A DNA stretch of 64,000 bases from Schizochytrium sp. TIO01 (lineage: Eukaryota > Sar > Bigyra > Thraustochytrida > Thraustochytriidae), in contig SMSO01000035.1 of assembly GCA_004764695.1 (NCBI GenBank), positions 2,044,001-2,108,000 on the forward strand. Direction: 5' to 3'. Under the pieces are notes generated by a model. The model was not told the origin of the DNA. It ran no database searches and was given only the letters and a program-made list of their open reading frames with translations. The position numbers and the translations under genes were made by a program. Shown here in pieces: positions 1 to 64,000 of this stretch (position 1 is the first letter of the stretch; each line of letters begins with the position of its first letter).

Positions 1-2
1 CT

Positions 3-230
3 TATGGACTTATTCATGGCAAGTCGGTTCGTCTTGATCCGACCAAAATTCATGACGTACTCATGTCCACGCTTATCTTAGCTGCTGTTGTCGGATGCTT
101 TTTTCTTCTGTGCTTACGTCACATTCTGTGGGCACAATCTACTCAATTTGTGTTGCAAAATGTTGATGCAATCCTCCTGATGTGCGCCTATGTTACAGCA
201 ACTGTGGCAGCGGTCATTCTTCTCCAGTGA
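3..230 (+). CDS. C-terminal fragment of a membrane protein (5' end outside window)
   Basis: The third forward frame is open from the window edge to a TGA at 228-230 and gives 75 residues, far more hydrophobic than chance. Two membrane segments are visible: one around LILAAVVGCFFLLCL and one at the very end, AILLMCAYVTATVAAVILLQ. The stop follows the last helix directly, so there is no cytosolic or lumenal tail. The family cannot be assigned from this fragment. The other two frames hit stops early, which supports this frame. It could be the tail of a multipass transporter or of a receptor. Confidence 0.6.
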   Translation, partial: YGLIHGKSVRLDPTKIHDVLMSTLILAAVVGCFFLLCLRHILWAQSTQFVLQNVDAILLMCAYVTATVAAVILLQ

Positions 231-1481
231 TTGCAGTTTATACTCGAGATACGTCTATTTGCTTGACGTTATATGTTTTAAAAAGTTTTAGAAAACAATA
301 ACATGAATATTGATCACTAAGTTAGCTTGTGTTTACGAGGATCTTTGTGACACTATGACAGAGTTCTTTTTTTCTAAGAAGAAATCGCTTCAACCGCTCA
401 GGAGTAGGTATACATTCCCATGCATCCTCTGTTCAACAAATATAGTGCATTATAGTATGTCTCTGTTGGGCCGTCTATCCCCTTTGCAAGAGCTCAGATT
501 GTTCGAAAGCAAAGGATATGCAGTAGTTGACACCCGTTGAATTGTTAGACGTTGACTATTGTTTTAAACTTGAAACTTAATTATTATTATTTTAATTTAA
601 AATAAGTTTAAAATATTATTATTTTAAAGTAAAATCAATTGATAATTTAATTGAAATAATAAAAATAAAATCATTTTTTTTAATTTAGGGAATAAATTAA
701 AGAATAGTCAAGAGTAGCAAGCAAGAGCATCCAACGTGTGTCATTCACCCAATCCATCATGTCCATACATTCTATTTAGCAAAGATACCAAACGACTCTG
801 CTCCCTCCAGAACGACCTTGCGATCGCATGATGGATTCCCAAATGTAGAGATCATCAATTATCAATCCACAGCTACAACTTCCTTTCCATTTTAGGACCC
901 TATGTCGATTGCGTTGCTGCTTGCTTGGCTTGGTTGCTTTCCTGCATTCTTATAGGTGCATCAATCATGCTACAGGTGAACCTTTGCTATTGTATCCCAT
1001 CGAGTACGTCTTTGAAAGCGAACTGTCTAAGTGGCCAAAAATACGCACTGATCGATGGATTTAGTTCTCCTCGATTCTAGATTGGCGACTTTCTCTTATC
1101 CAAGCAAGGACGTGATACTTATTCCCAATACAACAGAAACAAAAGGGATCAACACATCAGATCAAGAGTCAAGTGGGTATAGATGACTTCCTACTATAGG
1201 CTATTTTTTTTCTGCAAGTGGTTTATAGAGGTGCTCAAAGTCCAGAATAAAGTAGGTAAATTGAAGAAAACAACATGAACGAGCGAAATAAATGAGAGAA
1301 TGAATGATCGATAGAATGATCGTGACATTTAGATCCATCAAAAGCAAACCACCGCGCGATCTAGGTCAGGCAGACCTTAAATCGCTGGCGGGGGTTGGCG
1401 TTTTAAGGGCCGGGCTTAGTCGTATTCGCGAGTAAAGGGAAGCCAGGCCCGCGCGGGCGGTCGCAGAGATCAAGCGGCGAA
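231..1481. other. Intergenic spacer upstream of the ARID-LSD1 gene
   Basis: No credible gene is seen. The stretch 563-690 is almost pure A/T with TTATTATTATTTT-type runs. From about 1375 the composition switches to GC-rich sequence that runs into the start codon at 1482, as expected for the promoter and 5' UTR of the downstream gene. The only reading frames here are short and lack coding character. Confidence 0.5.
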
Positions 1482-4400
1482 ATGGGCGTGCGTGGCACGG
1501 CGTCCTCCACGTCCTCGGCGGCGGCCACTCCGCTTCCGCAAAGCGGCGTGGCGATTGGAGCTCATGAAAATCAAGGCCTCGCAGCACGCTCGAGCGAGGT
1601 CGGCGGCGAGGAAATTCGCGGCCGCGAAATTCAGGGACATGAAATTCGAGATCACGAAATTCGAGGTCGCGAAATTCGACCCCATGATAGCCGAGATTTC
1701 GGAGCACAACAAAGTATTATGCAGGACAAACGCAGACCTGAAAACCGTGGCGTTGAGCAGCTGTCAAGGTATGAATCAAGGCTTAATTTCTTTTCTAGGC
1801 TAGGACGCGTTCATCCAGAGCTCTTCAAGCACCCTGGATGTGCAGGTCTTGGTGTAGCACCCGGTAAATCAAGATGGCCATCTGTGGGGTCCAAAGCATT
1901 GGATCTTCACCAGCTTCTGCAGGAAGTCATGCGTCATGGAGGTTTCACTAATGTCGTGGAAAACAAACTCTGGAAGGTGTGTGGTCTCGCGCTTTATTTA
2001 CCACCTTCATGCACATCAATGTCAGCACAGTTGCGACAAAACTATCAAAAGTATCTTCTCGATTTCGAGGAGCTCTTGCGCGGAGAAATCGGTCCTGCTG
2101 GACATAGTGGTGGCCGTTCGCCAGCGGTTACCGTCAAGACCGAAGCAGGACGTAATAGCTCCACAAGCCCGTCAAAGGGACTTAAACCGCAACCTAACTT
2201 TTTTGACTTTGGCCATTTCGTGGACGATATGGTGCTTCAGGAGTCTGGCGCCATTGCAATGCACTACAATGCTCGAGCGATGATGCCACAGGAGCTTCTT
2301 GCCTTCCCAGAGTTTGGCTATGATTGCGCTCCGGAGGTTCGTTGTGTTTATTTGGATATTCGGAATCATATTCTATACCACTGGGCGATGGACGTGCGCC
2401 GAGAACTTCTGCTCGACGCCCACATCCTTGGGCCTCTTGCGACAAAATTCGGCAACTCCCCAGAATGCGAACCTTGGTTCGATCCCAAACTCATTACTCG
2501 TATCTTTACTTTTCTCGAGACCTGCGGTTCTATCAACACAGGTGCGTTTAAGTACTCCATCGAGCGGCCCTTGCGCGTGAGTGTTCCCGGTAACCTCGGT
2601 ATCGGATCCAAGCGGATTGTTGTCATTGGTGCCGGGTTTGCTGGCCTTGCAGCAGCAACGCAACTTAAACATTTTGGCCATCAAGTCATTGTGCTGGAAG
2701 GCCGAGGCCGTGTTGGAGGTCGTGCTTTCACTGATCGCAGCTTTGGAGGCGCTGCTGTTGATGTAGGCGCTATGCTCATCACCGGTGGTGTCGCACATCC
2801 CGCTCGTATGCTCAGTGACCAGCTTGGCCAGCCGTTACACCCCGTTAATCCAACGTGCCCCTTGTATTGGAGCGATGGACGTAAACGTGCACGCGTTACC
2901 GAGGAAATGGACCAGGCAGTAGAGGCATCGTTTCTTAATGCCACAGAACGTGCTGTCGAAGAGAAAGTGGTACTTCTCACACAGGATCGTTTCTCGGGTC
3001 GTGTAGATGTTGAGGAATTTCGAAAAGACCCAAAACCACAGCAACTGCAGGCTACTAATGGAGACCGTAGTTTGACGACTCCAACAGCTACGCAGAACAG
3101 AAAAGAAATTATCCAGAATATCTTATCACCAGCAATGCTCAAAGAATTTGCTATCATCCCCGAAGTCCAAAAGCGAAGACCTTTGACCCAACTTGATGCC
3201 GGAATTGATGCTCACGATCCTCGTGTTCCACAACTCCACTCTGAGTTATCCCCTGCTGTGGAGGCTGCTTCCATGGCATCTACACCTGTAGAGACCTTGC
3301 TGGAACGGGTTCGCAGTGTCATTGAGGTAGCTGGGCAATGCTCTACACTAGCCAAGGAGGATGAAGCTCGAGTGCAGGCTGCTTTGAATCGCTTTGAAGG
3401 TTCTGAGCGTATTAGTGAAGGCTTCCAGGTGGCAAAGGACTCAATCGATCGTGCGACATTAGCTGTCCAACATGCTAACGGGGTTCTAGACGATGTTCGA
3501 CGTATGAACAAAACCTTTGCGCCGTTTGTTCCTAGTGAAACGAGCACTGCAACTGAGGTGGACTCAAATACAGCGGATAAGGTTATGCGCAAGTTTGATG
3601 TCTCGCTGCAATCAGCATTGGACCACTTCCTTTCTGTAAGGCCTCCAACTGAACCTGACCAAAAGGCTCTGTTGCAGTGGCATATGGCAAACCTAGAATA
3701 TGCTTGTGCGACTTCTCTCTCCAATGTTTCTAACACTCACTGGGACCAGGATGATGAGTACTCTTTTCAGGGCCCACACTACCTCCTACCACACGGTTTT
3801 AGCACACTTGCCTATGGTCTTGCTAACAGCGTTCGCCATGATATCCACTTTGGTGCGAAAGTAGAAACCATCAAGTCTGAAGTTGCAGCTGATGGTGTAG
3901 TGGTTGAATATGAAGATGCAGCTGGATCCAAGGGCTTAATTGAGGCCGATGCTGTACTTGTTACTGTCCCTCTCGGGGTTTTGAAGCGGAATGAGTTGCG
4001 TTTCGAGCCTCCTCTCCCTCCATGGAAACAAGGTGCTATTGATCGCCTTGGCTTTGGTAATCTTAACAAGGTTGTGGTCGAGTTTCCTGAAATCTTCTGG
4101 AGCAAGGAGTTTGATGTCTGTGGTCGTGTAGTGACGGCAAACGACGAGGCGGGTACTCGTCTCGTGGTTCCTGGCCCTTCAGAATCATCATCTTCTAGTG
4201 AATTCGATTACGATGAGCATCGTGGCGAATTTTTTACATTTTGGCCACTCAATCGATGCCTTCCTGACAGCCGGCCAATTCTTATGTTCCTCGTTGCAGG
4301 CAAAGCTGCCCACAATGTGGAGAAGGCGGAACCGTCTGCGGTCGTCGACAGTCTCATGCTTGTGCTTCGTAAGATGTTCATGAACCAACAGATACCTGAT

Positions 4401-5459
4401 CCGGTGCGTGCCACCGTTACGAAATGGTCATCTGATCCGATGGCTCGTGGCGCCTACTCTTATGTTGCAGTTGGCGCTACCGGCGAAGAATATGATTTAT
4501 TGGCGGAGCCTGTCAAGAACAAGATTTTCTTCGCTGGTGAAGCAACATCTCGCGAGCACCCAGCTACTACTGGAGGTGCCTACCTCAGTGGTATCCGAGA
4601 AGCTTGTAAGCTAGCTACACGTTTCGGCCGTGAAGTCCAGGTATCTCGCATCTTTCGTGATGCGCATACTTCTGCACACGAGCTCCTAGCAAACTCTGGC
4701 AACTGGTACGGACGCAAGGAATGGAAAAGACTCAAGCCAACTGATGCTTTTATTGAAAATGTTATGCATAAACGCGAAAATGATAATGAAGGGGATGTGG
4801 GTGCTACTTCCAAAGCAGGTACCACACCGACACCACGTGTGTCCCGTGCTGCATCAGCAGCTAGCCATGCAACAAGCAGGACGCGTGCAACCAGTGTAGG
4901 GATGGATTCTTCCTCAAATGCAACACCGACGTTAAAGAGGATGGCACCTAGTAAAGTTGACACCACCACACCCGTAAGAACTGCACCAAAGTACGGAGGG
5001 ACGCGGAGCAGCAGTAGTAGTAGTAGCAGTAGTAGCAGTAGCATAAGTAGTGGTAGCAGCATAAGCCGCAGCAAGCGAAGCTATGCCAATGGTGGATCGG
5101 GTACTAATGCTTTCTTCCCTGCACCAGCAGGTGTTGATACACCTGCTGGAATAACATCAGTAGGTAATAGCGTTGGAGCAGGGTCCACAAAACGTGGACG
5201 CTGGTCCGACGCGGGTGCAGCCAAAGAGGCCGCGATTAAATCTACAACGCTTGAAGAGGCTCAGCGTATCATAAACCCAAAACCTCGCGTGTACAAACAG
5301 CGTGGGCGACCCCGGCGCGGGCCGCCTCCTCGTGTTACACAAATGTCCACGGCGCCACTTTTAAGAGAGCTTTCACAGCGGAAACGCAAGCTCGAGCCCA
5401 CAGCACAGTCCAGTAAGATTGGAGCCGAGATTGCGGCGCTCTTGTACTCTGCTTCATAA
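1482..5459 (+). CDS. ARID-SWIRM-amine oxidase (LSD1/KDM1-like) protein with C-terminal AT-hook
   Basis: Single uninterrupted frame of 1325 residues. Domains in order: five EIRGR-type pentapeptide repeats (45-69); an ARID DNA-binding domain (about 98-197, with LDLHQLLQEVMRHGGF and LRQNYQKYLLDFE); a SWIRM domain (about 262-354); then a flavin amine oxidase starting with the FAD-binding VVIGAGFAGLAAA (about 380) and RVGGRAFT. About 300 residues of helical insertion sit where human LSD1 has its Tower domain, followed by the LSD1 signature LLQWHMANLEYACAT and WDQDDEYSFQGPH. The flavin-contacting lysine of NLNKVV is K863. The core closes with FFAGEATSREHPATTGGAYLSG. The tail has a poly-Ser run (5008-5061) and an AT-hook-like GRPRRGPPPR near residue 1275. 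Known LSD1 enzymes demethylate H3K4me1/2 in the nucleus; that role is inferred here. The ATG at 1482 starts the frame in a GC-rich leader. The 3' end lies 16 bp from the convergent TPR gene. Confidence 0.93.
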   Translation: MGVRGTASSTSSAAATPLPQSGVAIGAHENQGLAARSSEVGGEEIRGREIQGHEIRDHEIRGREIRPHDSRDFGAQQSIMQDKRRPENRGVEQLSRYESRLNFFSRLGRVHPELFKHPGCAGLGVAPGKSRWPSVGSKALDLHQLLQEVMRHGGFTNVVENKLWKVCGLALYLPPSCTSMSAQLRQNYQKYLLDFEELLRGEIGPAGHSGGRSPAVTVKTEAGRNSSTSPSKGLKPQPNFFDFGHFVDDMVLQESGAIAMHYNARAMMPQELLAFPEFGYDCAPEVRCVYLDIRNHILYHWAMDVRRELLLDAHILGPLATKFGNSPECEPWFDPKLITRIFTFLETCGSINTGAFKYSIERPLRVSVPGNLGIGSKRIVVIGAGFAGLAAATQLKHFGHQVIVLEGRGRVGGRAFTDRSFGGAAVDVGAMLITGGVAHPARMLSDQLGQPLHPVNPTCPLYWSDGRKRARVTEEMDQAVEASFLNATERAVEEKVVLLTQDRFSGRVDVEEFRKDPKPQQLQATNGDRSLTTPTATQNRKEIIQNILSPAMLKEFAIIPEVQKRRPLTQLDAGIDAHDPRVPQLHSELSPAVEAASMASTPVETLLERVRSVIEVAGQCSTLAKEDEARVQAALNRFEGSERISEGFQVAKDSIDRATLAVQHANGVLDDVRRMNKTFAPFVPSETSTATEVDSNTADKVMRKFDVSLQSALDHFLSVRPPTEPDQKALLQWHMANLEYACATSLSNVSNTHWDQDDEYSFQGPHYLLPHGFSTLAYGLANSVRHDIHFGAKVETIKSEVAADGVVVEYEDAAGSKGLIEADAVLVTVPLGVLKRNELRFEPPLPPWKQGAIDRLGFGNLNKVVVEFPEIFWSKEFDVCGRVVTANDEAGTRLVVPGPSESSSSSEFDYDEHRGEFFTFWPLNRCLPDSRPILMFLVAGKAAHNVEKAEPSAVVDSLMLVLRKMFMNQQIPDPVRATVTKWSSDPMARGAYSYVAVGATGEEYDLLAEPVKNKIFFAGEATSREHPATTGGAYLSGIREACKLATRFGREVQVSRIFRDAHTSAHELLANSGNWYGRKEWKRLKPTDAFIENVMHKRENDNEGDVGATSKAGTTPTPRVSRAASAASHATSRTRATSVGMDSSSNATPTLKRMAPSKVDTTTPVRTAPKYGGTRSSSSSSSSSSSSISSGSSISRSKRSYANGGSGTNAFFPAPAGVDTPAGITSVGNSVGAGSTKRGRWSDAGAAKEAAIKSTTLEEAQRIINPKPRVYKQRGRPRRGPPPRVTQMSTAPLLRELSQRKRKLEPTAQSSKIGAEIAALLYSAS
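1611..1685 (+). repeat. 15-bp coding minisatellite (5 units) in the ARID-LSD1 N-terminus
   Basis: Five tandem 15-bp units starting gaaattc encode EIRGR, EIQGH, EIRDH, EIRGR and EIRPH. The unit is a multiple of three, so copy-number changes would keep the frame. The region lies in the probably disordered N-terminus before the ARID domain. Confidence 0.8.
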
Positions 5460-5475
5460 AAATCACAACAAATTA

Positions 5476-6519
5476 TCATGATGAGGAAGATGATGATGCA
5501 GCTCCACCATTCTGCTCACTAGCTAATTTCTGAGTAACAAATGTTCTAAACCTGTTGACTTTTTCCCTGACGCCTACAAATTGCTCGTCTTGCGCCAAAG
5601 ACGGCTCAGAGGCAATGAGACGGGTGCAAAGATCCTGTGCATTCTCAAGACACTCGTCAGCCAGAGAAGCCTGTGCTGCTGCCATGTGACACTCAGCAAG
5701 GAGTAGCCAAATCTCCACAATAGTGTCATTCTCATTAATAAGGCGTTCCATGAGCGGGATAGCCCGTACACATTCACCAACCTCCATGAGAATACGGGCT
5801 GTTGCTGCACGGAATTCAAACGGGATCAAAGTCTCAACATCCTCCTCTTCTGCTTGATCAAGAAGCGGCGTGGCGTCCATCATCATGTCATCGTCGTCGC
5901 CTCCTTGGTCTGTATAACCAAGTGCTTTTTGGATTCTGTCAAGGGCATCGAGCACAAGTGGCTTGGCATCATCCGGGCGGTTTTGACTGAGGCGAAAGCT
6001 CGCCATGCACTGAAGTGCTTGCGGATGTCCAGGGTACACCTGAAGTGCCCGAGTGAGGTACTTGTCACAGCGAGCTTCGGCATCATCTTCAAAGCACAAA
6101 TCACTCATAAAAAGCTCGGCCAAACTGCAGTATGCACAGGCAAGCTGACGGGCAGACAACTTAGTTTCAATGTGCTCAGCACCCTTGGGCTCGCATGCCT
6201 GAAGTTGTTTCTCCAAAAGATCAACACCACGTTCGTAGGCCGCAAGGGCATCCTGGTTCCCAGAGATCTGGCCCAGGTACATGTAAAAAGTCGGGTCATT
6301 TGGAATGCTATCCACACCACGCTTGAACATCTCGCGAGCCTCGTCAACGCGTCCCATATCCATGTATGTTTCACCAAGTACGCGAAGAAGATCTACATGG
6401 CGCGGTTCTTGTTCCAAACCCTTGAGCAGGAATTGCACGGCAAGATCTTCATTGCCACCAGCCAGAAGCTGCTCGCCCTTGATGAGCAGTTGGTCAGCAG
6501 AATGTTTGGGATCGCTCAT
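5476..6519 (-). CDS. TPR protein, probable Acl4-type ribosomal-protein assembly chaperone
   Basis: 347 residues starting at the ATG 6517-6519. The first 110 residues are tandem TPR helices (AVQFLLKGLEQEPRHVDLLR, then GETYMDMGRVDEAREMFKRG and NDPTFYMYLGQI). An acidic linker DDDDMMM follows near 200, then PFEFRAATARILMEVGECVRAIPLMERL and VEIWLLLAECH. This order (TPRs, acidic patch, FEFR helix pair) resembles yeast Acl4, the dedicated chaperone of ribosomal protein uL4/RPL4 in cytosol and nucleus. The assignment rests on remembered family features. The protein ends in a poly-Ser tail after EQNGGAASS. It is convergent with the ARID-LSD1 gene, so the two 3' UTRs must overlap. Confidence 0.8.
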   Translation of the reverse strand: MSDPKHSADQLLIKGEQLLAGGNEDLAVQFLLKGLEQEPRHVDLLRVLGETYMDMGRVDEAREMFKRGVDSIPNDPTFYMYLGQISGNQDALAAYERGVDLLEKQLQACEPKGAEHIETKLSARQLACAYCSLAELFMSDLCFEDDAEARCDKYLTRALQVYPGHPQALQCMASFRLSQNRPDDAKPLVLDALDRIQKALGYTDQGGDDDDMMMDATPLLDQAEEEDVETLIPFEFRAATARILMEVGECVRAIPLMERLINENDTIVEIWLLLAECHMAAAQASLADECLENAQDLCTRLIASEPSLAQDEQFVGVREKVNRFRTFVTQKLASEQNGGAASSSSSS

Positions 6520-6692
6520 ATTATTTGTAAATAGCTATGTAAGGAGCACAACGCTTGATTTGTTGGTCTTCGGCTGTAGCTTCACGCCGTGTAGCTTTAA
6601 ATGTGTGGCGGACCGTAACCAGGGCTTCTTAAGTCGAGATAAAAAGCGATCAGAAGAACGAGGCAACACAGCTATATCAGTGAATCCCTCGA
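6520..6692. promoter_or_regulatory. Probable shared divergent promoter
   Basis: Only 173 bp separate the minus-strand TPR gene from the first ATG of the proposed plus-strand gene at 6693. If that exon is real, the interval must hold both start regions. No specific motif is recognised. Confidence 0.35.
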
Positions 6693-7590
6693 ATGGATTC
6701 ACTGGACTGTACCGATCTAGCACCAAGGGAGACTCCGAAAAGCACGGGGCTGCGTAGAGCTCCGCTAACTACGTCAAAATATTCAACCTCGTCTGTAACC
6801 CCGGTCCGAGATCTCTGGAGCGGGCTTGAACCGTGTCAGGCTCAGCACTTGGTGCTTTGGGCGCTGAGGATTCGCTTGCTCGATGAGTGGTCGTCGGGAA
6901 ATCGGAGAAATATTGAGGTTAGAGATCCGTTGGTCAGTTTATCCGAGAACTGTGAGTAATGGTAAACAATCAAAGCACGGAGAAGGGCGTCTTAGCGTGC
7001 AAAACGATTGCTGAGCAGGTTTCTGGACCTGACAATAGGTAAACTCTTGAAGTTGAATCTAAGCCTTTTCATTTGGTTGAGAAATAGGGCATTCGTTAAT
7101 TTTGGGGAGAGATCAATTCAATTGAACCCGAGTTGCAAGGGCATCGCTTACACTCAACTTGTGATCTAACGCACCTTGCTGACGACTGCAGATAGATTAT
7201 AAGCCTTTGCCTATTGACGACAACGATAAGTACACAAAGAAGCTCGAAAGAATGGGCAAGAAGAAAAGTGGCGGAAAGGCAAGTAAAAAGGGAGGCGCTC
7301 CTGAGATTGTGAATGCGGTGCTTGAATTTCCTCCCGAGAGGGAGCAGATGACGTTACTCTACAGGAAAGCAAGCTTCGACGTACTTCCACCCGAAAATTC
7401 TGCAAGTTTGAGCAAACTTATCAAGTATCAGCAGGATCATGTTCATCGCAGTGTGGTCCCTGGCTACGCGGAGTTTCTGAAGGAGCGGAAGTTCTGGATG
7501 TCAGGTGACGAGGTTCCCGAAGGGGCTATTCCAAAAGCCCCAGCGCCTCCTAAGGCATCTAAAGATGGTGGCAAGAAGAAGAAGAAGTAG
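6693..7590 (+). CDS. Lys-rich hypothetical protein, probably two exons
   Basis: The 3' part is clearly coding: from the Met at 7252 (MGKKKSGGKASKKGG) to the TAG at 7588-7590, ending in DGGKKKKK. The frame is open further upstream to about 7183 but has no ATG there. A consistent model joins exon 1 (6693-6951, from ATG) through a strong GTGAGT donor at 6952 to an acceptor ending ATAG at 7195. Phase 1 matches on both sides, giving 217 residues with junction ENYYKPLPIDDNDKYTKK. The alternative is a one-exon protein of 112 residues from 7252. The core (FPPEREQMTLLYRKASFDVLP and KERKFW) is not recognised. Lys-rich MGKKK starts are common in small flagellar proteins, but that is only a hint. Confidence 0.55.
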
Positions 7591-8037
7591 TATCCTCCTG
7601 TTCTTCCTTCTCAAAAAAGAATAAAAGAGTGAGTGGAAAATGTTTGTTTCTCCTGTTATAAAAAAATAAAAATGTACAAGTCAGCACACTACTTCTCAAG
7701 ATTTTCTACTGGCTGTCGAGTTTATAGTTTCAATCTAATGTGAATCATAACACTCCAGATCCTATCATTAGATAAATTCAAGCTTCATAAATATGTCTAT
7801 CAACGGCTGACTACACTGAACATTGGATTGAGTAGTGTTGTGTTTCATACACAGAAGAATAAATGCAAGAGGAGTGGGCGAGTCGGAAAAAATGTAAGAT
7901 CAAGTTATCATCGAGGTTTAAAGGGAAGAATAATAAAACAAAATTGTGATGTTTCGATGTATGTGAGAAAAGACGCATCACTGGCAACAGTCATTGGTGC
8001 AAATAAACCCAGCGAAAGGTGAACGAAGCAAGGGAAC
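7591..8037. other. Spacer between convergent genes
   Basis: An AATAAAAG polyadenylation-like sequence lies at about 7619-7626, just after the Lys-rich gene. A 64-codon frame at 7828-8022 has no coding character and no conserved motif. The region probably holds the 3' UTRs of the Lys-rich gene and of the minus-strand ankyrin gene. Confidence 0.5.
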
Positions 8038-9021
8038 TCATGATAAGAGCTCCTCAACTTCTTCATTGTAGTGCTCAGTACCGTCAGAACCACGATAGCA
8101 AGTATCCGAGTGAGAGTAATCGCCAGGAGTTTTACCTTCTTTATCTTTACGGGTTTTGTCACCGCCAAGCTCGAGCAAAAGTTTCACAATCTGTGCATTT
8201 CCCCGGAAGGCAGCAATATGCAGTGGCGTAAGGCCCCACTCGTTTGCAGCATTAATATCAGCGCCTCCAGGTCCAGCCAGGATGCGAATGACCTCTTCAT
8301 GCTCCTTTGAGCCATTGTCAGCTGCTTTGTGCATTGACGTGGCACCAGAAAGCGTAGCCGCCTTTGCGTTCGCGCCTCCGTACGTCACAAGCCAACGGCA
8401 AACCTCAATATTAGCAGCACTTGATGCTTGAATAAGCGCCGTTTCACCAAAAGTACTAGGACTATCTACCGGAATGCCGAGTGAGAGCACAAGCTCTGCA
8501 ATGGTGTCTCCGAAGAGACGCAGGTTACCTGAATTCGGGTCAACAATGTATTCGATGGAATCCAGGCTTTGCACATTGGCTCTAACGCCGTGTTTCCATT
8601 CAGGTGTTTTCGACGCTGTCACATCGTAGACATTTCCAGTTTCGACCTCTACAATACAGTGGTCTAGAAATGTGGTGAGGACTTTGTCCTCATCGTCCTC
8701 ATCTTCATCGTCAAAACCTTCTTCAAAGCCGTCGCCACCCTTCTTGACCCTGCTCTCTAGTTGCAAAAGCCAAAATTCTTTGCCCTCAATGTCTTGGCAA
8801 GGCCAAGGCCGAACAGCATCTTTGTAGTCCATATCCTTCTCCACTCGAACAGCCTCAACACTTTGCGCAAGCTTTTCCATTCCACTTTCTACAGCGCTCC
8901 TCTGAGCAGGCACCAAGCTGCCCAATGAGGCCTTCTTAAACACGCGATCAGTAGCGCCCAGGAGGTTGTTGCGAGCAGCGGCTCTCAGACGAGCTCCGTC
9001 TGCGGATTGGGATGCCGTCAT
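8038..9021 (-). CDS. Ankyrin-repeat protein
   Basis: 327 residues if started at the ATG 9019-9021 (MTASQSADGARLRAAARNN). The frame runs 30 codons further upstream, but that extension is basic and low in coding character. The N-terminal half has an unassigned region (VRPWPCQDIEGKEFWLLQLE) and an acidic run of Asp/Glu near 120. About residue 195 onward shows ankyrin repeats: FGETALIQASSAANIEVCRW, SGATSMHKAADNGSKEHEEV, and the best one, WGLTPLHIAAFRGNAQIVKL. Ankyrin repeats bind proteins; no partner can be inferred. The gene is divergent from another ankyrin gene at 9531. Confidence 0.85.
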   Translation of the reverse strand: MTASQSADGARLRAAARNNLLGATDRVFKKASLGSLVPAQRSAVESGMEKLAQSVEAVRVEKDMDYKDAVRPWPCQDIEGKEFWLLQLESRVKKGGDGFEEGFDDEDEDDEDKVLTTFLDHCIVEVETGNVYDVTASKTPEWKHGVRANVQSLDSIEYIVDPNSGNLRLFGDTIAELVLSLGIPVDSPSTFGETALIQASSAANIEVCRWLVTYGGANAKAATLSGATSMHKAADNGSKEHEEVIRILAGPGGADINAANEWGLTPLHIAAFRGNAQIVKLLLELGGDKTRKDKEGKTPGDYSHSDTCYRGSDGTEHYNEEVEELLS

Positions 9022-9530
9022 CGGGGATATGTTCCTGGCTTTGCTTCTGCTGCACTCTCGGACGCGATTCCGATTCGGTCTTGCAGATATTGCTCGATGA
9101 TGATTCTTCAACTTGAAGGTTAGTTTTTCTACTCTTCATTCATTTGTTCATTCCCTTTCCCATATAGATACAGAGGCCAATATTTCATAGTGCGTGAACT
9201 AACCTTAAAAAGTGTCCGTGAGTGTAGAGGAAAGCAAGGTTTTGCAGAATCCGCTGACGCAAAGCCGATTAAAGCATAGACCGAAAAGCGCATACGGCGG
9301 AGTTCTGGAAAGTCCAAAGCACACCGAGGCCAAGGCGGCGTGATACTAACACTCAATAGTCAAGTTTTAAGGTCGTTCGATAAAGTTCAGGGAAAGACTT
9401 GGAGCAAACCTTGGCGACTGAACGGTCATATTCAACTAAAACGCGAAGCTACAGAAGAAAGTAATTGCAGAGTTGGCCTGCATTGAAGATATCGAAGCAC
9501 GCTCATAATAATAAAAAGTGCACTTGAAGA
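9022..9530. promoter_or_regulatory. Divergent intergenic region between two ankyrin genes
   Basis: About 500 bp separate the two head-to-head start codons and must contain both promoters and 5' UTRs. No TATA element or repeat stands out. Short frames here lack coding character. Confidence 0.4.
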
Positions 9531-10712
9531 ATGTCTTCGATGCGCGAACTGCAAGACGCACTTTTGCATGGAGGAAAGCATGAAATTGAGACCGTTCTTG
9601 AGACGATGAAGAAACGTGAACTCGCTGGAACCGGTGGGCAACATGATGATTACAGATTTAAGTTTATGGACCAGCATGTGAATGAGGGGACGGGCATGAT
9701 GCCTCTTCATGTAGCGTGCATGAGTGGCAAGCGAGCTAGTGTGGAAGCTATGTTAGAAATGCATGCCGACCTTACGGGCATTGATAATAAGGGTCGTACT
9801 CCGCTCCACTGCGCTGCTGAGGGTCAGAATGTTGAAGCCATTGCACCTCTCATCAAAGCCTTGGAGAGTAAAAATTGGGCAGGTAAATGTCTAGGTTTTC
9901 GTGATCGTCGTCATTTGACACCTCTTCATCTGGCATGTGGAGCACCTGAAGTTATGCGAGTTATGATTCATTGCAAGGGAGCTCGAGCTAACCTATGGGA
10001 TACCCCAGGGTTGCTCCGACGTGTAGTTCTTTTCCCACAAAGTGCCGAGTGCTTACATGCTCTTCTTGACGATGTTTCTGATATGAACCTTTTGCAGTCG
10101 ATTCTCAACGAGAAAGAGCCTGGAAGCGGGAAAACAATTTTAGTTGCAGCTTGCGAGCACGGATGCCTAGAAACTTGCCAGTTGCTCATCAAACTTGGTG
10201 CCGATCCAACTATTGTGGATATGGATGAACAGAATGCCTTGCATTGGGCATGCATGCTTGAGCACACTGAGCTACGTGACTGGCTTAGGTCTACGTCGTT
10301 TCAAGACGCACTGGACTCTCAGTGCGACGCATCTGGTCGGACACCGCAGGACTGGGACACCCAAAATGAATTTGAGTTGTCCAGCCCGGCGCTCCCAAGC
10401 AATGATGCTTCTCCAAGTACGCAGCACGCACACGAGCCAAGCTCACATGAGTCTCCAGCCTCGCCACCGATGCCACCTCATTCAGCATCTATCGACCCAT
10501 CTTCACCAGACTCAGTCAATCTCCAATGCTCCTTCAAATCAAGCAAAAAGGGCGTTGCTTGGCGTCAGGATCGCATCGAGCTAGATGAAGCAATGAATCA
10601 ACAAATGGAGCAGCTTACTCGTATGCTAGCGAATGATGGCGAACTCAAAGATCAGGACGACACTGATAACATTGACGACCTCAACGATAAAAAAAAACAC
10701 GAAACTCAATGA
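9531..10712 (+). CDS. Ankyrin-repeat protein with disordered Ser/Pro-rich C-terminus
   Basis: 393 residues from the ATG at 9531 (MSSMRELQDALLHGG). Ankyrin repeats fill residues about 5-270: GMMPLHVACMSGKRASVEAM, KGRTPLHCAAEGQNVEAI, HLTPLHLACGAPEVMRVM, KTILVAACEHGCLETCQLL and QNALHWACMLEHTELRDWL. The C-terminal 120 residues are low in complexity (Ser, Pro, His, Asp) with a Lys-rich patch KSSKKGVAWRQDR and an acidic end. There is no catalytic domain. It is a probable scaffold or adaptor, and no family is recognised. It is head to head with another ankyrin gene, but the two share no obvious sequence beyond the repeat consensus. Confidence 0.87.
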   Translation: MSSMRELQDALLHGGKHEIETVLETMKKRELAGTGGQHDDYRFKFMDQHVNEGTGMMPLHVACMSGKRASVEAMLEMHADLTGIDNKGRTPLHCAAEGQNVEAIAPLIKALESKNWAGKCLGFRDRRHLTPLHLACGAPEVMRVMIHCKGARANLWDTPGLLRRVVLFPQSAECLHALLDDVSDMNLLQSILNEKEPGSGKTILVAACEHGCLETCQLLIKLGADPTIVDMDEQNALHWACMLEHTELRDWLRSTSFQDALDSQCDASGRTPQDWDTQNEFELSSPALPSNDASPSTQHAHEPSSHESPASPPMPPHSASIDPSSPDSVNLQCSFKSSKKGVAWRQDRIELDEAMNQQMEQLTRMLANDGELKDQDDTDNIDDLNDKKKHETQ

Positions 10713-11607
10713 TTTGCCTTGAAAACTTCACATTACATAAACTAAATTCCAAGATCTTCCAGCCCTTACACACATCGTTTGATGATTCAACGTTTGAATC
10801 TACCCAGTAAATGAGCTGACCTATACACGGTTCGTCACTAATTCTTTCAGCTGTGATCAAAATTAATATCACGAAGCTGGTTTTATGAAAGAAATAGTTA
10901 TAAATTCATATTGAAGTAATCTTTAGGTACAACCCAAAGGTTGGGTGGTATATGTGTTTCATTGAAACCAGGTTCATCGCTCTCTTGTGTTATTTGGATA
11001 TTCTTGTGGTTGGTTCGTTTTTGTGAAAGATGCTTCCTTTAATCTGTGCTTGGAGACACATCTTTGATTGCAAGTGACATAAAATAATGTTTTCTACAAC
11101 ACCGTCGCATCTTTCTTTAGATAAAGATGGCACAGCACAAAGTGCCACTTCAGTTCTTTCCCCGACCGTTTCATCAACTTACACAACTATTCAATTTATG
11201 CGTGCAGTATAATGTTAGAAAACAATTAAAAACGAGAGGAGGCCACAGGTGTATTCCTTTTCTTAAAAAACAAACCAAAAAACACCACTTGAATAAAACT
11301 GCTCTTCTTCCTCACCTATGATCTAAACAGACGGAGACACAGACTCTCGATCGATCCCACTCGACACTTTCGCACTGTGTACTTCGAGCCCATCTCCGTT
11401 CGAGCGTTTCTGTGTTTCCTACCATGTCATGACGCAGTGGTCTCAAGCCCACTCGTACAGGTACAACCTTTGATCCGTGTCTTCAGGCTGGCTTCAGCGG
11501 GGCTTTCCGAGCCACGAGTTTCTCTCTCTCCGGCTGTCACTTATCGCTAATCGCCAGCACGTGTAACAAACAGTCTGGCGCAGCAGAAGTAATGGGGTTC
11601 ATCGCTT

Positions 11608-11665
11608 CCAGTCAGTCAGTCAGTCACTTAGTTAGTCTTCAACTTCAACTTCAACTTCAACTTCA
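11608..11665. repeat. CAGT tetramers followed by a CTTCAA hexamer tract
   Basis: A short cagtcagtcagtca run is followed by about five copies of the hexamer cttcaa (about 11636-11665). Both are perfect or nearly so. Confidence 0.8.
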
Positions 11666-11742
11666 CGCACCTACACCGCTCTTTGCAGGCTCCGTGCTGC
11701 TTATAAATGTCCCCTTAAATCGGACTACATCGAAGCAGAGTG

Positions 11743-11768
11743 GAATGAATGAATGAATGAATGAATGA
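11743..11768. repeat. (GAAT)n microsatellite
   Basis: About six perfect GAAT units. The same motif recurs at 18567, 26221 and 58658, on either strand. Confidence 0.9.
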
Positions 11769-12048
11769 CAGAGAATCACGGCAGCAGACTCATGTTCTGT
11801 GGGGATCCACCGATGAGCTCTTGAGTTTGCAACACATCCTTCACGAAACAGAGTCTGAGGACTCAGGCTCAGCCAAAGGCACCACGGTCGACCTGAGTTG
11901 CCGAGCAGGCCTGAAGGCGAAGCAGGAGGAATGAATGGGCTTGACTGATTGATTTTGATGCGAAAACTTGCAATTCCTACAGAAGTTTTATAAAAGGAGC
12001 AGGAAGAAGGAGAAGAAGACGGAGGAATAGGAGCCCAGCTTTCTCTGA

Positions 12049-12146
12049 GGAGTCAGTGAGCCAGGCAGTCAGTCAGCTAGTCACTACGTCAGTCAGCCAG
12101 TCAGTCAGTCAGCCAGCCAGCTAGTCAGCCAGCCAGCCAACCAGTT
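12049..12146. repeat. Degenerate (CAGT/CAGC)n tract
   Basis: About 98 bp of interspersed cagt and cagc tetramers with a few interruptions, i.e. an aging microsatellite. Confidence 0.8.
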
Positions 12147-12299
12147 GTCCGCTTGCTCGTTCCTGGCCACAGAGTTTCGCTGCTGCGAAGTGGTCTCGAT
12201 TCCTGCGTTCTCTAATATTTCGAGGCGATAAGAGAGGAACAACAACAAAATAAAAGAAGAAAGAGAAAGAAAAAAGAAAAGAAAGAAGGAGAGAGAATG

Positions 12300-12345
12300 A
12301 AAAAAGAAAAATGAAAATGAAAATGAAAATGAAAATGAAAAATGA
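12300..12345. repeat. (AAAATG)n hexamer tract
   Basis: About five tandem copies of gaaaat follow a GA-rich purine stretch at 12240-12300. Confidence 0.8.
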
Positions 12346-12740
12346 GCTTGAAAAAGGATGCCAAAAGCTTATGGTGTTATTTACGTCAGTTGATCCGGAG
12401 TTGAGAGTATCAGGAAAAGGCAATTGCCGTAGAGCTCCTGCTGCTATCAGGCCTCGAGAGAGCCTGCGAGGCCTTTAGAAAGCTTGCGGAAACCGGAGTT
12501 CCTCAAGAGACTTTTGCGAATTGCTCTGGTCGACCTTCCATTTCCATATCATGATGATGCAAAGTGAGGGAATCATGGTAACTTATTGTAAGTTTCTATG
12601 TTATGGGATATCAAATTGGATCTTAACGAGATGAAATCGAATCAAAACGAAAGTAGAACACGGAGAGTCAACAGCTAAAGCAGATCCTCAACAGAAAGCC
12701 CCAGTTGTGGTTGGCTGGAGCAAAACGTTGGTGCGCGAGA

Positions 12741-14192
12741 ATGTGGTCCAAAGCGTGTCTCGTGGCCAGCTTAGTGGCTTTGGCGCAGGTCTTGAGGACC
12801 TCTGCTACGTCAGAGTTTATCGAGATTGAGCCAGGTACGGCACCAGGAAACAGCGCTGCTTTTCGAGAGGGGGCGGACCCTTCGGGAAGAGGTTTCTTAG
12901 ATGTCAACGTGTACATTGCACGGTCTAAGCACGATGCTGGTGAAGTGTCGGAAATTTTAGAACCGATGAAAGTCAATGATTTGATTAAGGTAGCAGTTTT
13001 TGACAGTGAAGATGATTTCATCAAGACCTATGGTGATGTTGTGGGCCCAGTTTTCGTGCAGCGTGGAGTTGAATTTCCATATGTGAATGTGACCATGGAG
13101 GCCCGCACAGAACCTAAGGTGCTTATGCGCACCTGGGTGGAGCAACGTCTGCGGACTCAGGTGGGCTGGGTGAATTACTTAGATGTTCCTCTCGAACTAT
13201 TCTGGCAGCCTCCAAATGCAGATCCGGTTGTAATGGGCATGCTTAACATTGGTGAGCGCAACACTGTATGGCGTGATACGTATGTTGGTCATGTTTTCGT
13301 GCTCCGCCATCCGAACGGGACTATGTTCTACTACAGGATCTCTACGGAGGAGTTTCACCGGCTGGGCAATTTCCCTAGTGCAGTGGGATATCGGGAGGAC
13401 CCTCCGCGTGAACTCCTGGAGATGTTGGACAGAGACGAAACTGAACGGCTATCCAAGGTCAAAGTAAACTTTACGTCAGAGGGATATAAACGAATCGCGA
13501 CTCCACCTCAGCTGTTTGGTGATATTCGTCGTTTCTACAACATCAATCGCCAGCGTGCCTACGTAGAGGACATGGAAGGCAGCATTCACATCAATACATG
13601 GGTGGTAGACTCTGAGCTTGTGCCGCCGTCATTCGCAACCAAAGATAAGTGGCACAGGTGGTTTCAGCCTGTTCTTGAAGAATGGTGTCAGTTCCAGCTC
13701 GAGGCGACTGACTTGTACGGAATTCGTACTTATCATCGGGATGCTGTCCTGCTGAACCATATCGATAGACACTCCACCCATGCTGTCTCAGCGATTATCA
13801 ATATTGAGCAGGGCGGTATTGACAAAGATTGGCCGTTGGAGATCCGCAATGTGCGTGGAGAGGTGGTTCATTCTGATCTGCAACCAGGTGAGGCTATGCT
13901 TTATGAAAGTGCAAAATGCATGCATGGTCGCCCGACTCCGCTTGAGGGAGACTATTATACTAATGTATTCTTTCACTACCGACCTGTCAACGATCCCACC
14001 TGGTTCAAGCGCGTTGTACCAGGCTCGGAAGGCCTGTACCAAGGCCCCCCTGAAATAGAAATTGACGAGAGCGATGCATATGATGATGATTACAGCGAGA
14101 TTGAAGACGACAACGAGGACGACGAGGACGTCTATAATGAAGATAAAGAAGACGAAGATGAAGATAAAGATGATGGTCATCGTGAGCTGTGA
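12741..14192 (+). CDS. ER-targeted 2OG-Fe(II) oxygenase with VHL-beta-like segment
   Basis: 483 residues from the ATG at 12741; codons further upstream in this frame lack an ATG. The N-terminus is a signal peptide (MWSKACLVASLVALAQVL). Residues about 141-193 resemble the VHL beta domain: N-x-L-D-x-P-L-E-L-F-W, then L-N-I-G-E-R and DTYVGHVFVLRH, where T180 and H184 align with the hydroxyproline-pocket Ser111 and His115 of human VHL. The catalytic domain carries the Fe(II) facial triad: H340-x-D342 in NHIDRHSTHAVSAIINI and H395 in CMHGRPTPLEGDYY. The first 140 residues are unassigned. An acidic Asp/Glu tail follows, ending in HREL, a KDEL-like retention signal. This suggests a lumenal ER enzyme, probably hydroxylating proline or a related residue; the substrate is unknown. 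The usual 2OG-binding basic residue near the end of the fold is not obvious. Confidence 0.85.
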   Translation: MWSKACLVASLVALAQVLRTSATSEFIEIEPGTAPGNSAAFREGADPSGRGFLDVNVYIARSKHDAGEVSEILEPMKVNDLIKVAVFDSEDDFIKTYGDVVGPVFVQRGVEFPYVNVTMEARTEPKVLMRTWVEQRLRTQVGWVNYLDVPLELFWQPPNADPVVMGMLNIGERNTVWRDTYVGHVFVLRHPNGTMFYYRISTEEFHRLGNFPSAVGYREDPPRELLEMLDRDETERLSKVKVNFTSEGYKRIATPPQLFGDIRRFYNINRQRAYVEDMEGSIHINTWVVDSELVPPSFATKDKWHRWFQPVLEEWCQFQLEATDLYGIRTYHRDAVLLNHIDRHSTHAVSAIINIEQGGIDKDWPLEIRNVRGEVVHSDLQPGEAMLYESAKCMHGRPTPLEGDYYTNVFFHYRPVNDPTWFKRVVPGSEGLYQGPPEIEIDESDAYDDDYSEIEDDNEDDEDVYNEDKEDEDEDKDDGHREL

Positions 14193-15060
14193 GATATTCT
14201 TGTTTATAGATTATCTCAAATTTATCTACCGTGAAAATAAGTAGTAATACACAATTGTACTCTCTCTATTCTTTCACTCATTATAAACTTGTGCTCTCAT
14301 GGATATGCATTCCTGACCGGTACTAATGACATGAGTAGTAAGACATCATGATACTAGGTACTCTGGCGCAGAGTTCTTCAGTCTGCAAAAAATCAAGATA
14401 AGATAAATATCTTAAAATCTAACTGAGAACAAATTTGTCTTAAATTGTTATTGTTTGAAGTTAGTTCGCCTCTTTTTGTCCTTCTGCAGGTCAGCGTTTG
14501 GAAAATCTAGATTGACGATAGTATATTCTGTGGAGAGAGGGAGGGAACAATTCTCAGAACGAGGAATAAGACATGAAGGATATGCTGTATATTTTTTGTT
14601 TTTGGAAGAAAAAAAGAAGTAATTCATGCACAGTAGAGGCAGACAACGCATACAAACCTGAATGGAAAACGTTGCACATATGGTCGTTCTGCAGAATGTG
14701 TGTAAAAAATGCCACAAAAGAGGATTTATTTTTGCATGCAAAGTATGTGTATGAGTGTGTAAATTTTGCTTTTGGTTCCAGTGATCCTCTTTTGATATTT
14801 GATTATTATCCGCTGCATCTGTCACGTAGACAAATCATCACAGATTGGTAACAATGCAGTCAAAAAGGAAAACAAAACGAGAACGAAAAAATGGAGGGTA
14901 CGGAATGTGGGGAAAGGTAGAGATATGGGAAAGGGCTTGAGAGTTGTAAGAGAAATGAGATGCGCGCACGGGACCACCTGCATCATGACCGTTCAGTCAA
15001 ACTGAGGACCTTTGAAAGTTTATGTGTATGTGAATGCTGTGGTATCCCTGATTCGATCAC
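14193..15060. other. Spacer between convergent oxygenase and P450 genes
   Basis: No gene is supported. It is an A/T-rich stretch holding the 3' regions of both neighbours. Overlapping frames at 14448-14851 on both strands have no domain character. Confidence 0.5.
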
Positions 15061-16512
15061 TTAGGCGCGAGCCTTCAACACATAGAACGAGTCACGCGGG
15101 TAGAGAGTGGGCAAGTAGATAATCTCCTCGCCACCCGGGGTATCAATTCGCTCAGTATCGTAGTAGTGGACGAGGGTGGCCATGAAGAGGGCAACGGTGT
15201 TGCTAGCATAAAAACGACCAGGGCACATGTGGGCACCACTGCCGAAGCACATGATCTTCTTGAAAGAAGGGTCAAGCATGTTGTTGGGGTCCGGGTCGAA
15301 GCGCTCAGAGCCCTCAATGTTGTACTTAGATCCAGTAATGGAAGGGAACATCATGACACCAGAGGGGATCTCGTGCTCACCAAGCATGGTGTCCTTGCGG
15401 CTGACGTAGGGGACCATAGGAACAGGGGGCTTGTACTGAAGCTGGTTGATGGCAGCAGCGCGGAGAATAGGGAGCTTGTTGGCATTGTAAGCACGGGGCA
15501 TGGCAATAGAGAAGTCTTCGTCCTTCTCAACAACAGCGTCTAACTCAGCACGGAGCTTCTCTACAACTTCAGGGTGCTTAGCCATGGAGTGAAGGACCCA
15601 GCAAAGAGCAGAGGTAGTGGCATCCTGAGCAGCAAAGCAGAAATCAAGACCGGCATGGGCAATATCAGCAGGCTTGCTGCCATAGCCCTTAATGTCGTTC
15701 TTGAGGCAAGCCTGAGTGATACGGTCAAGTACGCAGATGGGCTCCTCGTTGTTCTTCATGCGGCGGAAGCAGTCTTCGGCGACGCGGTGAAGCACCTTCA
15801 TGATACGCTGGCTGGCAGCCTTGGCCATGCCGAGCTGAGTGAAGGGAAGGTCAATCGGCATAACAATGAAGCCGTTGGTGACAACAATGAGGTCCTCTGC
15901 GATCCAGTCGGCCTCACCCTTCTGAAGGTATCCACCAATGAAGACGTTGAGGGAAAGGTGAGCGTTCATGAGGCGAAGGTCAAAACGAACATCGTTCTTG
16001 GCCTGCTCAGCAGGGGAGCGGGCAGCGATCTTCTGGAGGACCTCAAAGCAGCCGTTGGCAGCAGTGTAAGCGGCACCATGAAGAACATCAGCCTTCTTAA
16101 GGTTGGGGACCATGACACGACGCCACTTAGCGAGCTCCTCAATGGAAATGTACACGAGGTTGTCCTTGCCAAGAAGCTTCTCAGAACTGGGGTGGACAAG
16201 GAGCTTAAAGTTCTCGGAGTCCTCAAAGATCTTCTTCGTCCACTGCGGGTTGGTAACGAAGTAAGCCTGCATGGTGAGGACCTTGAAGGCGGAGATGCCG
16301 TTCGGTGCAAGCTTGCGGAGGTTCTCCCAGAAGCCAGTTGGGTTGGCAATCACGGTGAAGATATCACCAAAGAGGGGAAGGGTGAACCAGTTGGAGGCAG
16401 CCTTTGCCTTCAAACGCTTGAAGTGGTAGCGAATCACATCAAGGGCCATAAGGATAATGACGACGGCCGCAAACTTGCGAAACATCGAGCGAGACTTGGA
16501 CACGACAGCCAT
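15061..16512 (-). CDS. ERG5: Cytochrome P450, CYP61/CYP710-type sterol C22-desaturase-like
   Basis: 483 residues from the ATG 16510-16512 (MAVVSKSRSMFRK), with a membrane anchor at about 10-25. Family features: AFKVLTMQAYFVTNP, FKLLVHPSSEKLLGKDNLVY (typical of ERG5/CYP710), the I-helix FAAQDATTSALCWVL as in sterol C22 desaturases, PPVPMVPYVSRKD, and the heme loop FGSGAHMCPGR with Cys430 (codon 15223-15225). These point to delta-22 sterol desaturation in the ER membrane. The odd point is the K-helix: where all close relatives have E-x-x-R before YRPP, this protein has N356-Q-L-Q359 before YKPP (15436-15447). The gene uses strongly biased C/G-ending codons, suggesting high expression, so it is unlikely to be a pseudogene. 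Catalytic competence is uncertain. Confidence 0.87.
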   Translation of the reverse strand: MAVVSKSRSMFRKFAAVVIILMALDVIRYHFKRLKAKAASNWFTLPLFGDIFTVIANPTGFWENLRKLAPNGISAFKVLTMQAYFVTNPQWTKKIFEDSENFKLLVHPSSEKLLGKDNLVYISIEELAKWRRVMVPNLKKADVLHGAAYTAANGCFEVLQKIAARSPAEQAKNDVRFDLRLMNAHLSLNVFIGGYLQKGEADWIAEDLIVVTNGFIVMPIDLPFTQLGMAKAASQRIMKVLHRVAEDCFRRMKNNEEPICVLDRITQACLKNDIKGYGSKPADIAHAGLDFCFAAQDATTSALCWVLHSMAKHPEVVEKLRAELDAVVEKDEDFSIAMPRAYNANKLPILRAAAINQLQYKPPVPMVPYVSRKDTMLGEHEIPSGVMMFPSITGSKYNIEGSERFDPDPNNMLDPSFKKIMCFGSGAHMCPGRFYASNTVALFMATLVHYYDTERIDTPGGEEIIYLPTLYPRDSFYVLKARA

Positions 16513-18566
16513 TTTGCTTGATTTGTTTGTTCTAGAAATAGCGAAACAACAAAAAAGAGTATCTACTACACACAAGGAGCACGTGTAAACACACGAACGT
16601 ACTCGCTAGCTAGTGCAAGAAATGTGATGAGTTTAGGAAAAGAGCAGAGTCTTTTCTTGAGTGAGGCTGTATCATGAAGCATTTAGCGAGAGCAAGAAAA
16701 AGAAATACATTTGCCATGAAGTCAAACATCCACGCCAAAAGCAGAAAAAAGCAAAACAAACGTTAGTCAATCAATGTTCCCATCAAGGTTTGACACAACC
16801 AAAATAGCCTTTACACCTGCCATCTTCTCCACGTGCTTCTCATAACCATTAGTAACTTCAATCTACTCGCTTCTGCAAGGGTGATCTGGGTTTGCAATCT
16901 TTCTTTTGTAGGGTCTCTAAAACTCGGATTGGATGCCTCAACAATTTGCAAATTGTGAGTAAGTCGATACCTCATCTCATTATGCAGTAATATTGTTATC
17001 TTGCACAATGCCAGGTATTTAAAACAAAAAAACTCCACGTGTAAGAGTTAATTCCATTGGGTGTAGCCTACCATTGTCCAGAGGGTTACAATCAAGATAG
17101 TTCATGTACATCTTGTTTACGTATTCCTCTGGGACAGCTGGCATGGTATTAGGGCACCCCTCCCTTCAAATGAAGAGAAATGAAATTTCACACACTTCAG
17201 CGCCTGCATCCACCAAAGCAGACTTAAGGAGCACCTGGCACTTGAGAAGCGGCAAACCATCGTCAAGGGCAAGGGAGCGAGAGCATCGTGATGATCTCCA
17301 AGGCTTGAGCACTCATCCTACTCTTTGCGCATAAGCATCCTATACACAATAACGAATGTATGCACCTCAGTGTTCGACAGAGACCCTCCCTCGCTTGCCC
17401 GTACTGATCATCCACAAGTCCACTGACGTGACCAGCGTCGAAGCAGCACGAAAAGACATCCAAGCAGTAGCAGCAGAAGAAGCACAACAACAAGAAAAAG
17501 CAGAAGCAGTAGACCTCAACAGTAGAAGCTGGAGAAGGGCAGGGCCTGATGGCTCAGGTGCTCGCGGATGGCGACGCTACCGGCGAGGGTGCCAGCATCT
17601 CGACCCTCTCTGGGGCCCCTTCGGAGCGAGGAGGCCACATGGTCCATTCCAGCGTCGTGATCAGCCAACAATGGCTCAAGTGGGCCGGCTAGCGCGGCGG
17701 ACGTACCTGTCGGCGAGAAGACTCGGCCGGCGGCGCGATTGGGTGATTGATTGAGTGATCGTCGCGTTGGACGACGATCTGCGATTTGCATGAACGATGG
17801 TTATTCGACCTTTTTCTCATGCAAAAGCAGGCGCACCTGTCCTTATCATTACTACCGCCGCTTCTCCCTCTCAACGGGATCCTTGAGCTCTGTCTCCTCC
17901 AAGTATCGCTTCCTAATTTGGACTGTGGGTACAAATACAAATCCGCTGCACCTCGCTCGCAGCATCGATTGTTGATCGAGGCGCAATCCTGTGTCTCACT
18001 CTTACGGAACCCGTGTATCGGTAACTACTTAAAACCTTCTAATACACCTAGTTCGGTGATAGAGTCGCGAGCGTCCTGAGGCTCGGCGCCATTTTTTTTC
18101 AATCCAAGCGCCTCCGTTTATTCCTCGGGCTGGTGCATAACTTGTATAAGTTGAATAATAGCAAGAACCAGCCTCCTCGTGCCTTCAATTTTATTCATCT
18201 CTCTGAAATAGAAAATAGAAAGAAACTTCGATGGTAAAATATTCATTGGTATTTTATTATATTATTTTTAATATATAATTTTTTATTAGCAGTGGTAGTA
18301 TTTTAATAAGAAGAAGAAAAGAAAAGAAGAAGTTAAACTTTGTAGGTGCTCTTTTTACGTTCTTACTTAGTGATGTAAGTACTTATCTGGCTACTTGGAG
18401 ATTTTCATTATAAAAACTAAAAAATAACTTTTAATTGAAAGTAAAAAAGATAAAACATTCTTTCATATGAAACGATGGCCATTGACGGTAGGTCTAATAG
18501 CAAAGTAACGATACCTTTTTCTTTCTTCTTTACTCCATAAACTATAGCGTTTCTTTCATACACACT

Positions 18567-18651
18567 CGTTCATTCATTCATTCATTCATTCATTCATTCA
18601 TTTAGTCATTCATTCTCATTCATTCGTTCATTCATTCGTTCATTCATTCAA
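18567..18651. repeat. (CATT)n microsatellite
   Basis: About 20 units of cattcatt with a few cgtt and ctcatt interruptions. It is the reverse complement of the GAAT motif at the other sites. Confidence 0.9.
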
Positions 18652-19731
18652 AGTATTGTTGTCGTTCTCTTTAAAAATAAAACAGCCTTAGTAGCATAAG
18701 TTGGCCAAACAAAGCAGGAACGAAAGATGAAGACTGAGCGATGATACCCTTCCTGTTCGCCAATTCTTCCCTGGCTGTTGATTCGCTGGCTCATGACACC
18801 GCCTTTCTCTCCACCAGACGCGCACGAGCTCCAATCCTCGCAGCCGAGAAGCCACAAGAGCCACAGGTGTACGTCCAAGTCCTGGCTGGGTGCGCTGTTG
18901 TGCTGCTGCTGCTGCTGCTGAGCTAAGAAGTGAGCGAGTGAGTGTGCTACAGTACACAAAGAGCGCCAACAATAGAACACACTGCCGAAAGGATTTCTTC
19001 TGCTTTGGTTTAACACATATATGTATAAAGAATCATGGCCAATCCTTATCACGTTCGTTGACATGCCCGGGCAAGAAAGCAAGCAAAGTTTTCATGGTGT
19101 AGAATAGACGAAGCAAAAGAAGGCAACGATTGACGGCATCATCTGTTGTTCAATAAATTCCATTTTACGAAATGAGAATTAGGTTGAATCAATGAATGAC
19201 TCATTCATGATTGAAGGAGCTGAAAGGGGGTGAAAGGGCTCTACACAAACACAATTTAGCAACGCCTTCTTTGCGTTGAACTTGCCTTGGCAGCTGGTGT
19301 TTCATACAGTCACTCGGAACGACGAGTCAGTGGAACTCTCTCTGCCAGAGTGGCTTTTCCTCGAGGCATGCCTCGAAAGAAGCAGCAGAACTATCACTCT
19401 CGGAGTCTGAATGAACCACAGAGAATCTAAGCGATCTACTCATCAGAGTGAGTGAGATTGCTTCAATCATCAATGACAGACGAACGAGTTTTCACAGAAA
19501 CACCATAAAGTGAGCAGAACAACGTGAGAAGAAGTCGCCGGAATTCACTTCATGCAAAAAACTCAGGTCGGGGAAATCTGACCTGTCTACCGGGACTGGA
19601 CTTCACTCGCATTTGTTTCAAGAACGTCAATGTCGCCTCCTGCAGCGAGCAACCTTCGCGGCTTGCAGCAGCGAGTTTTTATAGCTCCTGCAAGTCCGAA
19701 GTTGCCAATCTTTAAAGCAGCGGCCTATTGG

Positions 19732-19859
19732 ACAAACAAACAAACAAACAAACAAACAAACAAACAAACAAACAAACAAACAAACAAACAAACAAACAAA
19801 CAAACAAACAAACAAACAAACAAACAAACAAACAAACAAACAAACAAACAAACAAACAA
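19732..19859. repeat. (AAAC)n microsatellite, about 32 copies
   Basis: About 128 bp of perfect acaa tetramers without interruption. The lack of decay suggests it is young or unstable. It gives spurious TNKQ- and FVCLFVC-type frames. Confidence 0.95.
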
Positions 19860-22800
19860 CACTCAATCAATGTCTTTCTCCTTTTTCTGCTCTATTCTTA
19901 TGCAATAGAATATAGAATATGTCCATCTTTCACCCCCTTAGGGCGCACGGTGAGAAGCAGCCCAAAACAGCTGAAAACGAACTCGGTAAAGAGTCAGAAG
20001 ACGTGCTAGCAGCTGTGAATCGTACGACTTCTTGGCCGCGATCCGCCATGGACGGCCGGTCCCTCCTCCGGCCATGTCTTGTGAGTTCTGCCCTAATTAT
20101 GATCAGCGTTGCCGAGGGACGGTCTCCTTCGAAGCGACTACTTTGATGCCTGACGGGCTGATAATATAAGCACTCTGGCAATTTATTTACTTCTTCTACA
20201 AACTTGTGCTCCTCAACTCTTAGTATTGATCCTATTGGGCTCATAGCTCCCTGGCGATGGGAAGAAAGGAAACTGGGCGCGCCGAACCTTCCGGAATAAC
20301 TTCCGCTCCTTCTTATTTAGCCGATACCCTCTGTGGCTCCATGTGCTGCTTTAGAGTCAATACGGTTATTCTCCCGAGAGCGGCGTCATCGCGACGGCGC
20401 ATGATGGCGCCATCCTCGAAAATGCGTTGTGCAAATGATTAATATACAAGGAACACAAGACTTGAAATAATGTTTTTTCCCTCTTCTATAAATATTTTTT
20501 AAAAACATATTTTAAAAGCACATCCTTCATTTCTTGTTGTTTTTGTGTATTAAAAAGCAATTTAAAATTTTAAAATTAATTAAAATAATATTAAAACAAT
20601 GAAAACTGAAAAAAAAAACATTATTACTTTTGACTTCTAACTTGAAAAACGTATGAATAGAAGCTTCCTTTTCTTCACCGGGTGGGGTGGGGTGGAGGGA
20701 ATTCTGGATGACCTTACTTTTTACAAGATGTACGGCGTGTTTGTACAGCTCAAGCGGCACTTGAATGTTGAATTAATTGGACGGGGTTCCTACTGCTAAA
20801 AGACTTGCTTGTGAAGGACCACGCAAAAATAGGCGAATTCTAGGATTTCATGACAAATATACAGACTTTATAATATTGCTCCGCATCTTTAGCTGCATTT
20901 TCATGACGAGATAACATTGCATTGCTCACAGGGGCATCAAGAATTAATTAATCATTAGAGAATAAATAGTTGATATAAATCAATTTCCGTATTCATATAT
21001 GGGGCAGCGGTTTCCGTTCTGTTTCAGTTGGCATGGAAAGTTTTGCATAGCGATTCTGGGTGGGTCGCGGTATGCGAAACCAAAAATGTTAAATTTAAAA
21101 AGTGCTAGAAACGGGCAGTTTGGCAGCTAGTGAAACGAGTGAGGCTTCGAGCCCCAGCGAGCCGTGAAATTGAACGACCAGTCATCGACTCGCTGGCCGA
21201 GAGTCGTGAAAGGAGGAAAAGCTGCCCTCGAGAGCCCATCAGGTTAATTCTACAATTGGAAAAGGTGATAGCATACCTCCCTCGAATACTTCTAGTAGTA
21301 GGGAAAAGGCGATTTCTGTGCACACCTCGCTACGAAGAGAATGCAAAACAAAATAGGTCTGTCTTTTAAAGATAAACAACATGCTACCCAGTACCATAGG
21401 TTGTTACGAGAATAGACAATTTCAAACGGGCCTACCTACTTGCAAAGGTTAATGAAGCAGTCGCACTAGATAAGCTCATCATATGGTCAAAATGCCGATG
21501 GTTGCTCTGTTGAGCGAGCATGGACAAACAACGACCGACTTCTCAAATATCGGCAGAGAACTTCGTATGTATCGTACGAGGGTTGAATGTTTTGAAAAAA
21601 AACAAAAAACAAAAAACAAAAAAACATGGCCATGCAGGTGAAGTCTTTTCCCTACTGTATAGTACATTGTGACCCTTTCCTCCGAATCCATTGGAGAGAT
21701 TTTTATTTATTTTTTTTAATTCACGACGGTGCGTGATGATCAGATTGACTAACTGACTCAACAACTGTACAACTGTAAGAACAGCGCTTAAATTTTTACA
21801 AATATATGGTTCTAAAGTCTTGATTATTTGGAAACAATTAGGACTTGTATATATCGGGTGCTTTTTGATAAAGGCTACCTACAAATTGATCTGTAGGTTG
21901 GATCAAGCTAAGGGACAAAGCCACCGTGTCTCTTTGAGAATTTGGATGAACCCTTTCAACATATTCAATGAAAAAACCAAAGAGTTGCGTTATACGTGTG
22001 TAATTCAGCCTACAGGCTTTGTCATTTGTAATATTGGCTTCGATGCAGTCGAAGGAACGAAAACAAGAAAGACTGAAGTGTAATGTCTCTAGAAATTTAG
22101 AGATTGCTATCCTCTCTCGTTTTAGATAATAAATTAGTTGACTATGAAATATGCTAATAAACACCGACCTGGGACAAAGGAGGTGGCTTAACCTTGAACC
22201 CGCTCTCACTAAGGAGTTAAATTTATTTTAGATCTGGCAAAAACTTAAACCATAACGATCGCTCCTTACTTTGTAATAGGTGCTTGATTCTTTCGATGAA
22301 ACTATACTAATCTAGGATTTGCAGAAGTCAGGACACTTACCACAAGCAATCAACAATCTGTTTTTCGATTATGCTTCATTTTCGGCGTATTCAATGTGAG
22401 CACGTCTCGATACAAGATTTTGCAAACTAGTCAAAGTCTAAAAGAAATGCAAGGCTTGTTTGGCCTGGTCTTTCGCTTGTTGCGGTGCTTGAATTTAATG
22501 ACAATCTGTCTTTACTTCTGAGCATAGTGATTAGAATCAGTGATAAGGTCTCCTCTCTCTTACAAATTAGTACAGCCAACTCAGAAGCTTGCAGCATGTA
22601 TAAAGTGATCCAAGTTGCGACCATTTTACTCATCGTTAACCCAGTGAGAGCTAAAAAATATTAGACAACATGCTCTACCTAACACGTATTTGGATTTGGC
22701 GTATTCTTTGCTACTTTTGGTTTGTGCTTGTAGACAACTGAGAAACATCCAATACCGCCAATAGACACTGACTGAAAATACCAATGATCATCATTGTTCC

Positions 22801-24636
22801 CTTCTTTCATGTCCCTACGTTTACATTCACTTATCTTACTTGAATGATGCTTCGGTGTTCTATCAGAAACAAAGAATAGATTACTGTTTGAGGACTGTTT
22901 AAACACTACATATGTGCTGTACATGATTATGTAGGAAGAAGGTAGGTAGTTACTAGCTAGATACTTCACACCAAATCCCTCCTTGTTTAGAATTAAGTAA
23001 ATTACGAGTAAATGCTGGTGGGCAATTTTTGTGGAGAGGAGGTGCTAAGGTGGTGGAACTCCACTTCGCGGCGTTGAGACGCCCTCGCCGAGCTCTAGGT
23101 AGCTACGCGTATTATAATGCCACATCATTATTCCCATTATCGCCTCTAACAATCAAGTTGTAAATTCCAATTCGTTCAAGTTCGGTCAAGTCCTTCATTC
23201 CCCCAGAAAACAAAGCCAGAAAACAAGCTGCGAAACCACCTCATACTACTACCTATTTCGATCTTGTATGTTTATGCTTTAAAGTAAAAAGTAAAGAAAC
23301 AAAAAAAAATATATAGATAAAAACAATCTAAACCATTAAAAGTTTTCAAGTATATAAAAATAACGTACTACAAACAATTTAGTATTTCTTTTTCTTTTAT
23401 TATAAGAACGAATAATCAACCATGACAACTTGAAGAGCCAACTTTATTCTTTTTCCAAAAAAGTAAATAAAGCGGGAAGTCCCTACCTATGAACCAGTCA
23501 CGATAAAGGTCGTGATGGAATCCGCAAGTGTGATCCAAAAAGCTTTCAGTGCTGTTTAAGTTCGTTTCGAGGATATATTTATATTGTCTTATTGTCTTTA
23601 CAGCATTTCGTCCATAAAATTGAAAACAACCACTGACAAAGACAACTATAAATAAACTCCATGAACAACCATGTGCAAGAAGTAGCCAAACAAGCTCAAA
23701 GCTGTCTTTTCGGGCTCGACTGCGAAGGTTTCATGCGTAGCAGCACCAACATGCAATGTGCTCTCGTGCTCATCGTTCAAGATCCGTGATTATCACTTAT
23801 GAAGCCGGATTTTACAATACATCAGCTGAGGGAGACAGGGTTTTCCATGAGAAGAAGACACGAAGCTGAGAGGCGACCTTTCTTAGATACATAATGAAGA
23901 AGGTTACATTTGCAATAATATGGTCAAAGCTTCTACAGAACTTTTTGCAATGCTGTTTGGACAGGCCCCGATCGTTTCACTTGAAGTCGCGAGCTCGTTT
24001 GCCTCGACTCGAAACTCATCTCAGCGGCATTCTGTATGAAAAGTCACCAGAATGTAATTCATCTTGCGCTTTGCCTTCAAGTTGGGTTTGCTGGTAGGCA
24101 TTCGATTTCGATTTCCTTGAGCTTAACCGAGAGCCTTTTACTGCTCCATTTATCTTAAACTTGCGAATGAAGGAGTTTGTTAATTGTAAAAGATGGTTCA
24201 GTTTCTGTGGACCTCGTTCTGACTAAGGATCGCCTAAGAGCACTCTAAGGGCTCTTAAAGGCCTCGTTTTTGTTTGCGGGCCTTTGGAGATAGACTTGAA
24301 GACAAGAGGTCCAAGCTTAAGTTCAACCTCAAGTTCGTGGTATTTGAGACCTGCGCTGGTCAAGGCCCCGCTCAAGTTCTTGGAAAAGTTCCCGACCCGC
24401 TCTCTGCTTCCTGAGCAAGAGCTTCTCAGCTTAAAGACCTCCTCGCTCAGTTCGCTTGCAAGTTTCAACAGCACCAGCACATGAAAATTGACATCCTCGC
24501 AGTCGTGCTGCTCAGCGCGAATTGTGTGGTCGTACCAGACATGTATATGCTGTCATGTTGAAGCAGACAGAATACACGGGGTCTTGCATATGGGGTCCAG
24601 GCCACACCCTTTTCTCCACAAATAATAACTTTTAGT

Positions 24637-24670
24637 TATTATTATTATTATTATTTTATTCGTTTATTTA
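24637..24670. repeat. (TTA)n-type A/T tract
   Basis: A run of ttattattatt, with further ttta units, in an A/T-rich block. Confidence 0.7.
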
Positions 24671-25362
24671 TTTTCATTAAGAATGTAATGAAAAGTCTAA
24701 AACAATTTGGAAAGGATCAATCAGAGTAAAAGAACAGAAGGTACCACCTCGAAAGTAGTATCGATGAGTTGACTGCTGAGGACTTCGACAGCTTCGTTGA
24801 GGAATGCAGAAACAACCGCGGTTTTTACAGGCAGGTTTTATCTGCTTGTTTTATATTTCAATATGCCCTGACGAGCTTTTGAAAAACTTCTTCGACCTAT
24901 TATACTACCACATACAAGCATAAACGTTTAAAAGTGCTCTTTCATTCTTTAGAAATGAAAAAGATTCACTACTTTTTTAATTTAAACATTTTATTAAAGG
25001 ATTAAAAAGGCCGGCCTCCCATCAAATTCGACATGCGTTTGGAGGGGAAGTAAATAAGCAAGTAATCAAGGATGCTAAAAAAGTTATTGCGCTCGATCAC
25101 TCGAAGCTCAGTATTTGCTCAACCCCTTCATCTTAAAATAGCGAAACCTGCGCCTTTGACTGTCAGCGACGCATACACGATGTAATGTAATCTAATGTAA
25201 GAAGCGCGATCTATTCCTATTACCAATCTATCTTGCAGGCAATGAATAAGTGCATTCGCTGCTGTTATTCACTCACTTTCCATGGATTCCCGTCCTTAGA
25301 GGGGTCTGTCTGTCTCTCTGTCTCTCTGTCTCTGCATCGTAAAATGTGTAGTAGTAACACAG

Positions 25363-25562
25363 TCGAAGGATCGAAGAATCGAAGGATCGAAGAATCGAAG
25401 AATCGAAGAATCGAAGAATCGAAGAATCGAAGAATCGAAGAATCGAAGAATCGAAGAATCGAAGAATCGAAGAATCGAAGGATCGAAGAATCGAAGAATC
25501 GAAGGATCGAAGAATCGAAGGATAGATGGATCGAAGGATCGAAGGATCGAAGGATCGATGCA
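25363..25562. repeat. 8-bp tandem array TCGAAGAA/TCGAAGGA, about 25 units
   Basis: About 200 bp of an 8-bp unit with two interspersed variants differing at one base, and a degenerate end (gatagatgga). It is preceded at 25305-25335 by a tctg/tctc tract. No reading frame of the unit contains a stop, so it creates long artificial frames on both strands. Confidence 0.93.
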
Positions 25563-26220
25563 TCAAAATGCAATTCTTCACTTCTTTCTGCGTTGCGTAG
25601 AGACAGCAGAATATCTATCGCCTCATTCCATCGGTCCGTGAACCCATGGACGATGCCCTTCGAAGGGCCTACAGAAAGAACTACCGGTCGGATGTATCAA
25701 CGTCTTCTTCACCTCCGCAGCCGCCATCGACAACGGCGCTGCGGAAGCGTCCGAGGCCGTCCTTCGCGCCCTTTTCCAACAACTTGTTGTTATTGTTCTC
25801 GTTGTTGTTGTTGGCATTTAAGAGAATGCACGCAGTGTGGAAAAGTATGCACGCACAAGCGTGTCTTTTGCTGGTCACGAGTGGCGTTTGCGGTGTCGTC
25901 GAGTGGCCCAAAGACAATCTTTGGCCACGATTACGAAAAGTTCGTGGCGCTCAAAATGGCAGCGGTGTATCCGTCCGATCGAGGTTTTGCTTGTTTACAT
26001 CGTTGCTGATGAAGCAATTCGCTGTTCGCCGTCGCTTCTATCGTTCATGTGTATTGGCATTCGTTCATTCATTCATTCATGCCGCACTACGCTTCCCATA
26101 AACGCGGGGAGAATGCAGCTGCTGCGAAGACGGATCTGGAGAGGTGCGTGTCTAAACTCTTCAACACGCGAGCAATCCGCCAAGCACCAGGAGCATCAGC
26201 GAAAGAGGAGAACTTTGGCA

Positions 26221-26312
26221 GAATGAATGAATGAATGAATGAATGAATGAATGAATGAATGAATGAATGAATGAATGAATGAATGAATGAATGAATGAAT
26301 GAATGAATGAAT
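26221..26312. repeat. (GAAT)n microsatellite, about 23 copies
   Basis: About 92 bp of perfect gaat tetramers, the longest copy of this motif in the window. An attc run also lies nearby at about 26060-26080. Confidence 0.95.
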
Positions 26313-26634
26313 GCCTGGAAACGAATTGGCCTCATTCCTTCACAACGGTTTCACACATGGATGCAAGAAATCAATTGCAGATCTCTTCTGTTGGTTTGCA
26401 TCATCAACGCCTTCTTCACATCCATCTATTAGAAGCAAAAGGAGGTACCGCATTTGCTTCGGGTGCCTTTGCACATCATCGTCATTTACCACTGAAGCGA
26501 TCGAGTGCATCGTCTATCGACCTCGCCGATTTTGCAAAGCTCTCTCGCGTTTGCTGCAGTTGCGGCTTAGGTCTTCCATCTTGGCTGAGATTGCAATGTC
26601 CTGGTCACCGGAATTGAGTTCGAGACCATCTTCA

Positions 26635-26659
26635 AGAGAGAGAGAGAGAGAGAGAGAGA
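26635..26659. repeat. (GA)n dinucleotide tract
   Basis: About 12 perfect ga units. Confidence 0.9.
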
Positions 26660-29600
26660 TCTATGTATCTTGTCATTTGCAATTTTGGTCCAAAGGAGAT
26701 GACCATTCTATCTATTGCTCTCCACGTTTGCCGTGCTCTTTTTTTTTCGAGCTCATTCATCCCTTAGGAGTGAACGCAAAGGAATTCATTCTCGAGGCTG
26801 CAACAAAGGTCCGCGACGATGGGCTCAATACGCACGATTGATGTGCGACCTCGAAGGCTTTTCGAGCTGCTGCTCCGCGAGGACGCTTAGATCTATTTCC
26901 TGGAAAAGAAGAACTATTCGTCGTTCTCGATTCTATTCTATGTTTCGTTCGATTAGAAGAATGTATGTGTATGTGCAATTTACAATCTTTATTTTGACTA
27001 AAATTAAAATTTGTTGTCTAATGGAACAAACCAAATATAATAAAAACAAACATAATAAGCGCTGTCAACAGCAGCGGAGGATTAGAAGAATTTGTTCTTT
27101 TTATATTTTTATTTTATTTAAATATATCCTGGTTATATATATTTTTTCTTTTAATTTCTTTCGGAGTAAAAGCGGAGGAGGAGGAAATCGACGGAAATGC
27201 GCAAGCATTTGCCGAGGACAGCAGTGTTCATAACGATTGTTTGCAAGAATGATTAATTAGAACCCCTGCGGTTAACTGACACACTGACAGCGTGGATATC
27301 GGCACCACCTTCAAAGTGGCCGCGCTGGAGCACTCACGATCGTCAGCCTTTAAGATGCTTCCTTTATCGTTTTATCTCCTGACCTTTCTTTTCAAAGAAG
27401 TACGGCATTCATGCTTCTTACTTCACTTTCTTTCTTTTTCTCTCAAGTTTCCATCTATTTTTTATATATTTATTTTAATCTTAAACATATATAAATACTG
27501 TAGTAACAATCATTTAAGACAAAAATAATCATAATCATAATCATAAAGCAAACTGAAAGAACTGTGAAACTAAAGGATGAGATCTCGAACAAACTGAACT
27601 CACGCTTCCTTCCCAAACTCGCAGGAAGTAAAGAAGTAACCCATTTGTAAAAAGCAAATTCAATAGGTTATGTTATCATATATCTCTCTGTCTCTATCTC
27701 CGCGTGTCGATATAACCAATCTCATGACAGGCATATTGGACAAATGAACCTGACAAAAGAAGTTGTTGTTTTCATCGAACGAAGTTTCATTCATTCATCC
27801 TGTGGCGCTTATCTCGAGGTCCTCGATTGCCTTCGGCCGCCTCTGCAGACTTTGCCCACGCCCACTGCGAACACAACGCACTCACTCGACCATCCGCGGA
27901 GTTCGGCTTCAAAGCCACTTCAATTCTAAACAGGCGCTGAGCCGTCAGCAGCACCACCGATGTGGCGGCTGGCTGCCTATCTTGGGCCCTTCATTTCTTC
28001 GTTGTTCTTGGAGTGCACACCCCATCATACAGAGATCAGACGGAGATGAATGCTCGCCATTCAAGGTGTCGTTCAGTGTTCCAGTGGTCTTCTTCGCGAG
28101 AAGAGATCAATTGAACGACCTCGAGGCAGGGGTGAATGAGGACGGAAGGCTCTCGGAGATCCTTTTCAAGACAAGAGCGGAGGAGTCCTATGTATGAAGT
28201 CATGCGAAGTCTTTCTCAGAAGCAGCTTAGTTGTGTATGTGTGTGAGGGCTTCTTGGTGGATAGATTCCGAGGTTGGTGAGGGAAATTACAACAACGTGG
28301 GGCCTGGATTCATTCGTCCTTGCGACTGCTACTGGCTGACTATTTGGAAAGCTGCCGGGCCACTCGTGGAGAGCGGTCAGTCACTGTAGAAATGTAGGAA
28401 AGAAATCATTATTCTCAATGACTCAGGGATCTCCTCGCTCGCTGCACTGGGACGCAGACATCAAAATGAGGATCGAGGGCTAGGTCACTTGCGGACGGTC
28501 TCAGCTTTTTATGAAAGCTGACGACCTCTTTGCATCTGAATCCTTTGCACACGTAAGTTTATTCCATTTTTCAATAATTGCCTCGGGTCTCGATACTTTG
28601 TCTCAGCAAGCACCAGCTGACTAACTAGGTAAAATGAGGTTTCTAAAGCGACCAAGGATCAACATGCCACTGGAAGCCTTCCTTCGAGATAGAAACTGCC
28701 AAACTTAAGCCACCATGGTTGCTTTATAAAGATTCCATTTAATCGTTACCAGAACTTCACACAATACCAGTTGCGGACAACTGTTGCTGAGTTCGAGTTG
28801 TTGATGCTGATGCCAAGTCTGTCTCCTTCACTTCCGCTTTTTTACAACAACACCGTGGAAGACCACAAGCAATTTAATTGTACACGAAAGGAGGCCGTAT
28901 TAAACCCAACAGAATAAATAGGACTTGTATTTTGGAGATTTAGTGCCTATAGAGTTGATTGAATGCGACCCCACTGGAATGATCTACTCGTCGATGATAA
29001 CTTTCCATCAGAGCCTGCTACGAGTAAATCAGCCCAAAACTTGTGATCGGATGAATATTCATACGTCACTTATACTTCGATGGAACTGCATGCCCCCAGG
29101 TTATTTGGAGGCTAGAAAAAAGATCTCTCGCTGACGCGGACAGAGTCAGCGAACCCGATGTGGGAAGTTCTGCCACCTTTTCCCTTGCTGAGTGCATCCC
29201 GACAGTTCTCAAGGAATATTCAATACCACTGCTACCTAGTGACATGGGCTATACACAAACGACGCAGCGGACACAGGCTGGTTGTGCGTGCGTGAGTTAC
29301 ACGAGATGACGCCCTGCAAGGCTGGGCATGAGATACTTGTTTACATTTAGAGAGGTGGGGGATGATTTTCATATGCCTTTTCGCAATTACGGACGCAAGA
29401 TACAATGAACAAATAAGCGTCTATAGTAAACCTGTTCCTCTTCGTCATTGCGTGCATAGCATGTGGCTGCGTGTGCACAGCACAAGTTTTACAAATGTTT
29501 CTTTTGCTGAAGAAATGCTTGAAATTGTTTAATGAAGTCTAAGTTTTTTTGTTTTCCTTAAATCATTAAAAATAGGCCTAGTAGGTAAAATCTGTGTTGA

Positions 29601-29895
29601 CAAAAAGAGTCCCAACTCCCATTAATACGTAAAAATTAGTCTTCGAGCGAATAGAGGTAACAAGTCAATAGTTTTGCGAGACTAAGACACTGGTTGGGCC
29701 TTTTACATTAACAGAAACACAACGTAAAAGGGTGAACCTTGTTATATGGATCTCATCAATGTAGTCTACAATGCAACTTCAAAAGAAACATGAAATACAC
29801 TAAACCCAAAAAAAATGAAAAACCTTCCATTGCCCTGAGTACCTCCATGTTGAGACCTTGAAATAGTGAAGCAAGAGAGCCTACCACATTTTGGC

Positions 29896-31203
29896 TCACC
29901 AGTCGTCGTCGTCATCATCATTATCCCCACCACGGTTTCGCAGTGAGATTTTAGACACGCGGCTGCCCAAAAGGTCAACACGGCCCAAAGTCTGCGCTGA
30001 TGAGCTCTGCCACTTATCTTCATTAAGAGCATCCTCGGCCCCGGCATACATTTGCTGTGCACGCTCCGTTGCAGAGACATCAACGCCCTGCATTTCAATG
30101 CCATACCGGGACGAAAAGAAGAATTCAATATCTGACAACCCAAACTCGCCAGAGCCAAACTCATTTTCATTGATAGCTACTGCGCTATCATTTACCATTT
30201 CGCCGCCCTTGTATACAAGAAATGCCGGGAGAGCGCGATGCGAGAGTGTCTGATCTGCGTCAGTAGCTACAAGCTTCAGGATTTTCACATGAGACTGTTT
30301 TTGTGCAAGCTGCTCAAGGACAATGTTCATCTTGCGGCAAGCTGCAATGTAGTCTTCATAAATATGAGTTACCACGTAAGTGCGTGGATCAGCGTTATCG
30401 ATTTCATCCAGAAACTGGAATTTATCCACAGCAATAACGCGCCCAAACTGGGGTAGCGAGTGGAAACCCGACATTTGCTGCATTCGGGCCTGGCGGTAAG
30501 CTTCCAAGAAAGCTCCGTCATCGTCGTCAGAATCAGCATCATCTGAGTTATCCTCAGCATCAGCATCATATTTGCGAACATGGGAACCAGTCAGGCCTCG
30601 TTGAGCTAGCGAATTATAAGAAATTGACTCCTCAGTGGTTGTCGCACCATAAGCTTGACGCCGGAATGACTCAAGGTCTTGAAGCTTCTTTGTCTCGTTG
30701 CGGCGACGCATAATTGCCTTGGCCTCCTCATAATCGGCCTTGACACCCTTGGGACCGGTGTTGTTTTTCCTGCGAATCTTAGTCAACACCTCGGACCAAT
30801 TTTCCTTTTTGGGGTCTACCTCATCATCCTCATCTGGAACAATCTCGTTTTCTTCATCCTCATCCAGACTTTGCAATGTAGAATAAAACGCTCAACAACT
30901 TCGTTAGTTCATGCTCACTCTTTTTAGTGCCAGTCGAAATCATAGCTGCAATGTCATGTCGTTGTACTTATACCTCATCTCCCTCGTCGCTCTTGGAGGA
31001 GAGGCTAAGCAAAGTACTATAAAACATCACACTTACCTGACGTCTGAGTCGATCTCAAACCTAGCCCGGGCACCACCATCTTCGTCTGAGTCCTTTTCCT
31101 TTGAAAGGTCCTGACTAAGCAGCTTCTTCTCCATGTCACCGCTCAAGGTGGTGATTTTCTGCGGACCGCGTTTTACCGCGCCATCTCCCAGATAGTTATC
31201 CAT
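29896..31203 (-). CDS. PDCL: Phosducin-like protein (PDCL/PhLP1 type), two exons
   Basis: Exon 1 is 31203-31037 (MDNYLGDGAVKRGPQKITT...), with donor GTAAGT at 31036. Exon 2 is 30868-29896, with acceptor AAG just before it. Both ends are phase 2 and the joined product is 379 residues ending DDDDDDW. Phosducin hallmarks: the TGPKGV motif at 93-98 of the Gbg-binding helix region, FLEAYRQARMQQM, and a thioredoxin-like domain (FGRVIAVDKFQFLDEIDN, YVVTHIYEDYIAACRKMN, ALPAFLVYKGGEMVND). Family members act in the cytosol with the CCT chaperonin to fold G-protein beta subunits and assemble Gbg. Long acidic runs occur at both ends. The intron is 168 nt. Confidence 0.9.
30869..31036 (-). other. GT-AG intron of the phosducin-like gene
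   Basis: On the minus strand it begins GTAAGT and ends TTGCAAAG. The flanking exons join in phase (AG+T, Ser) and give a continuous protein. It contains stop codons in all frames. Confidence 0.85.
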
Positions 31204-32500
31204 TCTATAATTGCAAAGTGTCCTCCTCGCGTCCTATTCTACTTCCCTCAGACTTCTTCTCGAAGTTTGCTTTATGAGGTTTTCTTGCGCTTGCGGCAAA
31301 GTACAGAGCAACAAACTTCGCTTGTGCGCGAAATGGCGTTGGGCTTCTTTTTCAAGAAGTAGGTATTCGCACGACTCTTCACAAGGCGCTTCTTCAGCCT
31401 CGCCTGAGAAACAATATTAAAGACTCTAAGCTCAGTCGTGCTTGTCCCCAGCCTTTTAGCCTCCCAACGCACGAGTCGTTCGAAGTTTGCCCTCGCTGCA
31501 CAAGCTCTGCCGACTTGGTGAAGCAAAAAGAGGTTTCGATTACACAACCTTGTGTATTGCACCTCCCAGAGTATTCCCCTCATTCCCTCTTCATAACTAT
31601 GTAGGATTTCGCCGCTAATAAAAATGTGAGAAGACAATCAGAACGCGAAACGCTATCGATAACCGCTCGAGCTAGAGCTTCTGTAGGGAACAAAGTTCAA
31701 CTCACGAGAGGTACTATAGCAACACAATGTACTGCTGCTCCTGATCTCTTCTGGGCGAGCTTTTCCGAAGCAAGGCTGTTTTGGGAGTGCACGCGTATAA
31801 AAATTAAAAAACGTATAGGAGTGCTAAGTACGATATTACTTAGGTAGGTTTCCTAGCCTCTCTTTTAGAGAACCTTACGAACCATCGGACTATTTCTAGC
31901 AAGATGCAATCAGTCTTGTCGCATGGTTCTATGTCTTCAGTGTGATGTGATGTGTATCCAAATATGGAAATTTAAGGACCACATGAAGCGTTTATTTATA
32001 CTGATATTCATGCACCGTTTTCTAATATGAAAAAGGTATGTAGATAACTTCGGTGAGAACAGTTTATGCATATATTAGTTAGCGTCACTAATACAGTAAA
32101 CTATAATATTTTGTTTATTGCATAAATCATACACAACACAACAAATGTCAACATACAAATTAAGTGACGTTTGAGTTATCATAATTTGTGGCTGGATTTT
32201 CTCCCAAATCTTTAGCAGAATCGCCTGAGCAACCTATCTTTAAAAGAGGTACCACTATCGTACCACCAACAGTTCTAGTTCCTTTCGCTTTCTCATTTCT
32301 TGAACAAACAAAAACGTTTTTACTATTTGAGAAAACGTATAGTATCGTCGGTTCGAAATTAGTTTATAAAAAGAAATATAATAAAAACTTCTTATACCTC
32401 TTGAGGATGATCAACTTTTTGATGAAGACGGTGCGAATCGACGATCAAACCAAAAGCGCAGGAGCTCTCGGCGGCGCGAACCGCCAGACGTTGGGCTCAA
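31204..32500. other. Divergent intergenic region
   Basis: It lies between the minus-strand phosducin-like gene and the plus-strand GT8 gene. A minus-strand frame at 31272-31637 has some basic helical character but no recognisable motif, and lies where the phosducin promoter should be. Otherwise nothing is seen. Confidence 0.45.
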
Positions 32501-33655
32501 ATGGCACTTGGCGGTATGAAGGAGAACGACGGTGCTGCCGCTCGTGTGCGGTTCTGGAAATGGGTGGGTGGTCTGCTCCTGGGTCTGACAGTAGTCACCA
32601 TGGGTCTCGCCTGGACTGATCTGCCACCAATGCCAACAGGTCCACTCGTGCCCGGCGTAGATTCCGAGAGCATGGGACACAAAAACAAGGACCTCGAAAC
32701 ACTGTCAAACCTGGGTCCCAAGGTCGGCATTCGAGGAGCCCAACAGTTCGGCGGGAGTGACTTCAAACGGCTCAAAATTGCATATGCAATTACCATCACC
32801 AAGGATGGAAACTATCTTGATGGAGCTGCTGTCTTGAAGCACTCTGTTGATATGCTTGGGTCTGCTCATGATGTAGATTTTGTAGCCATTGTCCATCCAC
32901 AGGTTACCAAAACAAGAAACGCCCTCCAAGACCTTGGCGTAAAAGTCTTTGAGTACCCGGAGCCCATCAAGTCTTCAGAGATTCAGGGTAAACATCTTCG
33001 CGATACCATTGACAAATCTGGGTGCTGTGGTATTCTAGAGCTTTTGAAACTGCGTGCATTTGAGCTTGTTCAATATGATCGCGTCGTGCTGCTGGACATG
33101 GATGCACTCATTGTTCGCAGCCTGGACCATCTTTTTGAGTATCCCGAAGAGATTCTTTTTACGTACGACCACGCCATGGACAGTCCAGGAACTGCTGCTC
33201 CCCCTGCACAAGGAGGATTCATGGTGATTCGGCCAAGCATTAAAACGTACGAACGTCTAGTGGATATTGTCCGTGAAGGTGACTTTCGACCAGGCACGGG
33301 CTGGGGTGGCCAGAACATTGGCTGGTGCTGGGGTGGTCAAACAATTCAAGGTCTTATTTCCTACTATTACAACCGAGTTGAACCCGACGGCAAACGAATC
33401 CTTGATCACTGCACGTACAATGCCATGGTTTCTACAAAGAATTGCCAAAATACTCCAATTGATGAAATCTACTCTATTCACTACACAGTATGCCAAAAAC
33501 CCTGGGCTTGTATTGTTTCTGACAAAACATTGTGCCGCGAGATGGTCGCGGAGTGGTGGAAAGTGCGCCAAAATTTTGAGAAAGCTCATGGGCTTCCTGT
33601 ATCCACAACTCAGGGTTGCCGACGAAGGTCTGAATATGTCTCCTTGTTCCCGTGA
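32501..33655 (+). CDS. Family 8 glycosyltransferase, type II membrane protein
   Basis: 384 residues from the ATG at 32501; a second Met five codons later (32516) is equally possible. A short cytosolic N-terminus is followed by one signal anchor (WVGGLLLGLTVVTMGLAW, about 21-38) and a stem. The catalytic domain matches GT8 (glycogenin-like): IAYAITITKDGNYLDGAAVL, then the Mn-binding DxD as L-L-D-M-D-A (D199, D201), followed by LIVRSLDHLFEYPEEI, GGFMVIRPS and a Gly/Trp-rich GWGGQNIGWCWGGQ. It probably transfers a sugar from a UDP-sugar in the Golgi lumen. The acceptor cannot be inferred. Cys residues near the C-terminus fit a lumenal location. Confidence 0.88.
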   Translation: MALGGMKENDGAAARVRFWKWVGGLLLGLTVVTMGLAWTDLPPMPTGPLVPGVDSESMGHKNKDLETLSNLGPKVGIRGAQQFGGSDFKRLKIAYAITITKDGNYLDGAAVLKHSVDMLGSAHDVDFVAIVHPQVTKTRNALQDLGVKVFEYPEPIKSSEIQGKHLRDTIDKSGCCGILELLKLRAFELVQYDRVVLLDMDALIVRSLDHLFEYPEEILFTYDHAMDSPGTAAPPAQGGFMVIRPSIKTYERLVDIVREGDFRPGTGWGGQNIGWCWGGQTIQGLISYYYNRVEPDGKRILDHCTYNAMVSTKNCQNTPIDEIYSIHYTVCQKPWACIVSDKTLCREMVAEWWKVRQNFEKAHGLPVSTTQGCRRRSEYVSLFP

Positions 33656-34144
33656 TAACATAACATACATGCTACTGGAATCAATTTTGCATTCTCTTTT
33701 CTCTTTGTTTCTTTTTACATTTTCCCTTGAAGTTGGATCCCAATCAATATTTGGTTTCTGTTTACAATGAAATTGTAAAAATAGCATCACCTCAATTGTA
33801 TAGCATAGCATGTTCATTTAAATTAAAGAAGACTCCACGCAGAAATCACAAGAACTATCTATCTTCGTGTGTGTTGTTGGGCATGTTTTGGTAGGGACCT
33901 GTTTTGGTTGTGTTCCTTTTTATATTTCAGGCAACTATATTCTTATTATCTCAATGCTGAATGAAAATTTTATATAATATAAAGTAGCAGATTTAGTAGT
34001 ACTAGTATGCATGTAAGGTGGCATCCGTGGGCCACATTCTGATTTTGACAAACGGATGAATAATCTGCTGTTGTTTTCAGTAAGAATGACCAAAGAGTTA
34101 ACTTTAGAACTTGAAAGTAAAATGCGTGATGCCCGCAACAGGCT
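33656..34144. other. Spacer between convergent genes
   Basis: No gene is seen. It is A/T-rich and presumably holds the 3' UTRs of the GT8 gene and of the disordered-protein gene. Confidence 0.5.
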
Positions 34145-35005
34145 CTAAGCCGTCTTCTCCAGGAATAGGTTTCTTCTTGCCCGAGCTTCGCTTGAAGCCC
34201 CAGGAGAGAATACGACGCCTACTCTCCGAACGTTCCCCCCAAACCGTCGTTGTAGTCGTCCGCCATGGGCTCCGGGTTCCTGCCAGCTAGACATTGCGTA
34301 CTCCCCATTCTGTGAGTACTGTTTCGAGTTGGTCGGCATCGATGCCGATTGGTAACTTGCAGGAAACTGATGAGATTGCTGAAATAGGTGGTTAGGGTAC
34401 TGTGATGGCCTTGAATGAGCACTTCTGCTGCTACTGCTGGCGTTCTGGTCTCTGTCGCTACCATAGAACTGGTTGTTATCATTGTATTGGTACTGGGAGC
34501 TAAGTACAGGGAGGCTCCGTGAAGACACGTTTGAAGGAGCATGGCGAGGCATTGCAGGGGCTTGTTTTTGCTCCTCATATTCGTACGCGTACTCGTCTTC
34601 TTCTTCTTCGTCATCGTCATCCATCTTGACAGCAGTTCTTGCAGATCTTGTAGGGCGCAGTCCAGTCCATGCCTTACGCCAGCGGGCGCTGGCGCTACGT
34701 TGCATAGGGGAAGGCGGTAATTGTTGACCCGGCGAAGAAGCCAGGTGGTCGTCTTGTTGTTGAAATTGGCGTGAGCTTGCCTGCTGGCTTTCCATATGAT
34801 CTGGGCTGAGGAGCAGAGATCTTGGCCTCGACTCGCCGTCTTTGTTGTTGAAGCCAAAGCCTCCAGGCGACGACAAACCGGTAGACAGTGGTGCCTGGGT
34901 CCACTCACTGTCACTGCCATCGTCCATCATCTCGCCATATTTGCTGCTTCCACTCTGGTCGCCTCGGCGCAGAGCACGGCGTCCTCGCGTCAAGATGCTC
35001 ACCAT
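34145..35005 (-). CDS. Disordered hypothetical protein
   Basis: 286 residues if started at the ATG 35003-35005 (MVSILTRGRRALRRGDQSGSS). The frame continues upstream to 35116, but that part looks like leader. The sequence is low in complexity: Ser/Gln-rich, with RSASARWRKAWTGLRPTRSAR as a basic patch, an acidic run of Asp and Glu with Tyr (D-D-D-D-E-E-E-E-D-E-Y) and a Tyr/Gln/Asn-rich half. No domain or membrane segment is seen. The basic C-terminus reads GGRLQRRFGGNVRRVGVV. The protein is not recognised. Codon use and length support a real gene, but conservation cannot be judged here. Confidence 0.6.
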   Translation of the reverse strand: MVSILTRGRRALRRGDQSGSSKYGEMMDDGSDSEWTQAPLSTGLSSPGGFGFNNKDGESRPRSLLLSPDHMESQQASSRQFQQQDDHLASSPGQQLPPSPMQRSASARWRKAWTGLRPTRSARTAVKMDDDDEEEEDEYAYEYEEQKQAPAMPRHAPSNVSSRSLPVLSSQYQYNDNNQFYGSDRDQNASSSSRSAHSRPSQYPNHLFQQSHQFPASYQSASMPTNSKQYSQNGEYAMSSWQEPGAHGGRLQRRFGGNVRRVGVVFSPGASSEARARRNLFLEKTA

Positions 35006-35616
35006 TGTGGACCTCTTCTCGAAGCTGTTTTGGTTTTGCTCACAGCCGATCGATCCCTCATTCTCAAACCTCCTTGATTCTGCAATTCCTTTTTCTTTTC
35101 CCCCCATTCTTTCCACATATCCAAGCGCCGCACATGACGACGATACTGCTAGACAGTCCTACGTACATTCGCTAACAGGCATTCAACATTTTTTTTTCTT
35201 TGCGAGCTCCCTTTCAACACCTCATCCTACCACTCGATAACCGACTGCTACCGTGTACATAAATAAACATTCATTCAATCACTGTTTTGAGACCCAAAAC
35301 TAAAAGGAATAGGATCATAAAACCAATCAACAGAAAGAAATCTGTCTTTCACAGAACGTTTTCTTTCTTGGGTGAGTGAAATTTAGATCAGACATGCAAT
35401 CCCCGTCAAAGACTCCGCCTTCCTCACAACTGCAGACGCTTAACTGGCTGACTGACATCCACTGGCCTCGAGGACCTCAATGCCAGCAAGCCGGCTCGAC
35501 TCGCCAGCTAGCTACTTAGCTACCTGGAGCGGGGGACTTTCGCGTGCCTCTCCAGCGATTAGATAGACTCGCTTTCACTCGACCTCGTTTTATGATTTGT
35601 GAAAACTCGTCGAAAC

Positions 35617-35705
35617 TTCATTCATTCATTCGTTCATTCATATTTATATTTATTAGTTTATTAATTAATTTATTAATTCATTTATTCATTTGTTTATTCA
35701 TTTGC
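35617..35705. repeat. ATTC/TTTA microsatellite tract
   Basis: Cattcattcattcgttcattc followed by degenerate ttta, ttaa and attc units, about 89 bp. Confidence 0.8.
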
Positions 35706-36721
35706 ACTGAAGATAGTTCTACAAGTGGAAGCTCTGCTAGAAGCGCCCCTATCCTCAACACTAGCAGTCCCAGTTCTTCAAGCTGAGTCAGCGCCCTTGC
35801 TCAGAACCAAGACTCGCTCACTCGAGTGCTCTCTGAGCCGACTGCCTGACATCCATTCGCTCGACCACTCCGTGTCAGTCGAGAGACACCGCTGTCTCAC
35901 GAAACCTCATCTGCACCGTGCCACCCCATGCCACCAAGCAGAATGAGCAAGTAACCTGAATGTGTTGCGAATATGCAAATAAAATAGTTAGTGAGCAAAT
36001 TAGTAAATTAAGAAGTCAAACGGAATTAAATCCTCCTCCGCTTCGTCGTCTCATAACAAAGGAAGCCTAAACTGAAGGGCCTTTTTGACAAACGGTTTTA
36101 ATAAACGCTATCACTCACTGCCACTATTCATCATCATTCTGTAAACGACGACGATCATTCCTCCTCTCAATCTCGACTTCTTGACCACTGGCAGATGTAT
36201 TTTCTTTTTCTTACATTCGAAGGTCCCTCAATCTTCACAACATCGACTACATAGGGTGTGCTAGTACACATCCTACCGGTACCTTCCTACGCTCGCACTA
36301 GCCACTTCTACGCATACAATCATCACTACCCCTTCTTCCTTTTTCAGTTCCGCACCCTAATCACTCCTACTATATCACCTAAGAGGCTCCCTCAGGCCCC
36401 CTCTCCCCACCAGCGCTCCCGTGAGCTCGTTTGGGTACTTTGGGATAGCTAAGAGCCAACTACTGATCTCCTAGGAGTGCAGTCTGTACGGTAGCTGGCA
36501 GTAGGGGTGCTCTAGCATACGTTGAGAGAGGGCATTGTGGGAATGGGGCCGATCGTAAGGGCATGGAAGATGGCTATGGGGGGTATAGAGGGAGCGTGGA
36601 AGGCACTCAGGAAAGACCTGGAAAGCTAAAATGCTTTTTTGTTTGGCTTTTTCTTTTTAAAAGCAACCTCACTTTATCTGATTAAATCTTGAATTAACTT
36701 AATTTTAATTAAATAAGTGAT

Positions 36722-36752
36722 GAATGAATAAATAAACAAATAAATAAACAAA

Positions 36753-36791
<39 letters not shown>

Positions 36792-36797
36792 ATAGAT
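36722..36797. repeat. (AAAT)n microsatellite
   Basis: About 19 aaat units with some aaac interruptions, just before the GC-rich island. Confidence 0.9.
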
Positions 36798-37075
36798 AAA
36801 ATTAGTCTCAAAAGAAAATGCGATTGAGCGGAGATTGAGATTGATGGAGATTGAAGAATGGAGGAGCGCAAAGAGCAGAACTCGCTTGAAGAAGAAGAGC
36901 GAAGGACACGGCCGCAACCACGGGAGCGCTGGGAGGGGGGAGCCCGAGAAGCCGCGCCAGAAGAGACCTCGGAGCAGGCCGCCAGAGCAGCAGAAGAGTC
37001 GGTACGCCACGCGACGCCGCGGTGGGGAAAAACTTGGAAACAGCGAAGTGACTGACAGACTAAGAGACTCAGATT

Positions 37076-37104
37076 AAGAGAGAAAGAGAGAAAGAGAGAA
37101 AGAG
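37076..37104. repeat. (GAGAGAAA)n purine tract
   Basis: Three to four copies of agagagaa, with all purines on the plus strand. Confidence 0.75.
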
Positions 37105-37879
37105 GAAAGCACTTGGAGGTGCGCGCGCACACTCCTATTGAGGGCCACGTGAGGGGTGCGCGGTCTCGCTGGACCTAGGTTCGGCGACGCGCAGAATTGA
37201 AAGTTGGCGGAAAGGAAGAACTGAGACGATTGCACAGTCTGCCTGACCTTGAGAACGACTGGAGCGACCCCTGGTATGCGAGCCGGCCGACCCGGCAGGC
37301 AGGACACGGCCCCGCCCTGTAGGCAAGGCTGGGTGTATTTACCTGATGCGAGGCAGAACCTGTAATCGGGGAAGCCAGAAAAGACGCGATGATGATCTAA
37401 AAGGTGTGTACCGAATGGGTGCATTTTGGTGCATTTCTTTTGGAGAAGGCGCGTTGGTACAAACAAACGAATCGCGTGACCGGCGACATGGTCCGCGTGA
37501 AAGAAACTAAGGAAGGGCCCTGGTTTCAAATATGCTCGAGCTCGTGACGGAGAAGATGGCTCCGGCCTCGCTCGGCGAGCTCGCTTTATGCCGCAACGGA
37601 GAGAGGCTTCCTGCACAAAGCTGTCCGGTCCGCCCAGGGTAGGGAGAGCCCAGGGTTCCTAAGGCGGTTGGCCGCCGATCGCCTCGCTCGATCGCGGCTG
37701 CTTGAGTCGCAGGTGGACGTGAAGCTCGAGCTGGAGCCCGCAACGCGAAGGCGCAGATCACTGGCAGGCACAGGCTGCGCGAAGTCGCAGCACAAGCAGC
37801 GCCGAGAGACGGCTCGCGGTTGGATGCGTGAGTGCATGCGTGCGTGCGTGGGTGCATGAGTGGCGGCAACGACGTCTTC

Positions 37880-37954
37880 GGCTGGCTTGGCTTGGCTTGG
37901 CTTGGCTTGGCTTGGCTTGGCTTGGCTTGGCTTGGCTTGGCTTGGCTTGGCTTG
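37880..37954. repeat. (TTGGC)n pentanucleotide array, about 15 copies
   Basis: About 75 bp of perfect ttggc units. The minus strand reads open as AKPSQ repeats, which explains a long spurious frame at 37507-38358. Confidence 0.95.
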
Positions 37955-38303
37955 ACGGCACTCTCGGGACTTTGACAGGTCCCAAAGTACGTTGATTGAT
38001 GAAAGCCAGGGATCCGATCGGGGTGGGATCCAGAACTGCGAAGTTGACAACCTGGAGATCTTCCAGGGGTTAGTGAATCCAACTCGAAGTCGAGCCCAAG
38101 AATGGCTTGCTTCACGCAGAGGTCGTCGTCGTCATCGACTCCGGCGACCAGGTTCGAGGTCGGTGGACCCAGAGACGCCATGCAATCGGCGAAGGTGCTC
38201 GCTCGTAAAGACCTAGGACCGGGCTTGCTTGGGGCCGCTCGGAGTCCTCGTTTGCGGGTATCTTGGACCAGGTCGCAACAACCCGAAGCAGGAAACGATC
38301 CTT

Positions 38304-38376
38304 CAAAGGCTCTTCGAGCTCCAAGGCTCTTCGAGCGCCAAGGCTCTTCAAGCTCCAAGGCTCTTCAAGCTTCCAG
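38304..38376. repeat. 17-bp minisatellite, about 4 copies
   Basis: Four tandem units of caaggctcttcgagctc with one or two substitutions each. Confidence 0.85.
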
Positions 38377-39221
38377 GCGCAACGCGACAACCAGTGGCCC
38401 CACGGCCAACTGAAAGGCCGTTGCCGATGCGTGAAACCGCGCGGAGGGAGGTAGAGCCGACGTGCGACCAGACAGGCGATCGATCAGGCGAGAAGAGCAT
38501 TCGCTCTCGTTTGACCAACCCTGAGCAGCACGCTCATTGAGCACGCTCATTGAGCAGGCTTATTGAGTGCTGCTGCTGTGGCCTCTGCTGCTGACGAGAG
38601 AGCTTCGAATTATCGCGTCAGCACGGCTTATGACATATATTTTAGGCAGCAGCGGAGGCCATTGTTTTAAGGACAAGAGTTGGGACAAAGCTTTGTGCGG
38701 ACAAAGCTCCTCTGGATATGGATATGAGCGCGTGCCGGTACGAGCGGGGACTAGGACCTAGCTAGGCAGGCAGGTAGCAGTAGGCGGCAGGAACCTGAGA
38801 GCGAGCTCATGAGCGATTGCTTTGGCGTGAAGCTGCAAGACGGTGAGGAGGAGGACTTAGTCGGCTCTGGCCGGAGAGGGTGGTCACGAGGAGCGGGTCT
38901 GACCTCTCTTGAGATCGATCAAGTCGAGCAGGCGAAAAGACACGCGATGCAGCATTGGCGCACGGCCGAAGGCGGCAACGACTACCTGGATACTGCGAAC
39001 AACGGACCGCTCGCGGGAAGGTCTGGGCAAACCCGCGAACGACGTGGAGCGGTCCAAGATGTTGCAAGATGTTGGACCACTACGCAGGCACGGAGGTGTG
39101 CGGTGACTAGGACCTCTAGAGGCAGAACAGGGCGTCGGATCCAAGAGTTGAGACGATGAAAACAAACAAGAAGTCACATCCAAGGGAGCTGGTCAACAGG
39201 AATGCATTTAGAATACACATG

Positions 39222-39246
39222 AGTATATATATATATATATATATAC
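39222..39246. repeat. (AT)n dinucleotide tract
   Basis: About 12 ta units, self-complementary. Confidence 0.9.
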
Positions 39247-39334
39247 ATATCTTTGCACGATGTAATTGGGTATGAGGACATCAAGGAGGATACGAGATCA
39301 AGGCATTAGCAAGCAGTGTAGAGGAAAAGACGAC

Positions 39335-39597
39335 CTGGAGCTGCCTTGCCAGTTGCACAAGTCGGAGACCTTGGCTTGCTTTCTCGCGGCATGAAACTGC
39401 CTTTGGTATGAAGGAGCTGGGTTGTTCCAAAGCTGGGCTGCATCCATGAAGGTCGAACAAAAGAGCCTAAAGCTGCCTCACCGGTCGGGCAAATCGGAGA
39501 CCTTAGCTTGCTTGCTCGCGCCATGAGACTGTATTCAATGTGGAGGAGATATATTGTTTCAAAGATGGTCTACATCCAGGAAGATTGAACGAAAGAT
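39335..39597. repeat. Diverged tandem duplication, period about 131 bp
   Basis: Copy 1 (39335-39465) and copy 2 (39466-39597) share tcggagacctt, agcttgctt and tccaggaagattgaac-type blocks along their whole length with many substitutions. It is an older duplication than the one at 39924. Confidence 0.8.
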
Positions 39598-39923
39598 CAT
39601 CAGGTCGAGACACCTTATTTCTAAGAGTTGTGGGTGCTCACAATGCTATAAACGTGTCGGAGAGTTGGATTTGAACTAAGGTAAAGCACAACATAGAAGT
39701 TTATCTGCTTTGCCAGTGGTTGAACCAAAAATTAAAAGTGACAATTCAGATACACTACAGGGATCTGGTTTAAACCGCGTCCTCTCTTGCGATCCAAGTT
39801 TTAACTGGCACACCAAGCCAGCGGAGATCAAGATGCTGGACTAGTACCCCATATAGATATATTACAGTCTTCGTGTTCAAAGTATTTATCTCTACAAAGG
39901 TCAAAAAGCAATCATCATTCCTT

Positions 39924-40258
39924 AAGCTGCAGAAAGTCGAGACTTTGTACTGAAGCATACAAAACACCAAAGAGAGGAGTCCAGGTGTTCAGAGTTGTTT
40001 GTTTCAAATATATGAATAGAGATCTGAATCATTCAGCACGTCGTCAGGCAGACTTTCAACTATTAGTTCTGACTCCGACGGTTAGCTATATAAGCTGCAG
40101 AAAGTCGAGATTTTGTACTGAAGCATACAAAACACCAAAGAGAGGAGCCCAGGTGTTCAGAGTTGTTTGTTTTCAATATATGAATAGAGATCTGAATCAT
40201 TGAGCACTCGCCAAGCAGACCTTCAACTATCAGTTCTGACTCCGGCGGTTAGCTATAC
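39924..40258. repeat. Recent tandem duplication, period 168 bp
   Basis: Copy 1 (39924-40091) and copy 2 (40092-40258) both begin aagctgcagaaagtcgaga and both end ggttagctata. They differ at only about a dozen positions. Confidence 0.92.
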
Positions 40259-43200
40259 TTTAACATATTCGTCTGAAAGTGTATATGATACCAGCCTCAA
40301 AAAAACAAAACGAGAACACATTTCGCAATCGCTTTGGCGCTTCAGACCTTTGCAAAACTGCTAAGAATTCTTCCTGAGTATTTCTTGCTCTTGTATTTGC
40401 AATTGATGGTTGACAATAGTGTACGATGAGATAGCGTGGATAGACCTGAATTCGAAATAGTCGGTCATTCCGTAAAAAAAAATCTTGATTCGAGCTCTTG
40501 GATCCTGGAAGGGTGGACTTCTATAAATGATCGAAAACACTTTCTTATTTTGCAATGTAGGACATTCATTCCTTTTTAAGATCCTCTGGTGAACACAAAA
40601 TTAAGTACATGATTCTGTGTTAAACAGACGTATAAAAGGACATCTTCGAGCATTTCAAGGTGAAACGCGCTTCAGTTTTGCGACCTCCCTCTTTAGAAAA
40701 TACATCTTGCTGTGAAAAGCCAAGACACACAGAGGAAAAGTTTATTGATGTTACGGTTCTCATATGGAAAGTTACCCGATTAACAAACCAGCTTGTAGAT
40801 CGATAATTGGTGCTCATCGCCGATCGCTGCTCAGCCAGAGAGTGACCAGGAGGGTGAAAGCAAGGAGCTTTAAATGCATGATCAGACTTAAGAAGGGATT
40901 ATACACTTAGGCCATACAATTAGCGACCTCTTCATGTTCTAGAGAAAAGACTAAGGGAGACTTGCATCTGCATTGCACATAGCGAAGGGGATCAGGTTAT
41001 TATAATTTCTCCACCTCTAATTCAGGTTTGCCCTTGCGTGTTCTCTTGACTATGTAGTGCACTTTCACCCTGAGGTTCACTTTGACTCGCACCTTCCTAT
41101 ATGATAGTCAAGTTCTTGTAATTCCCAAGACTGTAAAACCTATGATAGTATAACACGGACCTTGATAATAAATCGTCCATATTGCCCACCGATTGGTAAT
41201 CCCAGTAATCAGATACGAGTGTTCTTGCGCATGTTGAAAATGTTTGCTTGAGGCTGTAAGAAAAAATGAAGTCTGTTTTTGTTCAATATAAGGTGCGCCG
41301 CTGAAAACTTCATTGAAGGAGAGACGAGCAGTGAATACACATAAAGAAAGAGTCCCGAGTCTAAGAGATATCGAGATGCTGCTGAGTCTCTGTACTCTGT
41401 ACGTTGGAAAATGTGGTCTTACCAAACCTACCTTGCTTTTATGGGGAATTACCTATATAGAACAGAAACTCGGGAGATAACGTCATTAGCTAGTTCTACT
41501 CGAAAACTTTGAAAATATGCATAAGCGCGCAGAATGCGCAAGCTAGAATACAGAGCCTTAGCTCCACAACGCTTTGGCCGCTCTAACATCTGTCATATCC
41601 AACTAGAGGATCTGGGCCAATTCTGAACTCATCCACAAGTTTACTACGATATCTTCAGACAATTCGAATAGCAATCCCATTTTACATGCACCAGCATCGC
41701 TGCTGTCCTTACTTGCTCAGAAAACATCAGAGGCCCACTCAAATTCTTCATTTACTCATGGCAACTTATCATCAGGTACTCCTGCGAAGTGTCAAAAACA
41801 CACACACACCCATCACTTCTCTTCTTTTCTTAATTACAATTAGAAACTAACATCTAAGAAATCACCAGTCTTCAGCTTGCGACTGGCAACCCATCTTAAA
41901 AGGGAGCTGCCTGCAGCAAGTATCGAGAAGCCCTGCCAGCCTATACTCAGGGTCGCGCTATGTCCACATCGGCGCGAGCCTGAAGAAGTACTACATCTCC
42001 ACTAAAAGAGTTAGGCTGGGTACAAATCTCTTTAAGGTCTCGCTGTTAGAGTATTTGGTAGTGTCCCTGCTACGATGCAGTGCTGCTTGTAACCAAAGGG
42101 CGAATTAGAAGGGAGACGGAGAATGTCTTAGAGGGAAGAAGAACAGAAATGGGAACAAGAGAAGTAAAGGCATCAAGAAATTCAACATCCATCCCGAGAA
42201 GGCCAAGAAGGCCAAGAAGTGGATGGCGGAGGAGCAGATTGATTACACGCGGGGAGCTGGGAGCGAGAATGGCGAGCACTGAGGACAGCGTCCAAGATTC
42301 GACGATAAAGGATTAGGGTGCTGGAGAGCGGCAGGCAGGTTGTGGAGCGATGGCGATTGCTTGCTTCAGCTAAGACAAGGCGGAAAGCAAAACGCACGAG
42401 AGGCTGGCTTCAACTGCTGTCGCTGGCTAGCTAGTGGTGGAGGTCGATCATGCGGGCGAACTCGCCGCCAACGCTTAGTTCGGGCATATCCACTGCTAAA
42501 AGCCGCGGCGGCTTGGAGGCCTCGGGTTCGACGGAAGAGCCCGCGAACAGGGCTGAGCAAGCTTGGAGAATCAATCGCTAAGGCGTCATCGAAATTATGA
42601 AAACTTCTTCCTACAGAGGTGATGGTTTGTATCGCGATCATTGGATCAAGGGTGGACGCCAAGGCCAAAAAGAGTCCCAATTCTTTCATGAGATAACCAC
42701 TCGTTGCATGCGAAATCTACAACCTAAGATCGAGATATGGTGAGAACACACCGACTTGAATGCCACAAGGTGTGCCCTGTAACGATGCCATGGATTGCTG
42801 CAGTCGAGCGAGGCTACGGCTTCTGCGGTGATTCACCATGAGCGATGCAGATTTGGCACCGCGTTTGGGACCCTTTGCGTAGATTTCGGCATGCATGATG
42901 AGGGCTGCGATTCTGCAATTCCTTGTCAAGCCTCGCGATCAATTACTCGCTTGCATGCTCACTACTCACGAGGCTAACCTTGGCCACCCACCAACTTTGC
43001 AGGTTCTCGGAATTGGCCTCGTGCGCCAATGGTCTTTTTGTTGTCTTCTGGCAGGCACGGAGGCGTCAAAAGTATGGCTACTCGTGTTTTCTGGGGGTGT
43101 GTAGCGACGAGCTCGTAGCGACGAGCTCTGTCTAAGGTGTTTATGTGGTGAGTATTAAAGCGCAATCCAAGAAGTTTCAACCAATCCATATCTTGAAACG

Positions 43201-45286
43201 CCCCAAAATTGCGAAGTGGAGCCGCCAATTCTTCTAGGTCCACCAACAATCGAAGAGCTGATACAGCAAGGCCCATACCCAATTGTTAAGCAGGTAGTCG
43301 TGCCCTCCACGCACTCGTTCAAGTCCAATTGCCACCGAGCAAGGATCGCTCAAGTCCAGCTGTGAGGCGATGATCCCAGAGTCAGCTAATCATCCCAGCC
43401 AACCCCTCAGGGCAGGCTTCGTCCAAGATGAGCTCTGAGCCCACAATTTCAGACCTAGTTCCGGCCGCCAACTTGAAGGAATTTAGCGACCTGAAGGAGC
43501 GCAGAGTCTCCAAGTTCACAGAAAGATGATGTCGATAAGTTTGCTCATTGATGATTGTCACAAAGTGCAGAAAGAGCAGGGACTTGCTCTGCTGCTGTTG
43601 CCTCTGCTGCAGCTTACCTTTCTTTCGTCTGCCGGCACGAGTGTGAGTGAGGATCCTCGATATTCATGTCGAAACTGCACTGCAGTAGGCAGGGGTGTGC
43701 GCAAGTAGTTGGGCATGGGCAAACCAACCAAGAACGACGAGAGGAACTTGGAAAAGAACTCGGAAGCCTGCGTACCTTTTAGGAGTTGTTTCTTTCTCTT
43801 CCCGTTCGCAAAGGAAGTTCATTTAGAAGGTAATCGTGGCCATCGCAGCGAGCCTTCCGCTCACACAGTTGGTTGCCTTGCCGCCTCGGGAGAAAGCTGG
43901 CACGACTTATTTTGGCGCATCGCCGGCGGTCTTGATATGCATGTTGAAGCAGGGTGTGCTTCACGCAGAAGGAGTTGCTGTAGATCGTGTGCATGAGGTT
44001 GAAGATGCTGTTGATGGCTACGATCGCGTGCCAAAATTGCAATTTCCTTTCACTTTCTTAACCATTCCATCGTTTATTTATTTTTTAATTAAAAACATAA
44101 AACATAAAAACATTACATTTTTCGAGCGAATAAAGGATGGAATTGAGGAGCACCTTAAAGGTTTCCAAAGCCATTTATTATACACATATAAACTATGCAG
44201 CATTTTGGTGGAGCTAGCTAGTTGTCCATCGCAACCAACTCTTCCTCCTGAGACGAATGCGCATCAAAAGTAAAGAGCTAACAAAGAAATGGAAGGCCGT
44301 TTCCAAGCTGAAGATGAACGTGGACCAAGGCCACAAAGACTTTTGCGAAGAAACGTGAAAAAAAATTAAAAAAAGTTTCATTGATAATTTGCCATCATAT
44401 AATACATGGAAAGCAATAATAATACATTTGTTCGTTTGCGAGCTCGAGCATTGCAAATGTAAACATTTATGATCTCGAGACTTTCGAGATGGACTTATTA
44501 GTGAAGGGACGACGATGGTTTCTGAGAGCGAAATAGCAAGAGACGCAGGTACTTCTGCTTTTGCAAGGTACATCTCTATCCTTGACGTGCAGAAAGGCCA
44601 CAAAGTTTAGTTTCATTAAAATATAACAGGCTTGAATGCGATGCAATAATTGTGCCTCCATATAACTAACGCATCTTGAAAATACTGTGCTTGCCCAAGA
44701 ACGAAATGCACCTGAGTCTGCATATAAGTTCGATCCAGAAACGAGCTTTGAAATGACTCTTCTGACGGCAAAGAGATTATCCAATAACGCCGAAAGGGCT
44801 CGGACTGGCGAGTTTTTGATTGCGGTTCCCGCCTTTATTAACTTAGCAGAGAATTATAAGAAAATTACATCCTCTCATGATTTCGTTTATTTTTAGTTTT
44901 TCCATTATGCTGATTAATCAATGATAAGAGGCTTTTGTTACATTACACCAAAAGAAGGAAACATACAACTTCCATGCATTAGAAACCTTAGTCACACGTA
45001 AAGACTTCTTAAGAGTAGGGAATTAGAACGCCACAAAGATCCATGAATTGTAAGTTGATACAAGTTAGTCTCCAGGAACTGGAGAATATCATGAAGTTTG
45101 AGTCCCACTTGTAGAAGTTGGAGCTTTCTGGAGGCACAGATTCCTTCACGTCCCTTCCGAGTGTCCTTCTAGAGGGTATTTAACTAACACCATATACAAC
45201 AAACGGTAAGAGTCCCCGCAACGCAAACACACAAGAACGAAAGAAGTCCGAGCGATAAAATTTGCAATTTATTTATTTATTCCACT

Positions 45287-45699
45287 TTACTTCTTCTTGG
45301 ACTCTGGACCTACTGTAAAGTCAACAATATATCCACGATCGCGATAAAAACACAAGCGAACGGTAGGTGAAGACGCTTCGCTGCCACCCTCTAAGTCTCG
45401 TTGGCGCACCTCCACCCCATGCATTGCTTTGCTCGTTCCTGTGGCCTGTGCTGCTCCAAGATTTAATACTTTTAGTAAAATTAAAATCGATATTGAAAAA
45501 AAAGAAAAAGAATTGAATGGACGCATGAAATGAAATGAATGAATTCTGATCATCATTCAGTTCAACGAATGAACGAGCAGCCTTGAAAAAGCCAAACAAA
45601 CTTGGAACCTACCTGACCAATGATGTCAAGTCGTGCAGGCTTTCATGGTTCGTAATCATCGGCAATGGGGCGCGGACTGATGCAAACGAAGTTGTAGAC
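45287..45699 (-). CDS. Candidate small spliced gene (last two exons), with in-frame TGA
   Basis: The last exon is 45445-45287, preceded by acceptor GCAGCACAG. It encodes 52 residues with good coding character (GVEVRQRDLEGGSEASSPTV, LCFYRDRGYIVDFTVGPES) and ends KKK. The exon before it is 45699-45613, bounded by acceptor TTTTGTGCAG and donor GTAGGT, 87 nt, phase 0 at both ends. Its frame reads VYNFVCISPRPIADDYEP, then TGA, then KPARLDIIGQ, which continues smoothly into the last exon. Either the upstream part is terminal for another isoform, the acceptor lies just after the TGA (AAG at 45642-45644), or the TGA is read through. The first exon and start codon were not found; they should lie between 45700 and 46105. 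The protein is not recognised. Confidence 0.4.
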
Positions 45700-46105
45700 C
45701 TGCACAAAAGCTAATCAATAATCGATGGCATTATTTCACTGCTAACTCATTACAGTTATTATTTATTTATTGTTTTCTTTTGCCTTTATTTTAATCAAAT
45801 GAATTGAAATAATAATACAATAAAATGTCTATTTGTTTAGTTATAGCAATGATAGTGAACCTATCTATATATTAGGTAGGGTATATTAGAAGCATCTGTT
45901 AATGAATTCCTTTAAAAAAATTCGCTGATAATACTAATGATGTTAATCTTAATCACTCATTCATCCGAAAAGAAATGAAAAGGACTAAAAGCTTGAAAAC
46001 CACTCCCGAGACTGCGACAAAACCTCTTCAACTTCTGCGCGATCGCGCTCTTCTTGCCGCTGGCGAAGCGCACATACCAGGGGGAAACAACAAGGACCTG
46101 CAAGC
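45700..46105. promoter_or_regulatory. Divergent upstream region of the sorting-receptor gene
   Basis: The A/T-rich part (45750-45960) is followed by a GC-rich leader immediately before the ATG at 46106. It is probably the promoter and 5' UTR of the receptor gene, and possibly of the minus-strand small gene. A minus-strand frame over 45985-46080 reads RQRQEERDRAEVEEVLSQSR, which is coding-like but not placed in any model. Confidence 0.35.
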
Positions 46106-48297
46106 ATGTCACGCTTCGCATGGCTCTCCGCCGCATTGGCAGTGTCCGCGCTTGCCGCAGAGACCCAGGCGCGCGCAACTCGTAAGTCCGCAAGATGATC
46201 ATCATCAACAACTTTTATGAGTAGTTGAGACAACGACAAGAGGATGGCAACCCACTCTCGCGGGACCCTTCTGATCGGACAACGCAATGGGCAGAAGATA
46301 ACTCAAGAGGGAAGTGGAGATTCTACTTTTTAAGGACTGTGCAAAAGAATTGTGGCGAGCCTTATCCTTGCCACGAGAGAAAGGAATAGATTTTATGAGG
46401 GACGCGAGTTAGGAATTTATATTTCGCTCGCAGCTTTTCCCCTTTGGTGCCTTCAAACTACTCTGCAATGGTGGCGCTTAAATATGAATAGAAGCGTGCA
46501 AGTAAATCTGCAATGGGACACGAAGGGGGTAGGGGTTGTTGCTTTTTTTTCTTTTATCTTTTATCTGACAGAAACTGACGAGATGGTTTTCATTGATGAT
46601 ATGGTGAAATGGTATGCATTTTTACACCCCCAATGGATGACTTCTTTTTAATGTATTGTTACACAGAAATCCAACTTCAGAGCAGCGTTCTGGGGTCCAG
46701 CAGCCTTGATGGAATCATCGAGGAAGACATTGGCAAGGTTGCGTACCACAAGATCTCAGATATCAGTGGCGAAGTTGTTTACGTGGAACAGATGTCTAAC
46801 TGTAGCATTGACACCAGTTCATTGTCGCTCCCTGGCAAGGTTGCCCTTCTTAACGTTGATTCTGATTGCGAGTCTACCATCGCAGCCAGGGCCCGAGAGT
46901 TGGTGACAGGTGGAGTTGTCGCCATCATTACACAGGCAAGCGAATGCCTTTGCGCCAACCGTGACGTTACTGTAAATGCTAACGCATACTGGTGCGGAAG
47001 CTCCAGCTGTCTTCAGTACCTTACCCCGCGTGGTGACCCGGAGGCAGATACCCTTAGTGCCCCTCTTGTTACAATGTCTCTCGAGGACTTCGGCACAATC
47101 ACAGATTGCCTTGGTGACACTGACTACCTTGTTGATACAACAAACTCAGATTCGTGTGCTGCTAGCGCCCCCACTCTTGCGTTGACCTGGACATTCAACC
47201 AATCAACCGCTAGTGACCTTGTTTTTGAGCTTGTTACCTCGATCGGCTCGGATATCGATGTAAACCCTCTTCTCGGGCTTAACTTTCTCGATGGAATCTA
47301 CTCAAACATCAGTGCTTCGGTTGGCACCTGGGTGGTTCGCCCCCCTATCCTTGACGGCTCTAACCTCGAAACATCATGCTCAAACCCGTACACCTGTGGC
47401 AGCTCAACCAGCTCGGTCAACTGCCAGTCCCCCTCCACAACTGCACAAAACACTACTTGCCAAGCACTTTGCACCAATGGTGGACGTTACTGCTTGCCGT
47501 CAGTGGACTTTACAAGCTACGAGATTGAGGGAAGCGCATTGGTTGAAGAATCCCTCCGTCAAATTTGCATCATGCAACAGGGTGCGAGCGATTCAAGCCT
47601 TTACCCTGGTATCTTCCAGTACCTTCGCGATATCGAGCTCAACTGTCTCTCAAGTGCAGAGTCTCTTTCTCTTAGCTGCTCCCAGACTTACCAAAACTCT
47701 AACGGAATCAACACCACTGCCACAAGCTCTTGTGTTAGCTCCAGTGGTGGTACTAGCTCTGGCGTCAACACCCTGCTGGCGGCTGTGATGGCCACCCCCG
47801 AGGAGTATATTGACTCCTTGAGTATCATCAAGGCCCCGTCATACCGTATCAACAACGTCACCATCCCCTTTGGTAACAACTGGGGCAACATTCTCAGTGC
47901 CCTCTGCGCTTCTTTATCTGACTCCAGCCCGGCCATCTGTGACTGCATCTATGACAGCGATGAGGACGCTCTTTACTCCGATGATGAAATTCTCAGCCAA
48001 TGCTTTGGTATCGCTACCAGTGGCAACCAGATCACGTCTGGCGATGCAAAGGGGCGCAACATTGGCCTCATTGTCGGTCTCACGGTCGGTCTTGTGGTGC
48101 TCTTTGTTGTTGCTGGTGTCGTTGCTTACTGCCGCTTCTGCCGCCGCAACGAAACCATGACTCGTGAGCAAGAGCTTCAAGATATGTCGATTGGAGGAGG
48201 AGCTACTGGAGCTACACGCTCTTTTGCGTCTCGCTGCTTTGGCAAGTCTGGGCCAAACTCCAAGTACCCGGAAAAGCAAGCTGTTTCCCACGTTTAA
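46106..48297 (+). CDS. Vacuolar-sorting-receptor-like type I membrane protein, two exons
   Basis: Exon 1 (46106-46181) encodes a signal peptide, MSRFAWLSAALAVSALAAET, ending at a GTAAGT donor. Exon 2 starts at 46667 after TTACACAG. Phase 1 matches (C+AA, Gln), giving 568 residues. A PA domain follows (about 45-170, LPGKVALLNVDSDCESTIAA and LVTGGVVAIITQ). Then comes the Cys-rich lumenal region typical of plant VSR/BP80 receptors: CQALCTNGGRYCLPSVDF, LVEESLRQICIMQQ and YRINNVTIPFG, with SPAICDC near the end. One membrane helix (about 493-518, IGLIVGLTVGLVVLFVVAGV) and a 50-residue tail follow. Plant VSRs carry EGF repeats before the helix and a YxxPhi sorting signal; neither is seen here. It probably sorts cargo between Golgi and lysosome/vacuole. 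The C-rich codon bias suggests high expression. Confidence 0.87.
46182..46666 (+). other. GT-AG intron of the sorting-receptor-like gene
   Basis: 485 nt, from GTAAGTCC to GTTACACAG. It separates the signal-peptide exon from the rest. Frames within it (for example at 46352-46651) are not coding. Confidence 0.85.
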
Positions 48298-49716
48298 AAC
48301 TGCCCTTTTGTCCTCAAAATTTGCCCTGGGTAGTTTTCTACTCGAAGGGTCACTGTCTTGCTGACAAAACGCCATTGACCATTGCAGGACCTTACACGCT
48401 GCTGTGGCAAAAGCACTTCCTTCCTTCATCACCTTTCTTCAATGAAAGTTGCAAGCACCTGCTACCATTGCTTTCATGACTCTCGTTTCTGAATTGAAGA
48501 AAGTGCATCGATTCCGCGGAAACCCCTCCGTCTTTGTCCTCCACTCTTTCGTCATTATCATTTATCATGCTCGTCAAAATTATGTGTTGTAGCCCATTTT
48601 TTGCCCTAAAACAGAAATTTTCGAGTCTTTGTGTTTCGATTGTACAGCATTTCTCATTGTTCTCTTCTGGCTAGCTTTTTCATATACTGAAGCCAAGACT
48701 GGCAGCGACAGTATAAGACAAGATGCCGAGTATCAAAAAGCCAAGGAGGAACTAGTTGACAGGCCGTTGCTTTGATAAACATATTACTGACCGGAGCTTT
48801 ATATATAGAACAAATCAAAAACAGAAGCATGATCACAGTTATAGGATATAAAAAAGCATAGAAAATTATTTAAAAAAATCAGAATTCTTGTCTCCTTTTA
48901 TGCTTCGTGTAGTTCCTGCATAGATCGGTTCTTCCGAGCCACCATCGTCAAACAATCACTCGTCAACGGCAATCGATTGTAGTAGCACACACGGTTGTCT
49001 TTTACATGTCTTTCCTTCCCCCCCTTACCATTCCCAGCGATCCATCACTGGAGAGTCTGGTCTACGCAGCACCGGCAGATTATGAATTATCCATGGCCAT
49101 GTGAATTACATTATCTCGTGCATGCAAACCCAGACAACTCGAGCCCAGGCTCCGACGTCAACAACACCTGCAAGAACAACGAAGACGTTGTGTTCTTGCT
49201 CCTGACCTAAACATTTTCATTGGAGGAAGTAAGTTGCATAATCTCGATCATCTACCATGTCTGACGACACAGAAGTCGAAGTGACGATTCTTCACAAGGA
49301 AGGACTGAGTGATACCGAGGCATCTCTGGCACGCCAGCTTAAAACATACCCATGTGGGCGTCGCAAAGAACTTTGATAGACCCGAACTTCTTCCACCGAG
49401 GCAGATTTGCGGGAACGATGACTTTTTGATCCTGGCGATTGAACTTCCTTGTTTCTGTAAATGAAGAGAGCACTCACTGCAAAGATTGCACTCTTGTTAG
49501 TTAGTTATAGGTAGGCAGTCCTATGCGACTTTAAGTGTAGAAGCAGTTCATGAAGATTGTTGTGGCAAACCAAAACCAAAACCAAAACTTGAGGGAAACC
49601 GAAGCCAGAACTAAAACCTGTGGCGAAGCAAGCAAGACTACCAACGAAAGAGAGGACAGAGTCAAAGCGGTAAAGGCTGAAGGCTATCTTGGGTGAGGGA
49701 GAGACAAGTAGATACG
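48298..49716. other. Intergenic region with a possible short ORF
   Basis: Nothing is certain. A GTAAGT at about 49230 could be the donor of a 5' UTR intron of the downstream gene. A 39-codon ORF at 49257-49376 is listed separately. A/T-rich blocks lie around 48840-48900. Confidence 0.45.
49257..49376 (+). CDS. Possible 39-residue small ORF or upstream ORF
   Basis: ATG to TGA gives MSDDTEVEVTILHKEGLSDT followed by EASLARQLKTYPCGRRKEL. The composition looks protein-like rather than random. It lies 340 bp upstream of the DUF1348 gene on the same strand, so it may be a uORF, a first exon, or chance. No family is recognised. Confidence 0.25.
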   Translation: MSDDTEVEVTILHKEGLSDTEASLARQLKTYPCGRRKEL

Positions 49717-50196
49717 ATGACCTCAGAAGAAGAACCACTGAAGTATCCTTTGCCACCGTTCACAGAGGAGACGGCACGGCAAAAGGTACAAGCTGCTGAA
49801 GACGCGTGGAATACTAAAGATCCCGTCAAGGTGTCCATGGCATATTCGCCAGACACAGAGTGGAGAAACCGTGATAAGTTTGTACGCGGCCGGGATGAAG
49901 TACGTGAATTCTTGAAAGACAAATGGGAGAACGAGGTGGACTATCGCTTGAAGAAGCACCTCTTCGCCTTTGTTGACAATAAAATTGCAGTGACATTTCA
50001 GTATGAATACCGCTCAAAGGAAGATGGCCAGTGGTATCGCAGCTACGGCAATGAGCACTGGACCTTTGATGAACGTGGATACATGAAGACTCGCAACGCC
50101 TCCATCAATGATGTCAAGATTAGCGCTGAGGAACGAGTTCTCGCTACTGACGAGGAGCACGATCTGGAGGCATTCTCCACAGGTGTAAAACGATAA
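49717..50196 (+). CDS. DUF1348 / NTF2-like (SnoaL-type) protein
   Basis: 159 residues from the ATG at 49717 ([20 protein letters not shown]); the frame upstream has only a GTG. A single alpha+beta cone domain covers almost the whole protein. It shows the family pattern [20 protein letters not shown], then [40 protein letters not shown], and [20 protein letters not shown] with NASINDV near the end. DUF1348 proteins are widespread in bacteria and eukaryotes. They bind small ligands or are enzymes of unknown substrate. It is cytosolic, with no signal peptide. Confidence 0.88.
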
Positions 50197-50830
50197 GCAC
50201 GATGGATTGATTCTCAAGTTTACCCTTGCTCCATCACGAGGCTGGATATATAATACCTACGCTATACTTCCTTTCCTGAAAAGCCTTAAGTCGTGTACCT
50301 CTGGTGCTTTTGCCAAAAATCAGTCATTGAAGAAGGCATCAATGCATTTATCGAGGAGTAAATTTATCTTTTATAAAGTCCTCGATATAGATACGACGCC
50401 ACTAAACTACCCTAGCTGTCACTGTGAAAAAGTAAATTGATCTTGGCAGATTTTGACAATGGTTTCTAATGGATTGCATTTCGTTCATCTACTATTCCTT
50501 GTAACCTACAGGGCCTTGTTGAAATTGCAATTTTAAAATTAAAATATAGAAGGAATCTGTGATATTCCCTCATGATCAAATCGTTATTTGGGTAGAAATC
50601 TCAGCACTCTACTCACCCGGAGGACAACCTTTACCTTTGTGTGGTCCAGAAGCAAGAGTGAGATGCCTCAGGCCTATCAAATCATACTACCAAGGTATAC
50701 TTCGACATCGGTAAAACAAACGAACTAAAACTTCTTAGTCTTTTTTTTTTTTTTAATTTTTTGTTTTAATCCACAAAATTGGGTCGTCACATAATATCAA
50801 AATCTCGGACCACCTCGCGGAGTGAGCGGG
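50197..50830. other. Intergenic region
   Basis: Probably the 3' UTR of the DUF1348 gene and the promoter of the solenoid gene. It contains a poly-T/A run at 50742-50765. No gene is seen. Confidence 0.5.
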
Positions 50831-53800
50831 ATGTCGTTGTCTTCACAACGCGGCGCGCTTGCACTGAGTGCCATTCTTTCAGGGTCTCTTGATACCGGCC
50901 GATCACGCTTTGAAGCCTCAGCTCGACTCGTAGCGAATGGAAAGGGCTCTGATGCGCTCTCAGATGCCCTTCGCGACCTCGTTGCCGAGATCTCTCGTGG
51001 TGGAGACGGCGCCATAAGGTCTGTGTCAGCTTTATTAAGAGCTGCGGGTGCCGCCGCAGAAGGTCGGCACCGCAGGTTCTTACTTCGTGTCTTTAGATTT
51101 GTTGCCGCGGAAATCCCCGAAAAACTCGTCGCCGCCGTCGCATATGCTCTCGAAGGTCTCGACTCTGATGCCAAGCTCGAAACTATGCTGATTATGCGCG
51201 GCATATTTGGACGTTCAGCAGTAGAAATCCGTCGGACAAGCCATGTGAAGCTTGTGCAAGCATGTTCCAGCAATCTGAAGTTTTCAAGAGCAGCTTTTGA
51301 GATTCTCCAAGTCGACGTCGAGCGCGACGAAAACTCGAGGTTTGCAAGACAATCTCCGCTTACAGCAGCTGCAGCAGACGTATTTATGCTCTGTGTTTTA
51401 GAGAATTGCGCAGAGGTTGCTGCAAGAAGAACCTCTGAGAAATTAAACGCCACGGAACGCATTTGGGATCTTCGAAGTAACATCTGTGAACATCTGCTAC
51501 TCGTACAAGAAGATGCACAATACCAGGATAATCAAAGTACTAGGAACACAACAAATCCTTCGATATTTGTGAAAGGGATGCAGGATTTAAGGGATGATGT
51601 TGAAAAGATTTGTCAGAAGACACCAGGGGTTGAAGGCTCGGCGTCATTAGAGGTTTATGTAGCGGCAATTGCCGCACATCTACTTGCGGCAGGTTCAGCT
51701 CTAGTGAAAGGAGATCCGGCATGGCAGGATCCCGAGGACGCTGTGGAGGAGATAACCACGTGTCTGGCAGAACTCAATGCAACAACACAACGCACACAGA
51801 AGTTGGCCCTGATGGAAAACCAACTTGAAGCAGATGACCAACGTTTCGAACTGGACCAAGTTGCAAAAATTCAAGTGCGCAGACTTTGTTTGCTGCTTGG
51901 TAGGTGTGCGGAAACCTCTATTTTGAACATAGTTGTGGACGCCAGGGGGCAGGCTCTTCTTCAACTTGCAGTGCAGCAACTTGGGCGTCACAGTGGTACA
52001 TGTGCAAAACTTTCAAGTGAGCTAGTGGGTATTGTCTTGCTGACGATCTGCGGTCAACCAGGAGAAGATCAAATAAGCCATGCCAACTCGCTTTCTATAG
52101 AAGATCGCGTAGGAAAAGGCTACGCACCATTATTAGATCTTCTTAAAGCTGAAGGTGCTGTCGCAGATTGTGCCTCAGAGATTCTGGCTTCGGGAGCTAA
52201 AAAATATCCAGATCAGTTGCTACCTGATATTATCGGTATTGTGGCTTCAGCACCAGCACCAGTGCATGAACGCGAAAAAGCCCTTTTGACGCTAGAAAAA
52301 TACGTTGCCTTAAATCAAGGTTCAATGAGTCCTTTCGAAGAGGTCATGCGAGCTCGTTTACTTGAACTTGCCCTTCACGAGAATCTCACCCTAAAACGTG
52401 CGTCAGGCTCGGTTCTAGGCCAAGTATCTCCAGATTCAATTGTACCTTATCTTTGTGATGAGATTGCGTCGACGACGAATGATGCCACCAGCCGCTCTGC
52501 AGCAAGTGCAGCACTCCAGTTGGTGTTTCAACACCACACAGATACACGGAAAGTTTTCACACTCTGGTTTGAGCGAGTCAACAATGATGATGAAAGTCCT
52601 CAGATGGGGCATCTTCGAGATTCTTGCAAACGTTGGGCTCGGGTGGTGCCGCCTCATCTTTGGCAAGTAATTTTCCGTGACATCATTGCGGCTTCACAGA
52701 GTAAACCTGAATCCTCAGGCCCAATTGCTGTCGCGAGACGTCTCGTTGAACCATACATCCGCGAGCATGCTCAATGTGTAATTGAAGCAGATCTCGTAGA
52801 GATGATGCGAACTCAGCCATGCCTCTCAGAAGAGCTTCTCTCTGAGAAAGGCAACGAAGAGCAAGTACGCCAACTATTGTTTCAACGGATGTCCCCATTA
52901 TTATTTTTAACGATGCTTCCCTTGAAATCAATGCTAGATTCAGGCATTAATGCATGCCGCTCTCTCGTGGTGCCCCTCTTGGAGCGGTGTATTGGAGTTT
53001 ACGAATTTAAGGAGGTTCGCCAGCTAGCAGCACAAGCTCTTGGCAGTCTAGATTTTGAGACTGTTGTTTTGCCAATTGCACAATACGGATTAGAGAATTT
53101 CGCAGCACAGTACATGGAGAATCAAGACAATAACATTGCGGAGATCGATTCGATTTCGGAATCATGCTGGAAAGATGCTATTCAGAACTTAAAGGAAAAC
53201 GTGGTCAACGAAGCAATTGATCCGCCTGATGTGACTGTAGCAAAGGCACTCGTTTTCGCTGTGCAGAACAGCATGTTCCAGAACCCGAGAGTTTCGATAT
53301 CAAGGGAATTCATCGACCTTCTAGTAAAACTTTTGCAGCTGCCGTGCAGTAGCCCTAACTCTCAACTTGCAAATTTGCAAGAAGGATCTATTCATGTCCT
53401 TAGCCAAATGGCATCAGGTCAGAAGCAAGATTGGTTAGATACTTTACAAGTACAAGCCAGGAAGCCTCAGATAGAAATTATCGGGAGCAATGATGACGTT
53501 GCAAATGGTAGTCATGCACTTGACTCTGATGACCAAGAGGATAGCGATGACGAAGGGTTTTCTTCGGGTTCTCATTCTGAAGTTTTTGCAAAAGAATGTT
53601 TGAGGCCGGGTACTCACGTCTATAAGTATCTAGTTCGGACGATCTGCCGTGATAGCTCTATTCAGGCTTCGGCTGGTCTGCGTATCTGCCTAGCCAACGT
53701 TATCCTTACAACAATGCGACGAATGGCGCAAAACGCAGCTGCTGAAGAAGAAGATAATGGCGTCCTTATCGCCATGACTGCAAACTCTATTCTTATTGAA

Positions 53801-54187
53801 CCTTTGATCCAGAGCGTGCTGTTCTCTAGAAATGAGGCCAGACAAGATCTCCCTGCTATTATTCAAGTTCTTTTTACAGCTTGCCTTTTGCGAAGCAAGG
53901 CTCTGGCTGCACCAAGCTCTCAGGGTGTAGAACTTAATAATCCCGTATTAAGCGCGACATCTGCTCAGCAACTTTGTAGGATTGCTTTGCAAGGCTTGGA
54001 TGATTCTCAAGATGATATTCGCATTTCCTGCGTCAAGCTGGTTGGTGCATTGCTTACTTTACCTTCATCAACAGCTTTGCCAGATGGTGCTACAGCTTCG
54101 TTTATTCAGAAGCTGAGTGGCCTAGCAAATCTGGATTCTTGTAAAGAAGTTCGCGCACTTGCTTCACAACTTGCTAACCAACTTTAA
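50831..54187 (+). CDS. Large HEAT/ARM-type alpha-solenoid protein
   Basis: 1118 residues from the ATG at 50831 (MSLSSQRGALALSAILSGSL); the codon three before it is GTG, so the ATG is preferred. The sequence is almost entirely paired amphipathic helices in the HEAT/ARM style. Typical stretches are LLLGRCAETSILNIVVDARG, VRQLAAQALGSLDFETVVLP, DDSQDDIRISCVKLVGALLT and the closing CKEVRALASQLANQL. There is one acidic, Ser-rich loop (SDDQEDSDDEGFSSGSHSE, about 900-920). No catalytic motif, membrane helix or signal peptide is present. Importins and other scaffolds have this look, but no family is assigned. The 3' end is 292 bp from the convergent cyclin gene. Confidence 0.82.
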   Translation: MSLSSQRGALALSAILSGSLDTGRSRFEASARLVANGKGSDALSDALRDLVAEISRGGDGAIRSVSALLRAAGAAAEGRHRRFLLRVFRFVAAEIPEKLVAAVAYALEGLDSDAKLETMLIMRGIFGRSAVEIRRTSHVKLVQACSSNLKFSRAAFEILQVDVERDENSRFARQSPLTAAAADVFMLCVLENCAEVAARRTSEKLNATERIWDLRSNICEHLLLVQEDAQYQDNQSTRNTTNPSIFVKGMQDLRDDVEKICQKTPGVEGSASLEVYVAAIAAHLLAAGSALVKGDPAWQDPEDAVEEITTCLAELNATTQRTQKLALMENQLEADDQRFELDQVAKIQVRRLCLLLGRCAETSILNIVVDARGQALLQLAVQQLGRHSGTCAKLSSELVGIVLLTICGQPGEDQISHANSLSIEDRVGKGYAPLLDLLKAEGAVADCASEILASGAKKYPDQLLPDIIGIVASAPAPVHEREKALLTLEKYVALNQGSMSPFEEVMRARLLELALHENLTLKRASGSVLGQVSPDSIVPYLCDEIASTTNDATSRSAASAALQLVFQHHTDTRKVFTLWFERVNNDDESPQMGHLRDSCKRWARVVPPHLWQVIFRDIIAASQSKPESSGPIAVARRLVEPYIREHAQCVIEADLVEMMRTQPCLSEELLSEKGNEEQVRQLLFQRMSPLLFLTMLPLKSMLDSGINACRSLVVPLLERCIGVYEFKEVRQLAAQALGSLDFETVVLPIAQYGLENFAAQYMENQDNNIAEIDSISESCWKDAIQNLKENVVNEAIDPPDVTVAKALVFAVQNSMFQNPRVSISREFIDLLVKLLQLPCSSPNSQLANLQEGSIHVLSQMASGQKQDWLDTLQVQARKPQIEIIGSNDDVANGSHALDSDDQEDSDDEGFSSGSHSEVFAKECLRPGTHVYKYLVRTICRDSSIQASAGLRICLANVILTTMRRMAQNAAAEEEDNGVLIAMTANSILIEPLIQSVLFSRNEARQDLPAIIQVLFTACLLRSKALAAPSSQGVELNNPVLSATSAQQLCRIALQGLDDSQDDIRISCVKLVGALLTLPSSTALPDGATASFIQKLSGLANLDSCKEVRALASQLANQL

Positions 54188-54479
54188 TGATTGGGACGGA
54201 AACCCGTTCTAGCACTCAGGTAACCAACCCAACCGTTAGTCAGTTATGTCCCTAGTTTTTTCGAATAATTATTACATAATCTGTACTTTAAAATCACATT
54301 TACTACTATATCTCCTCACACTGTACATCTCATTAAGTCGCTCCCTCCTTTAACCTCTGTATTCTCAGATAGTCCAAGTGTAGCCAGTCATCGGATCTTA
54401 AATAATAGGCCAATACAAGAAATAATAATACAAGAATCGATGAAAGAAATGAAAGACGGCAGTATGAAAAGAATAAATG

Positions 54480-56460
54480 TTACATGCTACGCGAGTACAA
54501 GGTGTTACTTGCTGCCGCACTGCGTTTTTCGAGTTGTTTAGATCCTGGTGCATTTACACGCATGATATAGTTGTAACGACGACGGAAGTTACGTGATTCG
54601 TTCAGGGATCGAAGTGCAAAGTAATATTTAGCATAAGTTGCTCCTGATATGAAGAGATCCCATTGCATGAGCTTAAGAATGTTGCGTTCTAGCAAGTTGA
54701 TGCTCTGCAGCGTAAAGTGTGGGTAAATCCGAGCAAACTCAATGTTCCATGATGACAGGTCCTGCCACACCTTGGATGCAAGCAGCATTCCTGCGAGAAC
54801 GATCGGCCGCCAGTTTGAGGCATAGAGCTGCACGTTGGCGCGCTCCATCAGGCGCTCGACGTAGACGAGGCAGACCACACTACACTCACTACTGAGCTCG
54901 GCCTCAACAAACCTGTGTTGCATTTAAAGAGCAGGATTTTAAAACATTAAAAATTAGTCAACAGTGCTGAAAACAAGATGGACCGTGAACTCTGACAAGG
55001 TTTGGTCTTTTCATCACAAGGTTAGTTTGAAAAGGGAAACTTACAAATGCCGGGCAAAGGAGTAGATGCGCTCCACGCTTGGTACTTCAGGTGTTCTTTC
55101 GACACGCTCCATACGGTAAGGCACCCAAAGCGGTAGACGCGGTAGTCTCAGAAAGGCATACTTATACTGCGCTTTCAAATACAAGTCTTCCGAAAGAAGA
55201 TCACTAGCATTTCCGAGTGTGCTAACATCAAGTCCTAGAGCCCCCCTGTAGCGACCATTCTCATTTGTTGCAGGTTGTGCTTGAGCACTACCTGACGCAC
55301 TTGATGCGCTGTCCTCATCATTATTATTGTTATCCTCATCATCTTGATCATCAAAGGACGTGTCACCAGTCCTGTCGGTATCAAAGCGTCCAAGTCGACC
55401 ACGTACGCTGTTTCCACCTCTTGATGATTGCAAGCTTCCACGACGATTCCTCACAGACCCTGAATCGTCCATAGAAGTCCCACGAGCCCGAGCAATATCG
55501 CGCATATCGGAAACAGATTCGTAGCGTCTTGTGCGACCTTTTATAGAACCAGGCGTTCCTGTTTTCGAAGACTCTCGCTGACTGTTAAGACGTCTTCGTT
55601 CGCACATCATAATGTGGCGGTGAATAACGACGCTTACTCTGCGCAACGTATCGTCGCAATTAAGGTTGAAAACAGAACCCTTCTCAGAGGCAAGGTTCTC
55701 ACGGGTGCCCTGACGAGTTTCAGGTGGCTTGTACTTGACATGGCGGGCATCCGTGTTACGCATGGGCCCGAACGTCTCATACGCGGGTCGAAAAGCGGGC
55801 TTCTTTCTGGCCTTGGTGCCAGATTTGGCAGCTTTGCTGCTGTCAGCATTTTTAGCATCGCCGGATTTGGAGTTGATGGAATGAGCGCCATTTCTGCCGT
55901 TTTGGAGAGTAGCTTTTGCAGCAGAGGATCCGTTGGACTTTCTGGAGCTAGAATTGACAAACGAGTCATTGCCTGAGACGTTCTCATCGCTGAGGGCTGC
56001 TTCGTGAGTGCTCGAGAGCACTGCCGCTGAGGATGACGGTGTTGAAGTTAGTGTTGTTGCAGACGATGGTCTTGAGGTCTTGGCTTCCAGGGACGCGCCA
56101 ACTTCAGAGGGAGGCAGACTGCTGCTCAGAGCCGCCGCAACGCCTGAGGCGCGGGGGGGCTGCATCGCTGCGACCTGCACGACGACGCGGCCACTGCGAT
56201 CGAGACCGCCACGACCTGCTTCAAGGGCTGCTCGCAGCGGATACTGCGCAGGATTGTTATTGTATGCTTTCCAATGAGTCCTTGAAAGTAAAAACTTCTG
56301 TTAATTAAAAGTCTAACCCCCCAAAATGCATCTTTCGAGTAAAAAACTATGTACTTCTATCGTAGGTGCCTACCATCTCCAGGCAAAGCACAAACTACTT
56401 CTGCGTCAACTCAGTCAGCGCGCAATTCGAGTGTAGCTTCCCGTGAAAATCCCGCCCCAT
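54480..56460 (-). CDS. Cyclin-Y-like protein, three exons
   Basis: Joined exons 56460-56399, 56280-55045 and 54912-54480, phase 2 at both junctions, 576 residues. The 3' intron (GTAAGT...ACACAG, 132 nt) is secure because it restores the cyclin box: VPSVERIYSFARH joined to LFVEAELSSECSVVCLVYVE, then RPIVLAGMLLASKVWQDLSS, ERNILKLMQWDLFISGATYA and KYYFALRSL. This pattern is that of cyclin Y (CCNY), the activator of CDK14/16 at the plasma membrane. The first exon is less certain (donor GTAGTT; acceptor TTTCAAG) and would give an MGRDFHGK start; a Gly2 would suit N-myristoylation as in animal cyclin Y. Otherwise the protein starts at the ATG 56163-56165. About 380 disordered Ser/Arg-rich residues precede the cyclin box. 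Confidence 0.85.
54913..55044 (-). other. GT-AG intron 2 of the cyclin gene
   Basis: 132 nt, GTAAGT donor and ACACAG acceptor on the minus strand. Joining restores LFVEAEL of the cyclin box in phase. Confidence 0.9.
56281..56398 (-). other. Proposed intron 1 of the cyclin gene
   Basis: 118 nt between GTAGTT and TTTTTACTTTCAAG on the minus strand. The phase matches and the upstream exon gives a Met-Gly start, but the donor is not strong. Confidence 0.5.
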
Positions 56461-57305
56461 CAGAAGCGGCGGCGACCTTTTCCGCGTGCTTTCCGCAATT
56501 GCAATTTTCATGCTACATTTCTCTCGACTGGAAATGCTTTCTTTGCACATCTCGCCAAAGTCTATTTTGTCTTCGTCTCTGCAATGACCAACGAGGTTGC
56601 ATTGCTGTGACAGGTTCAGGATTTATTTGCAAATCACACTGGCCGCCCTGACCGTGACCGTTTACACGTCGCTTCATGAGCTCGCAATGTAATCTTCACC
56701 TCAATCCATCGACTAACCAATTCTGAATTCCATCGCCAAATTAAGTTTGTTTCTTCAACTTGAAAGTTAAGACTTTAGAAGTAATGATTAAGTACGTCAT
56801 TAAAAAGAGATAGGACTACTAAAGAGGCGAAAGAGGGAGAGAAGAGAAGATCCAGAGAGGCACTGCTACCTTTTTGGCTACCTGGGACGCTACCAGGTGA
56901 CGAACGGTAGGTGGGCTGGAAGAAGCTATGGGGCACAGGGGGAGTTTGCGTGTAAAGTGTTTCCTACGAACAGTGGCGATAGCGCGGGGATGAGAGTCAA
57001 GAATCTGTCATAGTTGCCATATGCCCCCCTCATCACGCTCCGTTGTGGAAATAGGGTTCTTAGTTTCTTCATTACGTTCTTCTTTTCGCCTTCCTTAAGC
57101 ATTGAGTGAGTGACATTTATTTGGTGGACTGGGCAAAGCAAAGTCGGGCGCTGCATTCGATCAGGGCGTCAGCACGGCGCCTGAAGAATGGTTGGTTGTT
57201 GATATTGGCACTCAGCACATGACAAGGAAAGCCCATTAAGGAGAATTTGCAACAGAGTGCGGCTCAGCTGAGATTACTACACATTTGGGAGAAGAAGCGG
57301 GGAGA

Positions 57306-57345
57306 ACTAACTAACTAACTAACATGCTTGCTTGCTTGCCTGCCT
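57306..57345. repeat. (AACT)n and (TTGC)n tracts
   Basis: About five aact units followed by ttgc/ctgc units. Confidence 0.75.
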
Positions 57346-58657
57346 ACAAATTTACACATGGTTGGGGGATGGAACTCAGGGATTAGCGAATCGATGGGCT
57401 TGGATGTGACAGAGTAAAGGAGGCACGAGTTTGTGAAGACAGTTGAAGACGAATCTTGGTGTATAGCCTGCATTTTTTTTGTGTTTTTGTTTTTCTCGCA
57501 ACAGAGATTGTAAATGTGCATCAGTCGCTATATGGTCTCCCTCCCATTGTCTGTGGTAATCGATGCCAAGGTTTGAAGATTTTCCATCTTGCGTATGAAT
57601 ATTATATATGTACTCTCTCTTGTAAAATGCGAGTATGGAAGGACTGCTGGACTCTGCCTAAATTACTGGATATGCAAACACAATTTTAGATTATGTACGG
57701 TCTTTTGAGGTCGTTTATCCTTTTTGGACATCTTCTTCGTCCAAATTCATATCTGCAGCAGATCAGGGTGCTATGAACTTAGAATTCGTTATACGAGTCC
57801 TTTTCACCTGGAACTATCAATCCCTTTGACCTTGTCGTAGTTGGTACACACCCACCATAACTGTCTTTCCGTTTTGTTTTATTTCTAATTTAAAGAGATG
57901 CCCAGTATATTTACAACGTAAACCATTCTGTTGCATTTCCCACGCTTTAGATACTGGGAACGCTGAATATCGTCTTCATTCATTCAAAATATACTCAGTA
58001 TCACTACATGTCTTTTAGCATATGCGCGATTTCCCACTCTATCAACTCTGCACGTGCTAGGGCTCTCTTGCGGCTAGACAGGTATTATTTCTGAATCGAG
58101 CGACCCATTGCATTTCTCCCTTCCGCGACAATAGCCTGAACCCCCCTGCCGAATCCTCGTGAAACCTCCATCCACCAGCTGCATCAAGCATTACTACCAT
58201 TCGAACCAAAAGCACCTTGATCACTAATTGCAAACCCACTGTGAGCACATACGAACCAGCTGAAAAAGAAGCCAAGCCCATTCAAGCGATGCGTGTGCGC
58301 CAAAACGCGCCTGTGGCCCTCTCCAACTATTTATTACAAACAGTAATGGACGGATCCCTCGAAGATGTTCCGTAGACTCCTCGTAGATGACGCACCTTAG
58401 GTCTCCCTTGACCCGGCGAAACTTAGGACAACCGCGGGGACCCCTCGGGGACCCCGTGCATGCAAGACCCGCCCACAGAGATTAGCCGAGATCTCGCGAA
58501 TTCGAGGTCTCGCCGTGAGGGACATGGACGGGAAGAGGGCTAATGGGTGGACTTGAAACGCCAGCAAGAGCTTGAGCTTAGTGGCGCATGGCGGAAAGAG
58601 CCGTCCGAATAGGCCGGTTCGAAAGCATCAACGAAGAGAAGAGTGCACAAGAACAGC

Positions 58658-58697
58658 GAATGAATGAATGAATGAATGAATGAATGAATGAATGAAT
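58658..58697. repeat. (GAAT)n microsatellite
   Basis: About ten perfect gaat units, the same motif as at 11743, 18567 and 26221. Confidence 0.9.
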
Positions 58698-60021
58698 AGT
58701 GAATTAGTGGATAAATAGATGCACCTGTGCATGCACGCATCGCTTAAATCAGCGAATCAACGAATGCGAAAGCATGGCCGCGGCCATGGACCGGGCAAAC
58801 TGGCGTGCTCCCGGAAGTCCAGCGTGCACCAAAGTACCGAAGAGGTTACTCAGTAAGTAGTGGCCAAGAAGGGCCGCAACAGCTAGCTGGTGGGTGTGTG
58901 TTAGTTCGCTGCAACAGCCATCGTTAAGAAAAGCTGCTGCTTCTTTTGGTAAGTTACCATGGTCGCAGTAGGGAGCGAGGTTAATCTACCGGTTTCAATC
59001 TTCGGAAAGGCTTGTGGCTGCACAGGAAGGTAAACCCGAGATAGGCATTGAGCCAGGATGAAGCAGGGAGTTTAATACCGATGCAGATTTGTTGAGACCA
59101 AATGGTGGAAGTGTTGGATTTGGTCGTTGAATCACACTAGGACTCGGAGCCATAGTAGTAGAGGAAGATTTGCAGAGTGCCAGTCCTAGGGCAGTATCCA
59201 AGAGAACCACGCTTGGATGAAGAAAAAAGTCGATAATAACTGCTTCGAAACTACCGCGAGCAAGTACTTGATCATCCGCTGTATAAACTTCTTCATCGTG
59301 CAAATGGTGGTGACTAGGTGCTATCTGAAATTGAGGTGTTCAAGAGTTATCGCTAAATATGTTTCACGCGCTCGCTCGGGCGCATCAACTTTGACCGGGC
59401 TTGGGGCACTTGTATGGGACGGGACAAATACGGTTCCATCTAAATTGCAGGTATGCAGGGGTATCCTTCTTGTTTGAGCGATGCCCATTTTTGCAAGATT
59501 CACGGTTTAAGATCAGGATTTACCGACACTTTACTAGTGTATTTGTAGTAGCATATGGCCCATAGAAGCTGCATGCAGTATTCAGTTGTTACTTAACAAA
59601 AGGAAATTGATCGGGCAACTTGTTGGCAAGTGTAATGTTTTGCCAAGCCTTCCTTTCGGAGATAGATGGAAAGATAACTTTAGGACATGTTTTTTGCATC
59701 CTCGAAAAAAAGTAGATCGGGCAACTTCTAAAATGATGAATAACATGCAAATTTCTTCGTCCTTACAAAGAACAAAAGTTAAATCCACATAGGGACCAGA
59801 TACTGCTCGCAGCCAACGTAAGCCAACAACTTTCATTCTTCAAAAATAATAGCCATCACTACTAACCAAAACCAGCGTTGAAGTTGGCGTATGCGCATCA
59901 CGGATGCAAGCAAACCCGCAACTCCAAAGCCTCAAAGCAAAGTAATTCAAAGCAAACTGACAACTCGTAAGATTTTAAGCAATCAAGTTCATCAAAGCCA
60001 AGACATTGCACCACCATCACC

Positions 60022-60879
60022 ATGAAGGCTTTTGCTATGTGGATCCTTGTTGTGCTTGGGCTTGCCTGCTCTCAGGCTAATGCCCTTGAGCTAGACGATG
60101 CGACGCTCGCTGACTCTCTCGAGACCCAAAGTCTCCGCCAACTTGGCTCCTCAACCTACGAATGCCCTTCTGACAGCCGTCCCCGCCGCAACCGCCCACG
60201 CAAGTTCGATCATTGTCGTTGCGACTCTGGTTTCGAGCGCGATGAAGACCTCGAGGCGTGTGTCAAGTGGCTCTACCTTGACCTGACCAACCTTGCTATT
60301 ATGCAGCCCAATTCCCCCTTTCTCGTGGTGTCCCACAACGAGTATGCGCCCAAGCTCTTCGTCCCTGGACATCCTGCAAGAGACGAGCTGCGAAGCATTG
60401 CCGAGATGGGTGATGCTACATCTGCGCAAGCTCTGTATGAGCAAGATGAGAATACGTTGACCTCATCCATCGGAAGCCCCATTGCACCTGGTGGCAATGC
60501 CACCATCAAGGTCGCTGTGAACAGCGCGTATCCCTTGGTGACTCTCGCTGCTATGTGTGGTAATACCAATGACTGCTTTGTCGCTGTCAACGGCATGCAT
60601 CTGTACCCTGGTCAGGTTCTCTACCAGCCTGGTTGGGATGCCGGCACCGAACTTAACAACGAACTCTGCACCTTTGTCCCAGGCCCTGCTTGCCCTGCTG
60701 GAAGCGGCAACGGGCAGACTGAAACTGGAGAAGGCTATGTTCACATCCACCCTGGATTTCACGGTGTGAACAAGGGTCGCACCGACCTCAGTGCCGATGA
60801 ACTTGGTGCAGATGGTGAGCCCCTTGGCACCGCTCTCGACTGGCGTAACCCCATGCTACAGGTGGTCGTATCTGCTTAA
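60022..60879 (+). CDS. Secreted spondin-N domain protein
   Basis: 285 residues from the ATG at 60022, preceded by a caccaccatcacc leader. A clear signal peptide (MKAFAMWILVVLGLACSQANA) is followed by a small Cys-rich segment (YECPS... to DHCRCDSGFERDEDLEAC, about 46-80). The rest is a spondin-N domain: SPFLVVSHNEYAPKLFVPGH, LRSIAEMGDATSAQALYEQD, LVTLAAMCGNTNDCFVAVNG, GWDAGTELNNELCTFVPGPA, and GEGYVHIHPGFHGV with DWRNPMLQVVV at the end. This matches the short form common in bacterial and protist secreted proteins. The domain is thought to bind lipids or matrix and often coordinates calcium. There is no membrane anchor, so it is probably secreted. Codon bias is strong, as in the receptor and P450 genes. 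Confidence 0.9.
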   Translation: MKAFAMWILVVLGLACSQANALELDDATLADSLETQSLRQLGSSTYECPSDSRPRRNRPRKFDHCRCDSGFERDEDLEACVKWLYLDLTNLAIMQPNSPFLVVSHNEYAPKLFVPGHPARDELRSIAEMGDATSAQALYEQDENTLTSSIGSPIAPGGNATIKVAVNSAYPLVTLAAMCGNTNDCFVAVNGMHLYPGQVLYQPGWDAGTELNNELCTFVPGPACPAGSGNGQTETGEGYVHIHPGFHGVNKGRTDLSADELGADGEPLGTALDWRNPMLQVVVSA

Positions 60880-61019
60880 AGCTTTCGACAAAGTTATCCA
60901 CAGAACGCACCTCTTTTTCTTTAGCGTTACTTGATTTAACTCAGCTTAAAAGTCTCAGGATTGTATTTGGCGAATCCTTATAAGAAATAACAATATCATT
61001 TTAAAGAATATTTAGACCT

Positions 61020-61481
61020 CTACTTTGGTCGAAATGGTACAGCAGAGAAATTGTCATTCCACCGTTTGAAAGCTGGATGATAGTTGAACTGATCGATTAA
61101 TACTTGTACACCCTTTGCGTGCTCTGCTTTTGCACTATCATACAATCCGCTAATTTCATGTGTGAGACCTGCATATTTGCGCTCAAAAGGGCCAATAGCT
61201 TTATCAAACTCTTTAGCCCATGCTGCGTTGGTCGAAAGGTTCTTTTCAATTTGTTCACGACGCCGCTTGAGCATATCAATTTGATCTTCGAACTCCTTCT
61301 TGCCCACACGGTCTGCTCTGATCTCCCGCTGTAGTTCTTTTAACTGACCGCGGAGGACCTCAATCGTATTGCCAAGGTCACTGGCTGTCTTGTGAAAAGC
61401 ATCAGAGCTTCTTTGTTTTGCTGCACGGCGCACCTGTGCGTTTCGATGCACCAGTGCTTCGCTTGTAACGCCATGAACCAT
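61020..61481 (-). CDS. Small coiled-coil protein, possibly flagellar
   Basis: 153 residues from the ATG 61479-61481. It is mostly charged helix: ASDLGNTIEVLRGQLKELQR and KEFEDQIDMLKRRREQIEKN form a coiled coil, then AKEFDKAIGPFERKYAGLTH. The end, HPAFKRWNDNFSAVPFRPK, is rich in aromatic and basic residues and reminds me of short axonemal microtubule-binding proteins. That is a weak impression, not an assignment. No signal peptide or membrane helix is present. It is convergent with the spondin-like gene (140 bp between stops). Confidence 0.72.
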   Translation of the reverse strand: MVHGVTSEALVHRNAQVRRAAKQRSSDAFHKTASDLGNTIEVLRGQLKELQREIRADRVGKKEFEDQIDMLKRRREQIEKNLSTNAAWAKEFDKAIGPFERKYAGLTHEISGLYDSAKAEHAKGVQVLIDQFNYHPAFKRWNDNFSAVPFRPK

Positions 61482-62086
61482 TGCAACTATCCCGTTTCCA
61501 AGACAGCGACCACCCTACGCTCCAAACTGATTTTAACGCGAGCTGTTCGTCCGTGCCCTGCGCAAGTCTATTTGCAGCTCATGCAGATTACTTTGCTGAC
61601 CCTGAACTTGACGTCTTACAGTTCAAGAAAGGAAGCCGCTTAATAAGAATGCCATGACTGATTCTTAAAAAGGTGTGCGCTCAACGACTATTATATAGTG
61701 TTCTTCATTTTTGAGGTCATAACTGACTTTGCAAGAAAAGATGTCTGGCCTCTTTTATATAGTTTTTCATTTTAAAAAAGGGCAGACTACATATTTATTG
61801 TGTTCGGGGCTACCTGTTGGAGCAAAATAAGAAAGTTAATTCCATCGAGAGGAATTATCTGAAAGCTGGCATCAGCTGATCCTTTTCTTGTGTCCTTTTA
61901 ATGTTTATTTTTACATAGGCCTATCTAAATCATTGAAGCTGAAAACAAATATATTAATGGCGAGGTCTAGCGACAAAGGTACAAATTAAAGTCATATCAG
62001 TGGCCTCAATAGATGTACAGCCCATATCTCCCTTTCGATCTCAATTTTTTTAAGGTCAACAAGGGATGAGAAACGAGGAACTATCT
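61482..62086. other. Intergenic region
   Basis: A/T-rich, no gene seen. It should contain the promoter of the coiled-coil gene and the 3' UTR of the membrane protein gene, both on the minus strand. Confidence 0.5.
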
Positions 62087-64000
62087 CTAAGCTAGCATAA
62101 GACCACGCCCGTCAGGTTGGCGAAGTCTAAGAGGGACATCTTTAGCTTTATAGGCTTGAGGGAAAGCTGGTTGGACTTCGTCTTGTTGCGTTTTATATTT
62201 CTGGATTGCTGGAATATGGTCAAGATCGCCTTGATCTTTAGAACGTAAGAAACGACGATAAAGGGCTCGAAAATGAAGAAGTGATCCCAAGGATAGTGCA
62301 GCGAGCGCCAGAATATTCACAAAAATTTGCAGGTAATCAACAAGAACAACAACGACCTTGTTGGTAACTCCGAGTATTGCAGCAGAGTCGAGCACAGGAA
62401 GCGCATATAACAATGGAACAATGCTATTTACTACAGACATTGACGTGACAAGTATAGCGAACTGCTGAGCTAATGATTTGCGGAAAGGTTTTACTCGCGC
62501 AAAGATAATCAAATTTAAGAATGCGCAGCCTAGAGCAAAGCCTGGACAAACTACCTCGTGATAGAGATGCGAGGTACCGAGAATGACCGCTTGGGAAATG
62601 GTTTGCAAAGTCAACCACAGTTCGACCCATCCAGCACCAAAACGATAGTCTTCAACCATAGGACGGCCATTATGGGCGCGTCTCCACTCTGGCTCCCGAG
62701 ATAACGATGGTCTTAAAGTTTTGGCCTGTGTAAAAGAATGCAATTTGCGAAGGTAGTCTCTCGCAGTGGCAGCATACCACCATGTCCACAACCCGAGACC
62801 AATAAGAGAACAAATTACAAGAGCTAACAAGCCACGTCGTCCTTGACGACAACTCGGCCACGCTGAGCCGAGGAGAAGTGTCAGAGAGAATGCAGTAAAG
62901 GTGATTAATGGGTATACCCATATATGCTGCAGCCGGATCATCTTCTTTAGAAAACACTTCCGGAACCCTTGAGGACGATTTGAAAAGGATTCCTCCAGAA
63001 TTACTAGGGCAAAGATTAAACCTAAAGACAATGCCCATATATTACCTAGAATGTATTGCGGCTGAATTTGTATAGCTTGTGCAAATCTGTGAATTGGCGT
63101 CTCATCAGGCTGCCAATCATCAGAGCAAAGAAGGCCATTTTGCTGCATCGGGAAAAATACGCCAATGAACAGAGACCACGCCAGGGACCAGAAGAAATGA
63201 AAAAACTCAATGGGAGCATGCGAAAGGGGCATGAGACCAAATGATGCACTCTGCTGAATAAATTTTAGTAACATAGCAGCAGCCCAGCCGTTTGTAGACA
63301 ACAAAGTAAAGAACAGAGCAAATAAACATAGAGCAGTTGCTACGATAATGTCTGGAGGGAAACGGAAGCTTGTTTGCGAATAGTTGCTTGTAGTCACATT
63401 TGAAAGTAAACTTGTGACAAAAGAGCTGAGGTCCCATATCAGAGCTTCTGAGGAGCCTCGGACGAGAAATTGAAACGATGTTTCACTAAACATTATATCC
63501 CTTGCACCAAATGACGATGGCAGTTCCAACGAAAGGATCAACTGAAGAGACCCTGAGGATACATTTCTATAGAATATATTGCAATTACCGGTAGAATTGC
63601 CTCCTGCTTCATCTGAAGGAAGTAGCGTCACGATGAAGTTGCCAAAGACTCGAGCTGTATACTCTTTAATAACGGACTCGATTCCTATAACAATATTAGT
63701 AACTTGTATACTGTCTACAGGAGCAATTACCCAAGATGAGCTTTCCCCTATACACTCAGAAAATTCTACCAAATATACATCAGTACTTGTGTCATTTGAC
63801 AAGGCCGCATTAATGCTAGTAAAATACGTTGTGGAGCCACTGAAGCAATTGTTTACGTTCGAAATGTTCCCCTGAATAGCTGATGCACTCAAGGCGTCCG
63901 TAACAGTTGTCATATTTCCTAAGGTTTCCCAATAAATGCGACTTTGCAAAAATTCAGATGCACTTTCAAGAGCAAAATGAGCCGCTTTTACCATCAGCTG
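62087..64000 (-). CDS. Polytopic membrane protein with large ectodomain (5' end outside window)
   Basis: The frame is open to the right edge. The first ATG seen is 63992-63994, but two sense codons precede it, so the true start lies beyond the window. About 210 lumenal or extracellular residues rich in Ser, Asn and Thr with several N-x-S/T sites come first. About nine membrane helices follow, including IIVATALCLFALFFTLLS, FFWSLAWSLFIGVFFP, ILGNIWALSLGLIFALVI, VYPLITFTAFSLTLLLGSAW, LALVICSLIGLGLWTWWYA and VLVDYLQIFVNILALAALSL. The C-terminal tail of about 65 residues is cytosolic and basic. A large ectodomain plus about nine helices recalls the fungal TRP-like/Flc family, but no diagnostic motif was found. 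Confidence 0.72.
   Translation of the reverse strand, partial: QLMVKAAHFALESASEFLQSRIYWETLGNMTTVTDALSASAIQGNISNVNNCFSGSTTYFTSINAALSNDTSTDVYLVEFSECIGESSSWVIAPVDSIQVTNIVIGIESVIKEYTARVFGNFIVTLLPSDEAGGNSTGNCNIFYRNVSSGSLQLILSLELPSSFGARDIMFSETSFQFLVRGSSEALIWDLSSFVTSLLSNVTTSNYSQTSFRFPPDIIVATALCLFALFFTLLSTNGWAAAMLLKFIQQSASFGLMPLSHAPIEFFHFFWSLAWSLFIGVFFPMQQNGLLCSDDWQPDETPIHRFAQAIQIQPQYILGNIWALSLGLIFALVILEESFSNRPQGFRKCFLKKMIRLQHIWVYPLITFTAFSLTLLLGSAWPSCRQGRRGLLALVICSLIGLGLWTWWYAATARDYLRKLHSFTQAKTLRPSLSREPEWRRAHNGRPMVEDYRFGAGWVELWLTLQTISQAVILGTSHLYHEVVCPGFALGCAFLNLIIFARVKPFRKSLAQQFAILVTSMSVVNSIVPLLYALPVLDSAAILGVTNKVVVVLVDYLQIFVNILALAALSLGSLLHFRALYRRFLRSKDQGDLDHIPAIQKYKTQQDEVQPAFPQAYKAKDVPLRLRQPDGRGLMLA

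Follow-up and report, generated by a model that had tools for sequence, protein, structure and literature searches.

An ARID domain joined to a SWIRM-amine oxidase protein of the KDM1 type in Schizochytrium sp. TIO01

Can a flavin-dependent histone demethylase carry its own grip on DNA? In animal LSD1, activity on nucleosomes requires the Tower, the part that binds CoREST. The question is raised by a gene in a 64,000-nucleotide stretch of contig SMSO01000035.1 (here, the window), in which an ARID domain, a SWIRM domain, and an amine oxidase core follow one another in a single open reading frame (Table 1). We propose that its product, P0001, is probably an FAD-dependent H3K4me1/me2 demethylase of the KDM1 family that its own ARID would tether in cis to DNA, a reading that we favor by a modest measure. 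P0001 is a variant within the known KDM1 family and not a new kind of system.

Table 1. Features of the P0001 gene, in window positions
Feature	Positions	Strand	Basis
Whole ORF, P0001	1482..5459	+	ORF and translation; codon-usage scan
15-bp tandem repeat encoding charged E-I-R/Q-x-x repeats, N-terminal tail	1611..1697	+	Repeat search and translation
ARID, Pfam-matched core (aa 130-196)	1869..2069	+	Pfam profile and PDB matches
Divergent SWIRM (aa 265-352) carrying a short additional loop	2274..2537	+	Pfam, PDB matches, alignments
Amine oxidase, FAD-binding N-terminal part (aa 376-484)	2607..2933	+	Pfam, PDB matches, alignment
Insertion of 223 residues (aa 485-707), preceding the SLxxAL segment	2934..3602	+	Anchor spacing
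Predicted long amphipathic helix A in insertion (aa 582-637 and 603-638 in the two models)	3225..3395	+	Low-confidence models, heptad test
Predicted long amphipathic helix B in insertion (aa 644-682 and 646-682 in the two models)	3411..3527	+	Low-confidence models, heptad test
SLQSALD, counterpart of LSD1 SLGQALE (precedes the Tower in LSD1)	3603..3623	+	Anchor spacing, motif scan
Tower site, just 15 residues, Tower absent	3624..3668	+	Anchor spacing
Amine oxidase, C-terminal catalytic part (aa 727-1048)	3660..4625	+	Pfam, PDB matches, alignment
K863, counterpart of LSD1 K661	4068..4070	+	Alignment
Serine-run low-complexity repeat, C-terminal tail	5007..5065	+	Repeat search
AT-hook-like KQRGRPR (aa 1272-1278)	5295..5315	+	Alignment and motif scan; Pfam silent

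One frame, one protein

P0001 is read from a single ATG-to-stop frame of 1325 codons (1325 aa); by simple arithmetic that assumes even base use, the chance of a stop-free random frame of about 1350 codons is roughly 1e-28. With codon usage learned from five genes of this genome, it outranked both other forward frames in all 21 blocks of the scan, the linkers among them; the best reverse frame outscored it in two blocks, 1123-1188 and the stub from 1321. We consider it very unlikely that an alternative start or splicing yields the ARID and the oxidase as separate products and leaves the fusion on paper: the frame is free of stops and leads the other forward frames in every block, and a genome search recovered all 1325 residues as one stretch. 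An earlier note on this DNA had placed the ARID, SWIRM, oxidase core, K863, AT-hook, and a Tower-position insertion in this one frame; all of these are found there, the AT-hook as an AT-hook-like motif, except that the insertion does not lie at the Tower position.

A KDM1-type oxidase core

The KDM1 family is defined by SWIRM plus amine oxidase domains in the available text of one paper (PMC2579438), and by its sequence P0001 appears to possess both. The Amino_oxidase domain is found by Pfam at an E value of 1.4e-77, and MAFFT aligns K863 with the flavin-site lysine K661 of LSD1, in agreement with its earlier identification as the catalytic-core lysine. The SWIRM is weak when taken alone: PF04433 scores 25.0 bits in protein mode, below the cutoff of 28.6, and 29 bits in genome mode, above it. 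Searched by itself against the PDB, the SWIRM stretch yields five matches at E<=1, four of them LSD1 SWIRM constructs; the best match is 2dce, “KIAA1915 protein” (E 0.013), which we take to be the SWIRM of MYSM1.

Among solved structures, the oxidase core comes closest to LSD1 (E 1.1e-86) and LSD2 (2.5e-76), with spermine oxidase far behind (7.6e-41). We compared 27 LSD1 positions, chosen as presumably important for function, and found 21 to be identical in P0001 (including K661, D553, D555, D556, W531, H564, Y761, and T335) and 6 to be changed (including N540 to Cys, which is Cys in LSD2 too, and E559 to Ser). The kept acidic residues are, we assume, those that contact H3. Across the core, P0001 is 43.5% identical to human LSD1 (395 aligned positions) and 40.8% identical to human LSD2 (392 positions); an unrooted five-sequence tree (support 82) sets it on the side of LSD2 and does not join it to LSD1.

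Could P0001 instead be an oxidase of the polyamine type, inactive on histones despite the nuclear domains it has acquired? Spermine and polyamine oxidases have the amine oxidase fold too, and the PDB search also matched them. Nonetheless, we regard this as highly improbable, given that E values are about 45 orders of magnitude better for LSD1, and about 35 better for LSD2, than for spermine oxidase, that a SWIRM is present, and that the presumed H3-contacting residues are kept. A second possibility is that the oxidase acts mostly as a scaffold for which demethylation is dispensable, as may hold for part of the role of fission-yeast Lsd1/2. In the available text on those proteins, catalytic mutants show weak silencing defects, and C-terminal and HMG deletions have stronger effects (PMC7226997); the predicted helical insertion of P0001 could dock partners. 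However, the active-site residues are kept, the flavin-site lysine included, which argues for selection on catalysis, and we consider a mainly scaffolding role unlikely, if more credible than the polyamine oxidase reading.

The Tower site and the insertion

Does P0001 have a Tower? We read this region from the spacing of anchor motifs and from a motif scan, in preference to general aligners. Between the counterpart of the SLGQAL segment and the xWH motif lie 15 residues in P0001, 20 in LSD2, and 114 in LSD1, whereas the spacer N-terminal to the SLxxAL segment is a 223-residue insertion in P0001, compared with 24 residues in LSD1 and 20 in LSD2. In LSD2, PLGEKIE sits 20 residues past the VExxF counterpart, much like the 24 of the LSD1 equivalent; LSD2 is described as lacking a Tower in the portions available of two papers (PMC2579438, PMC11118440), and thus the segment precedes the Tower. 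The SLGQAL segment is also the top LSD1 window in the motif scan (15.5 versus 10.5 for the next). Because the insertion is N-terminal to the SLxxAL segment, it is not at the Tower site, and with only 15 residues at that site, P0001 looks Tower-less. On this reading, the term “Tower-position insertion” is not confirmed; the related statement that the insertion differs in sequence from the CoREST-binding Tower falls with it, since by anchor spacing it sets different places side by side.

What, then, is the insertion? No Pfam family matches it at E<=0.01 (window positions 2925-3599). AlphaFold2 models made without an alignment have a mean pLDDT of 34.4 over the oxidase, which is useless, and 45.0 over the insertion, which is of low confidence; we drew from them nothing but the rough agreement of helix positions between two models, combined with a heptad test. 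On this basis, two amphipathic helices probably lie within the insertion, and their heptad enrichment resembles that of the Tower. The earlier note had proposed structure prediction to see whether the insertion forms a two-helix Tower; two helices are predicted, at low confidence, away from the Tower site.

The same helices suggest another explanation, namely, that what we read as an insertion is the Tower, moved or misaligned, and that a CoREST-like partner is present but was missed. MAFFT, with five sequences, sets the LSD1 SLGQAL opposite a gap and lays the Tower against the P0001 insertion; phmmer aligns the LSD2 helix that is the counterpart of the SLGQAL segment to the end of the LSD1 Tower. 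The CoREST homolog search that the earlier note had called for gave no ELM2 match in the genome (two candidates scored) and likewise none in 14 control genomes, in a search that carried no positive control. Against a displaced Tower stands the order of the segments: by LSD1/LSD2 spacing, the SLGQAL-type segment precedes the Tower, yet in P0001 it follows the insertion. We judge a displaced Tower to be improbable.

An enzyme without a Tower or CoREST would have precedent. In the available text on the plant enzymes, which like P0001 join SWIRM and oxidase, the Tower is missing or mostly reduced in LDL1, LDL2, FLD, and LDL3; LDL1, LDL2, and FLD are without it, LDL1 is active nonetheless, and plants encode no CoREST homologs (PMC6558185). 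The premise that plant LSD1 proteins rely on CoREST is thus wrong, and the wider premise that joined them to the animal enzymes is wrong in part. Taken with the 15-residue Tower site and the absence of an ELM2 match in a search lacking a positive control, the activity possible in Tower-less KDM1 proteins supports our reading of P0001 as an enzyme tethered in cis.

DNA-binding modules

The ARID match is strong (E 2e-15): PF01388 scores 57.2 bits in protein mode against a curated cutoff of 24.1, and 62.9 bits in genome mode, so that the profile search proposed as a check came out clearly in its favor. Judged by eye, the first ARID helix probably lies just N-terminal of the Pfam core, at about aa 95-129. 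In the C-terminal tail, the AT-hook-like KQRGRPR occurs once, with RGRP at residue 1274; a pattern of the same type appears in 21 of 20000 shuffled tails, and Pfam reports no AT-hook family in P0001 at E<=1.

Would these modules direct P0001 to A/T-rich sites, as was proposed earlier? The nearest solved ARIDs in the PDB search are those of Dead ringer and ARID3A, both AT-selective, and the P0001 ARID and the Dead ringer segment share 38% identity across 68 positions. Many ARIDs are without AT selectivity, however, and the four other ARIDs in the genome are just 24 to 31% identical to this one. The ARID core is complete. The AT-hook is a single motif, one that Pfam leaves unreported. The proposed A/T-rich targeting is a guess, and there is nearly an even chance that P0001 is a chromatin-bound KDM1 protein with an ARID that is indifferent to DNA sequence and chiefly adds affinity.

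A proposed mechanism

We propose that the N-terminal ARID, aided by the basic and AT-hook-like stretches of the tail, would keep P0001 on DNA beside a nucleosome, where the oxidase would demethylate K4me1/me2 on the H3 tail of that adjoining nucleosome. With no Tower at its usual site, the ARID would supply the nucleosome grip in cis, and the helical insertion near the FAD half would most likely offer a separate surface for docking partners. In favor of H3K4 demethylation are the three domains in one frame, the wide lead of LSD1 and LSD2 over spermine oxidase, the 21 of 27 identical LSD1 positions, and an H3 encoded in the genome with an intact ARTKQTARKS tail. Weighing against it are the weak SWIRM, the 6 of 27 changed positions, the LSD2-side placement in the tree, the disagreement of MAFFT and phmmer with the anchor reading, and the lack of a match to the Set1 N-SET in the genome, again in a search without a positive control.

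The ARID grip would be comparable to the use that fission-yeast Lsd1/2 may make of their HMG box. These proteins likewise carry a SWIRM-oxidase core and a DNA-binding module in one chain; according to the available text, cells do not survive loss of the HMG box from Lsd2, and its loss from Lsd1 does harm (PMC7226997). The fission-yeast module is a C-terminal HMG box, whereas that of P0001 is an N-terminal ARID, and Pfam finds no HMG box in the whole of P0001 at E<=1 or in its tail alone at E<=0.01. In addition, the fungal insertion shares the position of the animal Tower, as far as the available text goes (PMC2579438), and that of P0001 lies elsewhere. Fungal HMG boxes and the LSD2 zinc finger have already been named as DNA-binding extras of the family in the part of the plant paper available (PMC6558185); the notion of a demethylase with its own built-in module is thus supported here but is not new in kind.

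Among the human enzymes, LSD1 (KDM1A) shares SWIRM and oxidase with P0001 and is its best-scoring solved relative, but it has a Tower for CoREST where P0001 has its short site and an insertion one segment earlier; P0001 carries an ARID, and none is mentioned in the LSD1 descriptions available to us. LSD2 (KDM1B) shares SWIRM, oxidase, and the lack of a Tower. It bears CW and C4H2C2 zinc fingers in the available description (PMC11118440), whereas Pfam detects no zinc finger family in P0001 at E<=1, including the CW plus C4H2C2 pair N-terminal to SWIRM that marks KDM1B/LSD2. For the plant enzymes, the available text leaves ARID unmentioned and gives LDL3 a TFIIS-like tail domain (PMC6558185).

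Genomic context and significance

The genome encodes two LSD1-like paralogs in which no SWIRM is detected by Pfam at E<=0.01 (two proteins plus the longer C24 frame), and no hidden SWIRM appears around them at E<=5 in 10 of the 31 forward frames of at least 45 aa. Pattern searches for relatives gave 31 and 27 matches in viral contigs and 59 and 136 in genome contigs, and tblastn confirmed none of them. By their descriptions, the collections hold viral and prokaryotic sequences, so the scans are silent on the spread of the fusion among eukaryotes.

Among the titles listed by our literature searches, which covered protist and thraustochytrid demethylases, none concerns an ARID-SWIRM-oxidase fusion, and the available text of the papers does not mention this domain order. 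Iyer, Aravind, and colleagues have surveyed the chromatin proteins of protists and may already have shown this architecture, so we do not claim that it is new to print. KDM1 domain architecture has been described as relatively constant, in a paper from whose main text the word ARID is missing (PMC2579438), and an ARID-bearing member would thus extend that picture.

Why would this matter? Through P0001, nature allows the purpose of the Tower-CoREST arm to be tested: if an ARID acting in cis can replace that arm, the nucleosome requirement of LSD1 enzymes may be plain DNA tethering. Beside KDM5/JARID1, P0001 would furthermore be a second case in which an ARID accompanies an H3K4 demethylase, by other chemistry. 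KDM5 demethylates H3K4 with an iron JmjC enzyme and not with a flavin; P0001 has no JmjN or JmjC domain at E<=1 in Pfam. More tentatively, and with rather less than even confidence, we posit that the lineage's only SWIRM-bearing KDM1 gave up the Tower-CoREST grip and acquired an ARID, together with a helical hairpin shifted by one segment, becoming a self-sufficient nucleosome demethylase, and that ARIDs were joined independently to a flavin KDM1 and an iron KDM5 in one genome. The same genome does encode a KDM5-type gene (L015) with the normal JmjN-ARID-PHD-JmjC order.

A single-frame ARID-SWIRM-oxidase gene

An earlier note placed all domains of P0001, an ARID-SWIRM-amine oxidase protein, in one uninterrupted frame, and this proved to be the case (see the table). 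The frame was also scored by codon usage, with five other genes of the source genome as the training set. It tops the forward frames in all 21 blocks, those over the ARID-SWIRM linker and the insertion included, with its narrowest margin in the first block (0.25 vs 0.07 per codon); in two blocks, 1123-1188 and the final stub, the best reverse-strand frame outscores it. A genome search recovered residues 1-1325 as a single stretch, and none of its nine matches is a further full-length copy. P0001 is a genuine gene, and its domain fusion is genuine and probably functional. The same search gave weak additional matches on contigs C35 and C30. A TPR-repeat gene (window 5476-6519, minus strand) is convergent with the P0001 gene, 16 bases separating the two frames, and a 15-bp tandem repeat at window 1611-1697, within the coding sequence, gives the N-terminal tail a charged repeat.

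Open frames and domain content of P0001 and other chromatin genes of the source genome (L012 to L016 are loci in it)
Feature	Location	Strand	Content or basis
P0001 open frame	window 1482-5459	+	ATG to TAA, stop-free, 1325 aa
KDM5-type ARID gene	L015		JmjN, ARID, PHD, JmjC (domain scan)
Chromodomain-SNF2 remodeller	L016 367-7101	+	bromodomain and ARID in one frame (domain scan)
Small ARID protein			domain scan
Very long ARID frame	L014 2447-9499	+	ARID match
LSD1-like paralog C31	L012 3048-5696		
LSD1-like paralog C24	L013 2071-4326		

Domains and family placement

The profile search that the note had named as a test of the ARID bore it out: Pfam places the domain at residues 130-196 with 57.2 bits (cut-off 24.1), and among solved structures it is closest to Dead ringer and ARID3A. 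The SWIRM domain (residues 265-352) fell under the Pfam cut-off in protein mode (25.0 vs 28.6 bits) and passed it in genome mode at 29 bits, as the sole SWIRM match found in the genome. SWI3 and ADA2 are expected SWIRM genes, and no gene of either type was matched in genome mode; the search is therefore insensitive, and one SWIRM gene is a lower bound. Searched alone, the SWIRM stretch matched five PDB sequences at E up to 1, four of them LSD1 SWIRM constructs; the top match was KIAA1915 (E 0.013), which we take to be MYSM1. As for the claimed C-terminal AT-hook, the tail does carry a single AT-hook-like KQRGRPR, such a motif occurring in 21 of 20000 shuffled tails; Pfam reports no AT-hook family in P0001 at E<=1.

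The oxidase core matches Pfam Amino_oxidase (E 1.4e-77), with PDB relatives ranked LSD1 (1.1e-86), LSD2 (2.5e-76) and spermine oxidase (7.6e-41). The human LSD1 and LSD2 reference sequences are identical to the PDB chains across the aligned parts. P0001 is identical to LSD1 at 21 of 27 positions compared, the changes being at 333, 334, 538, 540, 559 and 561; the catalytic-core lysine singled out earlier, K863, aligns with K661. Identity over aligned core blocks is 43.5% to LSD1, 40.8% to LSD2, and 40.4% and 37.7% to the two paralogs. An unrooted tree of five sequences splits P0001 and LSD2 from LSD1 and the paralogs (support 82). With so few sequences the grouping is weak; it speaks against calling P0001 simply "LSD1", and "KDM1 family" is the cautious choice.

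The insertion precedes the Tower site

The 223-residue insertion of P0001 had been described as occupying the position of the Tower, the CoREST-binding insertion of LSD1, and this description does not hold. In LSD1, SLGQALE lies in the motif-scan window starting at residue 405, with the xWH motif 114 residues downstream and the Tower between them. In P0001, the counterpart SLQSALD is separated from xWH by 15 residues; this gap is 20 residues long in LSD2 and 16 in each paralog. The extra residues instead lie N-terminal to SLxxAL: VExxF-to-SLxxAL spacing is 223 in P0001, vs 24 in LSD1 and 20 in LSD2, and both paralogs have an enlarged loop in the same place (C31, 216; C24, 92). Could the insertion nonetheless be the counterpart of the LSD1 Tower? 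MAFFT places the two opposite each other, and phmmer aligns the corresponding LSD2 helix to the end of the LSD1 Tower, although a local aligner may thus dodge a long gap. LSD2 has no Tower (PMC2579438 and PMC11118440), yet it keeps PLGEKIE 20 residues past the first anchor (VExxF), an LSD1-like distance, so this segment precedes the Tower, and the P0001 insertion precedes the segment. We thus regard equivalence to the Tower as unlikely; judged by its sequence anchors, the insertion does not occupy that site.

Structure prediction, which the note had proposed, gave two long helices in the insertion, at 582-637 and 644-682 in one model and 603-638 and 646-682 in a second, both of low confidence; a helical hairpin is plausible. 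Heptad enrichment in the first pair resembled that of the LSD1 Tower helices (z 4.7 and 4.1 vs 3.9 and 2.2). For 600-637, a shorter stretch, z was 2.8; a control stretch from within the insertion gave 0.0, and 70 residues taken from the C31 insertion gave 1.1. These segments were picked after model inspection.

Comparison with known KDM1 proteins

PMC2579438 defines KDM1 genes by SWIRM plus oxidase, calls their architecture "relatively constant" and describes an insertion at the Tower position in fungal members and none in KDM1B; that of P0001, in contrast, lies before SLxxAL. According to PMC6558185, CoREST is absent from plants; LDL1, LDL2 and FLD have no Tower, LDL1 being active nonetheless; at the Tower position, LDL3 carries a small insert, 94 residues long in Physcomitrella; and fungal KDM1 and LSD2 proteins bear DNA-binding domains. 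In fission yeast, the HMG box of Lsd1/2 proved important or essential (PMC7226997). Given these fungal, LSD2 and plant precedents, DNA binding in cis and Tower-less action are already known in KDM1. Three LSD1 homologs are reported in the diatom Phaeodactylum and three in the brown alga Ectocarpus (PMC3145265, whose main text does not contain the word ARID). Relative to the literature compared, what is new in P0001 is an ARID as the DNA-binding module and a displaced helical insertion.

Chromatin genes elsewhere in the genome

The genome searched comprises 64.06 Mb in 37 contigs. A PfaA-type polyunsaturated fatty acid synthase gene is a mark of thraustochytrids, and matches to it span two adjacent open frames at C4:608161-617209, one of which beats the family cut-off, as did 0 of 14 control genomes; the source is probably a thraustochytrid. 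An 18S gene was also read from the genome. Five ARID matches were found, P0001 among them. By eye, the L014 frame has bromodomain-like and HMG-like stretches and looks polybromo-like. Both paralogs match LSD1 best, then LSD2, then polyamine oxidases, and domain scans detected no SWIRM in either. A search for a CoREST homolog, which the earlier note had suggested, found no ELM2 match in the genome, and one for Set1 found no N-SET match, each run without a positive control. The K4-bearing tail of histone H3 is intact. Of four 18S-primer matches, three are located some 10 kb into their respective contigs (C27, C28 and C29), counted from base 1.
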